64,000 bases of DNA, from positions 372,001 through 436,000 of the forward strand of contig NZ_CP053841.1 of assembly GCF_013201895.1 (NCBI RefSeq), in the 5' to 3' direction. Source of the stretch: Campylobacter blaseri. Lineage in GTDB: Bacteria > Campylobacterota > Campylobacteria > Campylobacterales > Campylobacteraceae. A program made the position numbers and the translations under genes. The notes under the pieces were generated by a model. The model saw only the letters and a list, made by a program, of their open reading frames with translations, was not told the origin of the DNA and did no database searches. Shown here in pieces: positions 1 to 64,000 of this stretch; within the stretch, counting starts at the first letter, position 1; each line of letters opens with the position of its first letter.

Positions 1-731
1 AAGTTAAAGGAAGTGATGGAGAGGTGTTTAAAGGTTATAACTTCTTTGTTCAAAAATACCTTTGGGAAGAGTATAGAAAATTTGGTATAGGGCATGGCCA
101 TGATTTAGCTGATTTTAACACTTATCATAGAGTAAGAGGACTTAGATGGCCTGTTGTCGATGGTAAAGAGACACAATGGAGATTTAATACTAAATTTGAT
201 CCTTATGCTAAAAAAGCTGATAGTAAAAGTGATTTTGCATTCTATGGAAATGCAGGCAAAAAGCTAAGCAAAGGTGACTTGCTAGATATAAAAGGCGATG
301 AGAAAGTTGATATCAACAACAAAGGCAAAATTTTCTTTAGACCATATATGGATCCACCAGAAATGCCAAGTAAAGAGTATCCATTCTGGTTATGTACAGG
401 ACGTGTTTTAGAGCACTGGCATAGTGGAACAATGACTATGAGAGTTCCTGAACTTTATAGAGCTGTTCCTGAAGCATTTTGCTATATGAGTGAAAAGGAC
501 GCAGAAGAGTTAAAACTAATCCATGGTGATAGCGTATGGGTAGAATCACGCCGTGGAAAAGTAAAAGCAAAAATAGATACAAGAGGTAGAAACAAACCGC
601 CACGTGGACTTGTTTATGTTCCTTGGTTTGATGAAAATGTATTTATTAACAAAGTTTGCTTGGATGCTACTTGCCCGCTATCAAAACAGACAGATTTTAA
701 AAAATGTGCAGTAAAGATATATAAGGCATAA
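1..731 (+). CDS. napA: NapA, periplasmic nitrate reductase catalytic subunit (3' end only)
   Basis: C-terminal part of the Mo-bisMGD nitrate reductase that reduces nitrate to nitrite in the periplasm. The frame is open to the left edge (first full codon at base 3), so the gene begins outside the window; the GTG at 24 is internal. Visible are the molybdopterin-dinucleotide-binding C-terminal region with [19 protein letters not shown] and the late [21 protein letters not shown] motif, both typical of NapA. The [4Fe-4S] domain and Mo-ligating cysteine lie upstream and cannot be checked. It heads a tight operon: napG begins 2 bp after the stop. The gene order napAGHBFLD is the epsilonproteobacterial type, with napA first and napC absent; electrons are thought to come through NapG/NapH. 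Confidence 0.96.
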
Positions 732-733
732 AT

Positions 734-1489
734 TTGAATATCTCAAGGCGTGAAATTTTAAAAAAGGGTATAAAAGGTGCAAGCTTAGCACTTGCTGGTG
801 GTTTTATATGGAGTATTGCTACAAAAAGTGAGAGCAAAATTCTTTTAAGACCGCCAGGAGCTTTAAAAGAGGAAATATTTAATGCAAAATGTATTAAATG
901 TGGCCTTTGTGTTGAAGCTTGCCCTTATAATACCTTAAAGCTTGCTAGCTTTAAAGATGATATTGCAATTGGCACACCATATTTTACGCCACGAGAAATT
1001 CCATGTTATATGTGTGAGGATATACCTTGTACTGCGATTTGCCCAACTGGTGCATTAGATGTAGATTTAGTTAGCACAGATGAAAAACTAGATATTAAAA
1101 AAATGCAAGTTGGTGTTGCTGTTCTTGATATGCAAAATTGTGTTGCATACTGGGGCATACAATGCGATGCCTGTTATAGAGCATGTCCATTAATAGATGA
1201 AGCCATTTATCTTGAATACAGAAGAAATGATAGAACAGCAAAACATGCATTTTTACTTCCTATAGTAGATCCAAATTTTTGCACAGGATGTGGAAAATGT
1301 GAAAGAGCTTGTATAACAGAAAAAGCAGCTATTTTTGTATTACCTAGGAAGATTGCTTTGGGCAGTGTTGGGGATAACTATATAAAAGGCTGGGAAAAAG
1401 GTGCGGATAAGAGATTAGAAAATGTTGATACATCTTTGAAATTTAAAAAGAGTAAAGCTGTAGATTATCTAAATGATGGAGAGTTTTAA
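734..1489 (+). CDS. napG: NapG, ferredoxin-type quinol dehydrogenase component
   Basis: Periplasmic four-cluster ferredoxin-like protein of 251 aa that with NapH passes electrons from the quinol pool toward NapB/NapA. The N-terminus SRREILKKGIKGASLALAGG is a twin-arginine-type signal (R5-R6 followed by a hydrophobic stretch), implying export by Tat; tatA is at 21960. Four cysteine clusters follow: CIKCGLCVEACP, CYMCEDIPCTAICP, CDACYRACP and CTGCGKCERACI. The start is TTG at 734; no later ATG would keep the Tat motif. The stop overlaps the napH start (TAATG), suggesting translational coupling. Confidence 0.95.
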   Translation: MNISRREILKKGIKGASLALAGGFIWSIATKSESKILLRPPGALKEEIFNAKCIKCGLCVEACPYNTLKLASFKDDIAIGTPYFTPREIPCYMCEDIPCTAICPTGALDVDLVSTDEKLDIKKMQVGVAVLDMQNCVAYWGIQCDACYRACPLIDEAIYLEYRRNDRTAKHAFLLPIVDPNFCTGCGKCERACITEKAAIFVLPRKIALGSVGDNYIKGWEKGADKRLENVDTSLKFKKSKAVDYLNDGEF

Positions 1490-2277
1490 TGAAGATAAAT
1501 ATAGTTAGAAGATTTATTCAAATTTTAATATTAATTCTTTTTATTTTGGGAAATCTTAAAATTTTAAATATCTTAGAAGGTAATCTAAGTAGCTCTATTT
1601 TATTTGGTGGCTTAGGTCTTAGCGACCCATATGCAGTTCTTCAAATATATTTAGCTACTTTTAGCGTATCAGCTACTGCTATAAGTGGGGCTTTGCTTGT
1701 ATTGTTTTTCTATTCTATAATCGCATCAAGGGCTTTTTGCTCATGGGTATGTCCTGTAAATTTGATAACAGATTTTGCATATTTTTTTAGAAAAAAGTTT
1801 AATTATGCAAAAGATACAAGGGTTATTAGGTTGCCAAAAAACTTTAGATACTACTTTTTAGGACTTAGCTTAATCTTAAGTTTTGTTTTATCAACTCCTG
1901 CTTTTGAGCAAATAAGCTTTGTTGGAGTGATACAAAGAGGTATAATTTTTGGCAATGTAATGGCAATAGGCGTAGCATTTTTTATATTTGCTTTTGATGC
2001 ATTTATACTTGAAAGGGGAATATGTTCAAATATATGTCCTTTAGGGGCTTTTTATTCTCTAGCTGGGAAATTCGCATTTGTGCGAGTTGAACATACAGTT
2101 GAAAACTGTACTAGATGTATGGATTGTAAAAAAGTTTGTCCTGAAAAACAAGTTTTAAACATAGTGGGTAAAAAAAATGCTTTTATAAAAAGTGAGTGCA
2201 TAAGCTGTGGTAGATGTATAGATATATGCAAACACGATGCTTTAAATTTTAGCATTAGACATAATAAGGAGAATTAA
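1489..2277 (+). CDS. napH: NapH, membrane quinol dehydrogenase component
   Basis: Inner-membrane Fe-S protein of 262 aa, partner of NapG in quinol oxidation for nitrate reduction. Four hydrophobic segments are visible (about residues 9-26, 55-80, 120-137 and 150-175). Two cytoplasm-facing CxxxCP motifs (CSWVCP and CSNICP) are characteristic of NapH. Two C-terminal [4Fe-4S] clusters follow: CTRCMDCKKVCP and CISCGRCIDICK. The gene overlaps napG by one base and is followed after one base by napB. No napC is seen, so NapGH is the likely quinol-oxidising module, as described for Wolinella and Campylobacter. Confidence 0.95.
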   Translation: MKINIVRRFIQILILILFILGNLKILNILEGNLSSSILFGGLGLSDPYAVLQIYLATFSVSATAISGALLVLFFYSIIASRAFCSWVCPVNLITDFAYFFRKKFNYAKDTRVIRLPKNFRYYFLGLSLILSFVLSTPAFEQISFVGVIQRGIIFGNVMAIGVAFFIFAFDAFILERGICSNICPLGAFYSLAGKFAFVRVEHTVENCTRCMDCKKVCPEKQVLNIVGKKNAFIKSECISCGRCIDICKHDALNFSIRHNKEN

Positions 2278-2278
2278 T

Positions 2279-2782
2279 ATGAAAAAAATAATATTAGTAT
2301 GCCTAAGTATAGCCTGTGTTTGGGCTGCTGGCATAAACGATGAAAGCATTGGGTTAAGAAAAGTTAGCCTAATGGATGAAAATAAGGTAAAAATAGAAGA
2401 TATAAACTATAGTGCACAGCCCCCTGGAATGTCAACAAGATTTGATAGATCTTTTGAAAATGCGCCACCAATGATACCTCATGATTTAGATGGTTTACTT
2501 CCTATAACAACTGAACTTAATATGTGTACTACTTGCCATATGCCAGAATTTGCAAAAGATGTTGGTTCAACTTCTGTTCCAAAAAGTCACTTAGTTGATT
2601 TAAGAACAGGTAAAGATGACAAAGGAATGCTTGATGGCTCAAGGTATAATTGTGTTCAATGTCATGCTCCACAAGCAAACACAGAACCTTTAGTTAAAAA
2701 CAAATTTCATCCAAATTTCAGAGATGAAAAGTCAAAAACTAGTTCAAATTTGATTGATATTTTAAATCAAGGCGTTAAGTAA
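2279..2782 (+). CDS. napB: NapB, periplasmic diheme cytochrome c
   Basis: Small electron-transfer subunit of 167 aa that delivers electrons to NapA. It has a Sec signal peptide (MKKIILVCLSIACVWAAG, cleavage near residue 18) and two CxxCH heme-binding motifs, CTTCH and CVQCH, as the family requires. The family's conserved His ligands fit the PPMIPHD segment ahead of the first heme. AGGAG precedes the ATG at 2279. The gene sits between napH and napF with almost no spacing, so it is probably cotranscribed. Confidence 0.95.
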   Translation: MKKIILVCLSIACVWAAGINDESIGLRKVSLMDENKVKIEDINYSAQPPGMSTRFDRSFENAPPMIPHDLDGLLPITTELNMCTTCHMPEFAKDVGSTSVPKSHLVDLRTGKDDKGMLDGSRYNCVQCHAPQANTEPLVKNKFHPNFRDEKSKTSSNLIDILNQGVK

Positions 2783-2783
2783 G

Positions 2784-3236
2784 TTGGATATTAAAAGAAG
2801 AGGGCTCTTTAAAAAAATAAAAGAGCCTATTTCTCCTCCATATTTTAGTGGAAAGTTTGATTGTAAAGATTGTAGCGCACCTTGTGTTAGTAGTTGTGAT
2901 AGAGATCTATTAAGTTTTTTAGGTGATAAGGTTGAGTTTAAAGTGGTTGATTTAGGGTGCAATTTTTGCCAAAATTGTGCTTTAGCTTGTGAAAACATAG
3001 GTAAAAATGTTTTAAGTTTAAAATTTGAAGCCAAGGTTTTAGCTAAAGCTAGTTTGAACATAAACTTATGTCTAGCATGGAATGCCACTACATGTTATAA
3101 TTGCTTAGATAGTTGTAATTACAAAGCGATTGATTATTTTGGAGTATTTAAGCCTACTATTAATGACAAATGCATAGGTTGTGGTGAATGTTTAAGAAAT
3201 TGCTTCGTAAATTCCCTATCTTTAAAAGCAATTTAA
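2784..3236 (+). CDS. napF: NapF-like ferredoxin
   Basis: A 150-aa polyferredoxin without signal peptide, so probably cytoplasmic. Cysteine groups are CKDCSAPCVSSC, CNFCQNCALAC, CYNCLDSC and CIGCGECLRNC, enough for three to four [4Fe-4S] clusters. NapF is thought to interact with NapA or NapD before export and to help cofactor assembly; that role is taken from other bacteria. The start is TTG at 2784, one base after the napB stop. From memory, napF is present at this position in Wolinella succinogenes but missing from the C. jejuni napAGHBLD cluster. Confidence 0.88.
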   Translation: MDIKRRGLFKKIKEPISPPYFSGKFDCKDCSAPCVSSCDRDLLSFLGDKVEFKVVDLGCNFCQNCALACENIGKNVLSLKFEAKVLAKASLNINLCLAWNATTCYNCLDSCNYKAIDYFGVFKPTINDKCIGCGECLRNCFVNSLSLKAI

Positions 3237-3246
3237 AGGATAATAT

Positions 3247-4182
3247 ATGAAGTTAATTATATTTATTTTAATGTTAACTACTTTTTTATATCCAAATGAA
3301 AGCAAGCTTTTGCATACAGTCCACACAAAGCACAATGTTATGGATATCAAACTAAATAAAGATATATTATTTATTGCAACAGATGGCGGCGAGGCTTTAA
3401 TCTATGATATCAGTAAAAACAAAACTCTAAAAACTATTAAAATAGATAAAATTAAAACATATTTTGACACACAAAACGCAAAAATATTTAATATAGATAA
3501 ACTAAATTCAAAAGTTTTAATGCTTAGTGAGGGCGATTTTGGCTCAAAAGTTTTACATATATACTCTTATAGCGATGATAAGCTAACTAGCACTTCTTTG
3601 GAAAACGAAGCCATTAAAAAAGCACTCTTTATAGATGAAAACAGGGTTCTTCTAGTAAGTTTAAGTAGTGAAATTTACATTTACGACTTAGATAAAAAAG
3701 AAATTACTGAAACTTACAAAATAACAACATCTGCTTTAGGTGATGTAGAGCTATTATCTAAAAATGGCTTAGTTGTGATGGGTTGTGAGAGTGGAAAGAT
3801 ATATATTTTTTCTATAGATGAAAAAAAGCTTTTAAAAACTATAGATATGCATAAAGATAATATTTATGATATAGAAATTTCAAAAAACAAAACCATAGTA
3901 AGTGGCTCAGCTGATAAATTTGTAGGTATTTTTGTCAATGATAAAAAAGAACATATGAAATCTAGCTTTTTAGTCTATGCAGTAGGGGTTAGTGCTGATG
4001 GTAAAAAAGGTGCATTTATGAGTGATATAGATAGTAAAATAACTATTTTCGACACTAGTGCATTAAAAACTATTAGTAAAATAGATACAAAGCAAAGCAC
4101 GATAAGCGGAATTATCTTTTATAAAGATGATAAAATTATAAGTTTTGCATATGAAAATGATATAAAAATTTGGAGATATTAA
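3247..4182 (+). CDS. napL: NapL, periplasmic WD40-like accessory protein of the nap operon
   Basis: A 311-aa protein with an N-terminal signal sequence (MKLIIFILMLTTFLYPNESK) followed by recurring beta-propeller-like units such as IKLNKDILFIATDGGEALIY and a near-canonical WD motif (SGSADKFVGIF, about residue 220). Position and fold match NapL of Campylobacter and Wolinella, an accessory protein of unknown biochemical role. AAGGA lies 6 bases ahead of the ATG. The napD gene follows after one base. The assignment rests mainly on context plus the propeller repeats. Confidence 0.85.
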   Translation: MKLIIFILMLTTFLYPNESKLLHTVHTKHNVMDIKLNKDILFIATDGGEALIYDISKNKTLKTIKIDKIKTYFDTQNAKIFNIDKLNSKVLMLSEGDFGSKVLHIYSYSDDKLTSTSLENEAIKKALFIDENRVLLVSLSSEIYIYDLDKKEITETYKITTSALGDVELLSKNGLVVMGCESGKIYIFSIDEKKLLKTIDMHKDNIYDIEISKNKTIVSGSADKFVGIFVNDKKEHMKSSFLVYAVGVSADGKKGAFMSDIDSKITIFDTSALKTISKIDTKQSTISGIIFYKDDKIISFAYENDIKIWRY

Positions 4183-4183
4183 G

Positions 4184-4525
4184 ATGACGATTTCAAGTAT
4201 AGTTATAAATTTAAAAAAAGAAAATTTTAAAGATGAAGTAATAAAAAAGGTTAAAACCTTTAAAGAGTGCGAGATTGTAACAAGCCAGGATAATAAAATA
4301 GTAGTTATAGTAAGCACAAAAAACACAGATGAGCAGATATCTATATTTAAACAAATTCAAAATATTAACGGGGTTGATGATGTGGCTATGATATATAGCT
4401 ATGATGAATTAGATAAGGATATTAAAAATTTAAAAAATGCACCTAGTGTAAGTAAAATTTTAGATGACGATGTAGATACTAAAGATGTAGTATATAAAGG
4501 TAGCATTCACTATAAGGTAAAATAG
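4184..4525 (+). CDS. napD: NapD, NapA maturation chaperone
   Basis: Cytoplasmic chaperone that binds the Tat signal peptide of NapA before export. The 113-aa product has the small ferredoxin-like fold pattern of NapD: MTISSIVINLK as the first strand, then EIVTSQDNKIVVIV and INGVDDVAMIYSYDE, resembling the family's late GVLSAALVYH-type strand. It carries a roughly 30-residue charged C-terminal tail beyond the core. It is the last gene of the nap operon; a stable hairpin lies about 100 bp downstream (4631-4650). Confidence 0.88.
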   Translation: MTISSIVINLKKENFKDEVIKKVKTFKECEIVTSQDNKIVVIVSTKNTDEQISIFKQIQNINGVDDVAMIYSYDELDKDIKNLKNAPSVSKILDDDVDTKDVVYKGSIHYKVK

Positions 4526-4630
4526 TAATTTTAGGTTTAAAACTACTTATATTTTAGGTTGCCATCTATTTACTCTTACTATATATAATTATACATATCA
4601 AAAAATGATAGAACTTCCTTTCAAAAAAGC

Positions 4631-4650
4631 GAGGAGAATTTATTCTCCTC
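4631..4650. terminator. Perfect inverted repeat between nap operon and porin gene
   Basis: GAGGAGAAT and ATTCTCCTC form a 9-bp perfect stem around TT; flanking AAAGC and GCTTT could extend it across a short bulge. The plus strand has only a weak T stretch after it. Read on the minus strand it is followed by GCTTTTTTG, a better U tract. It may end the nap transcript or fold in the porin 5' leader. Confidence 0.45.
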
Positions 4651-4763
4651 AATGCTTTAAAATTACAATTTTATACATTTTTAAGCCTTTTGGTAAACAT
4701 TTGGCAACAATTTGGTGTCTTTTCGGTAAATTTAAGATAATTTTAAGCAAAAGATACAAACTT

Positions 4764-4778
4764 TTATGCTACTATAAC
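4764..4778 (+). promoter_or_regulatory. Candidate porin promoter -10 region
   Basis: TTATGCTACTATAAC lies about 35-45 bases before the porin ATG. Either TATGCT or TATAAC could serve as the -10 element. No convincing -35 is seen, which is usual for sigma-70 promoters in Campylobacter. Confidence 0.35.
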
Positions 4779-4811
4779 AACATTGAAACCAAAATTTTAA
4801 AAGGAGTTCTA

Positions 4812-6104
4812 ATGAAATTAGTAAAATTGAGTTTAGTAGCAGCTATGGCTGCGGGACTTATGGCAAGTACAGCTTCAGCTACACCACTAGATGAGTTAAT
4901 CAAAAATGTAGATGCAAACGGCTATGCTAGAATGAGATATCAAACAAACAAAGCAGATGTAGGTGTTAAGGATCCAAAAAGTGGTAAAATGACTCGTGAA
5001 AAAGACCATACAGGTAGATGGGAATTTAGAGGTCAACTACACCTAAAAACTATGATAGATGACAACTTCTTTGCAGTAGTTGGCGGTGACTATAGATATA
5101 GAACACAAGGTCATGGTGGTTATAAGAATAGTAAAGATGAACTTGTTGGTAGCACTGCAACTTCATATGGTAAACACGATTCAAGACTATCAAATTTCCA
5201 CTTTGGATATAACATAGCTGGAACAACTGTAACAGTTGGTAGACAAGCTCTTGGAACATTCTTTACTGATGATATGTTCGGTGATGGTATCAAAGTTGTA
5301 AACACAGATATTGAAGGTTTAACTCTAGCAGCTTTATTTATGGATACATTAGAAGCAGATGGTGATATTGCAACAAAAGACTTATTTAAAGATCCAACAA
5401 CTGGTAAAAAAACTGGCAAAGAAACTACAGATCATAACCTATATGGTGTAGCAGCTATTGGTTCATATGATCCAGTATCTTTCCAACTATGGTATGCAAT
5501 TTTAGAAGATGTAACTGATTTATTTGCAGTTGAGTTAACAGCTGGTTTTGATGTTGCAGATAATATCAACATTGGCTTAAAAGGTCAATATGCATTCTCA
5601 AATATGGATAGCAAATTTAAAACTAGTCTTAAAAATAATGTAGATGATGGTGAGTTCTGGGGTATCGAAGCTTCAACAAAACTATTTGGCTTAGACTTTA
5701 CAGCTGGTTATGTTGATTACTCAGCAGACAAAAAAGATAAACTATCTTTAGTTTCATTTGAAGATATAGGCTCATTTATCAATGCTGGTGAACAATTAGT
5801 TTACTCTGATGGTGGTGACTATACACTATTTAAAGGTGATAACAACTACTTCTTTGTAACAGCAATGTATGAAATTCCAAACACAAACTTTAGTTTTGGT
5901 GCTGATTACTTAAATGGTAAAAATAAGTTCAAAGAAGGTGTTGATAATGTAGAAATTAAAAAACAAGAAATTGTTGGTAGATTTGCTTACAAAGCTACAG
6001 AACAGCTTAAATTCTCAAGCTACTATTCACATTATCAAGAAAAATTTGATGGAAAAAAAGACAAATTTGATGAATTTAGATTTGAAGCTAAATACTCATT
6101 CTAA
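4812..6104 (+). CDS. porA: Major outer membrane porin, MOMP/PorA family
   Basis: A 430-aa outer-membrane beta-barrel, about the size of Campylobacter MOMP. The ATG at 4812 is chosen because AAGGAG stands 6 bases before it and the protein then begins with a clean signal peptide (MKLVKLSLVAAMAAGLMA, cleavage after ASTASA). The mature start TPLDELIKNVDANGYARMRY is the conserved MOMP opening. Alternating-hydrophobicity strands continue to the C-terminal strand FRFEAKYSF, ending in Phe as expected for Bam-dependent barrels. The open frame continues upstream to 4605, but that part is not protein-like. A strong terminator follows at 6122. The gene is probably monocistronic and highly expressed. Confidence 0.93.
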   Translation: MKLVKLSLVAAMAAGLMASTASATPLDELIKNVDANGYARMRYQTNKADVGVKDPKSGKMTREKDHTGRWEFRGQLHLKTMIDDNFFAVVGGDYRYRTQGHGGYKNSKDELVGSTATSYGKHDSRLSNFHFGYNIAGTTVTVGRQALGTFFTDDMFGDGIKVVNTDIEGLTLAALFMDTLEADGDIATKDLFKDPTTGKKTGKETTDHNLYGVAAIGSYDPVSFQLWYAILEDVTDLFAVELTAGFDVADNINIGLKGQYAFSNMDSKFKTSLKNNVDDGEFWGIEASTKLFGLDFTAGYVDYSADKKDKLSLVSFEDIGSFINAGEQLVYSDGGDYTLFKGDNNYFFVTAMYEIPNTNFSFGADYLNGKNKFKEGVDNVEIKKQEIVGRFAYKATEQLKFSSYYSHYQEKFDGKKDKFDEFRFEAKYSF

Positions 6105-6121
6105 TAATCTTAGAATAATAT

Positions 6122-6148
6122 AAGGCGAGATTTTCTCTCGCCTTTTTT
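6122..6148 (+). terminator. Rho-independent terminator after the porin gene
   Basis: AAGGCGAGA pairs with TCTCGCCTT (9 bp) around a 5-base loop and is followed directly by a T run. It lies 18 bp after the porin stop. Confidence 0.9.
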
Positions 6149-6171
6149 AAATTTAACTATAAGGTTCCTTA

Positions 6172-6654
6172 ATGCAATTTTTCAAACTTTCTTTTTTAAT
6201 ATCTTTTTTACTTCTAACAAATATTTATGCTCAAAATAATTCTAATATTGATGTTAGTTCTCAATCTAAAAAACATATTAAAGATGAAAATACTACACAA
6301 CCTAAAAAGTTATCTGTTTCTCAAATTATAGGCAAACAACTTTTTGAGGTTAATTGCCAAAAATGTCATGGAGTAAATGGAGAGAAAAAATCATCTCCAA
6401 AATCCAGAAGATTGTCTTCTATGACTTCAGAAGAAATTTACTATACATTTAAGAAATACTATACTTTTGGTTTGAATGTAGGTGGAAGTTCAAGAGTGAC
6501 AATGGAAGCTGTGGCAAGTAAAATTACTCTAGATGAGTTAGAACAAATTATATCTTATATTAAAAATGATGATGAATTTTTAAAAAGAAACTACAAATTA
6601 AAAAATACAGATATATCTGATAAACCTACTTCACAGGGTGTTTATATAAAATAA
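6172..6654 (+). CDS. Periplasmic monoheme cytochrome c
   Basis: A 160-aa secreted class I-type cytochrome. It has a signal peptide (cleavage near A20, IYAQ), a low-complexity linker to about residue 48, and then a cytochrome c domain with C62-Q-K-C65-H66. A methionine ligand is plausible in SRVTMEAVASKI, and the C-terminal helix LDELEQIISYIKN is typical. It sits between the porin terminator and its own terminator-like hairpin, so it is likely transcribed alone. Its partner is unknown; a shuttle between the bc1 complex encoded just downstream and a terminal oxidase or peroxidase is inference. Confidence 0.85.
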   Translation: MQFFKLSFLISFLLLTNIYAQNNSNIDVSSQSKKHIKDENTTQPKKLSVSQIIGKQLFEVNCQKCHGVNGEKKSSPKSRRLSSMTSEEIYYTFKKYYTFGLNVGGSSRVTMEAVASKITLDELEQIISYIKNDDEFLKRNYKLKNTDISDKPTSQGVYIK

Positions 6655-6671
6655 GTTTGATAATTTTTATC

Positions 6672-6708
6672 AAAAAATAAGCTTTGATTTTACATATGCT
6701 TATTTTTT
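6672..6708 (+). terminator. Terminator-like hairpin after the cytochrome c gene
   Basis: AAAAATAAGC pairs with GCTTATTTTT (10 bp) and is followed by another T. A second, smaller perfect stem (TTTGATAA/TTATCAAA, 6656-6674) immediately precedes it. The stem is AT-rich, so its strength is uncertain. Confidence 0.55.
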
Positions 6709-6794
6709 ACTAGCTATTTTTTAAATATGCTTTTAATATCATGCTTTTTAGATAAATTTGCTTTTATTTCATTTCTTTTTTATTATTTTTAGGA

Positions 6795-6800
6795 TAGAAT
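6795..6800 (+). promoter_or_regulatory. Candidate petABC -10 element
   Basis: TAGAAT follows a T-rich stretch ending TTTTTAGGA, the usual look of a Campylobacter vegetative promoter. It lies 40 bases before the petA ATG. Confidence 0.4.
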
Positions 6801-6839
6801 ATTAATCATTAATTAATACATTATTTAGAAAGGTTGAAC

Positions 6840-7340
6840 ATGTCTCTTGAAAACAGTGAGCGACGTAAATTTATCGGCGCTTCTTTTAGTGCTGTAGCAG
6901 CTGTGGGTGGATTTTTTTCACTAGTTGCTATGAAAAAAACATGGGACCCACTTCCAAGCGTAAAAGCCGCAGGCTTTACGACGGTTGATTTAAGTCCATT
7001 AAAAGAAGGGGAGTTACATCAAATTACTTGGCGTAAAAAGCCAATTTTCATACTTAAAAAAACAGCTGATATGAAAGCAGATGATAACAGAGATGTTATA
7101 GTTGATGGTGCAAGATATACAGTTTGCATAGGATTATGCACACATTTAGGCTGTATTCCAAGCTATAAATCAGGTCAATTCATCTGTGCTTGCCATGGTG
7201 GTATTTTTGATATTAGTGGAAATGCTGTATTTGGTCCTCCCCCAAGAGGGCTTGATATACCTCCATTTAAAATCGATGGAACTAAGTTAGTTTTAGGCGA
7301 AACAAGTCCTGAATTTGAAAAACTTGTTAAGAAAGCATAG
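6840..7340 (+). CDS. petA: PetA, Rieske iron-sulfur subunit of the cytochrome bc1 complex
   Basis: Membrane-anchored [2Fe-2S] protein of ubiquinol (menaquinol):cytochrome c oxidoreductase. The ATG at 6840 is preferred over a TTG two codons earlier because GAAAGG stands 6 bases before it. The product is 166 aa. It begins with SERRKFIGASFSAVAAVGG, a twin-arginine-like anchor as in other Rieske proteins, and ends with the cluster-binding boxes CTHLGC and CACHGG plus the FGPPPRGL Pro loop. It is the first gene of petABC; petB follows after 10 bp. Confidence 0.96.
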   Translation: MSLENSERRKFIGASFSAVAAVGGFFSLVAMKKTWDPLPSVKAAGFTTVDLSPLKEGELHQITWRKKPIFILKKTADMKADDNRDVIVDGARYTVCIGLCTHLGCIPSYKSGQFICACHGGIFDISGNAVFGPPPRGLDIPPFKIDGTKLVLGETSPEFEKLVKKA

Positions 7341-7350
7341 GGGGTTGTAA

Positions 7351-8610
7351 ATGGCAAATATTAAAAAATCAACTAGTCTTGGCGATTGGTTTGATCAAAG
7401 ACTAGCTGTTAAGAAATTTTGGAATGTTATGGCTGCTGAGTATTGGATACCAAAAAATATTAGTTTTTTATGGGCTATGGGTGTTATACTTTTAGCACTT
7501 TTTGTTATTTTGTTTGTTAGTGGTCTTATGCTTGTTATGTATTATAAACCAGACGCGAAATTAGCATTTGATAGCGTTAATTATACTATTATGCAAGAAG
7601 TTGAATACGGTTGGCTATGGCGACATATGCACGGCATTGCTGCTTCTATTACATTTTTAATTATCTATATCCATACATTTACAGGGATTTATTATCGTTC
7701 ATATAAAAATGGTAGAGAGATGATTTGGGTTAGTGGTATTTTACTTTTTATCATATTTTCTGCTGAGGCATTTAGTGGATATATGCTTCCATGGGGTCAA
7801 ATGAGCTACTGGGCTGCCCAAGTTATAACTCAACTTTTTGGAGGAGTTCCAATAATTGGAGATGCTTTGGTTGAGTGGATAAGAGGCGATTATGCAGTAA
7901 GCGATCCAACACTTACTAGATTTTATATGCTTCATGTTTGTTTACTTCCTATCGTAATTATTGCTGTTATAGCATTTCACTTTTATAGTTTAAGGTTTCC
8001 ACATGTAAATAATCTTGATGGCGAAGAGATTGATTTTGATTTAGAAGGCGAAAAATATTTAAGCGGTAAAGTTAAAGAGTCAAAAGTTATACCTTTTTGG
8101 CCAGGATTTTTAGCAAAAGACTTTTTCTATGTTTCAATATTTATGATATTTTTCTTCTATCTTGTAGGGTTTAACTATAATTTTGCAATGGATCCTATTA
8201 ACTTTGAGCCAGCAAATAGCTTAAAAACACCTACGCATATATATCCAGAGTGGTATTTTTTATGGCAATATGAGATATTAAGAGGATTTTTCTTTGATAT
8301 AGGACCTTTGAAAGCTTCAGACATAGGACTTATAGCATTTTCGTTTGCAGGAGTGTCTTTAGGACTTCTTCCGTGGCTTGATAGAAGTGATGTTGTAGCA
8401 CCCGCACATAAAAACAGAGGCTTTTTTATATGGTTTTGGGTGTTACTAGTAGATATGATTTTACTTAGTATTTTTGGAAAATTACCAGCAGATGGCTCTA
8501 TAATGGGGATAAATAACACCTATATAGGTTTTGTTTTATCTATATTATATATAGGACTCATAGTGGTATTTTTACCTCTAATTACAATACTTGAGAGAAA
8601 AGGGAGATAA
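7351..8610 (+). CDS. petB: PetB, cytochrome b subunit of the bc1 complex
   Basis: A 419-aa membrane protein that oxidises quinol and holds hemes bL and bH. About eight to nine transmembrane segments are visible. Heme-ligand histidines fit WRHMHGIAASITFLIIYIH in helix B and MLHVCLLPIVIIAVIAFHF in helix D. The Qo-site PEWY motif is present (PEWYFLWQYEIL). The length corresponds to a fused b6/subunit IV form as in other bc1 complexes. GGGGG precedes the ATG. The gene lies between petA and petC in a compact operon. Confidence 0.96.
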   Translation: MANIKKSTSLGDWFDQRLAVKKFWNVMAAEYWIPKNISFLWAMGVILLALFVILFVSGLMLVMYYKPDAKLAFDSVNYTIMQEVEYGWLWRHMHGIAASITFLIIYIHTFTGIYYRSYKNGREMIWVSGILLFIIFSAEAFSGYMLPWGQMSYWAAQVITQLFGGVPIIGDALVEWIRGDYAVSDPTLTRFYMLHVCLLPIVIIAVIAFHFYSLRFPHVNNLDGEEIDFDLEGEKYLSGKVKESKVIPFWPGFLAKDFFYVSIFMIFFFYLVGFNYNFAMDPINFEPANSLKTPTHIYPEWYFLWQYEILRGFFFDIGPLKASDIGLIAFSFAGVSLGLLPWLDRSDVVAPAHKNRGFFIWFWVLLVDMILLSIFGKLPADGSIMGINNTYIGFVLSILYIGLIVVFLPLITILERKGR

Positions 8611-8612
8611 CA

Positions 8613-9641
8613 ATGAAAGAATTAAAAACATTATTAGTAGTTATCTTTTTTATAGCTATTCTTTATATAGGAGTTGAGCCTTTTGCGCATACAAAGTTGC
8701 ACCCTCATGTTGAACCTGCAAATTATGATTTTGCAGCTGAGGATATATCTTTAGCAAATACAAATATAGAAAAATCTCAAAAAACCTTAGAAGCTGCAAT
8801 GAAAACAGGCAATGAGGACATTATAAAGAGTGCTAAAATAGAATTTGAAACAGCTAAAAGCTCAAAAGAAAAATTTGATAGTTTTTGGAAAGATATCAAT
8901 AAAATAGATCTTTCAAAAGGAGATGCGACTGCTGGCGCTGAAACATTTATGATGGCAGGATGTATAGGTTGCCATGCTGTAAAATCTCAGGGTATGGACG
9001 CTCCTATGGACGCTATGGCTTCAAGTGAGACATATGGAACTAACCCACCTGATTTAAGTAGAGCAGGAGCTATATTTGATGAAAAATTTCTTGCTGCACT
9101 TATAAAAGATCCGGTTATGGCACAAAAGTTGGGGCATAAATTTGATGATGAAAATCCATATCCAATGCCGGGATTTTTTGGTGCAGGTGGAGATATAGAT
9201 CAAGAAGTTTCAGATATAGTTGCTTACTTAAAATCAATAGCACCTAAAGAGGTAAGTGGTAAAGAAATTTTTGTGGATGCATGTCAAAGATGTCACGATA
9301 TAAAATATGACAATCTTTATACAGACGGTAATAAAATTTCTGTAGCTGAGTTTATGGGTTCTACACCACCAGATTTATCTATGATAATAAGATCAAAAAG
9401 CAAAGATTATCTACATAACTTTATAAACGATACGCAAAAAATGCTTCCGGGCACTGCTATGCCAAGAGTAGGGCTAAATAAAGCTTCTGAAGAAAAAGTT
9501 ATAGCTTATATGGAAACTGTAGGGGATAGCAAAAAGGCTGAAAGAGAGAAAACATCTATATATATAATGATATATTTTGTAATTTTAGCTATTTTCGCAG
9601 GTCTTTGGAAAAAGAAAATTTGGTCTAAATTAGAAGAGTAG
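8613..9641 (+). CDS. petC: PetC, diheme cytochrome c subunit of the bc1 complex
   Basis: A 342-aa subunit with N-terminal (about 6-23) and C-terminal (about 317-335) membrane anchors and two cytochrome c domains: C117-IG-C120-H121 and C224-QR-C227-H228. Epsilonproteobacterial bc1 complexes use such a diheme c subunit in place of monoheme c1. Between the first helix and the first heme lies a Glu/Lys-rich helical stretch (about 48-98) that looks like a coiled coil. It is the last gene of petABC, two bases after petB, and a hairpin follows the stop. Confidence 0.94.
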   Translation: MKELKTLLVVIFFIAILYIGVEPFAHTKLHPHVEPANYDFAAEDISLANTNIEKSQKTLEAAMKTGNEDIIKSAKIEFETAKSSKEKFDSFWKDINKIDLSKGDATAGAETFMMAGCIGCHAVKSQGMDAPMDAMASSETYGTNPPDLSRAGAIFDEKFLAALIKDPVMAQKLGHKFDDENPYPMPGFFGAGGDIDQEVSDIVAYLKSIAPKEVSGKEIFVDACQRCHDIKYDNLYTDGNKISVAEFMGSTPPDLSMIIRSKSKDYLHNFINDTQKMLPGTAMPRVGLNKASEEKVIAYMETVGDSKKAEREKTSIYIMIYFVILAIFAGLWKKKIWSKLEE

Positions 9642-9643
9642 TA

Positions 9644-9673
9644 AATTAAACCCCAAATGAATGGGGTTTAATT
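9644..9673. terminator. Hairpin terminator after petC
   Basis: AATTAAACCCCA and TGGGGTTTAATT are a perfect 12-bp stem around a 6-base loop, starting 2 bases after the petC stop. The following T tract is weak, but the stem contains its own T-rich end. Confidence 0.7.
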
Positions 9674-9773
9674 ATTACAGCTATTAAAATTTTTAAACTC
9701 AATTAGTTGGAATGCTTTTTGGGTTTAATTATAATATTCGTCTATGCGCTATTAAAATTTGATATTTTTTAGA

Positions 9774-9779
9774 TATAAT
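9774..9779 (+). promoter_or_regulatory. Candidate -10 box of the Wzz-like gene
   Basis: A consensus TATAAT preceded by a T-rich stretch (GATATTTTTTAGA), 55 bases before the TTG start. Confidence 0.45.
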
Positions 9780-9834
9780 TACTCCTAGTTTTAAAATAAA
9801 TTATCTAATGAAATAACTATTAAGGATTTAAAAT

Positions 9835-11043
9835 TTGAATACAAATGAAATTTACAAAGATGATGAAATTGATCTTTTTGAAGTTTTTAAAACTTTATGG
9901 GCATATAGGATAAAAATACTGCTTATAACTTTAGGATTTGTTATTATTGGTTTGATTTATTCTTTTGTAGTTACTCCTTGGTATAAAGCAACTGCTTTAG
10001 TTGAAGTAGGATATTATAAAGATGGCGAAAAAGAGATTCCTTTGGCAAATACTAATGATGTAGTTGAAAAATTGAAAGTTAAATATATTGATTTGTTAAA
10101 AGAGATAGAAGACAGAAACGAAATTGTTAAAAACATAAGTGAAATTAAGGGAAAACCTAGCTTTTTTAAAGTAGATGTTTTAGGAAAAAGCAATGAGCAT
10201 GCTATTAATATAATAAAAAATATAGTTTTAGATGTTTCAAATGAGCATAAGAATCTATTAAACGGATATCTTAGTAAAAAAAATGTTGAATTATCTAATA
10301 TTGATAGACAAATAGACTATTTACAAAATACTAAAACCATTGCACTAAAAGAGAAAATAGATATAATAAAAAATATGACTATTCCAAGACTTGATAGACA
10401 AATAGAGTATTTTGAAAAAACAATTATTCCAGCAACACAAAGAAATATAGATAAGGTAGATAAGATACTTCTGCCGTCCATTGAGATTAAAATAGAAAAT
10501 TTAAATAATGATACACAAGAGTATAATAAAGATTTAGAAGTGATTAAAAAAAATGAAAAGAACATTTCAAGAGATGATAGAATGTTTTTACTCTCACAAA
10601 AAACATATATCTATTCTCAAATTTCATCAAATAAAAAATCACTTATAGCGCTTGAAGAGCAAAAAAATATTCTTATATCACAAACAAAACCAGCTCTTGA
10701 AGATAAATTAGATAAGCTTATAAATATAGATTTAGTAAATCTTGAAGAAAATAAAGATAAAATTTTAAATACAGACTTAATAGCTTTGGAAAGAGAACTA
10801 AATAATTTAAAAACTATAGAGTTAAATAAACTTTTAGACCAAAGATCTATCATTGAACTTGCGCTTAAATCATATAGTTATAAAAACACATCAATAGTCT
10901 CTGATATAGTTATCTCAAAAAACCCTGAAAAACCTAAAAAGAAATTAATTATAGCTATTTCTTTAATTACGGGATTTATGTTTAGTATTTTTGTAGTATT
11001 AATCTATGATTCTATAAATAAATACAAATTGCAAAATTCATAG
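9835..11043 (+). CDS. Wzz-like chain-length determinant family protein
   Basis: A 402-aa inner-membrane protein with the Wzz architecture. An N-terminal helix (about 27-46) follows the family-typical opening DDEIDLFEVFKTLWAYRIKI. The middle is a long periplasmic alpha-helical part. A C-terminal helix (about 370-391) is preceded by the Pro/Lys motif PEKPKKKLI. Such proteins set polysaccharide chain length. The middle (about 150-350) is unusually repetitive and charged (RQIDYL..., RQIEYF..., KLDKL..., ELNNL...), suggesting an extended coiled coil. No glycan genes adjoin it, so it is an orphan and its polysaccharide partner is unknown. The start is TTG with AAGGA 9 bases before it. Confidence 0.75.
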   Translation: MNTNEIYKDDEIDLFEVFKTLWAYRIKILLITLGFVIIGLIYSFVVTPWYKATALVEVGYYKDGEKEIPLANTNDVVEKLKVKYIDLLKEIEDRNEIVKNISEIKGKPSFFKVDVLGKSNEHAINIIKNIVLDVSNEHKNLLNGYLSKKNVELSNIDRQIDYLQNTKTIALKEKIDIIKNMTIPRLDRQIEYFEKTIIPATQRNIDKVDKILLPSIEIKIENLNNDTQEYNKDLEVIKKNEKNISRDDRMFLLSQKTYIYSQISSNKKSLIALEEQKNILISQTKPALEDKLDKLINIDLVNLEENKDKILNTDLIALERELNNLKTIELNKLLDQRSIIELALKSYSYKNTSIVSDIVISKNPEKPKKKLIIAISLITGFMFSIFVVLIYDSINKYKLQNS

Positions 11044-11428
11044 ATTTAATAAAATTTTTCTATAATAAGATTTTTGAAGGATAAGATAACAAATTTTTTG
11101 TAAGTTAAAATGATGAAATAAAGCCTCAGAATGATTATACAACATAGTCAATCTTAAATTTGCTATTTTAAGGTTTAAATTTGTTATATTAATAAACAAA
11201 ACCTCCATTTGCTATTATAAGTTAAGTAAAAAATATCATAATTGCAATGTCTAAGCTAAAAAAATTTTAGCTTAGAGTGTTTGGTTATGCAATCTTAAAT
11301 ATAGCAAAAATATTATAATTGTTTGGTATTTACTTAAAATTTCTATTTTGCTAAATTAAATAAAGGATTCATTTAGCAAAATACTCATTTATAACAAAGT
11401 TATCTTAATAAATTCAAATAATCTTAAT
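11044..11428. other. Gene-free AT-rich interval between convergent genes
   Basis: About 385 bp between the ends of the Wzz-like gene and mnmG. I see no ORF or RNA gene. It holds one perfect stem-loop (11251-11275) and short near-repeats of GGTTTAAATTTG/TTTGCTATT that do not form a clear array. Confidence 0.7.
11251..11275. terminator. Perfect stem-loop downstream of mnmG
   Basis: CTAAGCTAAAA pairs with TTTTAGCTTAG (11 bp, 3-base loop). It lies 154 bases beyond the mnmG stop on that gene's strand. It could end either convergent transcript, but no clear U tract follows on either strand. Confidence 0.4.
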
Positions 11429-13303
11429 TTAGCGCTTGTTTATTTTATTTTTTTCATTTATTTTTATATAAATATGAATAAGATCAATTGCAGCAGGAGT
11501 AATTCCTGAAATTTCACTTGCTGCAAAAAGTGTTGGTGGATTGAACTTTTTTAATTTTTCAACTACCTCTTTGCTTAATCCTGAAATTATAGAAAAATCC
11601 ATATCTGCTGGAATTTTAATATTCATCATATCTTTCATCTTAATAACTTCTGCTTTTTGTGTTTTTATGTAAAAATAGTATTTTGCCTCTATTAAAATTT
11701 GTTCTATACTCTCATCGTCTAAATTTTTAAAAAATGGATTTAATGATTTTAGATTTTGCCCATTGAAGCTTTTTCGTGCGACAATTTTTTGCAAAGATAT
11801 ATTATTTGTTATAGGTTCCTCATCAATGCTTTTTAAAAATTCTAAATTCTCTTTTGATGGAGTGAGCTCTGTTGTTGTAAGTATATCCATACCTTTTTTT
11901 ACATTTTCTTTTATAAGTTGTGATCTATTATAAATTTCATCATTTAAAAGCCCGAGTTTTTTACCATATTTTGCAAGTCTTAAATGTGCATTATCCTCTC
12001 TTAGTAGAAGTCTATATTCAGCTCTACTTGTAAACATTCTATATGGTTCTTTTGTTCCTTTTGTAACTAAATCATCTATCAAAACACCTATATAAGCTTC
12101 ATCTCTTCTTAAAATAAAAGGATCTTTATTTTCAAGAGATAAAACAGCATTTATACTTGCCATAAGACCTTGTGCAGCTGCCTCTTCATATCCTGTTGTG
12201 CCATTTATCTGACCTGCTAGATAAAGACCTTTTATCTTTTTTGTTTCAAGTGTGTGTTTAAGTTCAGTTGGATCAACATAGTCATACTCAATAGCATATC
12301 CATGACGAACTATTTTTGCATTTTCAAAACCTTTTATTGTTTTTAGCATTTGATTTTGGACTTCATAAGGAAGTGATGATGAAAGCCCATTTATATAGTA
12401 TTCTGTCGCATCTTTAGTTTGTGGCTCTATAAAAAGGTGATGTCTTGGCTTATCACTAAATCTATTTATTTTATCTTCGATACTAGGACAATATCTTGGA
12501 CCAATTCCTTCTATTTGCCCTGTAAAGATTGGAGCAACACCAAAATTATTTCTTATAATTTGATGAGTTGTCTCATTTGTGTATGTTATATAGCAAGGTA
12601 GTTGTGTTGGGTTAAAATTTTTAGTTTGCAAACTAAATGGTTTTGGATTTTTATCGCCATCTTGAATTTCAAGTTCAGAAAAATCAATGCTTGAAGCTAA
12701 AACTCTAGGACAAGTTCCAGTTTTAAGCCTTCCTAAACTTAAACCTAAATTTTTAAGTGAAGATGAAAGAGATTTAGAGCTAAGCTCTCCAACTCTACCT
12801 GCTTCAAATTTAGATTTCCCAACATGCACTAGTCCATTTAAAAAAGTTCCTGTTGTAATTATAATTTTATTGGTATAGTAAGTGCTATTAAGTTGAGTTT
12901 TAACTCCATAAATTTCACCATTTTTTACTAATAATTCAGTAGCAATTTCTTGAGAAACATCTAAATTATCAGTTTTTAATAGTAAATTTCGCATATAAAT
13001 TCTATATTTATCCATATCTATTTGAGCTCTACTTCCCCTTACTGCAGGACCTTTACTTTCATTTAAAACACGAAATTGAATTCCGCACTCATCAGTTGCT
13101 TTTGCCATCACTCCACCAAGAGCGTCAATTTCTTTTACTAAATGACCCTTTGCAAGCCCGCCTATTGCAGGGTTACAACTAGTTGCTCCAATTTGTTCAG
13201 CTAAAATTGTAATAAGAAGTGTTTTTTTACCCATTTTTGCTGCAGCCATACATGCTTCAATACCTGCATGCCCACCACCAATAACTATTACATCATAATT
13301 CAT
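11429..13303 (-). CDS. mnmG: MnmG (GidA), tRNA U34 carboxymethylaminomethyl-modifying enzyme
   Basis: A 624-aa FAD enzyme that with MnmE installs cmnm5 at wobble uridine of several tRNAs. The N-terminal dinucleotide-binding loop [19 protein letters not shown], the conserved [20 protein letters not shown] and the [11 protein letters not shown] motif are all present. The C-terminal helical MnmE/tRNA-binding domain ends in [16 protein letters not shown]. Full family length. It is transcribed opposite to its neighbours; bioB diverges from it with 119 bp between. MnmE is not in the window. Confidence 0.97.
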
Positions 13304-13384
13304 TTTATATCGTCCTTAAAAGTAAAAGTTCTCATTTTATCTAAAATTAAATTTTAAAATCATAAAATGTAGTTATAAATTTAA

Positions 13385-13390
13385 TATAAT
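13385..13390 (+). promoter_or_regulatory. Candidate bioB -10 box
   Basis: Consensus TATAAT 32 bases before the bioB TTG start, in the short divergent interval with mnmG. No obvious -35 element. Confidence 0.4.
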
Positions 13391-13422
13391 TTTATAACAA
13401 TTTCTATAAATAAAGGAAAAAT

Positions 13423-14391
13423 TTGGATAATTTAATAAATTTAGCAAAAAACAAAGTGTTAAATGGCGAGAAAATAGATAAAATTGAGGCTTTAAAGATT
13501 GTAAATAGTATAAATTTAGATAATCTTTTAAACGCTGCAAATGAGATAAGAGAGGCTTTTTGTGGTGATGAGTTTAATCTTTGCACAATTATAAATGTAA
13601 AATCAGGAAAATGTTCGCAAGATTGTAAATTCTGTGCTCAATCAGCTCATTATAAAACAGGTTGTGAAGTTTACCCTTTTAAAGATATCTCTGAAATTTT
13701 AGAAACTGCAAAATATAATGAAAAGCAAGAAGCACATAGGTTTTCGCTAGTTGCAAGTGGTAAAGATCTAAACTCTCATAAAAAAGATATAGATAAAATT
13801 AGAGAAATTTATGAAAATTTACAAGATAAAACTTCTTTACATCTTTGTGCTTCTTTTGGTATGGCAGATAAAAAAGATCTTTTAAAATTAAAAGAATCAG
13901 GGGTAAGAACATATCATCACAATCTTGAAAGCTCACGCAGGTTTTATCCTAAAATTTGCACAACTCACACTTATGATGATAGAATTAATACAATAAAAGC
14001 AGCCTTTGAGGCTGGGCTTGATGTGTGTAGTGGTGGTATATTTGGCTTAGGCGAGAGCATTGAAGATAGAATTGATATGGCAATTGAATTAAGAGAGCTT
14101 GGTGTAAGTTCTGTGCCTATTAATATTTTAACACCAATTAAAGGAACACCATTTCAAAATAATCCTTTGTTAGATAATGAGGAAATTTTAAGATCGATTG
14201 CAATATATAGATTTATATTGCCAAATGTTTTTTTAAGATTTGCAGGCGGGCGTAAAAATTTAGGAAAAAGTGTTAAAAAAGCTTTAAAGTCAGGAATCAA
14301 TGCAGCATTAACAGGGGATTTTTTAACAACAACAGGCGATAGTATTGAGTCTGATAAGAGTATGATAAAAGATTGCGGATTTCATATATAA
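13423..14391 (+). CDS. bioB: Biotin synthase BioB
   Basis: A radical-SAM enzyme of 322 aa that inserts sulfur into dethiobiotin. The radical cluster motif is C64-SQD-C68-KF-C71. The family signatures YHHNLESSRRFYP and the late FLRFAGGRKNLG (near the [2Fe-2S] arginine) are present. The start is TTG with AAAGGA 7 bases upstream. No other biotin genes adjoin; ribE follows 11 bp after the stop, so the pair may be cotranscribed as a cofactor operon. Confidence 0.96.
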   Translation: MDNLINLAKNKVLNGEKIDKIEALKIVNSINLDNLLNAANEIREAFCGDEFNLCTIINVKSGKCSQDCKFCAQSAHYKTGCEVYPFKDISEILETAKYNEKQEAHRFSLVASGKDLNSHKKDIDKIREIYENLQDKTSLHLCASFGMADKKDLLKLKESGVRTYHHNLESSRRFYPKICTTHTYDDRINTIKAAFEAGLDVCSGGIFGLGESIEDRIDMAIELRELGVSSVPINILTPIKGTPFQNNPLLDNEEILRSIAIYRFILPNVFLRFAGGRKNLGKSVKKALKSGINAALTGDFLTTTGDSIESDKSMIKDCGFHI

Positions 14392-14402
14392 AAAGGGAAA
14401 AA

Positions 14403-15011
14403 ATGTTTAATGGGCTTATAAAAGAATTTGCAGAAGTAAAAGAATTTAGTGGAAATGTTTTAAAAATTAAAGCAAAATATAAACCAAATTTAGGCGATAG
14501 TGTATCTATAAATGGTGCTTGTCTTAGTGTAACTAAGCTTTTTAATGATGGTTTTAGCGTTGAACTTAGTAGTGAAAGCAGGAGTGTTTTAGCAATTGAA
14601 AACTATAAAGACAAAGTTCATATTGAGCCAGCTATGCGAATTGGAGATAGAATTGATGGGCATTTAGTTCAAGGACATATTGATGGAATTGGAGTGATTT
14701 ATAAAATAGAAAAAAAAGAAAGTGGTAGCGATTTTTTCATAGAACTTCCAAAAAAACTTATGCATTTAGTGGCAAATAAGGGTAGTATTTGTGTTGATGG
14801 TGTGAGCCTAACTATTAGTGAAATTTTACAAAATGGAATTAGAATAAGCATTATACCTTTAACTCTTAAAGACACTCTTTTTGGAGAGTATAGAGTAAAC
14901 AGAAGAGTAAATATCGAAACTGATTTACTTGCTAGATATGTAGCAAGACTGATTGAGTGTAAAAAGGAGCTTACTTGGGAAAAAGTGGAGCTGATATCAA
15001 GTTTGTATTAG
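14403..15011 (+). CDS. ribE: Riboflavin synthase alpha subunit RibE
   Basis: Dismutes two 6,7-dimethyl-8-ribityllumazines to riboflavin. The product is 202 aa from the ATG at 14403, which has AAAGGG 6 bases before it; an upstream in-frame start at 14373 lies inside bioB and is disfavoured because the family begins MFxGLI. Two tandem lumazine-binding repeats are seen: MFNGLIKE...SINGACLSV and HLVQGHIDGIG...CVDGVSLTI. The last 37 bases overlap the next gene. The ribA gene for an earlier pathway step is in the window at 25305. Confidence 0.95.
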   Translation: MFNGLIKEFAEVKEFSGNVLKIKAKYKPNLGDSVSINGACLSVTKLFNDGFSVELSSESRSVLAIENYKDKVHIEPAMRIGDRIDGHLVQGHIDGIGVIYKIEKKESGSDFFIELPKKLMHLVANKGSICVDGVSLTISEILQNGIRISIIPLTLKDTLFGEYRVNRRVNIETDLLARYVARLIECKKELTWEKVELISSLY

Positions 15012-15679
15012 ATGATGAGAATTGTGTAGCTGGGTTCACAAATAAATTTGGTGGAGTTAGTAAAGGCGAGTTTAGTTCTTTAAATTTAGCTTTGCATGTT
15101 GGAGATGATAAAGATAAGGTTTTAAAAAATAGAGAAATTTTAAAAAATAGTTTAGGCGTTAAAAAACTAATTTTTATGGAACAAATCCATAGTGATAAGG
15201 TAGAAATTTTAAGATTACAAAATCAAATTTTAAACCAATGTGATGCAGTAATTACAAATTTAAAAGATGTAGCACTTTGTGTTATGGTAGCTGATTGTGT
15301 GCCTGTAATTTTTGTAGATAGTGAAAAAAGATGTACAGGTGTAGCACATTGTGGAAGAGTAGGAATAGTAAAAAACTTAGCTTCTAAGACTTTAAATTTA
15401 ATGCAAAGCGAGTTTAGTGTAAAAAATGTTTACATCTATGTTGGTCCTTTTATACAGCCTAGATGTTATGAAGTTGGAGCTTTGGATTTAAACGAGTTTA
15501 ACAAGTATAAGCAAAATGGCAAATTTGACATGAAGGGTGCTTTGGTTGATGAGCTAAATGCTTTGGGTGTCGAAAACATTAATTTTTTAGATATTTGCAC
15601 ACATTGTAGCGATGAGTATTTTTCATACAGAAAAGATGGAAAAACAGGCAGATTTGCTGGTTTTGTTATGCTTAAATGA
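14975..15679 (+). CDS. pgeF: PgeF/YfiH-family polyphenol oxidase-like protein (laccase domain)
   Basis: A 234-aa protein of the multicopper-laccase-domain family (PF02578). Members have been reported as purine nucleoside phosphorylase/adenosine deaminase or as editors of peptidoglycan precursors. Conserved elements seen: FTNKFGGVSKGEFSSLNLALHVGD, EQIHSDKV, MVADCVPVIFVD, GVAHCGRVGIVKN and the C-terminal DICTHCSDEYFSYRKDGKTG, carrying the metal-binding Cys/His set. The start is TTG at 14975, inside ribE, chosen for AGGAG 5 bases ahead. The overlap suggests coupling. The true substrate here is unknown. Confidence 0.88.
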   Translation: MGKSGADIKFVLDDENCVAGFTNKFGGVSKGEFSSLNLALHVGDDKDKVLKNREILKNSLGVKKLIFMEQIHSDKVEILRLQNQILNQCDAVITNLKDVALCVMVADCVPVIFVDSEKRCTGVAHCGRVGIVKNLASKTLNLMQSEFSVKNVYIYVGPFIQPRCYEVGALDLNEFNKYKQNGKFDMKGALVDELNALGVENINFLDICTHCSDEYFSYRKDGKTGRFAGFVMLK

Positions 15680-15736
15680 TAGTTAAGATTTTTTGGATTA
15701 AAATGCAAAAATAAATTTTAATTTAAAGGATTTGAA

Positions 15737-16876
15737 ATGTTATTACTTAAAAATGCAAATTTATATGCTCCTGCTTATATGGGAATGAATGATGTTTTAG
15801 TTGGTGGTGGCAAGATATTAGCAATCGGAGAAAATTTAGATTTTAACATAAAAGAGCTTGAAATTTATAATTTAGATGGAAGAATTTTAACTCCTGGGTT
15901 AATTGACCAACATGTTCATATAACAGGTGGTGGCGGTGAGGCTGGATATCATTCTAGAACTCCTGAGATAAAGTTAAGCGATATTACAAAATATGGAACG
16001 ACAACGCTTGTAGGAACGCTTGGAACTGATGGTTGCACTAGGAGTTTGGAGAATTTATACTCAAAAGCAAAAGCACTTGAGTATGAAGGAATTTCTACCT
16101 TTATTCATACGGGCTCATATGCCACACCAAGTGTTACTTTTACAGATAGTATTACTAAAGATTTGGTTTTAATTGACAAAGTAATAGGCGTAAAAATAGC
16201 TATGTCTGATAATAGAAGTAGTTATCCAACAGACGAAGAGATTATTAAAATTTTAGCTCAAATAAGAATTGGTGGAATGATCTCAAAAAAAGGTGGAATT
16301 TTACATATACATATGGGTGGGCTTGAGACTAAGCTTGATTTTATATTTAGAATTTTAAAAGATTTCTCATTTCCGATAAACTATTTTTCTCCTACACATT
16401 GTGCTAGAACAAAAGAGCTTTTTGATGAGTGTTTGAAATTCCAAAAATTAGGTGGATTTATAGATATTACAACTGGAGGAAGTAAATTTGCACCACTTGA
16501 TGAGGTTATAGCTTATGGTATTGAAAATGGACTAAAATTGGATATGATTTCTATGAGTTCAGATGGAAATGGAAGCGTTCCAAAATTTGATGAAAATGGA
16601 AATTTAGTTGGATATGGCTGTGCTAGTTGTGAGTCAAATTTAAAAACTCTACAAACAATTGTGAAAAATAAAATTTTAGATATTGAAAAAGCTATATCAC
16701 TAATGACAAAAAATGTTGCTAGTTTTTTAAATTTACATCACAAAGGCGAGATAAAAGTTGGCAATGATGCTGATTTTGCAAGTTTTGATAATGAACTAAA
16801 TTTATATGATGTAATTGCAAGGGGAGAATTTTGTATAAAAGATGGTAGGATTTGCAAAAAAGGGTTTTTTGAATAA
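15737..16876 (+). CDS. iadA: Isoaspartyl dipeptidase IadA
   Basis: A 379-aa amidohydrolase-superfamily metallopeptidase that cleaves beta-aspartyl dipeptides from damaged proteins. The metal site opens with H59-V-H61 after GLID, followed by the family's GGGGEAGYHSRTPE. Later metal/catalytic positions fit LHIHMGG, FSPTHCART and MSSDGNGS. Length matches the family. AAAGGA precedes the ATG. It is last of the bioB-ribE-pgeF run, 57 bp after pgeF. Confidence 0.93.
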   Translation: MLLLKNANLYAPAYMGMNDVLVGGGKILAIGENLDFNIKELEIYNLDGRILTPGLIDQHVHITGGGGEAGYHSRTPEIKLSDITKYGTTTLVGTLGTDGCTRSLENLYSKAKALEYEGISTFIHTGSYATPSVTFTDSITKDLVLIDKVIGVKIAMSDNRSSYPTDEEIIKILAQIRIGGMISKKGGILHIHMGGLETKLDFIFRILKDFSFPINYFSPTHCARTKELFDECLKFQKLGGFIDITTGGSKFAPLDEVIAYGIENGLKLDMISMSSDGNGSVPKFDENGNLVGYGCASCESNLKTLQTIVKNKILDIEKAISLMTKNVASFLNLHHKGEIKVGNDADFASFDNELNLYDVIARGEFCIKDGRICKKGFFE

Positions 16877-16941
16877 TAGTAATGTTAAGAGGTCTAAAAG
16901 TAGTGATATAGAAAATTTAGCTCTTTTTTAGGAAATTTGGA

Positions 16942-16947
16942 TATAAT
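16942..16947 (+). promoter_or_regulatory. Candidate rpsB-tsf promoter -10
   Basis: TATAAT (extended: TTTGGATATAAT) with the T-rich TTTTTTAGG upstream typical of Campylobacter promoters. It would give a leader of about 95 nt containing an imperfect hairpin (CCTAATTTA.../TAAATTTAGG) ahead of rpsB, a possible autogenous S2 leader. Confidence 0.5.
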
Positions 16948-17050
16948 TGTCAATTCATTTCACATACACAAATCCTAATTTAGTTGTAAATTTAGGCAAA
17001 TTTACTAAGGTGTGTAGAGGAATAAACTAAATATTTTTAAGGAGAAACTC

Positions 17051-17836
17051 ATGGTTACAATGAGAGATTTACTTGAGTGTGGTGTTCATTTTGGTCACCA
17101 AACAAGAAGATGGAATCCAAAGATGAAAAAATACATTTTTGGTGATAGAAAAGGTATCTATATTATAGATTTGCAAAAAACTATAAGATATTTTAGATAT
17201 ACATATAATATAGTAAGAGATGCAGCGTCTGAAGGTAAAACTGTGCTTTTTGTCGGAACAAAAAAACAAGCTGGTCCTACTATAAAAGAATATGCCCAAA
17301 AATGTGGTATGCCTTATGTTAACCACAGATGGCTAGGCGGTATGCTTACAAACTACGGCACAATAAAACAATCAATTAGAAAACTCGAAGTAATTGAAGC
17401 TATGGAAGAAGATGGATCAATTGACCTTTTAACTAAAAAAGAAGCTTTAATGCTTAGAAGAAAAAAAGAGAAATTATTAGCATATCTTGGTGGTATTAGA
17501 GAGATGAAAAAGCTACCTGACATGATGTTTATAATTGATGTTGTAAAAGAAAAAATAGCAGTTGCTGAGGCAAATAGACTAGGCATTCCTATAGTTGCAC
17601 CACTTGATACAAACTGCGATCCTGATGTTGTTGATTATCCAATTCCAGGAAATGATGATGCAATTCGTTCAATTCAGTTATTTTGCCAAGAGATGGCAGA
17701 GGCTATAAATGAGGGAAAAGCTATGAGAGACCAAGATAGCGAAGAGATTGCTGAGATAAGTGAAGAAGAAAAAAAAGAGATAGTTGAAGAAGCTGTTAGC
17801 GAAGAGATAGAAGAAATTGAAGATGAAGAAGAGTAG
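17051..17836 (+). CDS. rpsB: 30S ribosomal protein S2
   Basis: A 261-aa ribosomal protein S2. It opens [31 protein letters not shown], the standard S2 signature, and includes [12 protein letters not shown] and [14 protein letters not shown]. The C-terminus has a very acidic extension (about the last 35 residues, mostly Glu), common in epsilonproteobacterial S2. AAGGAG precedes the ATG by 6 bases. The tsf gene follows after 9 bp. Confidence 0.98.
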
Positions 17837-17845
17837 GGAGATATA

Positions 17846-18901
17846 ATGGATATTACAGCAGGAATGGTTAAAGAGCTCCGCGAAAGAACTGGAGCTGGTA
17901 TGATGGACTGCAAAAAGGCATTAGTTGAAACTAATGGCGATATGGAAAAAGCAGTTGAATATTTAAGAGAAAAAGGTCTTGGAAAAGCAACTAAAAAGGC
18001 TGATAGACTTGCAAGTGAAGGGTTAGCTGGATTGGTTATTGATGATGAAAATACAAAAGCTTCACTGGTTGAGATAAACTCAGAAACAGATTTTGTTGCT
18101 AAAAATGATAAATTTATAAATTTAGTAAACGATACAGTAAACCATATTCAAAATAATAATATAAAAGATAATGATACTTTAAATGATAGTTCTATGAATG
18201 GTGTAAATTTTGATGAGTTTTTAAAGACTCAAATAGCAACAATTGGTGAGAATATTGTAGTTAGAAGATTTACAACAATTAAAGATGAAGTAGTTAATGG
18301 ATATGTTCACTCAAATGGTCGTGTAGCGGTTGCTATAGCTGCTAAATGTGGAAAGTCTGATAAGAAAAAAGTTGCTGAGTTACTAAGAAATATAGCAATG
18401 CATGCAGCAGCTATGAAACCATCTGTTATAAGCTATAAAGACTTAGATCCTGAGTTTGTGAAAAGTGAAGTTTTGGCATTAAAAGGCGAACTTGAAAAAG
18501 AAAATGAAGAGTTAGCAAGACTTGGAAAAACACTTCATCATATACCACAATACGGAAGTAGGCTTCAATTAACTGACGAAGTTATAGAACAAGCTAAAAA
18601 AGAGATAGAAGAAGAGCTTAAAGCTGAAGGCAAACCTGAGAAAATTTGGGATAGAATACTTCCTGGGAAGCTTGATAGATTTATAGCCGATAATACAGTT
18701 TTAGATCAAAGACTTACACTTCTTGGTCAATTTTATGTAATGGATGATAAAAAAACTATTGAACAAGTTTTAGAAGAAAAAAGCAAAGATTTAGGCGATA
18801 AAATAGAGATAACAAGCTATATAAGATATGAAGTAGGCGAAGGCTTAGAGAAAAAAGTTGAAGACTTCGCTGCCGAAGTAGCTGCCCAAATTGGCAAATA
18901 A
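17846..18901 (+). CDS. tsf: Elongation factor Ts
   Basis: A 351-aa nucleotide-exchange factor for EF-Tu. It has the N-terminal UBA-like domain with the TGAGMMDCKKAL signature, then ETDFVAKND, two core domains, and the late GKLDRFIADNTVLDQ region. It is longer than E. coli EF-Ts (about 280 aa), as is usual in epsilonproteobacteria. It lies in the conserved rpsB-tsf pair, with the ABC ATPase gene 2 bp beyond. Confidence 0.98.
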   Translation: MDITAGMVKELRERTGAGMMDCKKALVETNGDMEKAVEYLREKGLGKATKKADRLASEGLAGLVIDDENTKASLVEINSETDFVAKNDKFINLVNDTVNHIQNNNIKDNDTLNDSSMNGVNFDEFLKTQIATIGENIVVRRFTTIKDEVVNGYVHSNGRVAVAIAAKCGKSDKKKVAELLRNIAMHAAAMKPSVISYKDLDPEFVKSEVLALKGELEKENEELARLGKTLHHIPQYGSRLQLTDEVIEQAKKEIEEELKAEGKPEKIWDRILPGKLDRFIADNTVLDQRLTLLGQFYVMDDKKTIEQVLEEKSKDLGDKIEITSYIRYEVGEGLEKKVEDFAAEVAAQIGK

Positions 18902-18903
18902 AT

Positions 18904-19545
18904 ATGGAAATTCTAAAAAGCACTAGTTTAACTAAGAGTTTTGACTATGAGCTTTTTAGAGATATTAATTTTTCTGTTAACGAGCGTGAAAGCGTTGCGT
19001 TAACAGGAGTTAGTGGGTGCGGTAAATCCACCTTTTTACACATTTTATGCACCCTTTTAAAACCAGATGATGGCGAAGTATTTTATAATAATAAATCAAT
19101 TTATTCTTTAAACTCAAGTGAGCTTCTTAAAATAAGAAAAGATCATTTTGGTATAATATTCCAATCACACTATCTTTTTAAAGGTTTTTCAGCAATAGAA
19201 AACATAGAGTTATCCACAATTCTTACAAAACAAAAAATAGATAACTTACTATTAGAGAGATTAAATATAGAAAATATTTTAAATCAAAAAGTAGGTGAGC
19301 TAAGTGGAGGACAACAACAACGAGTTAGTATAGCAAGAGTTTTAAGTAAAAAACCAAAGATTATTTTTGCAGATGAACCAACTGGAAATTTGGATAAAAA
19401 TACAGCAAATGATGCTATGAATGTTCTTTTTGAATATATAGATAAAAATAATGCAGCACTTATTTTAGTAACTCATGATGAAAATTTAGCAAAAGAGTGT
19501 ACTCGTACCTATAAACTAGAAAATAAAACTTTAAATTTGATTTAA
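18904..19545 (+). CDS. ABC transporter ATP-binding protein, LolD/FtsE-like
   Basis: A 213-aa ATPase subunit. Walker A is GVSGCGKST (about 35-43), the Q-loop lies in FGIIFQSHYLF, the signature is LSGGQQQRVSIARVL, Walker B is IIFADEPTGNLD and the H-loop is LVTHD. The overall pattern is closest to LolD/MacB-type ATPases. No permease is adjacent, so its partner is probably encoded elsewhere. It starts 2 bp after tsf and seems to be carried in that operon. In C. jejuni I recall the same neighbour followed by fliR, which is missing here. Confidence 0.85.
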   Translation: MEILKSTSLTKSFDYELFRDINFSVNERESVALTGVSGCGKSTFLHILCTLLKPDDGEVFYNNKSIYSLNSSELLKIRKDHFGIIFQSHYLFKGFSAIENIELSTILTKQKIDNLLLERLNIENILNQKVGELSGGQQQRVSIARVLSKKPKIIFADEPTGNLDKNTANDAMNVLFEYIDKNNAALILVTHDENLAKECTRTYKLENKTLNLI

Positions 19546-19625
19546 AATAGATAAAAACTAAGCAATAACTAATAGAAAATATCATAAAATTGACAAAGAG
19601 ATGTGATTTCTAAAAGGAGAGGGCA

Positions 19626-21326
19626 ATGGATATTTTTGTAGATAGTCAAAATCAAGCTATATTATCAATAGTTGATCTTTGTTGTGACAGACTTAATTAT
19701 AATTTAGTTAGTGATATAAGTAAAGCTGATTTTATAATAAAAGATTCTGATGGTTTAGATGTAATTAGTAATTTTGATTTAACAAAAACACTTTTTATAC
19801 TGCCTAAAAAATTATTAAATGAAGCCCAAGTCAGGTATAAAATTTCAAAACCTTTCTTGCCCACAAAATTAATAGAGGTTTTAAGGGAATTTAAACTAGA
19901 GCTAGAAAAAACACCAGACAGTATAAAAGAGATAAATACCATTATAAATGAAATTGATGAGCTTGATGACTCTTTTCAGGATACTCAAAAGATAGATGAT
20001 TTTATGCCCTTAGAAGATTTAGCAGATAAATTTGATAAAAAAATAGAAGAAAAAAATAAAGAATCAGATAATAATATAGATTATAAAATCCTTGAAGAGG
20101 ATTTTTATTTAGATGATAGTTTGCCTCTTGAGGATCTAGTAAAAAAACTTGACATAGAAGAAACAGAAGATGAAGACCAGAGCTCCTTTGAAATTTTAAA
20201 AACAGATGAACTTGATAATTTTGAATTAGATGAAGACATACCACTGGAGGATTTAGCAGACAAACTTGGTATAAAAGATGACGAGTTAAAACTAGATGAA
20301 GAGGACAGTCTTAAACTAGATGATGATATATTTAGTGAAGAAGATAAAGATAGTTTAGATATTGCTAAAGACTTAGATCTCGATGATCTTATAGAAGACA
20401 ACAAAGAAGATGATAATTTAGATATCAATAAAGATTTAGCAGACAAACTTGGTATAAAAGATGACGAGTTAAAACTAGATGAAGAGGACAGTCTTAAACT
20501 AGATGATGATATATTTAGTGAAGAAGATAAAGATAGTTTAGATATTGCTAAAGACTTAGATCTCGATGATCTTATAGAAGACAACAAAGAAGATGATAAT
20601 TTAGATATCAATAAAGATTTAGCAGACAAACTTGGTATAAAAGATGACGAGTTAAAACTAGATGAAGAGGACAGTCTTAAACTAGATGATGATATATTTA
20701 GTGAAGAAGATAAAGATAGTTTAGATATTGCTAAAGACTTAGATCTCGATGATCTTATAGAAGACAACAAAGAAGATGATAATTTAGATATCAATAAAGA
20801 TTTAGCAGACAAACTTGGTATAAAAGATGACGAGTTAAAACTAGATGAAGAGGACAGTCTTAAACTAGATGATGATATATTTAGTGAAGAAGATAAAGAT
20901 AGTTTAGATATTGCTAAAGACTTAGATCTCGATGATCTTATAGAAGACAACAAAGAAGATGATAATTTAGATATCAATAAAGATTTAGCAGACAAACTTG
21001 GTATAAAAGATGACGATAAAAAAGAGGACAAAGTGTCTGTTGAAATTTTAGCAGAAGAGCTAAAAAAAGGGTTAGAAAACAATCTTAGCTTAACTCAGAA
21101 AGATTTATCTAAAAAAAAGAAGAAAAAAGAGGAAAAAAAGCTTAAAAAACAAATAGATAAAAATAATTTAGACAAAAAAGAAGAGACAACAGAAGAGAAA
21201 GTTAAAGAAAAAATTGAAACCAAATTAAATGATGCTATTGTAGATGCTTTAAGTAGTTCAAAATTAAAAGAGGCCTTAAAGGATTTAGATATAAATATTG
21301 AAATTTCTTTTAAGGATAAAAAATAG
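19626..21326 (+). CDS. Highly acidic repeat protein with degenerate receiver-like N-terminus
   Basis: A 566-aa soluble protein of unknown function, positional counterpart of the 'highly acidic protein' upstream of gmk in C. jejuni. Residues 1-92 have the alternating strand/helix pattern of a response-regulator receiver, ending in K75-P76-F77 and a helix-like LPTKLIEVLREF, but the usual acidic phosphorylation pocket is not evident. Residues 100-208 are acidic with short motifs such as MPLEDLADKFD, LPLEDLVKKLD and IPLEDLADKLG. Residues 209-452 are four identical 61-aa units (183 bp each) plus a partial fifth. A Lys-rich block and a helical C-terminus (about 480-566) follow. No signal peptide or membrane segment. 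GGAGAGG precedes the ATG. The last base overlaps gmk. Role unknown. Confidence 0.8.
   Translation: MDIFVDSQNQAILSIVDLCCDRLNYNLVSDISKADFIIKDSDGLDVISNFDLTKTLFILPKKLLNEAQVRYKISKPFLPTKLIEVLREFKLELEKTPDSIKEINTIINEIDELDDSFQDTQKIDDFMPLEDLADKFDKKIEEKNKESDNNIDYKILEEDFYLDDSLPLEDLVKKLDIEETEDEDQSSFEILKTDELDNFELDEDIPLEDLADKLGIKDDELKLDEEDSLKLDDDIFSEEDKDSLDIAKDLDLDDLIEDNKEDDNLDINKDLADKLGIKDDELKLDEEDSLKLDDDIFSEEDKDSLDIAKDLDLDDLIEDNKEDDNLDINKDLADKLGIKDDELKLDEEDSLKLDDDIFSEEDKDSLDIAKDLDLDDLIEDNKEDDNLDINKDLADKLGIKDDELKLDEEDSLKLDDDIFSEEDKDSLDIAKDLDLDDLIEDNKEDDNLDINKDLADKLGIKDDDKKEDKVSVEILAEELKKGLENNLSLTQKDLSKKKKKKEEKKLKKQIDKNNLDKKEETTEEKVKEKIETKLNDAIVDALSSSKLKEALKDLDINIEISFKDKK
20250..21015 (+). repeat. Tandem array of four identical 183-bp units plus a partial fifth
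   Basis: Units start at 20250, 20433, 20616, 20799 and 20982, spaced exactly 183 bp; by eye the four complete copies show no base differences. The fifth copy breaks off after about 34 bases (GATGACGA then diverges). 183 is a multiple of 3, so gain or loss of units keeps the acidic protein in frame. The opposite strand is also open across the array, an artefact of the repeat composition. Confidence 0.97.
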
Positions 21327-21937
21327 TGAACAAAGGTCAGATTTTAGTAGTTTCTGGACCAAGTGGCAGTGGAAAAAGTACACTTATACAAAAACTTATG
21401 AAAGAAGAAGAGAATATATATTTTTCCATCTCTAACACAACAAGAGAGATTAGAAGCGGAGAAAAACACGGAGTTAACTACTATTATGTAAGCGAAGATG
21501 AATTTAAGCAAGGTATTGAAAAAGAGCAGTTTTTGGAGTGGGCATTAGTTCACAAAAATTATTATGGAACATCTTTAAAGCCTGCTATGGAAGCGTTGGA
21601 AAAAGGAAAAATTGTAATTTTTGATATAGATGTTCAAGGCTACAATATAGTAAAAGAAAAATTTAAAGATGATATAGTCTCTGTTTTTATAACGACAAGA
21701 AATAAAAAAGACCTTGAGACTAGATTAAATTCAAGAAAAACTGAAAACAAAGATGTGATTGAAAAAAGAATTATGAATGCAGTTGGCGAGATGGAGCATA
21801 TAAAAGAGTATGATTATCTTATAATAAATGATGACTTAGATATCTCTTATAGTGCTTTTAAGTCAATTTTTAATTCAATGAAATATAAAACAGCGTATTT
21901 AAATTTACGCAATGTTATAGATGATTGGATATATTAA
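21326..21937 (+). CDS. gmk: Guanylate kinase
   Basis: A 203-aa enzyme that phosphorylates GMP to GDP. The P-loop is VSGPSGSGKST, followed by the GMP-binding SNTTREIRSGEKHGVNYYYV, EWALVHKNYYGTS and the lid RLNSRKTE. Start is GTG at 21326, sharing its G with the stop of the acidic-protein gene (TAGTG), so translation is probably coupled. The tatA gene follows 22 bp later. guaB, which makes the GMP precursor XMP, lies at the right end of the window. Confidence 0.97.
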   Translation: MNKGQILVVSGPSGSGKSTLIQKLMKEEENIYFSISNTTREIRSGEKHGVNYYYVSEDEFKQGIEKEQFLEWALVHKNYYGTSLKPAMEALEKGKIVIFDIDVQGYNIVKEKFKDDIVSVFITTRNKKDLETRLNSRKTENKDVIEKRIMNAVGEMEHIKEYDYLIINDDLDISYSAFKSIFNSMKYKTAYLNLRNVIDDWIY

Positions 21938-21959
21938 ATAAAATTTTTAAGGAGAAGAT

Positions 21960-22187
21960 ATGGGACCAAGTGCTCAACAAATGTTAATTGTTTTGCTTAT
22001 TGTTGTTTTACTTTTTGGAGCTAAAAAAATTCCAGAACTTGCAAAGGGCGTAGGTAAAGGTATAAAAAGCTTTAAAAAAGAGATGGAATCTGATGACGAG
22101 ATTGTAGAGGCTAAAAAAGTTGAAGATGTAAAAGAGGGAGAAAAAAAAGCAGAAACAAAAACCTCTGAAACAACGAAAGAAGCTTAA
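21960..22187 (+). CDS. tatA: Twin-arginine translocase subunit TatA
   Basis: A 75-aa subunit that forms the Tat translocation pore. It has one N-terminal membrane helix (about 8-21, [12 protein letters not shown]), the conserved [24 protein letters not shown] hinge and amphipathic helix, and a charged C-terminal tail. AAGGAG precedes the ATG. tatBC are not seen here. Putative Tat substrates in this window are NapG, NapA and PetA. Confidence 0.95.
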
Positions 22188-22192
22188 TAGTC

Positions 22193-23785
22193 TTGAAACA
22201 GATAATACAAAAAGAAATTGTTAAAACACTAAATAGAGAAGTTGTTTTAGAAAAGCCAAAGGATAAGAACTTAGCTCACTATGCTACCCCCTTAGCTTTT
22301 TCTATGGCAAAAGAGCTTAAAAAATCTCCAAAAGTTATAGCCGAGGATATAGTTAAAGACTTTAAAGATAGTAAGGTTTTTAATATAACATCATTGAATG
22401 GCTACATAAATTTTAGACTTAAAGAAAGTTTTTTAAACGAAATCTCTACTAAGTATTTAAAAGCACAAAATGATTTTGCCAAATCAGAAGATAAAAATAG
22501 TTCTATTTTGTTAGAATATGTAAGTGCAAACCCAACAGGACCTTTGCATATAGGGCATACTAGAGGGGCTGTTTATGGTGATACATTAGCTAGAGTAGGA
22601 ATACATGTTGGCTATGATATAGCTACTGAATATTATATAAATGATGCAGGAAATCAAATCGAACTTTTAGGGCTATCAATTTATCTAGTAGGAAGAGAAA
22701 AGATATTAGGGTTAGATACCATATATCCTGAAAATTTCTATAAGGGCGAATATATAGAAGATTTGGCAAAAGAGGCATATAAAGAGTTTGGTAAAGAGAT
22801 TTTTTTAGATGAAAAAAACTCAATAAAGTTAAGTTCTTGGGGTAAAGATAAGATGATAGATGTCATTAAAAATGATTTATCATTAGCTCATATTGCTATA
22901 GATAATTGGGTTAGTGAAAAAAGTCTTTATTCTAAACTAGACAATATCTTAGAAAAGTTAAAAAAATCTAATGGGATATATGAAAAAGATGGTAAAATTT
23001 GGCTAAACTCAAGCAAGCTAAATGATGAGAAAGATAGAGTTATCGTAAAAGAAGATGGTAATGGTGCATATCTTGCCGGAGATATAATCTATCATGACGA
23101 TAAATTTCAAAGAAATTTTGACCATTATATAAATATTTGGGGTGCTGATCATCATGGATATATCCAAAGAGTTAAAGCTAGCTTACATTTTTTAGGTTAT
23201 GATGAAAATAGATTAGAGGTCATTTTGGCTCAGATGGTTAGTTTGTTGAAGAATGGCGAAGCTTACAAGATGAGTAAAAGAGCTGGAAATTTTATACTTA
23301 TGAGTGATGTTCTTGAAGAGATTGGTAGTGATGCATTAAGATTTGTATTTATTAGCAAAAAATGTGATACTCCACTTGAATTTGATATTAATGAGTTAAA
23401 AGCAGAGGATAGTTCAAACCCTATTTTTTATATCAATTATGCACATGCAAGAGTGCACCAAGTATTTGCAAAAGCAGAGAAAAATCTTGAAGATGTTGTA
23501 AATGCAAGTTTTGAAAATCTAAATGAAGATGCTAAAAATTTACTTTTTGAAGCTTTAATTTTAAATGATGTTTTAGAAGATGCTTTTCATAGTAGACAAC
23601 TCCAAAAACTACCTGATTATTTGAAAAGTTTAAGTTCAAATTTTCACAAGTTTTATAATGAGAACAAAGTTGTTGGTAGCGCAAATGAAGATGCTTTGTT
23701 GAAAGTTTTTGCAGTGGTTGCTATGAGTATAAGAACTGGTCTTAGCTTAATGGGTATAACTGCAAAAGATAAGATGCATAGATAG
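22193..23785 (+). CDS. argS: Arginyl-tRNA synthetase
   Basis: A 530-aa class I synthetase. It has the N-terminal Add-1 domain, the HIGH motif in NPTGPLHIGHTRGA, a KMSKS-like YKMSKRAGN, and the C-terminal helical anticodon-binding DALR domain ending in GLSLMGI. The start is TTG at 22193, 5 bp after tatA. It ends the run rpsB...argS. A tRNA-Arg(CCT) substrate is encoded at 50719. Confidence 0.97.
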   Translation: MKQIIQKEIVKTLNREVVLEKPKDKNLAHYATPLAFSMAKELKKSPKVIAEDIVKDFKDSKVFNITSLNGYINFRLKESFLNEISTKYLKAQNDFAKSEDKNSSILLEYVSANPTGPLHIGHTRGAVYGDTLARVGIHVGYDIATEYYINDAGNQIELLGLSIYLVGREKILGLDTIYPENFYKGEYIEDLAKEAYKEFGKEIFLDEKNSIKLSSWGKDKMIDVIKNDLSLAHIAIDNWVSEKSLYSKLDNILEKLKKSNGIYEKDGKIWLNSSKLNDEKDRVIVKEDGNGAYLAGDIIYHDDKFQRNFDHYINIWGADHHGYIQRVKASLHFLGYDENRLEVILAQMVSLLKNGEAYKMSKRAGNFILMSDVLEEIGSDALRFVFISKKCDTPLEFDINELKAEDSSNPIFYINYAHARVHQVFAKAEKNLEDVVNASFENLNEDAKNLLFEALILNDVLEDAFHSRQLQKLPDYLKSLSSNFHKFYNENKVVGSANEDALLKVFAVVAMSIRTGLSLMGITAKDKMHR

Positions 23786-24176
23786 TTATTAAATTAAACA
23801 GACCTGTGCCTTTAAAATAGGTCAGGTTTGAAAAATTAAGTTATATTTTTTAAAAATATTAAAATTGTCTAAGGTTGATGTTTTTTAAAAAGCATAATAT
23901 AAGCAATAAATTTTAACATCTTATTTTAATCTAAGCTTTATTGTTAAAATATTAATCAAATTAGTTAGTAAATATGTCCATTAAACATCTTGTTTTCAAG
24001 CAAAGCATGGTTAGTTTTTTGATACGATATAAGATAAATATTAAAAATTAATAGAATTTGATACCATAATTTATGAAATTTGAAAATTTACTATCTCTTT
24101 TGTAGCTAAATTCCTATTTATTAATAATTACCTAAGATAAATTATTTATATAAATTTAAAAAATTAAGATGTAAAA
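23786..24176. other. Gene-free interval between argS and a convergent minus-strand operon
   Basis: About 390 bp, very AT-rich. I see no protein or RNA gene. Near its left end GACCT (23801) and AGGTC (23819), or alternatively ACCTG and CAGGT, can pair as a weak terminator candidate for argS. The rest shows only homopolymer-rich sequence. Confidence 0.6.
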
Positions 24177-24560
24177 CTATATACAGTTTATAGCTTTTTT
24201 GTATATAGCACAATCAACCCTATTTAAAATAGCATTTTCTAAATCGCTATCTTCATCATCTATTATCACAGCTATTTTACTATCAAAAAGATAAAATTCA
24301 GCAAGTTCAACTACTTTTTTTACTAAATTTAAATCATTTTTTAAATTAACAATAATATATTTTGCACCAAAGGCATTTGATAAAACTGCTTGTGTTTCAT
24401 CTCCAATGATAATGCTAAATTCTTTTTTGTGCTTTTTTGCCTCTTCTACAAAATTTTCATCAAAATCAAAAATTAAATTATCAAATTGGCTAACATATCT
24501 AATATTTAATATAGAGTTAAATTTGGTAAATTCTATTAATTTATGTCCGATTATCTGCAC
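24177..24560 (-). CDS. Conserved hypothetical protein
   Basis: A 127-aa soluble protein with no family I recognise. The pattern of hydrophobic strands and helices (DNLIFDFDENFVEEAKKH, EFSIIIGDETQAVLSNAFG, AKYIIVNL, IAVIIDDEDSD) suggests a small alpha/beta Rossmann-like fold. GTG at 24560 is preferred over the upstream TTG at 24587 because AAGGA stands 6 bases before it and it overlaps the stop of the preceding gene (TAGTG). It is the last gene of the ribA-rsmG-PP0621 chain. No function can be assigned. Confidence 0.7.
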   Translation of the reverse strand: MQIIGHKLIEFTKFNSILNIRYVSQFDNLIFDFDENFVEEAKKHKKEFSIIIGDETQAVLSNAFGAKYIIVNLKNDLNLVKKVVELAEFYLFDSKIAVIIDDEDSDLENAILNRVDCAIYKKAINCI

Positions 24561-24763
24561 TATTTTTCCTTTATGCAGTCTTCGCAAATATATCTACTAT
24601 TGCTAATAATGGCATTTTTAACATCAATATAGGTTCCACATTTTTCACACTCTACAAAACTATCTACATTTTTATCATCTTTTTTATCTTTAATTCTCCA
24701 CCTAGGAAGTATTAAAAAATAAATTATTGCTACAATTATAGCAAGCATTAGCAATTTTCCCAT
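24560..24763 (-). CDS. PP0621-family small membrane protein with zinc-ribbon-like tail
   Basis: A 67-aa protein with one N-terminal helix (about 3-20, MLAIIVAIIYFLILPRW), a Lys/Asp-rich linker, and a C-terminal double CxxC motif (CEKCGTYIDV and CEDCIKEK). This matches the PP0621 family, whose function is unknown. Its ATG overlaps the rsmG stop (TAATG). Translational coupling with both neighbours is likely. Confidence 0.8.
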   Translation of the reverse strand: MGKLLMLAIIVAIIYFLILPRWRIKDKKDDKNVDSFVECEKCGTYIDVKNAIISNSRYICEDCIKEK

Positions 24764-25308
24764 TAATTTACTCCCTTAAATAATATATAATTTCTTGTTT
24801 TATGATTAAAAACTTTAGCACTTAATCCCTCTATTTCACTTTGATAACTTGAACCTTTATAGAGTAAAAACTCAGTATTTTCATCATAGTATCCTTGGCA
24901 AATTTCAAGTAATCTTTTTGTATGCATTAATGCCCTTGAAGTTATTAAATCAGCCCTAAAACTTTTTTCATCTTCAATTTTGCTACTATGGATTGTAACA
25001 TTTTTAAGATTTAAGTTTAATTTTGCATATGTAAGAAAAGACGATTTTTTATATATAGGTTCAAAAAGATGCCATTTACAATCTTTTAAAATCATAGCTA
25101 AAAAAATAGCTGGAAAACCAGCCCCACTGCCTATATCTATAGCTATAGTTGGAGTGTTTGTTATATATTTTAATCCATTAATACTATCTTTTACAATAGG
25201 GTTTAAGTTATCATAATTTGTAAGATTGTGAATAGCATTAAATTTTTTTAATATTTCATCAAATTCTAAAACCTTTTCATTAAAATCATCTGGAATATCA
25301 AATTTCAT
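24763..25308 (-). CDS. rsmG: RsmG, 16S rRNA G527 methyltransferase
   Basis: A 181-aa SAM-dependent methyltransferase that modifies G527 of 16S rRNA. The SAM-binding loop is AIDIGSGAGFPAIFLA, preceded by the family's HNLTNYDNL; the late DLITSRAL is the conserved RsmG stretch containing the Arg-Ala pair. It is a little shorter than E. coli RsmG (207 aa). It overlaps the end of ribA by 4 bases (ATGA). Confidence 0.93.
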   Translation of the reverse strand: MKFDIPDDFNEKVLEFDEILKKFNAIHNLTNYDNLNPIVKDSINGLKYITNTPTIAIDIGSGAGFPAIFLAMILKDCKWHLFEPIYKKSSFLTYAKLNLNLKNVTIHSSKIEDEKSFRADLITSRALMHTKRLLEICQGYYDENTEFLLYKGSSYQSEIEGLSAKVFNHKTRNYILFKGVN

Positions 25309-25871
25309 TTTAACATATGTCCCATCTTCTCTTCTTTTACTTTTAAATAACCTTGGTTATACTCATTTGGTTTAATTATGATTGGAATTCTATCTACAAT
25401 CTCCACGCAGTGCAAACTTTTTAGTTTATCAGGGTTATTTGTAAGTAAATTTATCTTCTTTATATTATAGTATTTTAAGATAAAATCAACTATCTCATAA
25501 GTTCTCTCATCTGCTTTAAATCCTAGTTGGTGGTTTGCTTCAATTGTATCAAGTCCGCTATCTTGGAGATTATAAGCGTTTATTTTGTTTAAAAGACCTA
25601 TATTTCTTCCCTCTTGTCTTAGATATAAAACCATTCCACCATGTTTTTCTATATAATTTAAACTAGCTTTAAGCTGATCCCCACAATCGCATTTTAAACT
25701 ACTTATAGCATCGCCTGTCAAGCATTCTGAGTGAATTCTAACATTTACAATCTTTTGCAATGGTTTTTTTGTTATTACAAGATGTTCTTTTTCATTTTCT
25801 TTAAAAACTTGAACTTCAAATTTACCAAATTCAGTTGGCAAATTTGCTATTTTTGAGATTTCAATATTCAT
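25305..25871 (-). CDS. ribA: GTP cyclohydrolase II
   Basis: A 188-aa enzyme catalysing the first step of riboflavin synthesis (GTP to the 2,5-diaminopyrimidine). Zinc-binding cysteines are seen in RIHSECLTGDAISSLKCDCGDQL, and the catalytic RQEGRNIGLLNKI and LLTNNPDK motifs follow. It is a stand-alone RibA without the RibB half. It is first in a minus-strand operon with rsmG. hemB diverges from it. Confidence 0.96.
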   Translation of the reverse strand: MNIEISKIANLPTEFGKFEVQVFKENEKEHLVITKKPLQKIVNVRIHSECLTGDAISSLKCDCGDQLKASLNYIEKHGGMVLYLRQEGRNIGLLNKINAYNLQDSGLDTIEANHQLGFKADERTYEIVDFILKYYNIKKINLLTNNPDKLKSLHCVEIVDRIPIIIKPNEYNQGYLKVKEEKMGHMLK

Positions 25872-26018
25872 TTAAATTCCTCTAACATTTTAAAGTAGTG
25901 ATTATATCTAATTAAGTAAAAGAAAAAATTAATAGTAAATTAAAGTTTAGCTGTATTTTATAAACTATTTAACTGAGCTATGATAAAATATAAGTTATTT
26001 AACTTAAAGAGGTTAGTT

Positions 26019-26993
26019 ATGTTTAAAAGATTTAGAAGACTTAGAAAAAATAGTAATGTTAGAGATTTGATTAGAGAAACAAGACTTAATGTTAATAATT
26101 TAATATATCCACTTTTTGTAGTTGAGGGCGAAGGTATAAAAAAAGATACTCCTTCATTGCCAGGTGTTTATCAAATGAGTATAGATGAGATTTTAAAAGA
26201 GTGTAAGGAAGTTGAGAGTTTAGGTATAAAAGCGATACTCCTTTTTGGAATTCCTAGTATAAAAGATAGTATAGGAAGTGATGCTTTAAGTAATGATGGG
26301 ATTATTGCCAAAACTCTTAGGGCTATAAAAAAAGATTTTCCAAATTTATATGTTATAACAGATCTTTGTTTTTGTGAATATACAGATCATGGACATTGTG
26401 GGATAATAGATCAATGTTCTCACGATATAGATAACGACGCAACACTTGAAATTTCAAAAAAACAGGCACTAATTCATGCAAAAAATGGCGCTGATATGAT
26501 AGCTCCTAGTGGAATGATGGATGGTATTATCTACTCTTTAAGAGAAGTTTTAGATGAAAATGGATATGAAAACCTGCCTATAATGGCATATTCAACAAAA
26601 TTTGCGAGCGCTTATTATGGTCCGTTTAGAGATGTTGCAGAATCTGCTCCAAGCTTTGGAGATAGAAAAGCTTATCAAATGGATCCAGCAAATAGATTTG
26701 AAGCTATTAATGAAAGCTTAGAAGATGAGGCTCAAGGAGCTGATATTTTAATGGTCAAACCAGCTCTTGCATATTTAGATATCATAAGAGATGTAAAAGA
26801 GCGAACCCTTCTTCCTGTTTGTGCTTACAATGTTAGTGGAGAGTATGCACTTTTAAAAGCAGGACAAAAAGCAGGTATCATTGATTATGAAAGAATTATG
26901 CAAGAAACAATTATTAGTATAAAAAGAGCAGGTGCTGATCTCATAATAACATATCATGCAAAAGAGTTAGCTAAAATTTTAAATAAAAATTAA
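26019..26993 (+). CDS. hemB: Delta-aminolevulinic acid dehydratase (porphobilinogen synthase)
   Basis: A 324-aa enzyme condensing two ALA molecules to porphobilinogen in heme synthesis. The ATG at 26019 is taken because AAAGAGG precedes it and the family begins MFKRFRRLR; an in-frame ATG at 25980 lies upstream. Zinc-binding cysteines are in [14 protein letters not shown]. The Schiff-base lysines fit [15 protein letters not shown] and [10 protein letters not shown]. Another heme gene, hemN, lies 1.4 kb downstream; argF follows after 10 bp. Confidence 0.97.
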
Positions 26994-27003
26994 AAGAGTT
27001 AAA

Positions 27004-27942
27004 ATGAGACATTTTTTGACTTTAAATGATTTTAGTAAAGATGAAATCATTGAAATTTTAAATCTTAGTAAGAAGATTAAAAATGAAGCAGAGAATAAAA
27101 TATTTAAACCATATCTAGAAAAACAAACTCTTGCTATGATATTTGAAAAAAACTCAACAAGAACAAGGGTGAGTTTTGAAGTTGGTATGTATCAACTAGG
27201 AGGACATGCACTTTTTTTAAGTAAAAATGATATGCAATTAAACAGAGGCGAGCTTTTAAAGGACACAGCTCTTGTTATTTCATCAATGTGTGATATAATA
27301 ATGGCAAGAGTATATAGACACAAAGACTTAAAAATCTTAGCAAAATATTCAAAAGTTCCTGTAATAAATGGGTTAAGTGATCTTTTTCATCCAGCTCAGT
27401 TAATGGCGGATCTTCTAACTTTAATGGAGCTAGGGTTTAATTTAGAGGATTTAAAAGTTGCATATATTGGTGATGCTAACAATATGAGCAATTCATGGCT
27501 CATGGCTGCAAGTAAGTTAGGATTTGAATTAAAAATTGCAACTCCTAAAAATTATGAAATAGATAGTGAAATTTTAAAAATAGCCCTAGACAACGCTAAA
27601 CAAAGTGGAGCTAAAATATCTGTAAGTAACAACCCAAAAAAAGCTATAGAGCTTGCAAATGTAGCTACTACTGATACTTGGATGTCTATGGGCAACAAAG
27701 AACAAAAAGAGGAAAAAATAAAACATTTTAAAGGTTTTTGTGTAGATAACGAGCTTATGAAATTGGCTGATAGGGAGGCTAAATTTTTACACTGTTTACC
27801 TGTTTATAGAGATTATGAAGTATCAAAAGAAGTATTTGAAAAACATAGTAAAGAAATTTTTTTAGAAGCAGAAAATAGACTTCATGCGCAAAAAGGGTTG
27901 TTGGTTTGGCTTAATGAAAAAAGGAAAAACAATGTTAGATAA
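27004..27942 (+). CDS. argF: Ornithine carbamoyltransferase
   Basis: A 312-aa enzyme forming citrulline in arginine synthesis. It has the carbamoyl-phosphate motif [13 protein letters not shown], the [11 protein letters not shown] region and the ornithine-binding [10 protein letters not shown]. Length is normal. The 3' end overlaps the next gene by 11 bases. No other arginine biosynthetic genes are adjacent. Confidence 0.97.
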
Positions 27943-28414
27943 TAAATATAAAAATTTAGATGAAATTAGTAAAATATTAGGAATAGATGCTGATAAAAAA
28001 AATGTATTTAAAGTTCAAAATTTAGAAGATGAAAATTCAAAACTTATTACGCTAGAAAGTGGTAGATGGGATAGTGATAAACCACTTTTTGGAGTAGATG
28101 AGGATAATAACCTTTATGCTACAATTTCAGTTGAAACATTAAAAGGGATGATAAAATCATATAGAAAAATTGCTAACGAGAATTTTAAATTAAAACTTGA
28201 AAAATCGATTGCTCAAACATTCCCGGTTGATTTTGGAGATGTCTGGGCAGTATCGCTTGATGAAATTAAAAAAAGAGCTTCAAAGGGTTCAAAAGAGGAA
28301 ATTTTAAATATTGATTTAGATGAGGTGCTTATTGATATAAAAAAGAGACATCCAAATTTATTTTTAAAATTAGATGGAATTATAAAAGATAAAATTATAA
28401 AAGAGGTTATATGA
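27932..28414 (+). CDS. UPF0763 (DUF2603) protein
   Basis: A 160-aa soluble protein of the epsilonproteobacterial UPF0763 family, function unknown. The ATG at 27932 is chosen because AAGGA stands 6 bases before it and family members begin at this point; the open frame extends further upstream inside argF. It contains [20 protein letters not shown] and [20 protein letters not shown], which I associate with the family. It lies between argF and hemN, overlapping both, an arrangement I also recall from C. jejuni. Confidence 0.8.
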
Positions 28415-29784
28415 AAAAAGAAGATATAAATTTTGATGCTTATGTAAAATATTCAAAACCAGGACCAAGATATACAAGCTATCCAACAGCTATTGAATTT
28501 AGCGAAGATTTTAAATATGAAGAGTATTTAGATGAGTTAAAGTCTCAAAAGTCAAGCACGCCTTTGTCTTTGTATTTTCATCTTCCTTTTTGTAGATCGG
28601 CCTGTTATTTTTGTGGCTGTAATGTTGTATATACTAGTAAAAGTGAAAAGATGGATAGATATATAAAGTACTTAGATAAAGAGATAGAAATTTTATCTAA
28701 ATATGTAGATACAAATAGAGTAGTAACACAAATTCACTTTGGTGGAGGAACTCCTACCTTTTTTGATGCCAAACAGCTAGAACTACATATAAAAAACATT
28801 AAAAAACATTTTAAAAACATAAGTAGCGATGCTGAGATTAGCTGTGAAATTGATCCTAGATTTTTAAATGAGGAGCAACTTCAAGTTTTAACATCAAATG
28901 GATTTAATAGAATAAGCTATGGCGTTCAAGATTTCAATGAAAAGGTTCAAAAGGTAATTCATAGAATTCAACCTTATGAAATAACAAAAAATGCAATAGA
29001 TATGGCAAGAGAAAAAGGCATTAAGTCTATAAATATGGATCTAATTTATGGACTTCCATATCAGACACTAGATACTTTTAAAAAGACTTTAGAGCTTGCT
29101 TTATCGCTAGATCCTGATAGATTTGCTGTATTTAACTACGCACATGTTCCGTGGATTAAAAAAAGTATGAGAAAACTTGATGAAGATACTATACCAACAC
29201 CTCAAGTAAAGCTTGAAATTTTAAAATATACCCATGATTATTTAACCTCAAATGGCTATAGAATGATAGGTATGGATCATTATGCAAAGCCTGAAGATGA
29301 ATTATTTAGAGCCTTAGAGGATGGAACTTTACATAGAAACTTTCAAGGATATACGACAAAAGCTGGAGCTGATTTAATCGGAGTTGGTCTTACAAGTATA
29401 GGCGAAGGCTTTAGACACTATGCTCAAAATTATAAAGATATGAAGCCTTATGAAGCTGCCATTGATGAGGGAAAATTGCCATATTTTAGAGGTGTAAAAT
29501 TAAGTGATGAAGATAGACTTAGAAAAGATGTTATAATGAGTTTGATGGCAAATTTCTATGTTAATATAAAGAGCGTTGAAGATAAATTTAATATAGACTT
29601 TTTTGAACATTTTAAAGAGGGGTTTGAAGAGCTTAAATATTTAAATGAATTTGTTGAAGTATCAAAAAAAGAGATAAAGGTTAATCCTACAGGAAGACTT
29701 CTTATTAGAAACATAGCTATGTGTTTTGATGAGTATATGAAGAAAATAGGAAGCGGTGAAAAGAGGTTTTCAAAGACTGTATAA
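28411..29784 (+). CDS. hemN: Oxygen-independent coproporphyrinogen III oxidase HemN
   Basis: A 457-aa radical-SAM enzyme decarboxylating coproporphyrinogen III anaerobically. The iron-sulfur motif in HLPFCRSACYFCGCN is the CxxxCxxCxC that distinguishes true HemN from HemW-like proteins. The N-terminal KPGPRYTSYPTA, the SAM-binding IHFGGGTPTFF and the HemN C-terminal domain are present. Start overlaps the preceding stop (ATGA). The next gene overlaps its stop (TAATG). Confidence 0.95.
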   Translation: MKKEDINFDAYVKYSKPGPRYTSYPTAIEFSEDFKYEEYLDELKSQKSSTPLSLYFHLPFCRSACYFCGCNVVYTSKSEKMDRYIKYLDKEIEILSKYVDTNRVVTQIHFGGGTPTFFDAKQLELHIKNIKKHFKNISSDAEISCEIDPRFLNEEQLQVLTSNGFNRISYGVQDFNEKVQKVIHRIQPYEITKNAIDMAREKGIKSINMDLIYGLPYQTLDTFKKTLELALSLDPDRFAVFNYAHVPWIKKSMRKLDEDTIPTPQVKLEILKYTHDYLTSNGYRMIGMDHYAKPEDELFRALEDGTLHRNFQGYTTKAGADLIGVGLTSIGEGFRHYAQNYKDMKPYEAAIDEGKLPYFRGVKLSDEDRLRKDVIMSLMANFYVNIKSVEDKFNIDFFEHFKEGFEELKYLNEFVEVSKKEIKVNPTGRLLIRNIAMCFDEYMKKIGSGEKRFSKTV

Positions 29785-31067
29785 TGAAATATGATTTTAA
29801 AAAGATAAGCGATAGCTGTGTTAAGTGTGGAAAATGTATACAAGTTTGCACTATTTATAGTATAAATCAAGATGAGGTTACATCTCCTCGTGGATTTTTA
29901 GATCTTGTTGGAGCTTATCAAAGAGGAGAGCTAAAACTTAATGAAGATGCTAAGAATATTTTTGAGAGTTGTTTTTTATGCACAAATTGCGTTGATATCT
30001 GTCCAAGTAGTCTAAATGTAGATACAGCTATTGAAAATATTAGAAGCGATATAGCCGATAAGTATGGAATTTCATGGTATAAAAAAACAGCTTTTTGGCT
30101 ACTAGGCCACAGAACGATGCTTGATATACTGTCTAAAATGGGATATGTTTTTCAGACTTGTGGGCTAGTTACAGAAAAAAGTAGCAAATTTGATAAATCT
30201 TTACATACTAAATTTGATTTACCACTTTTAAAAAAAGAGAGGCTTTTTCCTGCTATAGCTAAAAAAAGTTTTATGAACTCTCATGGAGAGTATATACACA
30301 ATGGAGGGATACGAACAGTTGGGCTTTTTATAGGATGTATGGCAAATTATGCCTATACAGATATAGGAGAGGGTGTTTTAAATATATGTAAAGCGCTAAA
30401 TATCAATGTAGATTTGATGAAAAAACAAGCTTGCTGTGGTGCTCCTATGTATTTTACAGGGGATTTTAAAGCGGTCAAGAAAGCTGCTAAATTTAATATA
30501 GAATATTTTGAAAAAAAACTAGAAAAATTAGATGCTATAATTATTCCTGAAGCAACTTGCTCGGCTATGATTAGAGTTGATTATTTACATCTGTTTGAAG
30601 ATGATGAAGAGTGGTTAAAAAGAGCAAAAAATATAAATAAAAAGATTTTTTTAGCTACTGAATATTTTTATAAATATACTAGATTAAAAAAGATACTAGC
30701 AAAAAAAGGGATTAGTGAAGAACATATTACTTATCATGATCCTTGCCATGCAAGAAAAATGCAAGGCATATACAAAGAGCCAAGGGAACTTTTATCTCAA
30801 AATTATAATATCGTTGAAATGTCTGATCCTAATAAATGTTGTGGATTTGGCGGGGTCACTATGCAGACAAATAGATACAATTTAAGCAAAAAAGCAGGAC
30901 AACAAAAGATAGAAATGTTAAATAACACAGGTGTTAAAATAGTTAGTGCAGAGTGCAGTGCTTGTAAGATGCAGCTAAATAATGCACTGAATTTAGCGAA
31001 AAGCGATATGAGGTGTATGAACCCAATTGAGCTCATAAATTTTATATTGGAAAATGGAAATGAATAA
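29784..31067 (+). CDS. (Fe-S)-binding CCG-domain oxidoreductase (GlcF/HdrD-like)
   Basis: A 427-aa protein with two N-terminal [4Fe-4S] ferredoxin clusters (CVKCGKCIQVC and CFLCTNCVDIC) and two C-terminal cysteine-rich CCG domains (CCGAPMYFTGDF and CCGFGGVTMQT). This is the layout of glycolate oxidase GlcF, LutA/LldE-like and heterodisulfide-reductase-like electron-transfer subunits. No flavoprotein GlcD partner adjoins it, so the substrate is unclear. It is translationally coupled to hemN by TAATG; the coupling may reflect a role with anaerobic heme synthesis, which is inference. Confidence 0.8.
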   Translation: MKYDFKKISDSCVKCGKCIQVCTIYSINQDEVTSPRGFLDLVGAYQRGELKLNEDAKNIFESCFLCTNCVDICPSSLNVDTAIENIRSDIADKYGISWYKKTAFWLLGHRTMLDILSKMGYVFQTCGLVTEKSSKFDKSLHTKFDLPLLKKERLFPAIAKKSFMNSHGEYIHNGGIRTVGLFIGCMANYAYTDIGEGVLNICKALNINVDLMKKQACCGAPMYFTGDFKAVKKAAKFNIEYFEKKLEKLDAIIIPEATCSAMIRVDYLHLFEDDEEWLKRAKNINKKIFLATEYFYKYTRLKKILAKKGISEEHITYHDPCHARKMQGIYKEPRELLSQNYNIVEMSDPNKCCGFGGVTMQTNRYNLSKKAGQQKIEMLNNTGVKIVSAECSACKMQLNNALNLAKSDMRCMNPIELINFILENGNE

Positions 31068-31737
31068 TAGAACAATAGGCTATGTAAAAAGTATACAGGG
31101 GCTAATCGTTAAAAGAGATGTTATATTATGCGAAGAGGAAAACCTTAAAGCTGGAGATCTGTTATATATTGATGACTCTGTGTGGGCTAGATCTTTGGAT
31201 GCTAAAGCAGTTTTAGCTCTGCATAAAAAAGAGATAGAGTTATCTGCAGGTATGAGAATAACTCTTGATAAAGAGTTTTTAAAACAAAATAATAGTTATG
31301 AGTTTTTTACACAAGAAGAGATAGAACAAATCAAAAAAAGCAGTAGTGGTTTTGATATTCAACTAGATCCAGATTTTAATAGTAAAATTATTTCATTTGA
31401 TAATCCAATAGATATAGACAACGAAAAAGGAAGCGAAAATTATGAAGATCTTGAAATTGACTACAGGTTTGTATTGCATAAAAAAGAGCTAATTTTCCGT
31501 GTTTATTGCAATGAAAGTATAGATATAAAAGCATATCTTGTAGGAAGCTCTGGATATATTTTAGAAAAACCTATTGAATTAAATAGCCAAATGGCTACTG
31601 GTTCTGGAAATAAGTATTTCATAGTTAAAAACAGATTTGTTAAGCCAAATTTATATCTTATATATCTAAATATACTAAATACAAAAAACAAAGGGATACA
31701 CAAAGAGGTCTTTTGTGAGGTAGATATCAGAATATAA
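31054..31737 (+). CDS. Hypothetical protein with retention-module-like N-terminus
   Basis: A 227-aa protein without signal peptide or membrane segment. Residues about 5-70 (GYVKSIQGLIVKRDVILCEE, LKAGDLLYIDD, VLALHKKEIELSAGMRITLD) resemble by eye the short beta-rich N-terminal 'retention module' of large RTX-type adhesins, and more loosely FecR-like domains. The rest is acidic then beta-rich, with no family I recognise. The start may be ATG 31054 or 31060; both overlap the end of the Fe-S gene. It is the last gene of the hemB-to-here run. The similarity is pattern recognition only. Confidence 0.6.
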   Translation: MEMNNRTIGYVKSIQGLIVKRDVILCEEENLKAGDLLYIDDSVWARSLDAKAVLALHKKEIELSAGMRITLDKEFLKQNNSYEFFTQEEIEQIKKSSSGFDIQLDPDFNSKIISFDNPIDIDNEKGSENYEDLEIDYRFVLHKKELIFRVYCNESIDIKAYLVGSSGYILEKPIELNSQMATGSGNKYFIVKNRFVKPNLYLIYLNILNTKNKGIHKEVFCEVDIRI

Positions 31738-31809
31738 ATTCCGCATTTTTAAATATAAATATTTACTCTATTATTATACTATAACTATATAAAATATAAG
31801 GAGTATAAT

Positions 31810-33270
31810 ATGATAAAAATATTAGACAAATACGATCTGTTTATTGATGGGGAATTTGTTCCATCAAGTGATGGAGCAACACTAGATAGTTTTAACCCTG
31901 CAACAGGTGAAAAGATAGCATCTATTGCTGATGCTACTAAAGAAGATGTTGATAGGGCAGTTGAGGCTGCAAAAAAAGCCTTTGATAAATTTAAACACTC
32001 AACCGTGAACGAGCGCTCCAAATTACTTTTAAAAATTGCAGATATTATTGATGAAAATAAAGAATATTTAGCTAAAGTTGAAACAATGGATAATGGAAAA
32101 CCTATCCGTGAAACTTTGAATGTTGATATTCCATATGCAGCTGACCATTTTAGATATTTTGCAGGAGTTATTCAAGGCGAAGAGGGAACTGCTAATATTT
32201 TAAATGAAGAGCAGTTAAGCATAGTTTTAAGAGAGCCAATTGGAGTCGTTGGTCAGATAGTTCCATGGAATTTCCCATTTTTAATGGCTGCTTGGAAACT
32301 AGCCCCAGTTATTGCAGCTGGTGATTCTAGTGTTCTTAAGCCATCCTCTGAAACAAGCATTAGTGTCTTAGAGCTAATGAGGCTTATAAAAGATATTCTT
32401 CCAAAAGGTCTTATAAATGTGATAACTGGAAGAGGTAGTAAGGCCGGCGAATATCTAAAAAATCATGAAGGACTTAATAAGCTTGCATTTACAGGATCAA
32501 CTGAAGTTGGTAGGGATATTGGTATTGCAGCAGCTAAAAGAATTATACCTGCGACTTTAGAGCTTGGTGGAAAGAGTGCTAATATAATATATGCAGATGC
32601 TGATTTTGAAAAAGCACTTGATGGTGTTCAAATGGGAATACTTTTCAATCAAGGACAAGTTTGTTGCGCAGGTAGTAGAATTTTTGTAGAAGAAGCAATT
32701 TATGACAAATTTTTAGAGGCTGCTATAGAGAAATTTAAAAATATTAAAGTTGGAGATCCTTTAAAAGAAGACACACAAATGGGATCTCAAATAAATAAAA
32801 AACAAGCAGATAAAATTTTAGACTGCATAGAAATAGGTAAAAAGGAGGGGGCAAAAGTTGCAGTTGGTGGTAAAAGATCATCTATAGGTGAAACATTTAT
32901 TGAACCAACACTACTTGTAAATGTTACAAATAATATGGAAGTTGCACAAGAAGAAATTTTTGGACCTGTTGGAGTTGTTATAAAATTTAAAAATGAAGAA
33001 GAACTTATTAAAATGGTAAATGATAGTCAATATGGCTTAGGTGGCGGTGTATTTACAAAAGATATCACAAAAGCTTTAAGAACAGCAAGGGCTATGGAAA
33101 CAGGAAGGGTTTGGGTTAATTGCTATAACCAAATTCCAGCAGGTAGTCCATTTGGGGGTTATAAACAATCTGGCATAGGAAGAGAAACTCATAAGGTTAT
33201 ATTAGATCATTATACACAAACAAAAAATATAATGATTGATGTAACTGGCAAAACTACAGGTTTTTATTAA
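31810..33270 (+). CDS. NAD(P)-dependent aldehyde dehydrogenase
   Basis: A 486-aa ALDH-superfamily enzyme oxidising an aldehyde to the acid. It shows the cofactor motif VPWNFPFLMAAWKLAPVI, FTGSTEVG, the general-base glutamate in ATLELGGKS, and the catalytic cysteine in NQGQVCCAGSRIF. The C-terminal GSPFGGYKQSGIGRE is standard. Closest in feel to the AldA/AldB/betaine-aldehyde group; the substrate is unknown. GGAG precedes the ATG. It ends at a strong terminator just before the tRNA promoter. Confidence 0.92.
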   Translation: MIKILDKYDLFIDGEFVPSSDGATLDSFNPATGEKIASIADATKEDVDRAVEAAKKAFDKFKHSTVNERSKLLLKIADIIDENKEYLAKVETMDNGKPIRETLNVDIPYAADHFRYFAGVIQGEEGTANILNEEQLSIVLREPIGVVGQIVPWNFPFLMAAWKLAPVIAAGDSSVLKPSSETSISVLELMRLIKDILPKGLINVITGRGSKAGEYLKNHEGLNKLAFTGSTEVGRDIGIAAAKRIIPATLELGGKSANIIYADADFEKALDGVQMGILFNQGQVCCAGSRIFVEEAIYDKFLEAAIEKFKNIKVGDPLKEDTQMGSQINKKQADKILDCIEIGKKEGAKVAVGGKRSSIGETFIEPTLLVNVTNNMEVAQEEIFGPVGVVIKFKNEEELIKMVNDSQYGLGGGVFTKDITKALRTARAMETGRVWVNCYNQIPAGSPFGGYKQSGIGRETHKVILDHYTQTKNIMIDVTGKTTGFY

Positions 33271-33274
33271 TATT

Positions 33275-33310
33275 AAGCAGGTGTATAGTTTATAAGCTAT
33301 GCACCTGCTT
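33275..33310 (+). terminator. Terminator after the aldehyde dehydrogenase gene
   Basis: AAGCAGGTGTATAG pairs with CTATGCACCTGCTT (14 bp with one G-U) around an 8-base loop, 4 bases after the stop. Confidence 0.85.
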
Positions 33311-33329
33311 TAAAAAATTTTAAAAAGTC

Positions 33330-33358
33330 TTGACATATAAAAAAAAATGAGGTATAAT
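33330..33358 (+). promoter_or_regulatory. Consensus sigma-70 promoter of the tRNA-tuf operon
   Basis: TTGACA at 33330-33335 and TATAAT at 33353-33358, exactly 17 bp apart, 24 bases before the first tRNA. Both hexamers match the consensus perfectly, which is rare where -35 boxes are usually unrecognisable. Confidence 0.92.
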
Positions 33359-33381
33359 TCAAACTTACAAATTATAGGAAT

Positions 33382-33457
33382 GCTGGTGTAGCTCAGTTGG
33401 TAGAGCAACTGCCTTGTAAGCAGTAGGTCGGCGGTTCAAGTCCGTTTACCAGCTCCA
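33382..33457 (+). tRNA. tRNA-Thr (TGT)
   Basis: 76-nt cloverleaf with acceptor GCTGGTG/TACCAGC (one G-U), D stem AGCTC/GAGC, anticodon loop CTTGTAA giving TGT, T loop GGTTCAAGTCC and an encoded CCA. It is the first of four tRNAs ahead of tuf. Confidence 0.97.
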
Positions 33458-33501
33458 TTTTTTGTAAAAACAGTGTTTGACCAGACATAGCATATTTTTT
33501 G

Positions 33502-33586
<85 letters not shown>

Positions 33587-33596
33587 TTTGCTATTT

Positions 33597-33673
<77 letters not shown>

Positions 33674-33748
33674 TTTAGGATACCATACTGGGAGCTGTAA
33701 AATACTTTATACAGTTACTAACAAGGTTCCAAATAGTTGTTTTTGTGT

Positions 33749-33754
33749 TATAAT
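33749..33754 (+). promoter_or_regulatory. Candidate internal promoter before tRNA-Thr(GGT)-tuf
   Basis: TATAAT in GTGTTATAATATA, 33 bases before the tRNA-Thr(GGT) gene, within the 114-bp spacer after tRNA-Gly. It could give tuf extra expression. Confidence 0.4.
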
Positions 33755-33787
33755 ATATAGTATAGCTTTACTTTTGCCATGAGTTAT

Positions 33788-33862
<75 letters not shown>

Positions 33863-33931
33863 TACAAAATAGAGCAACTATAAAAAATAGCACAGACTTA
33901 GAAAGTATACATATCATTACGGAGGATAAAG

Positions 33932-35131
33932 ATGGCTAAAGAAAAATTTACGCGTAATAAGCCACACGTTAACATAGGTACTATAGGTCACGTTGACCAT
34001 GGTAAAACTACACTAACAGCTGCAATTTCTGCAGTTCTTTCAACAAAAGGTCTAGCTGAACTTAAAGATTATGCTGGTATTGACAACGCTCCAGAAGAAA
34101 AAGAGCGTGGTATAACAATTGCTACATCTCACATTGAGTATGAAACAGAAAAAAGACACTATGCACACGTAGATTGTCCAGGTCACGCCGACTATGTTAA
34201 AAACATGATTACAGGTGCTGCACAAATGGACGGTGCTATATTAGTTGTTAGTTCTGCTGATGGTCCAATGCCACAAACTAGAGAGCACATTCTTTTATCA
34301 CGCCAAGTTGGTGTTCCATATATAGTTGTTTTCCTGAATAAAGCTGATATGGTTGATGATGAAGAACTTTTAGAGTTAGTTGAAATGGAAGTAAGAGAAC
34401 TTCTTAATGAATACGATTTCCCAGGCGATGATACTCCAATAGTAATTGGATCTGCTCTTAAGGCAATTGAAGAAGTTCAAGCTGGTACTCCTGGCAAATG
34501 GTCAGAAAAAATCATGGAACTTATGGATGCAGTTGATAGCTACATACCAGAGCCAAAAAGAGATACTGATAAAGATTTCTTGATGCCAGTTGAAGATGTA
34601 TTTTCAATTTCAGGTCGTGGTACTGTTGTAACAGGTAGAATTGAAAAAGGTGTTGTTAAAATTGGCGATACTATTGAAATTGTTGGAATTAGACCAACAC
34701 AAACTACTACAGTTACTGGTGTTGAAATGTTTAGAAAAGAGATGGAGCAAGGTGAAGCTGGTGATAACTGCGGTATTTTGCTTAGAGGTACTAAAAAAGA
34801 AGATGTTGAGAGAGGTATGGTTTTATGTAAACCAAAATCAATCACTCCACATAAGAAATTTGAAGCTGAGGTTTATATATTGACAAAAGAAGAAGGCGGT
34901 AGACATACTCCATTCTTTAATAATTATAGACCACAGTTTTATGTAAGAACAACTGACGTTACAGGATCTATTACATTACAAGAAGGTACTGAAATGGTTA
35001 TGCCTGGTGATAATGTTAAAATTACAGTTGAGTTAATTAACCCAATTGCGCTTGATAAGGGTACTAGATTTGCTATCCGTGAAGGTGGTAGAACAGTTGG
35101 TTCAGGTGTTGTTACTGAAATTATAGAATAA
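33932..35131 (+). CDS. tuf: Elongation factor Tu
   Basis: A 399-aa GTPase delivering aminoacyl-tRNA to the ribosome. G motifs: [16 protein letters not shown] and NKADMV, plus RGITI in switch I. GGAGG stands before the ATG. It follows tRNA-Thr in the same arrangement as tufB of E. coli (Thr-Tyr-Gly-Thr-tuf). The only tuf copy in this window; rpmG follows 49 bp downstream. Confidence 0.99.
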
Positions 35132-35180
35132 TTATAAAATAGAGTGAGATAAATTCTCACTCTTAGTTTAAGGATATTTA

Positions 35181-35339
35181 ATGAGAGTTAAAGTAGGATT
35201 AAAATGTTCAGAATGTGGTGATATTAACTATAGCACATATAAAAATAGTAAAACCACAACTGAGAAGCTTGAGTTTAAAAAATATTGCCCAAGACTTAAA
35301 AAACATACATTGCATAAAGAAGTTAAGCTTAAAAGCTAA
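35181..35339 (+). CDS. rpmG: 50S ribosomal protein L33
   Basis: A 52-aa ribosomal protein, [20 protein letters not shown] at the start and [13 protein letters not shown] at the end. The first CxxC (CSEC) is kept; the second pair is reduced to one Cys (YCPRL), so the zinc site is incomplete. AAGGA precedes the ATG. The tuf-rpmG-trnW-secE-nusG order is the normal bacterial one. Confidence 0.95.
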
Positions 35340-35356
35340 GCCAATGTATGCTTCTT

Positions 35357-35432
35357 AGGGCAATAGCTCCAACGGTAGAGCGCCGGATTCCAAATCCGAT
35401 GGTTGGGGGTTCGAATCCCTCTTGCCCTGCCA
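35357..35432 (+). tRNA. tRNA-Trp (CCA)
   Basis: 76-nt cloverleaf: acceptor AGGGCAA/TTGCCCT, anticodon loop TTCCAAA giving CCA, T arm GGGGGTTCGAATCCCTC, CCA encoded. It lies between rpmG and secE, a conserved position. Confidence 0.97.
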
Positions 35433-35452
35433 CTTTATGAGGTAAAATTAAT

Positions 35453-35632
35453 ATGGATAAAATTAAGAGTTATTTACATCAATCCAAAATAGAAATTGGT
35501 AATGTTATTTTTCCAACTAAAGAGCAGGTAAGAAATGCTTTTATAACTGTAATTATTGTTGTATCAGTAGTATCTGGATTTTTAGCACTAATTGATTTGT
35601 TAATGTCAATTTCTATTTCAAAAATAGTGTGA
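35453..35632 (+). CDS. secE: Preprotein translocase subunit SecE
   Basis: A 59-aa short-form SecE, part of the SecYEG channel. It has the amphipathic IGNVIFPTKEQVRNA segment followed by one membrane helix (AFITVIIVVSVVSGFLALIDLLMS). The single-helix form is typical outside the enterics. GAGG precedes the ATG by 8 bases. nusG follows after 7 bp. Confidence 0.95.
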   Translation: MDKIKSYLHQSKIEIGNVIFPTKEQVRNAFITVIIVVSVVSGFLALIDLLMSISISKIV

Positions 35633-35639
35633 GGGTAGC

Positions 35640-36170
35640 ATGACACATAAATGGTATGCAATTCAAACCTATGCCGGATCTGAAATTAGTGTAAAAAATG
35701 CTATTGAAAAATTAGCAGTAGACAACAATATTGAAGATAAGATTAAGCAAGTTGTTGTTCCTACTGAAGATGTTATTGATGTAAAAAACGGAAAAAAGAC
35801 TATAAAAGAAAAAAGTTTATATCCGGGCTATTGTTTTGCAAATATAGATTTAGACACTACTATTTGGCACAAAATTCAAATGTTGCCAAAAGTAAGCAGA
35901 TTTATTGGTGAAGCTAAAAAGCCATCTCCTTTAAGTGATAGAGATATAGAGCTTATTCTTGATAAGGTTAATAGAAGAGAGGCACCTAGACCAAAAATAT
36001 CTTTTGATGAGGGTGAAGTTGTAAGAATTACAGAAGGTCCATTTGCAAATTTTAATGGAACTGTAGAAGAGTATGATATGCTACATGGGACTTTAAAACT
36101 AAATGTTTCAATATTTGGTAGAAGCACACCTGTTGAAATAACATATTCCCAAGTTGAAAAAATTGTTTAA
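35640..36170 (+). CDS. nusG: Transcription termination/antitermination factor NusG
   Basis: A 176-aa RNA-polymerase-associated elongation factor. The NGN domain opens with [20 protein letters not shown] and includes [13 protein letters not shown]; the C-terminal KOW domain is [23 protein letters not shown]. Normal length. It is coupled to secE (7-bp gap) and followed by rplK. Confidence 0.98.
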
Positions 36171-36187
36171 TTGAAGGAGAGAGGTTT

Positions 36188-36613
36188 ATGGCTAAAAAAG
36201 TTATAGGCGAAATAAAACTGCAAATTGCAGCAACAAAAGCAAATCCAAGCCCACCAGTTGGTCCAGCATTAGGACAGCAAGGTGTTAATATTATGGAGTT
36301 TTGTAAAGCATTTAATGAAAAAACTAAAGATATGGCAGGATATAATATACCTGTTGTTATAACAGTTTATGCTGATAGAAGTTTTACTTTTATTACAAAA
36401 CAGCCACCTGCTACTGATTTAATAAAAAAAGCTGCAGGCCTAAATAAGGGTTCAGATAACCCACTTAAAAATAAAGTTGGAAAGTTAACAAAAGATCAAA
36501 TTTTAGAAATTGTTGATAAGAAAATAGCTGACCTTAATACTAATGATAGAGAGCAAGCAGCGAAAATTATAGCAGGTTCTGCTAGATCTATGGGAATAAC
36601 TGTAGAAAACTAA
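36188..36613 (+). CDS. rplK: 50S ribosomal protein L11
   Basis: A 141-aa ribosomal protein of the GTPase-associated centre. It begins [29 protein letters not shown], the L11 signature with its proline-rich linker, and ends in the rRNA-binding [21 protein letters not shown] precedes the ATG. Confidence 0.98.
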
Positions 36614-36670
36614 AAGCCTTTACCACCAAGGCTTAAAATTGGTGGAAGCAAATTTTATGCGGAGAAACTT
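36614..36670 (+). promoter_or_regulatory. Possible L1-binding leader between rplK and rplA
   Basis: This 57-base spacer can form AAGCCT/AGGCTT or the overlapping CCACC/GGTGG stem, mutually exclusive in part. L1 represses the L11-L1 operon by binding an mRNA mimic of its rRNA site; whether this is that site is inference. Confidence 0.35.
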
Positions 36671-37372
36671 ATGAAAAAAAATTCAAAAAGATTTAACGAA
36701 TTACTAAAAAAAATTGACACAAGTAAGAGATATTTATTAGATGAAGCAGTTGATGTTATAAAAACATTACCATCTGCAAAATTTGATGAAACTATTGAGA
36801 TTGCATTAAAGCTTAATGTTGATCCAAGACATGCTGATCAAATGGTTAGAGGTTCAGTTATACTTCCAGCAGGTACAGGAAAAACTGTAAGAGTTGCTGT
36901 TATAGCAAAAGATGCAAAAGCTGATGAGGCAAAAGCTGCTGGTGCTGATATGGTTGGAGATGATGATTTAATAGATAATATTCAAAAAGGCAATATAGAT
37001 TTTGATGTTTTAATTGCAACACCAAATTTAATGGGACTTGTTGGTAAAGTTGGTAGAATACTTGGTCCAAAAGGTTTAATGCCAAATCCAAAAACAGGCA
37101 CTGTTACAATGAATGTAAAAGAAGCAATAGAAAATGCCAAAGGCGGACAAGTTAATTTTAGAGTTGATAAGCAAGGAAATATACATGCTGGTCTTGGAAA
37201 AGTTAGTTTTACTAAAGAACAAATAATGGATAATGTTACTACTTTTATTAAAGCTATAAACAAACATAAGCCAGCAGCAGCAAAAGGCAGATATATTAAA
37301 AATGGTGCTCTGTCTTTGACAATGAGTCCAGCAGTAGCTCTTGATACACAAGAGTTGATTGATTTAAAATAA
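36671..37372 (+). CDS. rplA: 50S ribosomal protein L1
   Basis: A 233-aa ribosomal protein of the L1 stalk. It has the conserved [38 protein letters not shown] and [22 protein letters not shown] stands 8 bases before the ATG. A 102-base leader separates it from rplJ. Confidence 0.98.
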
Positions 37373-37474
37373 TAAAAATAAAAAATATATCTTTGATTGG
37401 AGATAGCCGAGGCAATTGCTTAATTGGATTAAATCCGCTCTGCTTGAAATCACCGGTCGGAAAGGAGACGAATA
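37373..37474 (+). promoter_or_regulatory. Probable L10 leader (autoregulatory RNA) upstream of rplJ
   Basis: A gap of 102 bases at the position of the L10(L12)4-binding leader of rplJL operons. It contains GGAGATAGCCGAGGCAATTG and GGATTAAATCC, CCGCTCTGC, then CACCGGTCGGAAAGGAG at the ribosome site, resembling the conserved L10 leader core. L10 binding here is known in other bacteria to repress rplJL. Confidence 0.6.
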
Positions 37475-37954
37475 GTGACAAGAGATGAAAAATCTGCTCT
37501 TATATCTGAACTTACCGAAAGTTTTTCTAATTCTGATGGTATTATTGTAAGCGATTTCAAAGGCCTAGTTGTTAAAAAAATTGAAGAATTAAGACAACAA
37601 GCAAAAGAACAAGATGTTAAAGTTCAAGTAGTTAAAAATACTTTAGCTTCAATAGCTTTAAAAAACGCTAATAAAGATGGTATGGGGCTAAAAGATACAA
37701 ACATCTTCCTATGGGGAGATTCGCTTAATGTATCAAAAGTTGCAGCAAAATTTGAAGAAAAAAATGAAAAATTTGTTATAAAAACTGCATATATAGATGG
37801 CGAAGTTTGTAGTATAGATAAGGTTAAAGCGCTTTCAAAAATGCCAAGCCGCGAAGAACTTCTTGCGATGTTACTTCAAGTTTGGAATGCACCGATTCAA
37901 AATTTCACAATCGGCTTAAATGCGCTTAGAGAAAAAAAAGAAGAAATAGCTTAA
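37475..37954 (+). CDS. rplJ: 50S ribosomal protein L10
   Basis: A 159-aa stalk-base protein that anchors L7/L12 dimers. It has the [17 protein letters not shown] start, the SDFKGL and [10 protein letters not shown] rRNA-binding parts and a C-terminal helix for L12. The start is GTG at 37475 with AAAGGAG 8 bases upstream. Paired with rplL, 24 bp downstream. Confidence 0.97.
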
Positions 37955-37978
37955 ATATAAAAATTAGGAGATAATAAA

Positions 37979-38353
37979 ATGGCGATTACAAAAGAAGATG
38001 TATTAGAATATATTTCTAATCTTTCAGTATTAGAATTAAGTGAATTAGTAAAAGAATTCGAAGAAAAATTTGGCGTTAGCGCAGCACCTGTTGTGGTAGC
38101 TGGTGGTGCTGGTGGCGATGTTGGTGCTGTAGCTGAAGAAAAAACTGAGTTTGATGTTATTTTAACAGACGCAGGCGCTAAAAAAATTAATGTTATTAAA
38201 GTAGTAAGAGCTTTAACAGGTCTTGGTCTTAAAGAGGCAAAAGATGCTGTTGAAGGAACTCCTTCAACTCTTAAAGAAGGTATTAGTAAAGAAGATGCTG
38301 AAGAAGCTAAAAAACAACTTGAAGAAGCAGGCGCTAAAGTCGAGCTTAAATAA
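37979..38353 (+). CDS. rplL: 50S ribosomal protein L7/L12
   Basis: A 124-aa stalk protein. It has the N-terminal dimerisation helices ([20 protein letters not shown]), an Ala/Gly-rich hinge ([12 protein letters not shown]), and the C-terminal factor-binding domain with [25 protein letters not shown] precedes the ATG. Confidence 0.98.
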
Positions 38354-38373
38354 TTTATTTTTACAAATCCGAT

Positions 38374-38419
38374 GGAAAAAGCTATTTTGGCTTTTTCCAA
38401 TTTGTGCTAACTCTAGCAC
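38374..38419 (+). terminator. Tandem hairpins between rplL and rpoB (attenuator or processing site)
   Basis: GGAAAAAGC/GCTTTTTCC (9 bp, 38374-38398) and GTGCTA/TAGCAC (6 bp, 38404-38419) lie in the 103-bp spacer. No T run follows, so partial termination or RNase processing, as known between rplL and rpoB in E. coli, is more likely than full termination. Confidence 0.5.
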
Positions 38420-38447
38420 CAATAATTCTTTCAAATTTTTGCCATAA

Positions 38448-47100
<8,653 letters not shown>

Positions 47101-47101
47101 T

Positions 47102-47127
47102 TTTTGGGTGCTACACGGCACCCAAAA
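47102..47127. terminator. Hairpin after rpoC
   Basis: TTTTGGGTGC pairs with GCACCCAAAA (10 bp, 6-base loop) directly after the rpoC stop. There is no T run after it on the plus strand, so it may be a weak terminator or a 3'-end protecting stem. Confidence 0.55.
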
Positions 47128-47235
47128 CACCATATTTACGACTCTTATAAATATTTTTAATATATTAACAATATTTTAAGTAAAATTTAGATAATATTAG
47201 GTCTTTTAATAAATTTAATAGTGAAAGGAATTAAT

Positions 47236-47610
47236 GTGCCAACCATAAATCAATTGGTAAGAAAACAACGCAAAAAAGTGATTGAAAAATCAAAATCACC
47301 AGCGTTAGAAAATTGTCCTCAAAGAAGAGGAGTTTGTACAAGAGTATATACGACAACTCCAAAGAAACCAAACTCAGCTTTGAGAAAAGTTGCGAAAGTT
47401 AGATTAACAAGCGGTTACGAAGTAATTAGCTATATAGGTGGTGAAGGTCATAACCTACAAGAGCACTCTATTGTATTAGTTAGAGGCGGTAGAGTTAAAG
47501 ACTTACCGGGTGTTAAATATCATATCGTTCGTGGTGCACTTGATACTGCAGGTGTTGTAAAAAGAACGGTATCAAGATCAAAATATGGTGCTAAACGTCC
47601 TAAAAAATAG
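47236..47610 (+). CDS. rpsL: 30S ribosomal protein S12
   Basis: A 124-aa decoding-centre protein. The GTG at 47236 is chosen since the family begins [10 protein letters not shown] and GAAAGGA stands 7 bases before it; an in-frame GTG at 47221 would add five residues. Lys43 (TTTPKKPNS) and Lys88 (GRVKDLPG) are the streptomycin-sensitive residues. rpsG and fusA follow in the usual str order. Confidence 0.97.
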
Positions 47611-47674
47611 TTTAGCTAAAACAGACTAGCCCATTAGATTTGGCTTAGTTTGAGTAAAATTTAAATAAATTTGA

Positions 47675-48154
<480 letters not shown>

Positions 48155-48169
48155 GGGAAAGGAATTAAG

Positions 48170-50245
48170 ATGGCAAGAAAAACACCTTTACACTCAATTA
48201 GAAATATAGGTATTGCAGCCCATATAGATGCTGGTAAAACTACGACAACTGAAAGAATTCTATTTTTTACAGGAATTAGCCATAAGATAGGTGAAACTCA
48301 CGAAGGTACCGCTACTATGGACTGGATGGAGCAGGAAAAAGAGAGAGGTATTACAATTACTTCAGCAGCAACTACATGTTTTTGGAAAGATCGTCAAATT
48401 AACATTATAGACACTCCGGGTCACGTTGATTTTACAATTGAAGTTGAAAGATCAATGCGTGTTTTAGATGGTGCTGTTGCTGTGTTTTGTTCAGTTGGTG
48501 GCGTTCAGCCACAAAGTGAAACAGTTTGGAGACAAGCGAATAAATACCATGTTCCTAGAATAGCTTTTATTAATAAAATGGATAGAGTTGGAGCTGATTT
48601 TTATAGTGTTGAACAACAAATCAAAGATAGATTAAAAGCAAATCCAGTTCCACTTCAAATTCCAATTGGAGCAGAAGATAAATTTAAAGGAGTTGTAGAT
48701 CTTATTGCTATGAAGGCTATAGTATGGGAAGATGAAGAAAATCCTTTAACATTTGAGGAGAAAGAAATTCCAACTGATTTAATAGATAAAGCTAAAGAAT
48801 ATAGAGAAAAATTAGTTGAGGCTATTTCTGAAACAGATGACGCTTTAATGGAAAAATATTTTAGTGGTGAAGAATTAACTGAAGATGAGATAAAAGAAGG
48901 TATTAAAAAAGCAACTCTTGATTTAAAAATTGTTCCTATGCTTTGTGGAACAGCTTTTAAAAACAAAGGAGTTCAACCACTTCTTGATGCAGTTGTAGAG
49001 TATCTTCCAGCTCCTGATGAGGTTCCGCAAATTAGAGGCGAGTATGAAGATGGAAGTGAAGTGGCAGTTGAATCAAGTGATAATGGTGCTTTTGCAGGTC
49101 TTGCATTTAAAATTATGACTGATCCATTTGTTGGACAGCTAACTTTTGTTCGTGTGTATAGAGGACAACTTGAAAGCGGAAGTTATGTTTATAATACTGC
49201 TAAAGGTAAAAAAGAGAGAATTGGTAGAATTCTTAGAATGCACTCAAATAAAAGAGAAGAGATTAAAGAACTTTATGCTGGAGAAATTGGTGCTGTAGTT
49301 GGTCTAAAAGACTCACTTACAGGAGATACTCTAGCTGATGAAAAAGATAAAGTTATATTGGAAAAAATGGAATTCCCTGATCCAGTTATTTCAGTTGCAG
49401 TTGAGCCTAAAACAAAAGCTGATCAAGAAAAAATGGGTATAGCATTACAAAAACTTGCACAAGAAGATCCAAGCTTTAGAGTTGAGACTGATGAAGAGAG
49501 TGGACAAACAATTATCTCTGGTATGGGCGAGCTTCACTTGGAAGTTATTGTTGATAGAATGCTTAGAGAGTTTAAAGTTGATGCTGAGATTGGACAACCA
49601 CAAGTTGCATATAGAGAAACGATTAAACAAACTGTCGAACAAGAATATAAATACGCAAAACAATCAGGTGGTCGCGGTCAATATGGTCATGTCTTCTTGC
49701 GTCTTGAGCCACTTGAGCCGGGTAGTGGATATGAATTTGTTAACGATATAAAAGGTGGAGCTGTTCCAAAAGAATACATCCCAGCTGTTGATAAAGGTTG
49801 TAAAGAAGCTATGCAAGGTGGTGTATTGGCAGGTTATCCTGTTGAAGATGTCAGAGTAACTTTATATGATGGTAGTTATCATGAAGTTGATAGTTCTGAA
49901 ATGGCATTTAAATTAGCTGCTTCAATGGGTTTTAAAGAGGGTGCTAGGAAAGCTGGTGCTGTTATACTTGAACCTATTATGAAAGTTGAAGTTGAAACTC
50001 CTGAAGAATATATGGGTGATGTAATTGGCGATATTAATAAAAGAAGAGGGCAGATTAATAGCATGAGTGATCGTGGTGGAAATAAAATTGTAGATGCATT
50101 TTGTCCACTATCAGAAATGTTTGGCTACTCAACAGATCTTAGAAGTCAAACACAAGGTCGTGCTACATATTCTATGGAATTTGATCACTATTCAGAAGTT
50201 CCAAAAAATGTTAGCGAAGAAATAATCAAAAAGAGAAATGGCTAA
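48170..50245 (+). CDS. fusA: Elongation factor G
   Basis: A 691-aa translocation GTPase. G motifs: [13 protein letters not shown], the switch [23 protein letters not shown] and [10 protein letters not shown]. Domains II-V follow to the C-terminus [17 protein letters not shown] precedes the ATG. It is the last gene of the str group here; a terminator follows. Confidence 0.99.
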
Positions 50246-50249
50246 AAAT

Positions 50250-50276
50250 ATACAAGGTGGAATATCCACCTTGTAT
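50250..50276 (+). terminator. Terminator after fusA
   Basis: ATACAAGGTGG and CCACCTTGTAT form a perfect 11-bp stem around a 5-base loop, 4 bases after the fusA stop. The T tract after it is short. Confidence 0.75.
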
Positions 50277-50288
50277 TAGGTTTAACCT

Positions 50289-50716
50289 ATGAAGCAAATT
50301 ATTTTAAAAAACTCTTTTAATATAGTTGGTTTTAAAACTACAACCAACAATAAAGATGAGCTTAATAATGTTTCTAAAATTTCTAAATTATGGAATAATT
50401 TTTTTAGCAGTGAAATTTCTAGTTTAATTAAAATAACTTATGGAGTTTATTTTAATTACCAAAATATGCATCTTGGGGACTATGATATTTTAGTTGGTAT
50501 AGAAGACAACGAAAATTCAAATTTTGAAAATGTTGTAGTGCAATCAGGCAAATATATGGTTTTAAAAAGGAAGGTAAAATTCCAGAAATTGTGATTGAAT
50601 TGTGGTATGAAATTTGGAAATTTTTTGATAAAAGTGATGTTAAAAGAGCTTATAATACAGATTTTGAAAAATACATTGGCAAAGATAAAATAGAAATTTA
50701 CATATCATTATTATAA
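50289..50716 (+). pseudogene. Frameshifted GyrI-like / AraC effector-binding-domain protein
   Basis: The first frame gives 101 aa (50289-50594) beginning MKQIILKNSFNIVGFKTTTN with the effector-binding-domain traits KLWNNFFSSE, YGVYFNYQNMHLGDYDILVG and SGKYMV. The rest of the domain continues in another frame: FKKEGKIPEIVIELWYEIWK, then DFEKYIGKDKIEIYISLL, to a stop at 50716. The break lies at the TTTTAAAAA run near 50561; adding one base there joins the halves into about 142 aa, a normal length for this domain. So this is a single-base deletion, a sequencing slip, or a slippage-controlled gene. Function would be small-molecule binding without a DNA-binding domain. Confidence 0.75.
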
Positions 50717-50718
50717 AT

Positions 50719-50795
50719 GTCCTCATAGCTCAGCAGGATAGAGCGCAAAATTCCTAATTTTGAGGCCGTGAGTTCGAATCTCGCTGGGGACACCA
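50719..50795 (+). tRNA. tRNA-Arg (CCT)
   Basis: 77-nt cloverleaf: acceptor GTCCTCA/TGGGGAC (one T-G), anticodon stem CAAAA/TTTTG with loop TTCCTAA giving CCT, T arm GTGAGTTCGAATCTCGC, CCA encoded. It starts 2 bp after the end of the frameshifted gene. Confidence 0.96.
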
Positions 50796-51296
50796 CTTAC
50801 ATTTTATAAAAACACTTTTAAAAGTCTTATTTTAATAAATATTGAAATGTTTTAAACTAAAATAGTCGGAAAATTTAAATAAATTTCAATAGTAGCTTAT
50901 ATTGACTACTTTTTTGTTTTTTACTTACTAAAAGAGATTTTTAAATATAACCAAAGACTTTCTTGTTATTTGGAGCAAAGTCAGGTTTAATTAATATATT
51001 TAATTTAAATAACAAAATATTATTTTACAAGAAACAATAGATAGAAAACTTTAAACCAACAAAGAGTAAGTTATCTCATATTTTAAAGCAAGTTATAAAA
51101 GCATAGACTTATTTATGCAAAAATACTACTTAAAATGAATTAGCGAAATAAATAAAATAAATCATATAAAAAAAAGAAGTAAAAGGTGGCGAAATTTGAT
51201 AAAGCTAAATTTTGATGATAGTTTAAAAATTAGTATTTGATCTATATATAGACATATTTTCGTAGTTTATAAATTTGTTTGGAGTAGTATTTGAGG
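50796..51296. other. 500-bp gene-free interval between tRNA-Arg and tRNA-Met
   Basis: Extremely AT-rich, no ORF of note. AGTAG/CTACT followed by TTTTTTG (about 50892-50916) may end the tRNA-Arg transcript. A 14-codon frame after AAAGGTGG near 51197 (starting TTGATAAAGC) looks like the start of a decayed gene but is too short to call. Confidence 0.6.
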
Positions 51297-51373
51297 TGGT
51301 GGGTTCTGAGTGACTCGAACACTCGACCGCCCGGTTATGAGCCGGGAGCTCTAACCAACTGAGCTAAGAACCC
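51297..51373 (-). tRNA. tRNA-Met/Ile2 (CAT)
   Basis: On the minus strand: acceptor GGGTTCT/AGAACCC, D stem GCTC/GAGC, anticodon stem CCCGG/CCGGG with loop CTCATAA giving CAT, T arm GAGTGTTCGAGTCACTC, CCA encoded. The 1-72 pair is G-C and the stem lacks the three G-C pairs pattern of initiators in its usual GGG/CCC place, so elongator Met is likelier than fMet. An Ile2 tRNA read by TilS-modified CAT cannot be excluded from sequence alone. Confidence 0.93.
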
Positions 51374-51801
51374 ACTGATTTGTTGAAAAAGTTATTATAT
51401 ACAAGCTAAGCTTTAAAAAAGCTAAAATTATGTTTTAAATTAAAATTTTATAACAAAAATGAAAGCATTTAAAATATTTACAGCAATTTATTTTATAGTT
51501 ATCACTATTTAATGTAGATTTTGTGCATATCGTTTTATAACTTGCTATGGATACTTTAAATCAAATTTATATAAGCCTTCAAAGCCTATGATTAAAGAAA
51601 ATTTATTTTGAAATAATAGTTTAGTTTTTATAAAAAGCTATTTAATCTTACTAATAAAATTAATTTTTTACTCTTTATGAAAAAGTATATTTAAAAGGAT
51701 TTTTTTATTTTTATAAGATATTAAATTAGCATAAGCGATAATTACTTAGTAAAATTTAATTAAAATATTAAATTAATTCATTATAAAAATTGGATGATGA
51801 A
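51374..51801. other. Gene-free interval upstream of the YbaK-like gene
   Basis: About 430 bp of AT-rich sequence with no convincing ORF or RNA. It must hold the divergent promoters of tRNA-Met and the next gene, but no clear consensus boxes are visible. Confidence 0.6.
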
Positions 51802-52278
51802 ATGGAAAAATATAAAACAAATGCGATGAGAATTTTAGACAAGCATAAAGCTCATTATGAAGCATTCTTTTATGAATCAGATGGTGCTATAGATGGCATA
51901 TCTGTCGCAAAGAAAATAGGCTTTGATGTAGATATGGTATATAAAACACTAGTACTTAAAGGAAATGACAACAACTACTATGTTGCTGTGATTCCTGTCG
52001 CAAAAGAGCTTGATTTAAAAAAGATGGCAAAAGTTTGCGAGGTTAAAAAAGTTGAGTTAATTCCAGTAGCAAAGATAAATGCAGTAACTGGGTATGTAAG
52101 GGGTGGATGTTCTCCTTTTGGTATGAAAAAAGATTATCCAATCCAGCTGGACAAAAGTGCTCAAAGCTTAGATGAAATAATTGTAAGCGGTGGAAAAATA
52201 GGTGTGCAAATCAAATTAAAAGTTAAAGATATAGTTCAAATTCGTAATGCTAAATTTGCTGATTTATTGAAAGTTTAG
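51802..52278 (+). CDS. ybaK: YbaK/EbsC-family Cys-tRNA(Pro) deacylase
   Basis: A 158-aa trans-editing protein that hydrolyses mischarged aminoacyl-tRNA, probably Cys-tRNA(Pro). It has the YbaK-domain traits: GISVAKKIGFDVDMVYKTLVLKG, the YYVAVIPVAKELDLKKMAK strand, and the conserved GYVRGGCSPFGMKKDYP followed by IIVSGGKIGVQIKL. The ATG at 51802 is taken; a TTG four codons upstream is possible. Flanked by long gaps, so it is monocistronic. Confidence 0.9.
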   Translation: MEKYKTNAMRILDKHKAHYEAFFYESDGAIDGISVAKKIGFDVDMVYKTLVLKGNDNNYYVAVIPVAKELDLKKMAKVCEVKKVELIPVAKINAVTGYVRGGCSPFGMKKDYPIQLDKSAQSLDEIIVSGGKIGVQIKLKVKDIVQIRNAKFADLLKV

Positions 52279-52430
52279 TTTTAGTTTGTAAATATTTTTA
52301 TTAATTTTTGCTTAATATTTTTTTTGATAATATTGTTTATCTAAATAAAAAAACTGCAAAGATTATATTATATGCAAAGTTAAAATTTAATCTATATAAA
52401 TTTAGGTGTTAATCAAACTAGGGGCATTTT

Positions 52431-53600
52431 ATGAAAGAAAAACCAAAGATATTAGTAGTAGGAGCTGGTTATGCTGGCATAGCTTTTTTAAAAAGTTTAG
52501 ATGAAGAGTGTTTTAGGTTGGGCGATTTTACCATTATAAACAAAAACTCATATCACTATCATTCAACTATGCTACATAAAGTTGCAACAGCAGAAAACAG
52601 CGGAAAGATTATGTTTGATTTGCGTGAATTTTTGCACCCAGAAATAAAAATAATACAACAATTAGTCTTAGATATAGACGAAGAAAACCACACAGTAACT
52701 ACTGAGTTTTCAAAATTTAAGTATGATTATCTAATATGTGCAGCCGGTTTTGAAAAAGAGAGTTTCAACTTAAAGGGTATAGAAAATGCAGTTTTTATAG
52801 ACTCGTACATACAGGCTTCTAGAATATGTGAGATTATAAAGGATAAATTTACAAAAGCTTTAGAAAATGGAACTGGATTAAGCATTGCAGTATGTGGTAG
52901 TGGGCTTACTGGGATTGAATTTTCTGCTTCTTGTGCTAATATGTTAAAGAAAAAATTGGAATTTTATAGGCAAGATAGCTCTAAATTTGATAAATTTAGT
53001 GTTAATCTTATAAGCTCAACCCCTAGGCTTCTTACTTTTTTTAGTGAAAAAATATCTCAAAAAATACTAAAGAACCTTACAAAATTAGGTGTTAAAGTTA
53101 CTCATAATACTAGAATTAGTTCGCTTGAAAAATATCGTGTAAATTTTCAAAATGGTGGTTATCTTGATGCTGATATTATCGTATGGACAGCTGGTGTAAG
53201 AGGGGCTAGTGTGGTTAGCCAAAGTTATATAGAAAGTGAGCGTGGCAGGGTTAAAGTTGATAGCAAACTTAAAACCTTTGACCATGAGAATGTTTTTTGT
53301 ATAGGTGATGTAAGTGCGGTAAGCGATGGAAATGGTGGATTTTACCCACCAACAGCACAAATAGCTTGTGAGCAAGGTGAGTTTTTAGCCAAAGAGTTTA
53401 AAGCTATGCTTGAAAATAAAGACTTTAAAGAGGAGTTTAAATTTAAAAGTCATGGTGTTATATGCTCTATAGGACATAGTTATGCTGTTGCTAATGTGTT
53501 AGGTTTTGAGATGAGTGGAGTTGTTCCAGCATTTCTTAAAACTATGGTTGAAAAAAAGTGGAATATGAAACTGCTTGGTTTAAAAGGGCTAATTTTATAA
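52431..53600 (+). CDS. NAD(P)/FAD-dependent oxidoreductase, NDH-2-like
   Basis: A 389-aa flavoprotein of the pyridine nucleotide-disulfide family. The FAD loop is VVGAGYAGIAFLKSL, the second nucleotide loop is VCGSGLTGIEFSAS, and the FAD C-terminal motif fits VFCIGDVSAV. IVWTAGVRGA and the late GVICSIGHSYAV are typical of type II NADH dehydrogenases and related sulfide:quinone reductases; the paired redox cysteines of SQR are not obvious. It may feed electrons to the quinone pool. GGGGCA lies before the ATG. No operon partner. Confidence 0.8.
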   Translation: MKEKPKILVVGAGYAGIAFLKSLDEECFRLGDFTIINKNSYHYHSTMLHKVATAENSGKIMFDLREFLHPEIKIIQQLVLDIDEENHTVTTEFSKFKYDYLICAAGFEKESFNLKGIENAVFIDSYIQASRICEIIKDKFTKALENGTGLSIAVCGSGLTGIEFSASCANMLKKKLEFYRQDSSKFDKFSVNLISSTPRLLTFFSEKISQKILKNLTKLGVKVTHNTRISSLEKYRVNFQNGGYLDADIIVWTAGVRGASVVSQSYIESERGRVKVDSKLKTFDHENVFCIGDVSAVSDGNGGFYPPTAQIACEQGEFLAKEFKAMLENKDFKEEFKFKSHGVICSIGHSYAVANVLGFEMSGVVPAFLKTMVEKKWNMKLLGLKGLIL

Positions 53601-53629
53601 TTCAAATTTTAAAAATAATTACATAAAGC

Positions 53630-53635
53630 TATAAT
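53630..53635 (+). promoter_or_regulatory. Candidate promoter of the Sel1-repeat gene
   Basis: TATAAT in AAAGCTATAATTAAA, 45 bases before the ATG at 53680; AGGAG serves as its ribosome site. Confidence 0.4.
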
Positions 53636-53679
53636 TAAATATAGTATATTAAATTTACATTTTACTAGGAGATAAAACA

Positions 53680-54531
53680 ATGAAACAAATTTTAACTTTA
53701 ATTTTTATGTTTTTTATATTTGCAAATTTAGCTTTTACAAATGATACAAACAAAATCTTGAATAATAAATCAGATATAAAAAATAGTTATAATCTTACCA
53801 ATTTATTATCGCCTTATCTTGATTGCAATCTTGGCGATTTTGAAATTTATATTAAAGAGTGTTCAAAAAATAAAAATGCTAAATCTTGCTTTACTTTGGG
53901 AAGTTGTTTATATATAGGTGGAGTAAGAAATTTAAGTCATAAAGATGGCAGTGTTTGCTTAGAACAGTTTAATGAAGCTTGCAAATATAATAATGCAAAA
54001 GGTTGTTTGATGTCGGCTATTATGCTAGATGATTCAAATATGACACAAAAAGCATTTACTTATTATAAAAAAGCTTGTGAGTTAGATACTAAATTTTGCA
54101 CAGAACTAGGGCATATTTATTTTAAACAAGGGGATTATAATATGGCTTTAAAATACCATGAAATTTCTTGTAATAACAATAGCTTTTATGCTTGTGCTAG
54201 CTTGGGAAATATATATGATATAAAGTTAAATGATCAAATAAATGCAAATAAAAATTATAAAAAAGCTTGTGATAATGGTGTAAAAGAAGGGTGTCAAAAT
54301 TTAGGATTTTATCATTATAATAAAACTTGTAAAAACAATGAATGCAAAAATTACGATAAAGATTTTGAAATGGCTATAAAGTATTTTACAAAAGGATGTG
54401 ATGATTTAAACTATTATAAATCTTGTTATTATTTAGCTAATTTATATCGTTTTAAAAATAGCGAAAAATCAAAATTTTATTTCAAAAAAGCTTCTGATTC
54501 AACCATAAAAGATGAGATAAAAAATTTTTAA
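53680..54531 (+). CDS. Secreted Sel1-repeat, cysteine-rich protein (Hcp-like)
   Basis: A 283-aa exported protein. The signal peptide is about MKQILTLIFMFFIFANLAFT. Five to six Sel1-like helical pairs follow, each with cysteines about eight residues apart: ACKYNNAKGC, ACELDTKFC, SCNNNSFYAC, ACDNGVKEGC and GCDDLNYYKSC. This disulfide-braced pattern is that of Helicobacter cysteine-rich proteins, several of which bind host or peptidoglycan-like ligands. Here the target is unknown. The last repeat ends near the C-terminus KASDSTIKDEIKNF. Confidence 0.82.
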   Translation: MKQILTLIFMFFIFANLAFTNDTNKILNNKSDIKNSYNLTNLLSPYLDCNLGDFEIYIKECSKNKNAKSCFTLGSCLYIGGVRNLSHKDGSVCLEQFNEACKYNNAKGCLMSAIMLDDSNMTQKAFTYYKKACELDTKFCTELGHIYFKQGDYNMALKYHEISCNNNSFYACASLGNIYDIKLNDQINANKNYKKACDNGVKEGCQNLGFYHYNKTCKNNECKNYDKDFEMAIKYFTKGCDDLNYYKSCYYLANLYRFKNSEKSKFYFKKASDSTIKDEIKNF

Positions 54532-54914
54532 AATATATAATTTATCATTCATAGTTTTAGTTTGTATTTATAGTGCTTTTAATTATATGTGGTTTAGAAA
54601 ACTTAAAAACCTTTAAAGTTAATAGTGATTTTATTGGTGATGAGAAATTTAACAATTATGTTATGATGAAAAGATTAAAGAGCTTACTAGAAAGATTTAT
54701 GAGACAACAAAATATTATCATAAACTTTACATCTAAAATATTAATAACTAATAATTTAAAATATAATGCTACTAACTCGTACTTAGCGGGGTTATAGTAG
54801 AGAAAATTTCCATATGAGTTAGTGTCTAAAATTATAGCAAATGTAGTATTTTATAAAATATGTCGTATGAATTAGGATTTTGATATAATAAATAAAATAA
54901 ATCAAAGGATAATT
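54532..54914 (+). pseudogene. Interval with a frameshifted remnant of a small, possibly secreted protein
   Basis: Consecutive frames give protein-like pieces: SFIVLVCIYSAFNY (hydrophobic, signal-like, about 54547), LLIICGLENLKTFKVNSDF and IGDEKFNNY (about 54574-54660), then YDEKIKELTRKIYETTKYYH (about 54662-54735). Read together they resemble one short gene with two frameshifts. The 74-aa open frame at 54573-54797 spans only part of this and ends in unnatural sequence. The remainder to 54914 has a TATAAT at 54884 for the next gene. Confidence 0.35.
54884..54889 (+). promoter_or_regulatory. Candidate promoter of the phosphatase gene
   Basis: Extended -10 TTTTGATATAAT, 26 bases before the TTG start at 54915. 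Confidence 0.45.
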
Positions 54915-55634
54915 TTGACATATGTGATAGGCGATGTTCACGGTGAGTATGAGATGTTATTAGAACTTGTAGATATAATTCCAAAAAAATCAAGGATTAT
55001 ATTTGTTGGTGATGTCATAGATAGAGGATCTGGTTCTAAAAAAGTTTTAGAGTATATTAAAACAAATAAATTTGAATGCGTTATGGGTAATCACGAATTT
55101 ATGATGATTAATGCAGTTAAAATTTTTTTAAAACATGATAAATATGAAATTTATTGGAGTTCGTATCCGTGGTTTAATTATGGAGGAAAAGAGGCTTTAA
55201 TTTCATTTGGTATTAATATAAATTACCCATCAAATAAAATATCTGAAAAAGAAAGAGAAATTTTAAAAAATGTCTTAAAATTTCTTGAAACTTTGCCTTT
55301 ATATCTTGAGTTAAATCTTACTAAAAACAATCTACCTGTAGTTATTTCTCATGCTTTTATAGGGGAGCATTGGCATAGAAAAGATGATAAAAAAATTATA
55401 GAAGAGGTTGCTTTATGGAATACTAAAATGCCTTATAGAGAGTGTAAAATATTTAATATATTTGGACACACTCCGCATGAAGATGTTTTAGAAATTTATA
55501 ATTGTGTTGATGTTGATACAGGTTGTGGGTTTGGTAAAAAACTAAGTGCTTATTGTGTAGAAAGTGGAGAGGTATTATCTGTCAATAAAGCCAAATCAAA
55601 AACAATTTTTGGGAATATTAAGAAACTATTTTAA
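54915..55634 (+). CDS. PPP-type metallophosphoesterase
   Basis: A 239-aa calcineurin-like phosphatase. Metal and catalytic motifs in order: GDVHG (6-10), GDVIDRG (about 32-38), GNHE (about 59-62), a His in VISHAFIGEHW, and HTPHEDV near the C-terminus. This is the layout of bacterial PrpA/ApaH-like serine/threonine phosphatases and diadenosine tetraphosphatases. The substrate is not predictable. Start is TTG at 54915 with AAAGGA 5 bases upstream; beginning at MTYVIGDVHG matches the family. Convergent with the NSS transporter gene. Confidence 0.87.
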   Translation: MTYVIGDVHGEYEMLLELVDIIPKKSRIIFVGDVIDRGSGSKKVLEYIKTNKFECVMGNHEFMMINAVKIFLKHDKYEIYWSSYPWFNYGGKEALISFGININYPSNKISEKEREILKNVLKFLETLPLYLELNLTKNNLPVVISHAFIGEHWHRKDDKKIIEEVALWNTKMPYRECKIFNIFGHTPHEDVLEIYNCVDVDTGCGFGKKLSAYCVESGEVLSVNKAKSKTIFGNIKKLF

Positions 55635-55636
55635 TT

Positions 55637-55656
55637 GGGTGCAAATTAATGCACCC
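55637..55656. terminator. Bidirectional terminator hairpin
   Basis: GGGTGCA/TGCACCC (7 bp, 6-base loop) occupies nearly the whole 27-bp gap between the convergent phosphatase and transporter genes. Confidence 0.65.
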
Positions 55657-55661
55657 TAAAT

Positions 55662-56999
55662 TTAGCTACCAATAATGCCGTTTATTAATATGATTATAAC
55701 GCTAATTGGTGCTACATATCTTATAGCAAAATACCATATATTAAACAAAGTATCACTCATATGTTTTGAAAGAAGATTATACACAAGCTCTTTTTTTACA
55801 AAATATCCTGTAAACACAGCAACACAAACTCCAGAAATAGGCATCATCCATAAAGTAGTTAGTTTGTCTAAAATATCAAAAAATCCTATGCCAAAGTATG
55901 TAACAAATCTTTTTAAATTATCTATATTTGTCATAAGTGACATTGTGCCAAATATATAAACAGGAGCACCCACTGCAAATAGCGCTTTTACTCTTGAAAA
56001 TTTAAATCTTTTAATCATAAAAAACACGCTTGGCTCTATCATGGATATTGCAGATGTTATGCCAGCAAAAGCAAGAGCGACGAAAAATAGCATGCCAATT
56101 ATATTCCCAAAAGAGCCAAGTTGATAAAATAGTGTTGGTAAAGATATAAAGACAAGTCCAGAACCTTGAGCTGGTTCTGCATTGTATTGAAAAATAAGTG
56201 TAAATATTATAAGACCAGCCATTAAAGCTATAAATGTATCTAAAAAAGCAACTTGAAATGATGATTTAACTATATTTGTATCATCTGAAAGAGATGCACC
56301 ATAAGTCATTATAGTTCCAACACCTAGTGAGAGTGTAAAGAACGCTTGTCCAACTGCTGTTATTATAGTTTTGCCTGTAACTTTAGAAAAATCAGGATAG
56401 AACAAAAACTCAAAGGATTTTCCAAAACCATCCATAGAAAATGAGTAAAAAAGCATAAAACCAAGTATTAAGATAAGTAGTGGCATAAGGATTAAATTTG
56501 CTTTTTCTATACCGCCTTTTATCCCTTTTGAAACTATAAAAAACACTATAAAAAATACAAGGTTAAAAAGTATAAATTGCATATTAAAATCAGCTGTTAC
56601 AAAACCACCAAAAATAGCTGAAGAGGCTTCTATGGTGCTTGGTAAATTTACAAACATTTCATACATATATTTTAAAATCCACCCTATTATAACCATATAA
56701 AAAGAGGCTATAAGCATAGAGCCTATGATGGCAAAGCCAGCATATTTCCACTTTTTACCATGTTTTGTTGCTAAGGTTTCAAATGTTCCAACAGGGTCAG
56801 TTCTAGAAAGTCTTCCTAGGACAACTTCTGCTATAAATAGTGTAATTCCAACAAAAAAGATAGTTATTAAATATATTAAAACAAAAGCTCCTCCACCATT
56901 TTCTCCAGTCATATAAGGAAATTTCCATACATTTCCAAGCCCTATAGCACTTCCTGCGGCAGAAAGAACAAAACCTATTTGTGTAAATTTACTTTTCAC
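55662..56999 (-). CDS. Sodium-dependent transporter, NSS (SNF) family
   Basis: A 445-aa inner-membrane symporter with about 11 helices. The first helix motif GSAIGLGNVWKFPYMTGENGGGAF, which forms the sodium and substrate site in LeuT-like proteins, is clear; GVGTIMTYGASLSDD in helix 6 and the AFAGITSAISMIEP region also match. The substrate, probably an amino acid, is not predictable. It is the shorter bacterial type lacking the twelfth helix. No second gene is coupled to it. Confidence 0.92.
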   Translation of the reverse strand: MKSKFTQIGFVLSAAGSAIGLGNVWKFPYMTGENGGGAFVLIYLITIFFVGITLFIAEVVLGRLSRTDPVGTFETLATKHGKKWKYAGFAIIGSMLIASFYMVIIGWILKYMYEMFVNLPSTIEASSAIFGGFVTADFNMQFILFNLVFFIVFFIVSKGIKGGIEKANLILMPLLILILGFMLFYSFSMDGFGKSFEFLFYPDFSKVTGKTIITAVGQAFFTLSLGVGTIMTYGASLSDDTNIVKSSFQVAFLDTFIALMAGLIIFTLIFQYNAEPAQGSGLVFISLPTLFYQLGSFGNIIGMLFFVALAFAGITSAISMIEPSVFFMIKRFKFSRVKALFAVGAPVYIFGTMSLMTNIDNLKRFVTYFGIGFFDILDKLTTLWMMPISGVCVAVFTGYFVKKELVYNLLSKHMSDTLFNIWYFAIRYVAPISVIIILINGIIGS

Positions 57000-57111
57000 T
57001 CTTATCCTTTTTCAAAATAAATTCTTAAACTCTATCTAAAATTAATTTACGTTTAGATAAAAAATAAACTTTATATTATAGCAATAATTAAACATAAAGT
57101 TTTTAAGACGC

Positions 57112-57516
57112 TTAAAACCCATGTAGTTTTTTAAGTTCAGGGTCTATCTCTTTTTTGTTTCCAATCCTATCCACACTCACATATGTAGCCTCAGCTGATG
57201 TTACATGCAAGCACACTTTTCTTTTTTCATGAGTTAGTCTTTCTACTACCACCTCTATAGATGTAGTAATGGATGTTTTTCCAACTTTTATAATTTTTGC
57301 ATAACAACTAAGAAGATCTCCAATATAAACAGGCTCTTTAAAAGTTACCTCTTTCATGGATATAGTTACAACCCTTTCAGGTGCAACCTCTCTAGCAGCA
57401 ATTGCTCCAGCTGAGTCTATTTGAGATAGTATCCAACCTCCAAAAATATTACCCGATGAGTTTGTATTGTTTGGCATAGCAACCACTTTAATGCGAACTT
57501 CACCCATATCTTTCAT
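57112..57516 (-). CDS. Acyl-CoA thioesterase, YciA-like hotdog family
   Basis: A 134-aa hotdog-fold enzyme hydrolysing acyl-CoA. The active-site region NSSGNIFGGWILSQIDSAGAI with the catalytic Asp is present, followed by VVTISMKEVTFKEPVYIGDL and the strand CLHVTSAEATYVSVD. The ATG at 57516 has AAAGG 6 bases before it. It resembles the YciA-type protein of C. jejuni. It lies between the NSS gene and cinA on the same strand; 113 and 44 bp gaps leave operon status open. Confidence 0.9.
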   Translation of the reverse strand: MKDMGEVRIKVVAMPNNTNSSGNIFGGWILSQIDSAGAIAAREVAPERVVTISMKEVTFKEPVYIGDLLSCYAKIIKVGKTSITTSIEVVVERLTHEKRKVCLHVTSAEATYVSVDRIGNKKEIDPELKKLHGF

Positions 57517-57559
57517 ATAAAACCTTTTTTAAACATCTTTTTATATATCATCTTTGGCA

Positions 57560-58663
57560 TTATAAGAAAAAAAATAGATTAGCGCAAAATTCTATTAGCA
57601 TGCTTATTGCTATGTTTGCACTTTCTTCTCTAATGTAATTTCTATCGCCGTCTAAATGATACTCTCTTATTATCTTTTTTCCATCAGAGCTTTTAATGCC
57701 TATAAAAACAGTTCCCACAGGAAGCTCTTTACTTCCGCCACTAGGTCCTGCAATGCCGCTAGCTGCTATGGCAAAACTAGCTCCACTTTTTTCCAGAGTT
57801 CCATCAAGCATTGCTTCTAAACACTGCTTACTAACTGCTCCATAAGTGTTTAGAATATCTTCGCTAACACCTAGCCATATATTTTTTATCTCATTGGAGT
57901 AGGTGACTAAACTACCACCAAATACTTCGCTAGCTCCATCTATTTCACATATTTTAGAAGCTATAAGACCACCTGTTAAACTCTCTGCAATACTAATTTT
58001 GGCACCAATTTTTCTTAAATTTTTTACGGCAAATTCAAATATACAATCATTTTTTATAATTTGTTCATTAAAAAGCCTACAGATAGACTTTGTAAACCCA
58101 GATAAATCACCAAATTTATTCTTAGTTGCTTTTGCTCTTATTATGTAGTTACTATATTGGGCGATATCTAATTCAACTTCAAATTTACTTAAAAGATCTT
58201 CTAGGTTGTTTTTGATCATTGAAATTTCATAGCCAAAAATATAAAAATATAAACTATCTTTTGTAGGAGATATAAGAAATTTAGGCAGTTTTTGGAGTGC
58301 TTCTACTTTCAAGACATTTATATTTATATCTTTATAGTTTATTAAAAAACTATCTCTCTCCATTTTTTTAGATAAAGATGGCGCTAGGGTTTGATTGTCT
58401 TTTTCTAGTTTTAAAACATCATTTGTTAAGGTTGCTAAAACTCTTGCTACTAGGTGATATGTTTCATTTGAAGCAAATACAAAAATATTTTCATAATCTC
58501 TACTAAGTTTATCAAAAATATCTGATAAATTTTTATTGTTTTTATCTATAAATTTTAAATCATCTAGCTCTTTGTAGTTTTTAACATACTCTTTAAAAAT
58601 ATAATTTAAAAAAGATGTATTTGCTCTAATATCCTCACCTATTATCAAGATTATACTTCTCAT
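57560..58663 (-). CDS. cinA: CinA-family protein (NMN deamidase domain with degenerate N-terminus)
   Basis: A 367-aa protein whose C-terminal domain (about 210-360) is the CinA/PncC nicotinamide-nucleotide amidohydrolase: [55 protein letters not shown]. It recycles NMN in the pyridine nucleotide cycle. The N-terminal part (1-200) sits where CinA carries a MoaB/MogA-like domain but has only a loose trace ([20 protein letters not shown]) and lacks the GTELLxG/DTN signature, so that activity may be lost. Divergent from ileS. Confidence 0.85.
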
Positions 58664-58777
58664 AAAAATCCTTTATTTATTAGAATTATTATAACATTTT
58701 TTTATAAGATTTTTAAAATTTATGGATATTTCAGCGCTTCTAAGGTAGAATTTACAAATTTAATTTTAAGGCTTGAT

Positions 58778-61531
58778 ATGGATTATAAAGATACGCTTAT
58801 TTTACCACAAACATCGTTTGAAATGAGGGGTAATTTACCGCAAAATGAACCTAAAAGGTTTAAAAAATGGTATGATGAAAATGCTTATGAAATGATGAAA
58901 GAGAAAAGAAAAAACGCAGAAAAGAGTTTTAATCTTCACGATGGACCTCCTTATGCAAATGGGCATTTGCATATAGGACATGCATTAAATAAGGTTTTAA
59001 AAGATATTATCTTAAAAACTCACTACTTTTTTGGCGAAGATATCCGCTATGTTCCAGGCTGGGATTGTCATGGACTTCCGATAGAACAACAAGTTGAAAG
59101 TAAACTTGGAGATAAAAAAAACAGTTTAAGTAAAAGTGTCATAAGAGAGCATTGTAGAGAGCATGCAAGAGAGTTTATAAATATTCAAAGAGATGAGTTT
59201 AAATCTTTAGGTGTTGTTGGGGATTGGGAAGATCCTTATATTACAATGAAGTTTAAATTTGAATCAGACATTTATAAAACTTTATGTAAAATTGCACAAA
59301 AAGGGCTTTTGGTTGAAAGAAGCAAACCTGTATTTTGGAGCTGGGCTGCAAAAAGTGCATTGGCTGAGGCTGAGGTTGAGTATAAAGATAAAGAGGATTA
59401 CTCAATCTATGTTGCATTTGATTTAAGCAATGAGGCTTGTAAAAAACTTGGAGTGCAAAAAGCAAAAGCAGTTATCTGGACTACAACTCCTTGGACTTTA
59501 CCTGCAAATGAGGCGATATCTCTAAGCCCTAGTGAAAAATATGTTGTTACAAGTGAAGACTATATTTTTGCAAAACCTTTGTTGGAAGTTTTAATAAGTA
59601 AAAACATAACAGAGGGAAAAATAGTAAAAGAATTTGACTCACAAGAGCTAGAAGGTGAGTTTGCTATAAATCCACTAAATGATAGAAAATCTAAAATTAT
59701 TTTAGGCGATCATGTTTTAATGGATGGCGGAACAGGACTTGTTCATACAGCTCCAGGACATGGTGAGGATGACTATTTTGTAGCTTTGAAATATGGCATT
59801 GATATAACTATGCCTGTTGATGAAGAGGGGAAATATGATAAAACTTTAAAGGTTAAAAAACTTTTTAGAGATGATATTGTTGATAAAATGGTTGGCGTTC
59901 ACATCTTCAAAGCAAATGAGATAATCTTAGAATTATTAGGAGATAACTTAATCCACTCTAGTAAATTTACCCACTCTTATCCATATTGTTGGAGAACTCA
60001 TAAACCTGTAATTTATAGAGCTACAAAGCAATGGTTTATAGCAATGGATGAACCAAAATTAGATGGCAAGACTTTAAGAGAGGTTGCATTAAAAGAGATA
60101 GAAAATGTAACATTTTATCCAAAAAGTGGGATAAAAAGACTTCAGTCTATGGTGGAAAATAGACCTGATTGGTGTATATCAAGACAAAGAGATTGGGGAG
60201 TTCCTATCGCATTTTTTAGAGATAAAACTACGAAAGAGCCAATTTTTGATGAGGATATTTTAAACAATGTTGCCAACATTTTTGAAGAAAAAGGTGCAGA
60301 TGCTTGGTGGGATTTAGAAATTAGTGAACTTTTACCAAAAAACTCAAAATATAATCCAGAAAATTTAGAAAAAGTTATGGATATTTTAGATGTTTGGTTT
60401 GATAGCGGAAGCACTTGGAATGCTGTTTTAAATAGTGGAGAGTATGATGCTGGAGCATATCAAACAGATATGTATTTAGAAGGAAGCGATCAACATCGTG
60501 GCTGGTTCCAAAGCTCACTTTTAATAAGTTGTGCAGTTAATGCAAAAGCACCATATAAAAGCATTTTAACACATGGATTTACTGTTGATGAAAAAGGGCA
60601 AAAGATGAGTAAATCTGTCGGTAATGTTATAGCACCTAGTGATGTTGCCAAAGAGTATGGTGTAGAAATTTTAAGGCTTTGGGTTGGGTTAAGTGATTAC
60701 TCAAGTGATTTAAAAATTAGTAAAAATATCTTAAAACAAGTAAGCGAGCAATATAGAAAGATAAGAAATACTATTAGATTTTTGCTTGCAAATGTTAGTG
60801 ATTTAGAAAAAATAGATACAGATAATTTCAACTCTTTGGATATGTGGATATTATCTCGTGCTACAACTGTATTTAATGAAACAGCAACTGCTTTTAAAAA
60901 TTATGATTTTTCAAAAGGCTTTAGCTTGATTATGAACTTTATAAGTGTGGATTTAAGCGGAATTTACCTTGATATTTGCAAAGATAGACTTTATTGTGAT
61001 GAGTTAAATAGTACAAGAAGAAGAAGTGCACAAAGTGCTATGGCAATAATTGCAAAAGAGCTTTTAGCCCTGATAGCACCAACTTTAACCTATACAGTTG
61101 ATGAAGCAATTGAAAATGCACCAAAGGTTATAAAAGAAAATAGTAATAGTGTCTTTGACATTATTTATAGTGGAATAAACTATAAAAGCGATGAAAATTA
61201 TGAACTTCTTTTAAAAGCAAGAGAGAAATTTTCAGAAGTTATAGATACTCTTAAAAAAGATAAAAGTATTAAATCAACTTTAGAATTAGCTCTTCAAACA
61301 AGTTCAGATGAAATTTTAAAAGCTGATAGATTAGCTATGTCGGATTGGTTTTTAGTAAGTGATATTGAAGAGATTAATAGTGATGAGTATTTGGTTGAAT
61401 TTAATGTTTTGGATGAGGTATTTAGACTAGTTAAATCCAAAAAATATAAATGCCCAAGATGTTGGAAATTTAGTGCAGAAGTTGAAGGTGAAGTTTGCCC
61501 AAGATGTAAAGAGGTTTTAAATGCTAAGTGA
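58778..61531 (+). CDS. ileS: Isoleucyl-tRNA synthetase
   Basis: A 917-aa class I synthetase. HIGH motif in [20 protein letters not shown], the editing domain in the middle ([25 protein letters not shown]), KMSKS in [12 protein letters not shown], and the C-terminal zinc finger [20 protein letters not shown]. It is the bacterial ileS type. The stop overlaps a small membrane-protein gene and, beyond it, gatA. Confidence 0.98.
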
Positions 61532-61631
61532 GCCTATGAATTTTAGTGTTGTAGTGATTACGGTTGCTTTAATTTGTGTAAGCATAGGTATTAGTATATT
61601 TTTTGTAAACAAACATAAGGAGTCAAAGTGA
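61521..61631 (+). CDS. Small single-helix membrane protein between ileS and gatA
   Basis: A 36-aa [23 protein letters not shown] then [16 protein letters not shown]. It has one membrane helix (about 9-28) and a basic cytoplasmic end. GAGG stands 6 bases before its ATG. It overlaps ileS by 11 bases and the gatA GTG by 4 bases, so it is locked in a translationally coupled chain. I recall a similarly short gene between ileS and gatA in C. jejuni, which would support it being real. Function unknown. Confidence 0.7.
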
Positions 61632-62986
61632 TAAGCTTAAAAGAAGCATTAAAACTTCCAGCAGATGAAATAAATAAATTAAGAAAAGAGCTTGAAGTTA
61701 AGATAAAAGAAGACAAAGAACTTGGAGCATATGTTGAGCAATTAACTAATGGTGATATTTCCATAAGTGGAGAGGGAATTCCCATAGCCATTAAGGACAA
61801 TATTCAAGTAAAAAATTGGAGCGTTACATCTTGTTCAAAAATACTTCAAGGCTATGTTGCTCCTTATGATGCAACAGTTATTAAAAAGCTAAGAGAGGCA
61901 AAACTATCTCCTTTTGGAAGAACAAATATGGATGAGTTTGCTATGGGTGGAACTACTGAGTCATCTTTTTATGGCAAAACTCTAAACCCAATTGATAAAA
62001 GCAGAGTCCCAGGTGGAAGTAGTGGAGGAAGTGCGGCTGCTGTTGGTGGCGGGCTTGCTATTGTAGCTTTGGGAAGTGATACGGGCGGAAGTATCAGACA
62101 ACCTGCTGCATTTTGTGGATGCGTTGGATTTAAGCCAAGTTATGGAAGAGTTAGCAGGTATGGCTTGGGTGCGTATTCAAGTAGCTTAGATCAAATAGGA
62201 CCAATAACTCAAAATGTTGAAGACGCTGCTATTTTATATGATATTATTTCAGGATATGATGAAAAGGATAGTACAAGTTATAATGGTGAGTATCAAACTA
62301 CTGCTGATAAGCTAAATAAAAATAGAAAATTTACAATAGCTGTTATACAAAACTACATAGATCAAGCTGATAGTGAGATTAGAGATAGACTTTTAGAGGT
62401 AATTGAAAAGCTAAAAAAAGATGGTCATAAAATTATATATAAAAATTTTTCAAATGCAAATTATGATATAGCGACCTATTGTATCATATCAACAGCTGAG
62501 GCTAGTGCAAATTTAAGCAGATTTGATGGTATTAGATACGGAAGAAGAGCTGAGGCTAATAGTTTGGGTGAGCTATACTCAAAAACTAGAGGTGAGGGCT
62601 TTGGGTCTGAGGTAAAAAGAAGAATATTGCTTGGAACTTTTGTTTTAAGTAGTGGGTATTATGATGCTTATTATGTAAAAGCTCAAAAAGCTAGAGAATT
62701 TATAAGTAAAGAGTATGAAGAGATTTTTAAAGAGGCTGATATTGTCTTTATGCCCGTTACTCCAACTACAGCTTACAAGCTAGGCGCTAATAAAACTCCT
62801 ATGGAAACATTTCTAGGAGATCTTTATACAGTTGGGGTAAATTTAGCAGGAATTCCTGCAATCTCTGTTCCTGTTGGTAAAGATAAAGATGGTCTTAATA
62901 TAAGTGCTCAAATAGTAGGTAAAAAATACGATGAACAAAGTGTTTTGGACGGCGGTTTGATTTTAGAAAAGATAGTAAAGGAATAA
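61628..62986 (+). CDS. gatA: Glu-tRNA(Gln)/Asp-tRNA(Asn) amidotransferase subunit A
   Basis: A 452-aa glutaminase/amidase subunit of GatCAB, needed for Gln-tRNA (and perhaps Asn-tRNA) in bacteria lacking GlnRS. The Ser-cisSer-Lys triad fits IAIKDNIQV (Lys), PGGSSGGSAAAVGGG (cis-Ser) and GSDTGGSIRQPAAFCG (nucleophile Ser). The start is GTG at 61628, with AAGGAG 5 bases before it. gatB and gatC are not here, so the complex is encoded at dispersed loci. Confidence 0.97.
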   Translation: MISLKEALKLPADEINKLRKELEVKIKEDKELGAYVEQLTNGDISISGEGIPIAIKDNIQVKNWSVTSCSKILQGYVAPYDATVIKKLREAKLSPFGRTNMDEFAMGGTTESSFYGKTLNPIDKSRVPGGSSGGSAAAVGGGLAIVALGSDTGGSIRQPAAFCGCVGFKPSYGRVSRYGLGAYSSSLDQIGPITQNVEDAAILYDIISGYDEKDSTSYNGEYQTTADKLNKNRKFTIAVIQNYIDQADSEIRDRLLEVIEKLKKDGHKIIYKNFSNANYDIATYCIISTAEASANLSRFDGIRYGRRAEANSLGELYSKTRGEGFGSEVKRRILLGTFVLSSGYYDAYYVKAQKAREFISKEYEEIFKEADIVFMPVTPTTAYKLGANKTPMETFLGDLYTVGVNLAGIPAISVPVGKDKDGLNISAQIVGKKYDEQSVLDGGLILEKIVKE

Positions 62987-62987
62987 T

Positions 62988-64000
62988 ATGAATATAACAA
63001 AAAAAGCTTTAACTTTTGAAGATGTACTTTTGGTTCCTCAGTATTCTGAGGTATTACCAAAAGAAGTTGATTTAAGAACAAAATTTAGTAAAAATATAAA
63101 TTTGAATATTCCAATAGTAAGCGCTGCTATGGATACAGTTACCGAGTATAGAACTGCTATTATGATGGCAAGACTCGGAGGCATTGGTGTAATTCATAAA
63201 AATATGGATATTCATACCCAAGTTAGAATGGTAAAAAGAGTTAAGAAAAGTGAAAGTGGTGTTATAATAGATCCTATTTTTATAAAAGCTGAGGCTACTG
63301 TAAAAGATGCTTTAGATATTATGTCTGAATATAGAATTTCAGGAGTTCCTGTAGTTGATGATAATAATGTTTTAATAGGAATTTTAACCAATCGTGATTT
63401 AAGATTTGAAACAGATACAGCCGCGTTAGTTGGTGAAAAAATGACAAAAGCACCACTTATAACAGCACCAAAAGGTTGTACCCTTGATGATGCAGAGAAG
63501 ATTTTTAGAAGCAATAAAGTTGAAAAACTTCCAATTGTAGATGAAAACGGAAGACTTGATGGGCTTATTACTATAAAAGATCTAAAGAAAAGAGCAGAAT
63601 ATCCAAATGCAAACAAAGACAAATATGGAAGACTAATAGTTGCAGCTGCTATTGGTGTTGGGCAAATTGATAGGGCTGAGGCTTTGGTTGAAGCTGGAGT
63701 TGATGCAATTGTTATGGACTCAGCTCACGGACATTCAAAAGGCATTATTAACACACTAAAAGAGTTAAAAGCTAAATTTGATGTTGATGTTGTTGTTGGA
63801 AATGTTGCAAATTCTGTTAGCATTAAAGACTTAGCAGAGGCTGGTGCTGATGGTATTAAAGTAGGAATTGGACCTGGAAGTATATGTACAACTAGAATTG
63901 TAACAGGTGTTGGATTTCCTCAAATTACAGCTATTAGCGATTGTGCAGATGAGGCTAAAAAATATGGAATTCCAATAATTGGAGATGGTGGAATTAAATA
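62988..64000 (+). CDS. guaB: IMP dehydrogenase (5' part)
   Basis: First 337 codons of the NAD-dependent enzyme converting IMP to XMP, the committed step to GMP. The frame is open at the right edge. It begins [20 protein letters not shown], has two CBS domains (about 90-205), then the barrel with [22 protein letters not shown] and the catalytic-cysteine loop [17 protein letters not shown]. The active-site flap and C-terminus lie outside. One base separates it from gatA. AAAGGA precedes the ATG. Confidence 0.97.

Follow-up and report, generated by a model that had tools for sequence, protein, structure and literature searches.

A ChePep orthologue with a 183-bp repeat array is kept in a Campylobacterota genus without flagellar and chemotaxis marker genes

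The window analysed here, a stretch of 64,000 nucleotides from Campylobacter blaseri, harbors a gene which, judging by its synteny 5' of gmk, its N-terminal profile and its conserved C-terminus, is the orthologue of ChePep, the chemotaxis regulator of Campylobacterota (PMC9665402, PMC11237671, PMC3561388), and chePep is kept intact in a genus devoid of FliR, CheW and CheZ (as well as of FlhF in the six genomes tested). As the gene has survived intact where the tested flagellar and steering genes are missing, a second role of ChePep, so far unrecognised, is very probable. ChePep, which is restricted to Campylobacterota, has been described in no role other than chemotaxis regulation, and how it works is said to be poorly understood. 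Overall, the best explanation, and a probable one, is an orphaned ChePep operating as a scaffold or tether with a variable acidic linker and a recent repeat expansion. The role of the gene, left blank in the original prediction, can now be approached from this identity and its linkage to gmk across the phylum.

The open reading frame (566 codons, ATG start, AGGAG upstream) encodes, in this order, an N-terminus resembling a degenerate receiver, an acidic linker that carries PLEDLA motifs, the 183-bp array and a lysine-rich C-terminal region (Table 1); it is flanked by the gene of an ABC-transporter ATPase on the 5' side and by gmk on the 3' side. The lysine-rich stretch, noted at the outset, and the conserved C-terminal segment are separate features, both of which are present. 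The latter comprises the last 45 residues, with a typical pattern LKxxLKxMxIxIxISFxDK in the family comparison, and its structure is predicted with low confidence (pLDDT 68). Pfam matches of the protein to PEX-2N and HTH_10 were rejected as artefacts of repeat composition.

Table 1. Features of the ChePep-type gene and its surroundings (window positions).
Feature	Coordinates	Strand	Basis
ABC-transporter ATPase, upstream neighbour, conserved	18904..19545	+	
80-bp gap, site of fliR in flagellate relatives; its 3' end is the ribosome-binding site	19546..19625	+	
ChePep-type gene, 566 aa	19626..21326	+	ORF, orthologues and gmk adjacency
Predicted receiver-like domain, residues 1-95; signature K75-P76-F77-L78-P79; acid-pair positions S7/Q8; phosphoacceptor position D40; Thr/Ser position P60	19626..19910	+	
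Conserved helix following the receiver, residues 98-119, ..EINTIINEIDEL..; no variation at E109 and I110 within the genus	19917..19982	+	
Motif copy 1, PLEDLADKF	20007..20033	+	sequence
Motif copy 2, PLEDLVKKL; P167 nearly invariant in the genus	20124..20150	+	
Motif copy 3, PLEDLADKL; repeat unit 1 begins with its second half	20241..20267	+	
183-bp repeat unit 1	20250..20432	+	
183-bp repeat unit 2, identical	20433..20615	+	
183-bp repeat unit 3, identical	20616..20798	+	
183-bp repeat unit 4, identical	20799..20981	+	
Partial fifth unit, 35 bp, identical	20982..21016	+	
Lys-rich stretch (LSKKKKKKEEKKLKK..)	21105..21180	+	sequence
Conserved C-terminal segment, LKEALKDLDINIEISFKDKK here; predicted helices and extended tail, low confidence	21189..21323	+	
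gmk (guanylate kinase); GTG start shares the final base of the ChePep stop; neighbour conserved phylum-wide	21326..21937	+	

The assignment to ChePep draws on gene order and on profile comparison. When the whole protein was used as the query, no contig matched, its acidic patterns being unspecific; an alignment of the N-termini worked as the query. Since a single N-terminal profile might also catch other receivers, adjacency to gmk was checked and scored stretch by stretch, some stretches ending before gmk. The chePep gene was located directly 5' of gmk in the window's genus, flagellate Campylobacter, Nitratiruptor, a Helicobacteraceae genome, Sulfurovaceae and two other FliR-less groups. In flagellate Campylobacter, fliR lies just 5' of chePep, and this fliR is lost in the window's genus. 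The ChePep genes of H. pylori (HP0322) and C. jejuni (Cj1178c) sit beside gmk at the equivalent place. In profile-profile comparison (hhalign), the N-termini of the genus aligned with those of the flagellates at E 7e-24 and with those of the remaining lineages at E 2e-20, and the C-terminal segment is likewise conserved with other ChePep proteins. As the gene is the orthologue of ChePep and linked to gmk phylum-wide, the location among translation and nucleotide genes described in the original prediction is ancestral.

The window protein did not match the NCBIfam equivalog model of ChePep (NF041272, cut-off 650 bits). However, five of the six flagellate Campylobacter members gave no match to this model at any listed level either, the sixth reaching only E 6.9; hence, the model defines the equivalog and not the wider family. 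A Helicobacteraceae member (L055) matches it at 9.7e-5, which links the family to the named model indirectly. Since CheW, CheZ and FliR are missing from the window genome, the gene is best regarded as an orthologue of ChePep and not as its functional equivalog. It resembles the H. pylori (HP0322) and C. jejuni (CJJ81176_1193) proteins in the receiver-like N-terminus, the acidic low-complexity linker, the linkage to gmk, the conserved C-terminal segment and the confinement to Campylobacterota. It differs from them in that its genus lacks the flagellar and chemotaxis markers and the partner CheZ is deleted; moreover, the phosphoacceptor is not invariant in this genus, an array of D-x-P-L motifs is present and the window gene has undergone the 183-bp repeat expansion.

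Profile searches in the 14 genomes of the window's genus revealed neither FliR nor CheW, and a sensitive local profile, built because the Pfam CheZ model is too weak for Campylobacter, found no CheZ in the same 14. FlhF did not exceed the cut-off in any of the six genomes of the genus tested, and the weaker matches were rejected, since they stem from the GTPase domain common to Ffh/FtsY-like proteins. With positive controls included, the same searches recover FliR, CheW, CheZ and FlhF in almost every flagellate genus of the family. By contrast, chePep is present as an open frame in 13 of the 14 genomes, the exception being a fragmented assembly. This picture agrees with published observations: C. 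portucalensis, a member of the genus, is non-motile and lacks a flagellum under the electron microscope (PMC6953823), and the gracilis/hominis/ureolyticus clade, as well as Sulfurovum/Nitratifractor, have lost all flagellar and chemosensory genes (PMC9321776).

In the phylum sample, the N-terminal profile matched in 295 of 298 genomes and FliR was found in 263; among the 35 FliR-less genomes, 33 had an N-terminal match (24 of these at E < 1e-10). Fifteen FliR-less genomes were derived by comparing the list of genomes with an N-terminal match with that of the FliR search. At the FliR-less loci inspected, gmk follows immediately 3' in nearly all cases, the exceptions being L063 and L072. The latter (the best match of G082) and the secondary matches L073-L075 were rejected, being other proteins or lacking gmk. 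At L063 (1489-1989, G240), the ChePep-type frame of a FliR-less genome extends into a MutS2-like gene of convergent orientation, and gmk does not adjoin it; the pair is broken in this one lineage. In a gmk tree, a second FliR-less genus (g10) stands apart from the window's genus on supported branches, although the tree is built from one short gene; therefore, at least three separate losses are likely, i.e., in the window's genus, in g10 and in the Sulfurovaceae-type f3 together with f7/g53. The names Sulfurovaceae (f3) and Campylobacteraceae (f1) are putative and were assigned from the published pattern of loss and gene content.

In flagellate Campylobacter, CheZ has a start resembling that of FliM, a WPPPPP segment, a central region and the catalytic DIHRQKIERVINVM helix. 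The genus g10, of the same family, lacks FliR and CheW but keeps chePep; there, a CheZ remnant of 124-132 aa resides beside trhP/U32, reduced to the central KFPNIxQF region, both the catalytic helix and the FliM-like N-terminus being gone. According to Lertsethtakarn et al. 2015, the central part of H. pylori CheZ reportedly serves as the polar localisation signal, and CheZ is said to bind ChePep directly. The genus g10 is like the polar CheZ-ChePep complex of H. pylori in keeping ChePep and the CheZ central region, and unlike it in the missing CheZ parts, whereas the window's genus is without any CheZ. The surviving fragment points to which part of CheZ remains important when CheY is not involved. 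The gene trhP/U32 is the standard neighbour of cheZ (PMC9321776); near this syntenic locus, no CheZ remnant was found in six genomes of the window's genus, trhP/U32 itself being present in five of the six stretches. The truncated loci of g10 were recorded at L084 637-1035 (-), L085, L086, L090 and L098 11990-13659. Another decayed CheZ was encountered at L088 309-836 (G018, 57% complete, no FliR detected), where a 175-aa CheZ-like protein has a FliM-like start and the catalytic DIHRQ is changed to NTNGQ.

The head of the protein (residues 1-95) is predicted to adopt a receiver-like fold, as anticipated in the original prediction, which had also pointed out the lack of a clear phosphorylation pocket alongside the preserved K75-P76-F77. 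An AlphaFold2 model of residues 1-121 made with 11 sequences displays a compact, confident alpha/beta fold (about 94 pLDDT over most of residues 1-90, blocks at 89-97). In the Foldseek comparison with solved structures, receivers (DctD, CpxR, KdpE, CheY and others) make up most of the best 50 matches, with TM scores mostly of 0.5-0.6 and E from 3e-4; a profile built from 16 members of the family aligns with solved response regulators along the entire domain (E 5e-6), although a Pfam scan of the ChePep-type protein yielded no receiver match. Of the receiver hallmarks, the K-P pair of strand 5 is shared, and K75-P76-F77 together with P79 are invariant across 26 aligned family sequences. In contrast to genuine receivers, the acid pair is replaced (S7/Q8 in the window; N with N/S/D/Q among flagellates), proline mostly takes the Thr/Ser position in the family (P60 in the window) and the alpha2/alpha3 region is shortened. 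The phosphorylation pocket is thus lost, though D40 and K75 are kept in the window; the phosphoacceptor Asp is found in 14 of 14 flagellates vs. 9 of 12 members of the window's genus. The head seems to be under purifying selection, since amino-acid changes are rarer than synonymous ones (pN 0.005 vs. pS 0.037, with few changes overall).

The linker (residues 96-521) is strongly acidic, with 39% D/E and a net charge of about -104. The run of LEDLADKLG-type motifs described initially is indeed there, with three copies upstream of the array or at its start and a DLADKLG in each 183-bp unit, which encodes DLADKLGIKDDELKLDEEDSLKLDDDIFSEEDKDSLDIAKDLDLDDLIEDNKEDDNLDINK (61 aa). The motif is no general feature of Campylobacterota: [DE]-x-P-[LIV]-x-x-hydrophobic is present in 11 of the 13 members of the genus, with as many as eight copies, vs. 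none of six flagellate Campylobacter (Fisher p 0.001, a guide only, because the sequences are related), so it is largely specific to the window's genus. The four identical repeats, earlier recognised by eye, proved exact: the period of 183 is perfect over 20250-21016, i.e., 767 bp and 4.19 copies with 0 mismatch (TRF score 1534, 100% matches). The array is the sole long-period one within the window, it cannot be a product of chance, and its copy number is given as assembled (the genome is one contig), with the caveat that assembly may miscount identical repeats. The perfect identity of the copies supports a recent expansion, as already proposed in the original prediction; the array would be an in-frame extension of the putative tether and probably arose by slippage or unequal exchange.

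Between species, the linker varies enormously in length and evolves fast. In two close species, both gene ends are 97-99% identical at the DNA level, whereas the linker has pN 0.23, pS 0.44 and 89 gap codons. Recent duplications are also seen in other ChePep orthologues (12 bp x 21.8 and 6.9, 79 bp and 140 bp), all with different units; therefore, the window array reflects a general tendency, of which it is the largest example encountered. The 12-bp arrays, perfect or near-perfect and coding for EENI/EENV, belong to a flagellate Campylobacter orthologue (L041 530-612, 6.9 copies, and 970-1230, 21.8 copies), which is a candidate for strain variation. Between the close species of L005 and L006 (1501 to the gene end), the synonymous divergence of both ends amounts to only pS 0.04-0.09, vs. 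0.32 in tsf and 0.44 in the linker; this points either to a sweep or recombination affecting the ends or to replacement of the linker.

By extrapolation from H. pylori, ChePep could act in the cytoplasm, probably at the pole, as a scaffold or tether, which is slightly more likely than not. The receiver-like head, for which the usual kind of phosphorylation is not possible, would offer one partner a docking site on the conserved K-P-F-L-P face; the long, disordered and strongly acidic linker would bind, through its repeated D-x-P-L-x-x-hydrophobic motifs, a client gained or switched in the window's genus; the conserved C-terminal segment may be responsible for binding of a second partner or for oligomerisation. 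In swimming relatives, ChePep brings CheZ to the pole with no need of the typical chemotaxis proteins. In line with that, CheZ localisation in H. pylori depends on ChePep but not on CheA or other typical chemotaxis proteins (PMC7750401; PMC11237671). In the window's genus, with the CheZ client gone, another client would have to hold chePep under selection. The 183-bp repeats, amplified in frame via slippage or unequal exchange, would then provide a longer tether with more DLADKLG half-motifs, i.e., a change in spacer and valency and not a separate function.

Other reasons for the retention of the gene have to be weighed. Considering that gmk is adjacent phylum-wide and that the chePep stop and the gmk start overlap or abut in the window and in most members of the genus, chePep might be kept mainly to deliver ribosomes to gmk, the protein itself mattering little. 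This is unlikely in view of the same residues and motifs conserved at both protein ends over the phylum, the scarcity of amino-acid changes relative to synonymous ones in the head, and the retention of a long, costly linker where coupling alone would be compatible with a short leader frame. The persistence of the gmk neighbour even where fliR and the flagellum were lost could also mean that, throughout Campylobacterota, ChePep works with guanylate kinase as its partner or regulator, chemotaxis being one output. That idea appears equally improbable: adjacency is its one argument, no fusion was seen, and cheY-prmA and cheZ-trhP are conserved pairs lacking a functional relation (PMC9321776).

The view of ChePep as an evolutionary relic, decaying since the loss of chemotaxis and accumulating repeats under relaxed constraint, could appeal to the hypervariable linker and to the phosphoacceptor, which is not invariant in the genus; still, it is disfavoured and holds little credence, given open frames in 13 genomes, the invariant K-P-F-x-P, the conserved C-terminus, the genus-specific motif and the keeping of chePep in other FliR-less lineages as well, while CheZ, CheW, FlhF and FliR are gone. 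The chance that the array is a contingency locus, its strain-variable copy number tuning the ChePep-type protein, seems just as slim. The perfect identity over 767 bp, the 12-bp arrays of the flagellate Campylobacter orthologue (21.8 and 6.9 copies) and the recent duplications in others speak for it; however, different species have unrelated repeat units and thus only the tendency in common, and the unit is in frame, so variation would change the length rather than switch expression.

The scaffold or tether reading admits a broader version, which is rather tentative and given somewhat less than even weight: ChePep may not be a chemotaxis protein fundamentally, but a phylum-wide scaffold, older or broader in role, serving CheZ in swimmers and other clients in the several lineages without flagella, with the D-x-P-L array of the genus as the client site. 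Naturally flagellum-less keepers of chePep uncouple the core function of ChePep from chemotaxis, making it directly addressable in a background free of motility phenotypes.

As to its repeats, the window gene resembles bacterial proteins with VNTR-like in-frame repeats in having identical tandem units with a length that is a multiple of three; it differs in that the protein is predicted to be cytoplasmic and scaffold-like and is known here from one strain. Repeats of another kind were noticed in C. gastrosuis (L047 659-3013, minus strand), where a gene divergent from fliR encodes a 784-aa FecR-like protein with a long Lys/Glu/Ala-rich region of nested 105- and 210-bp repeats.
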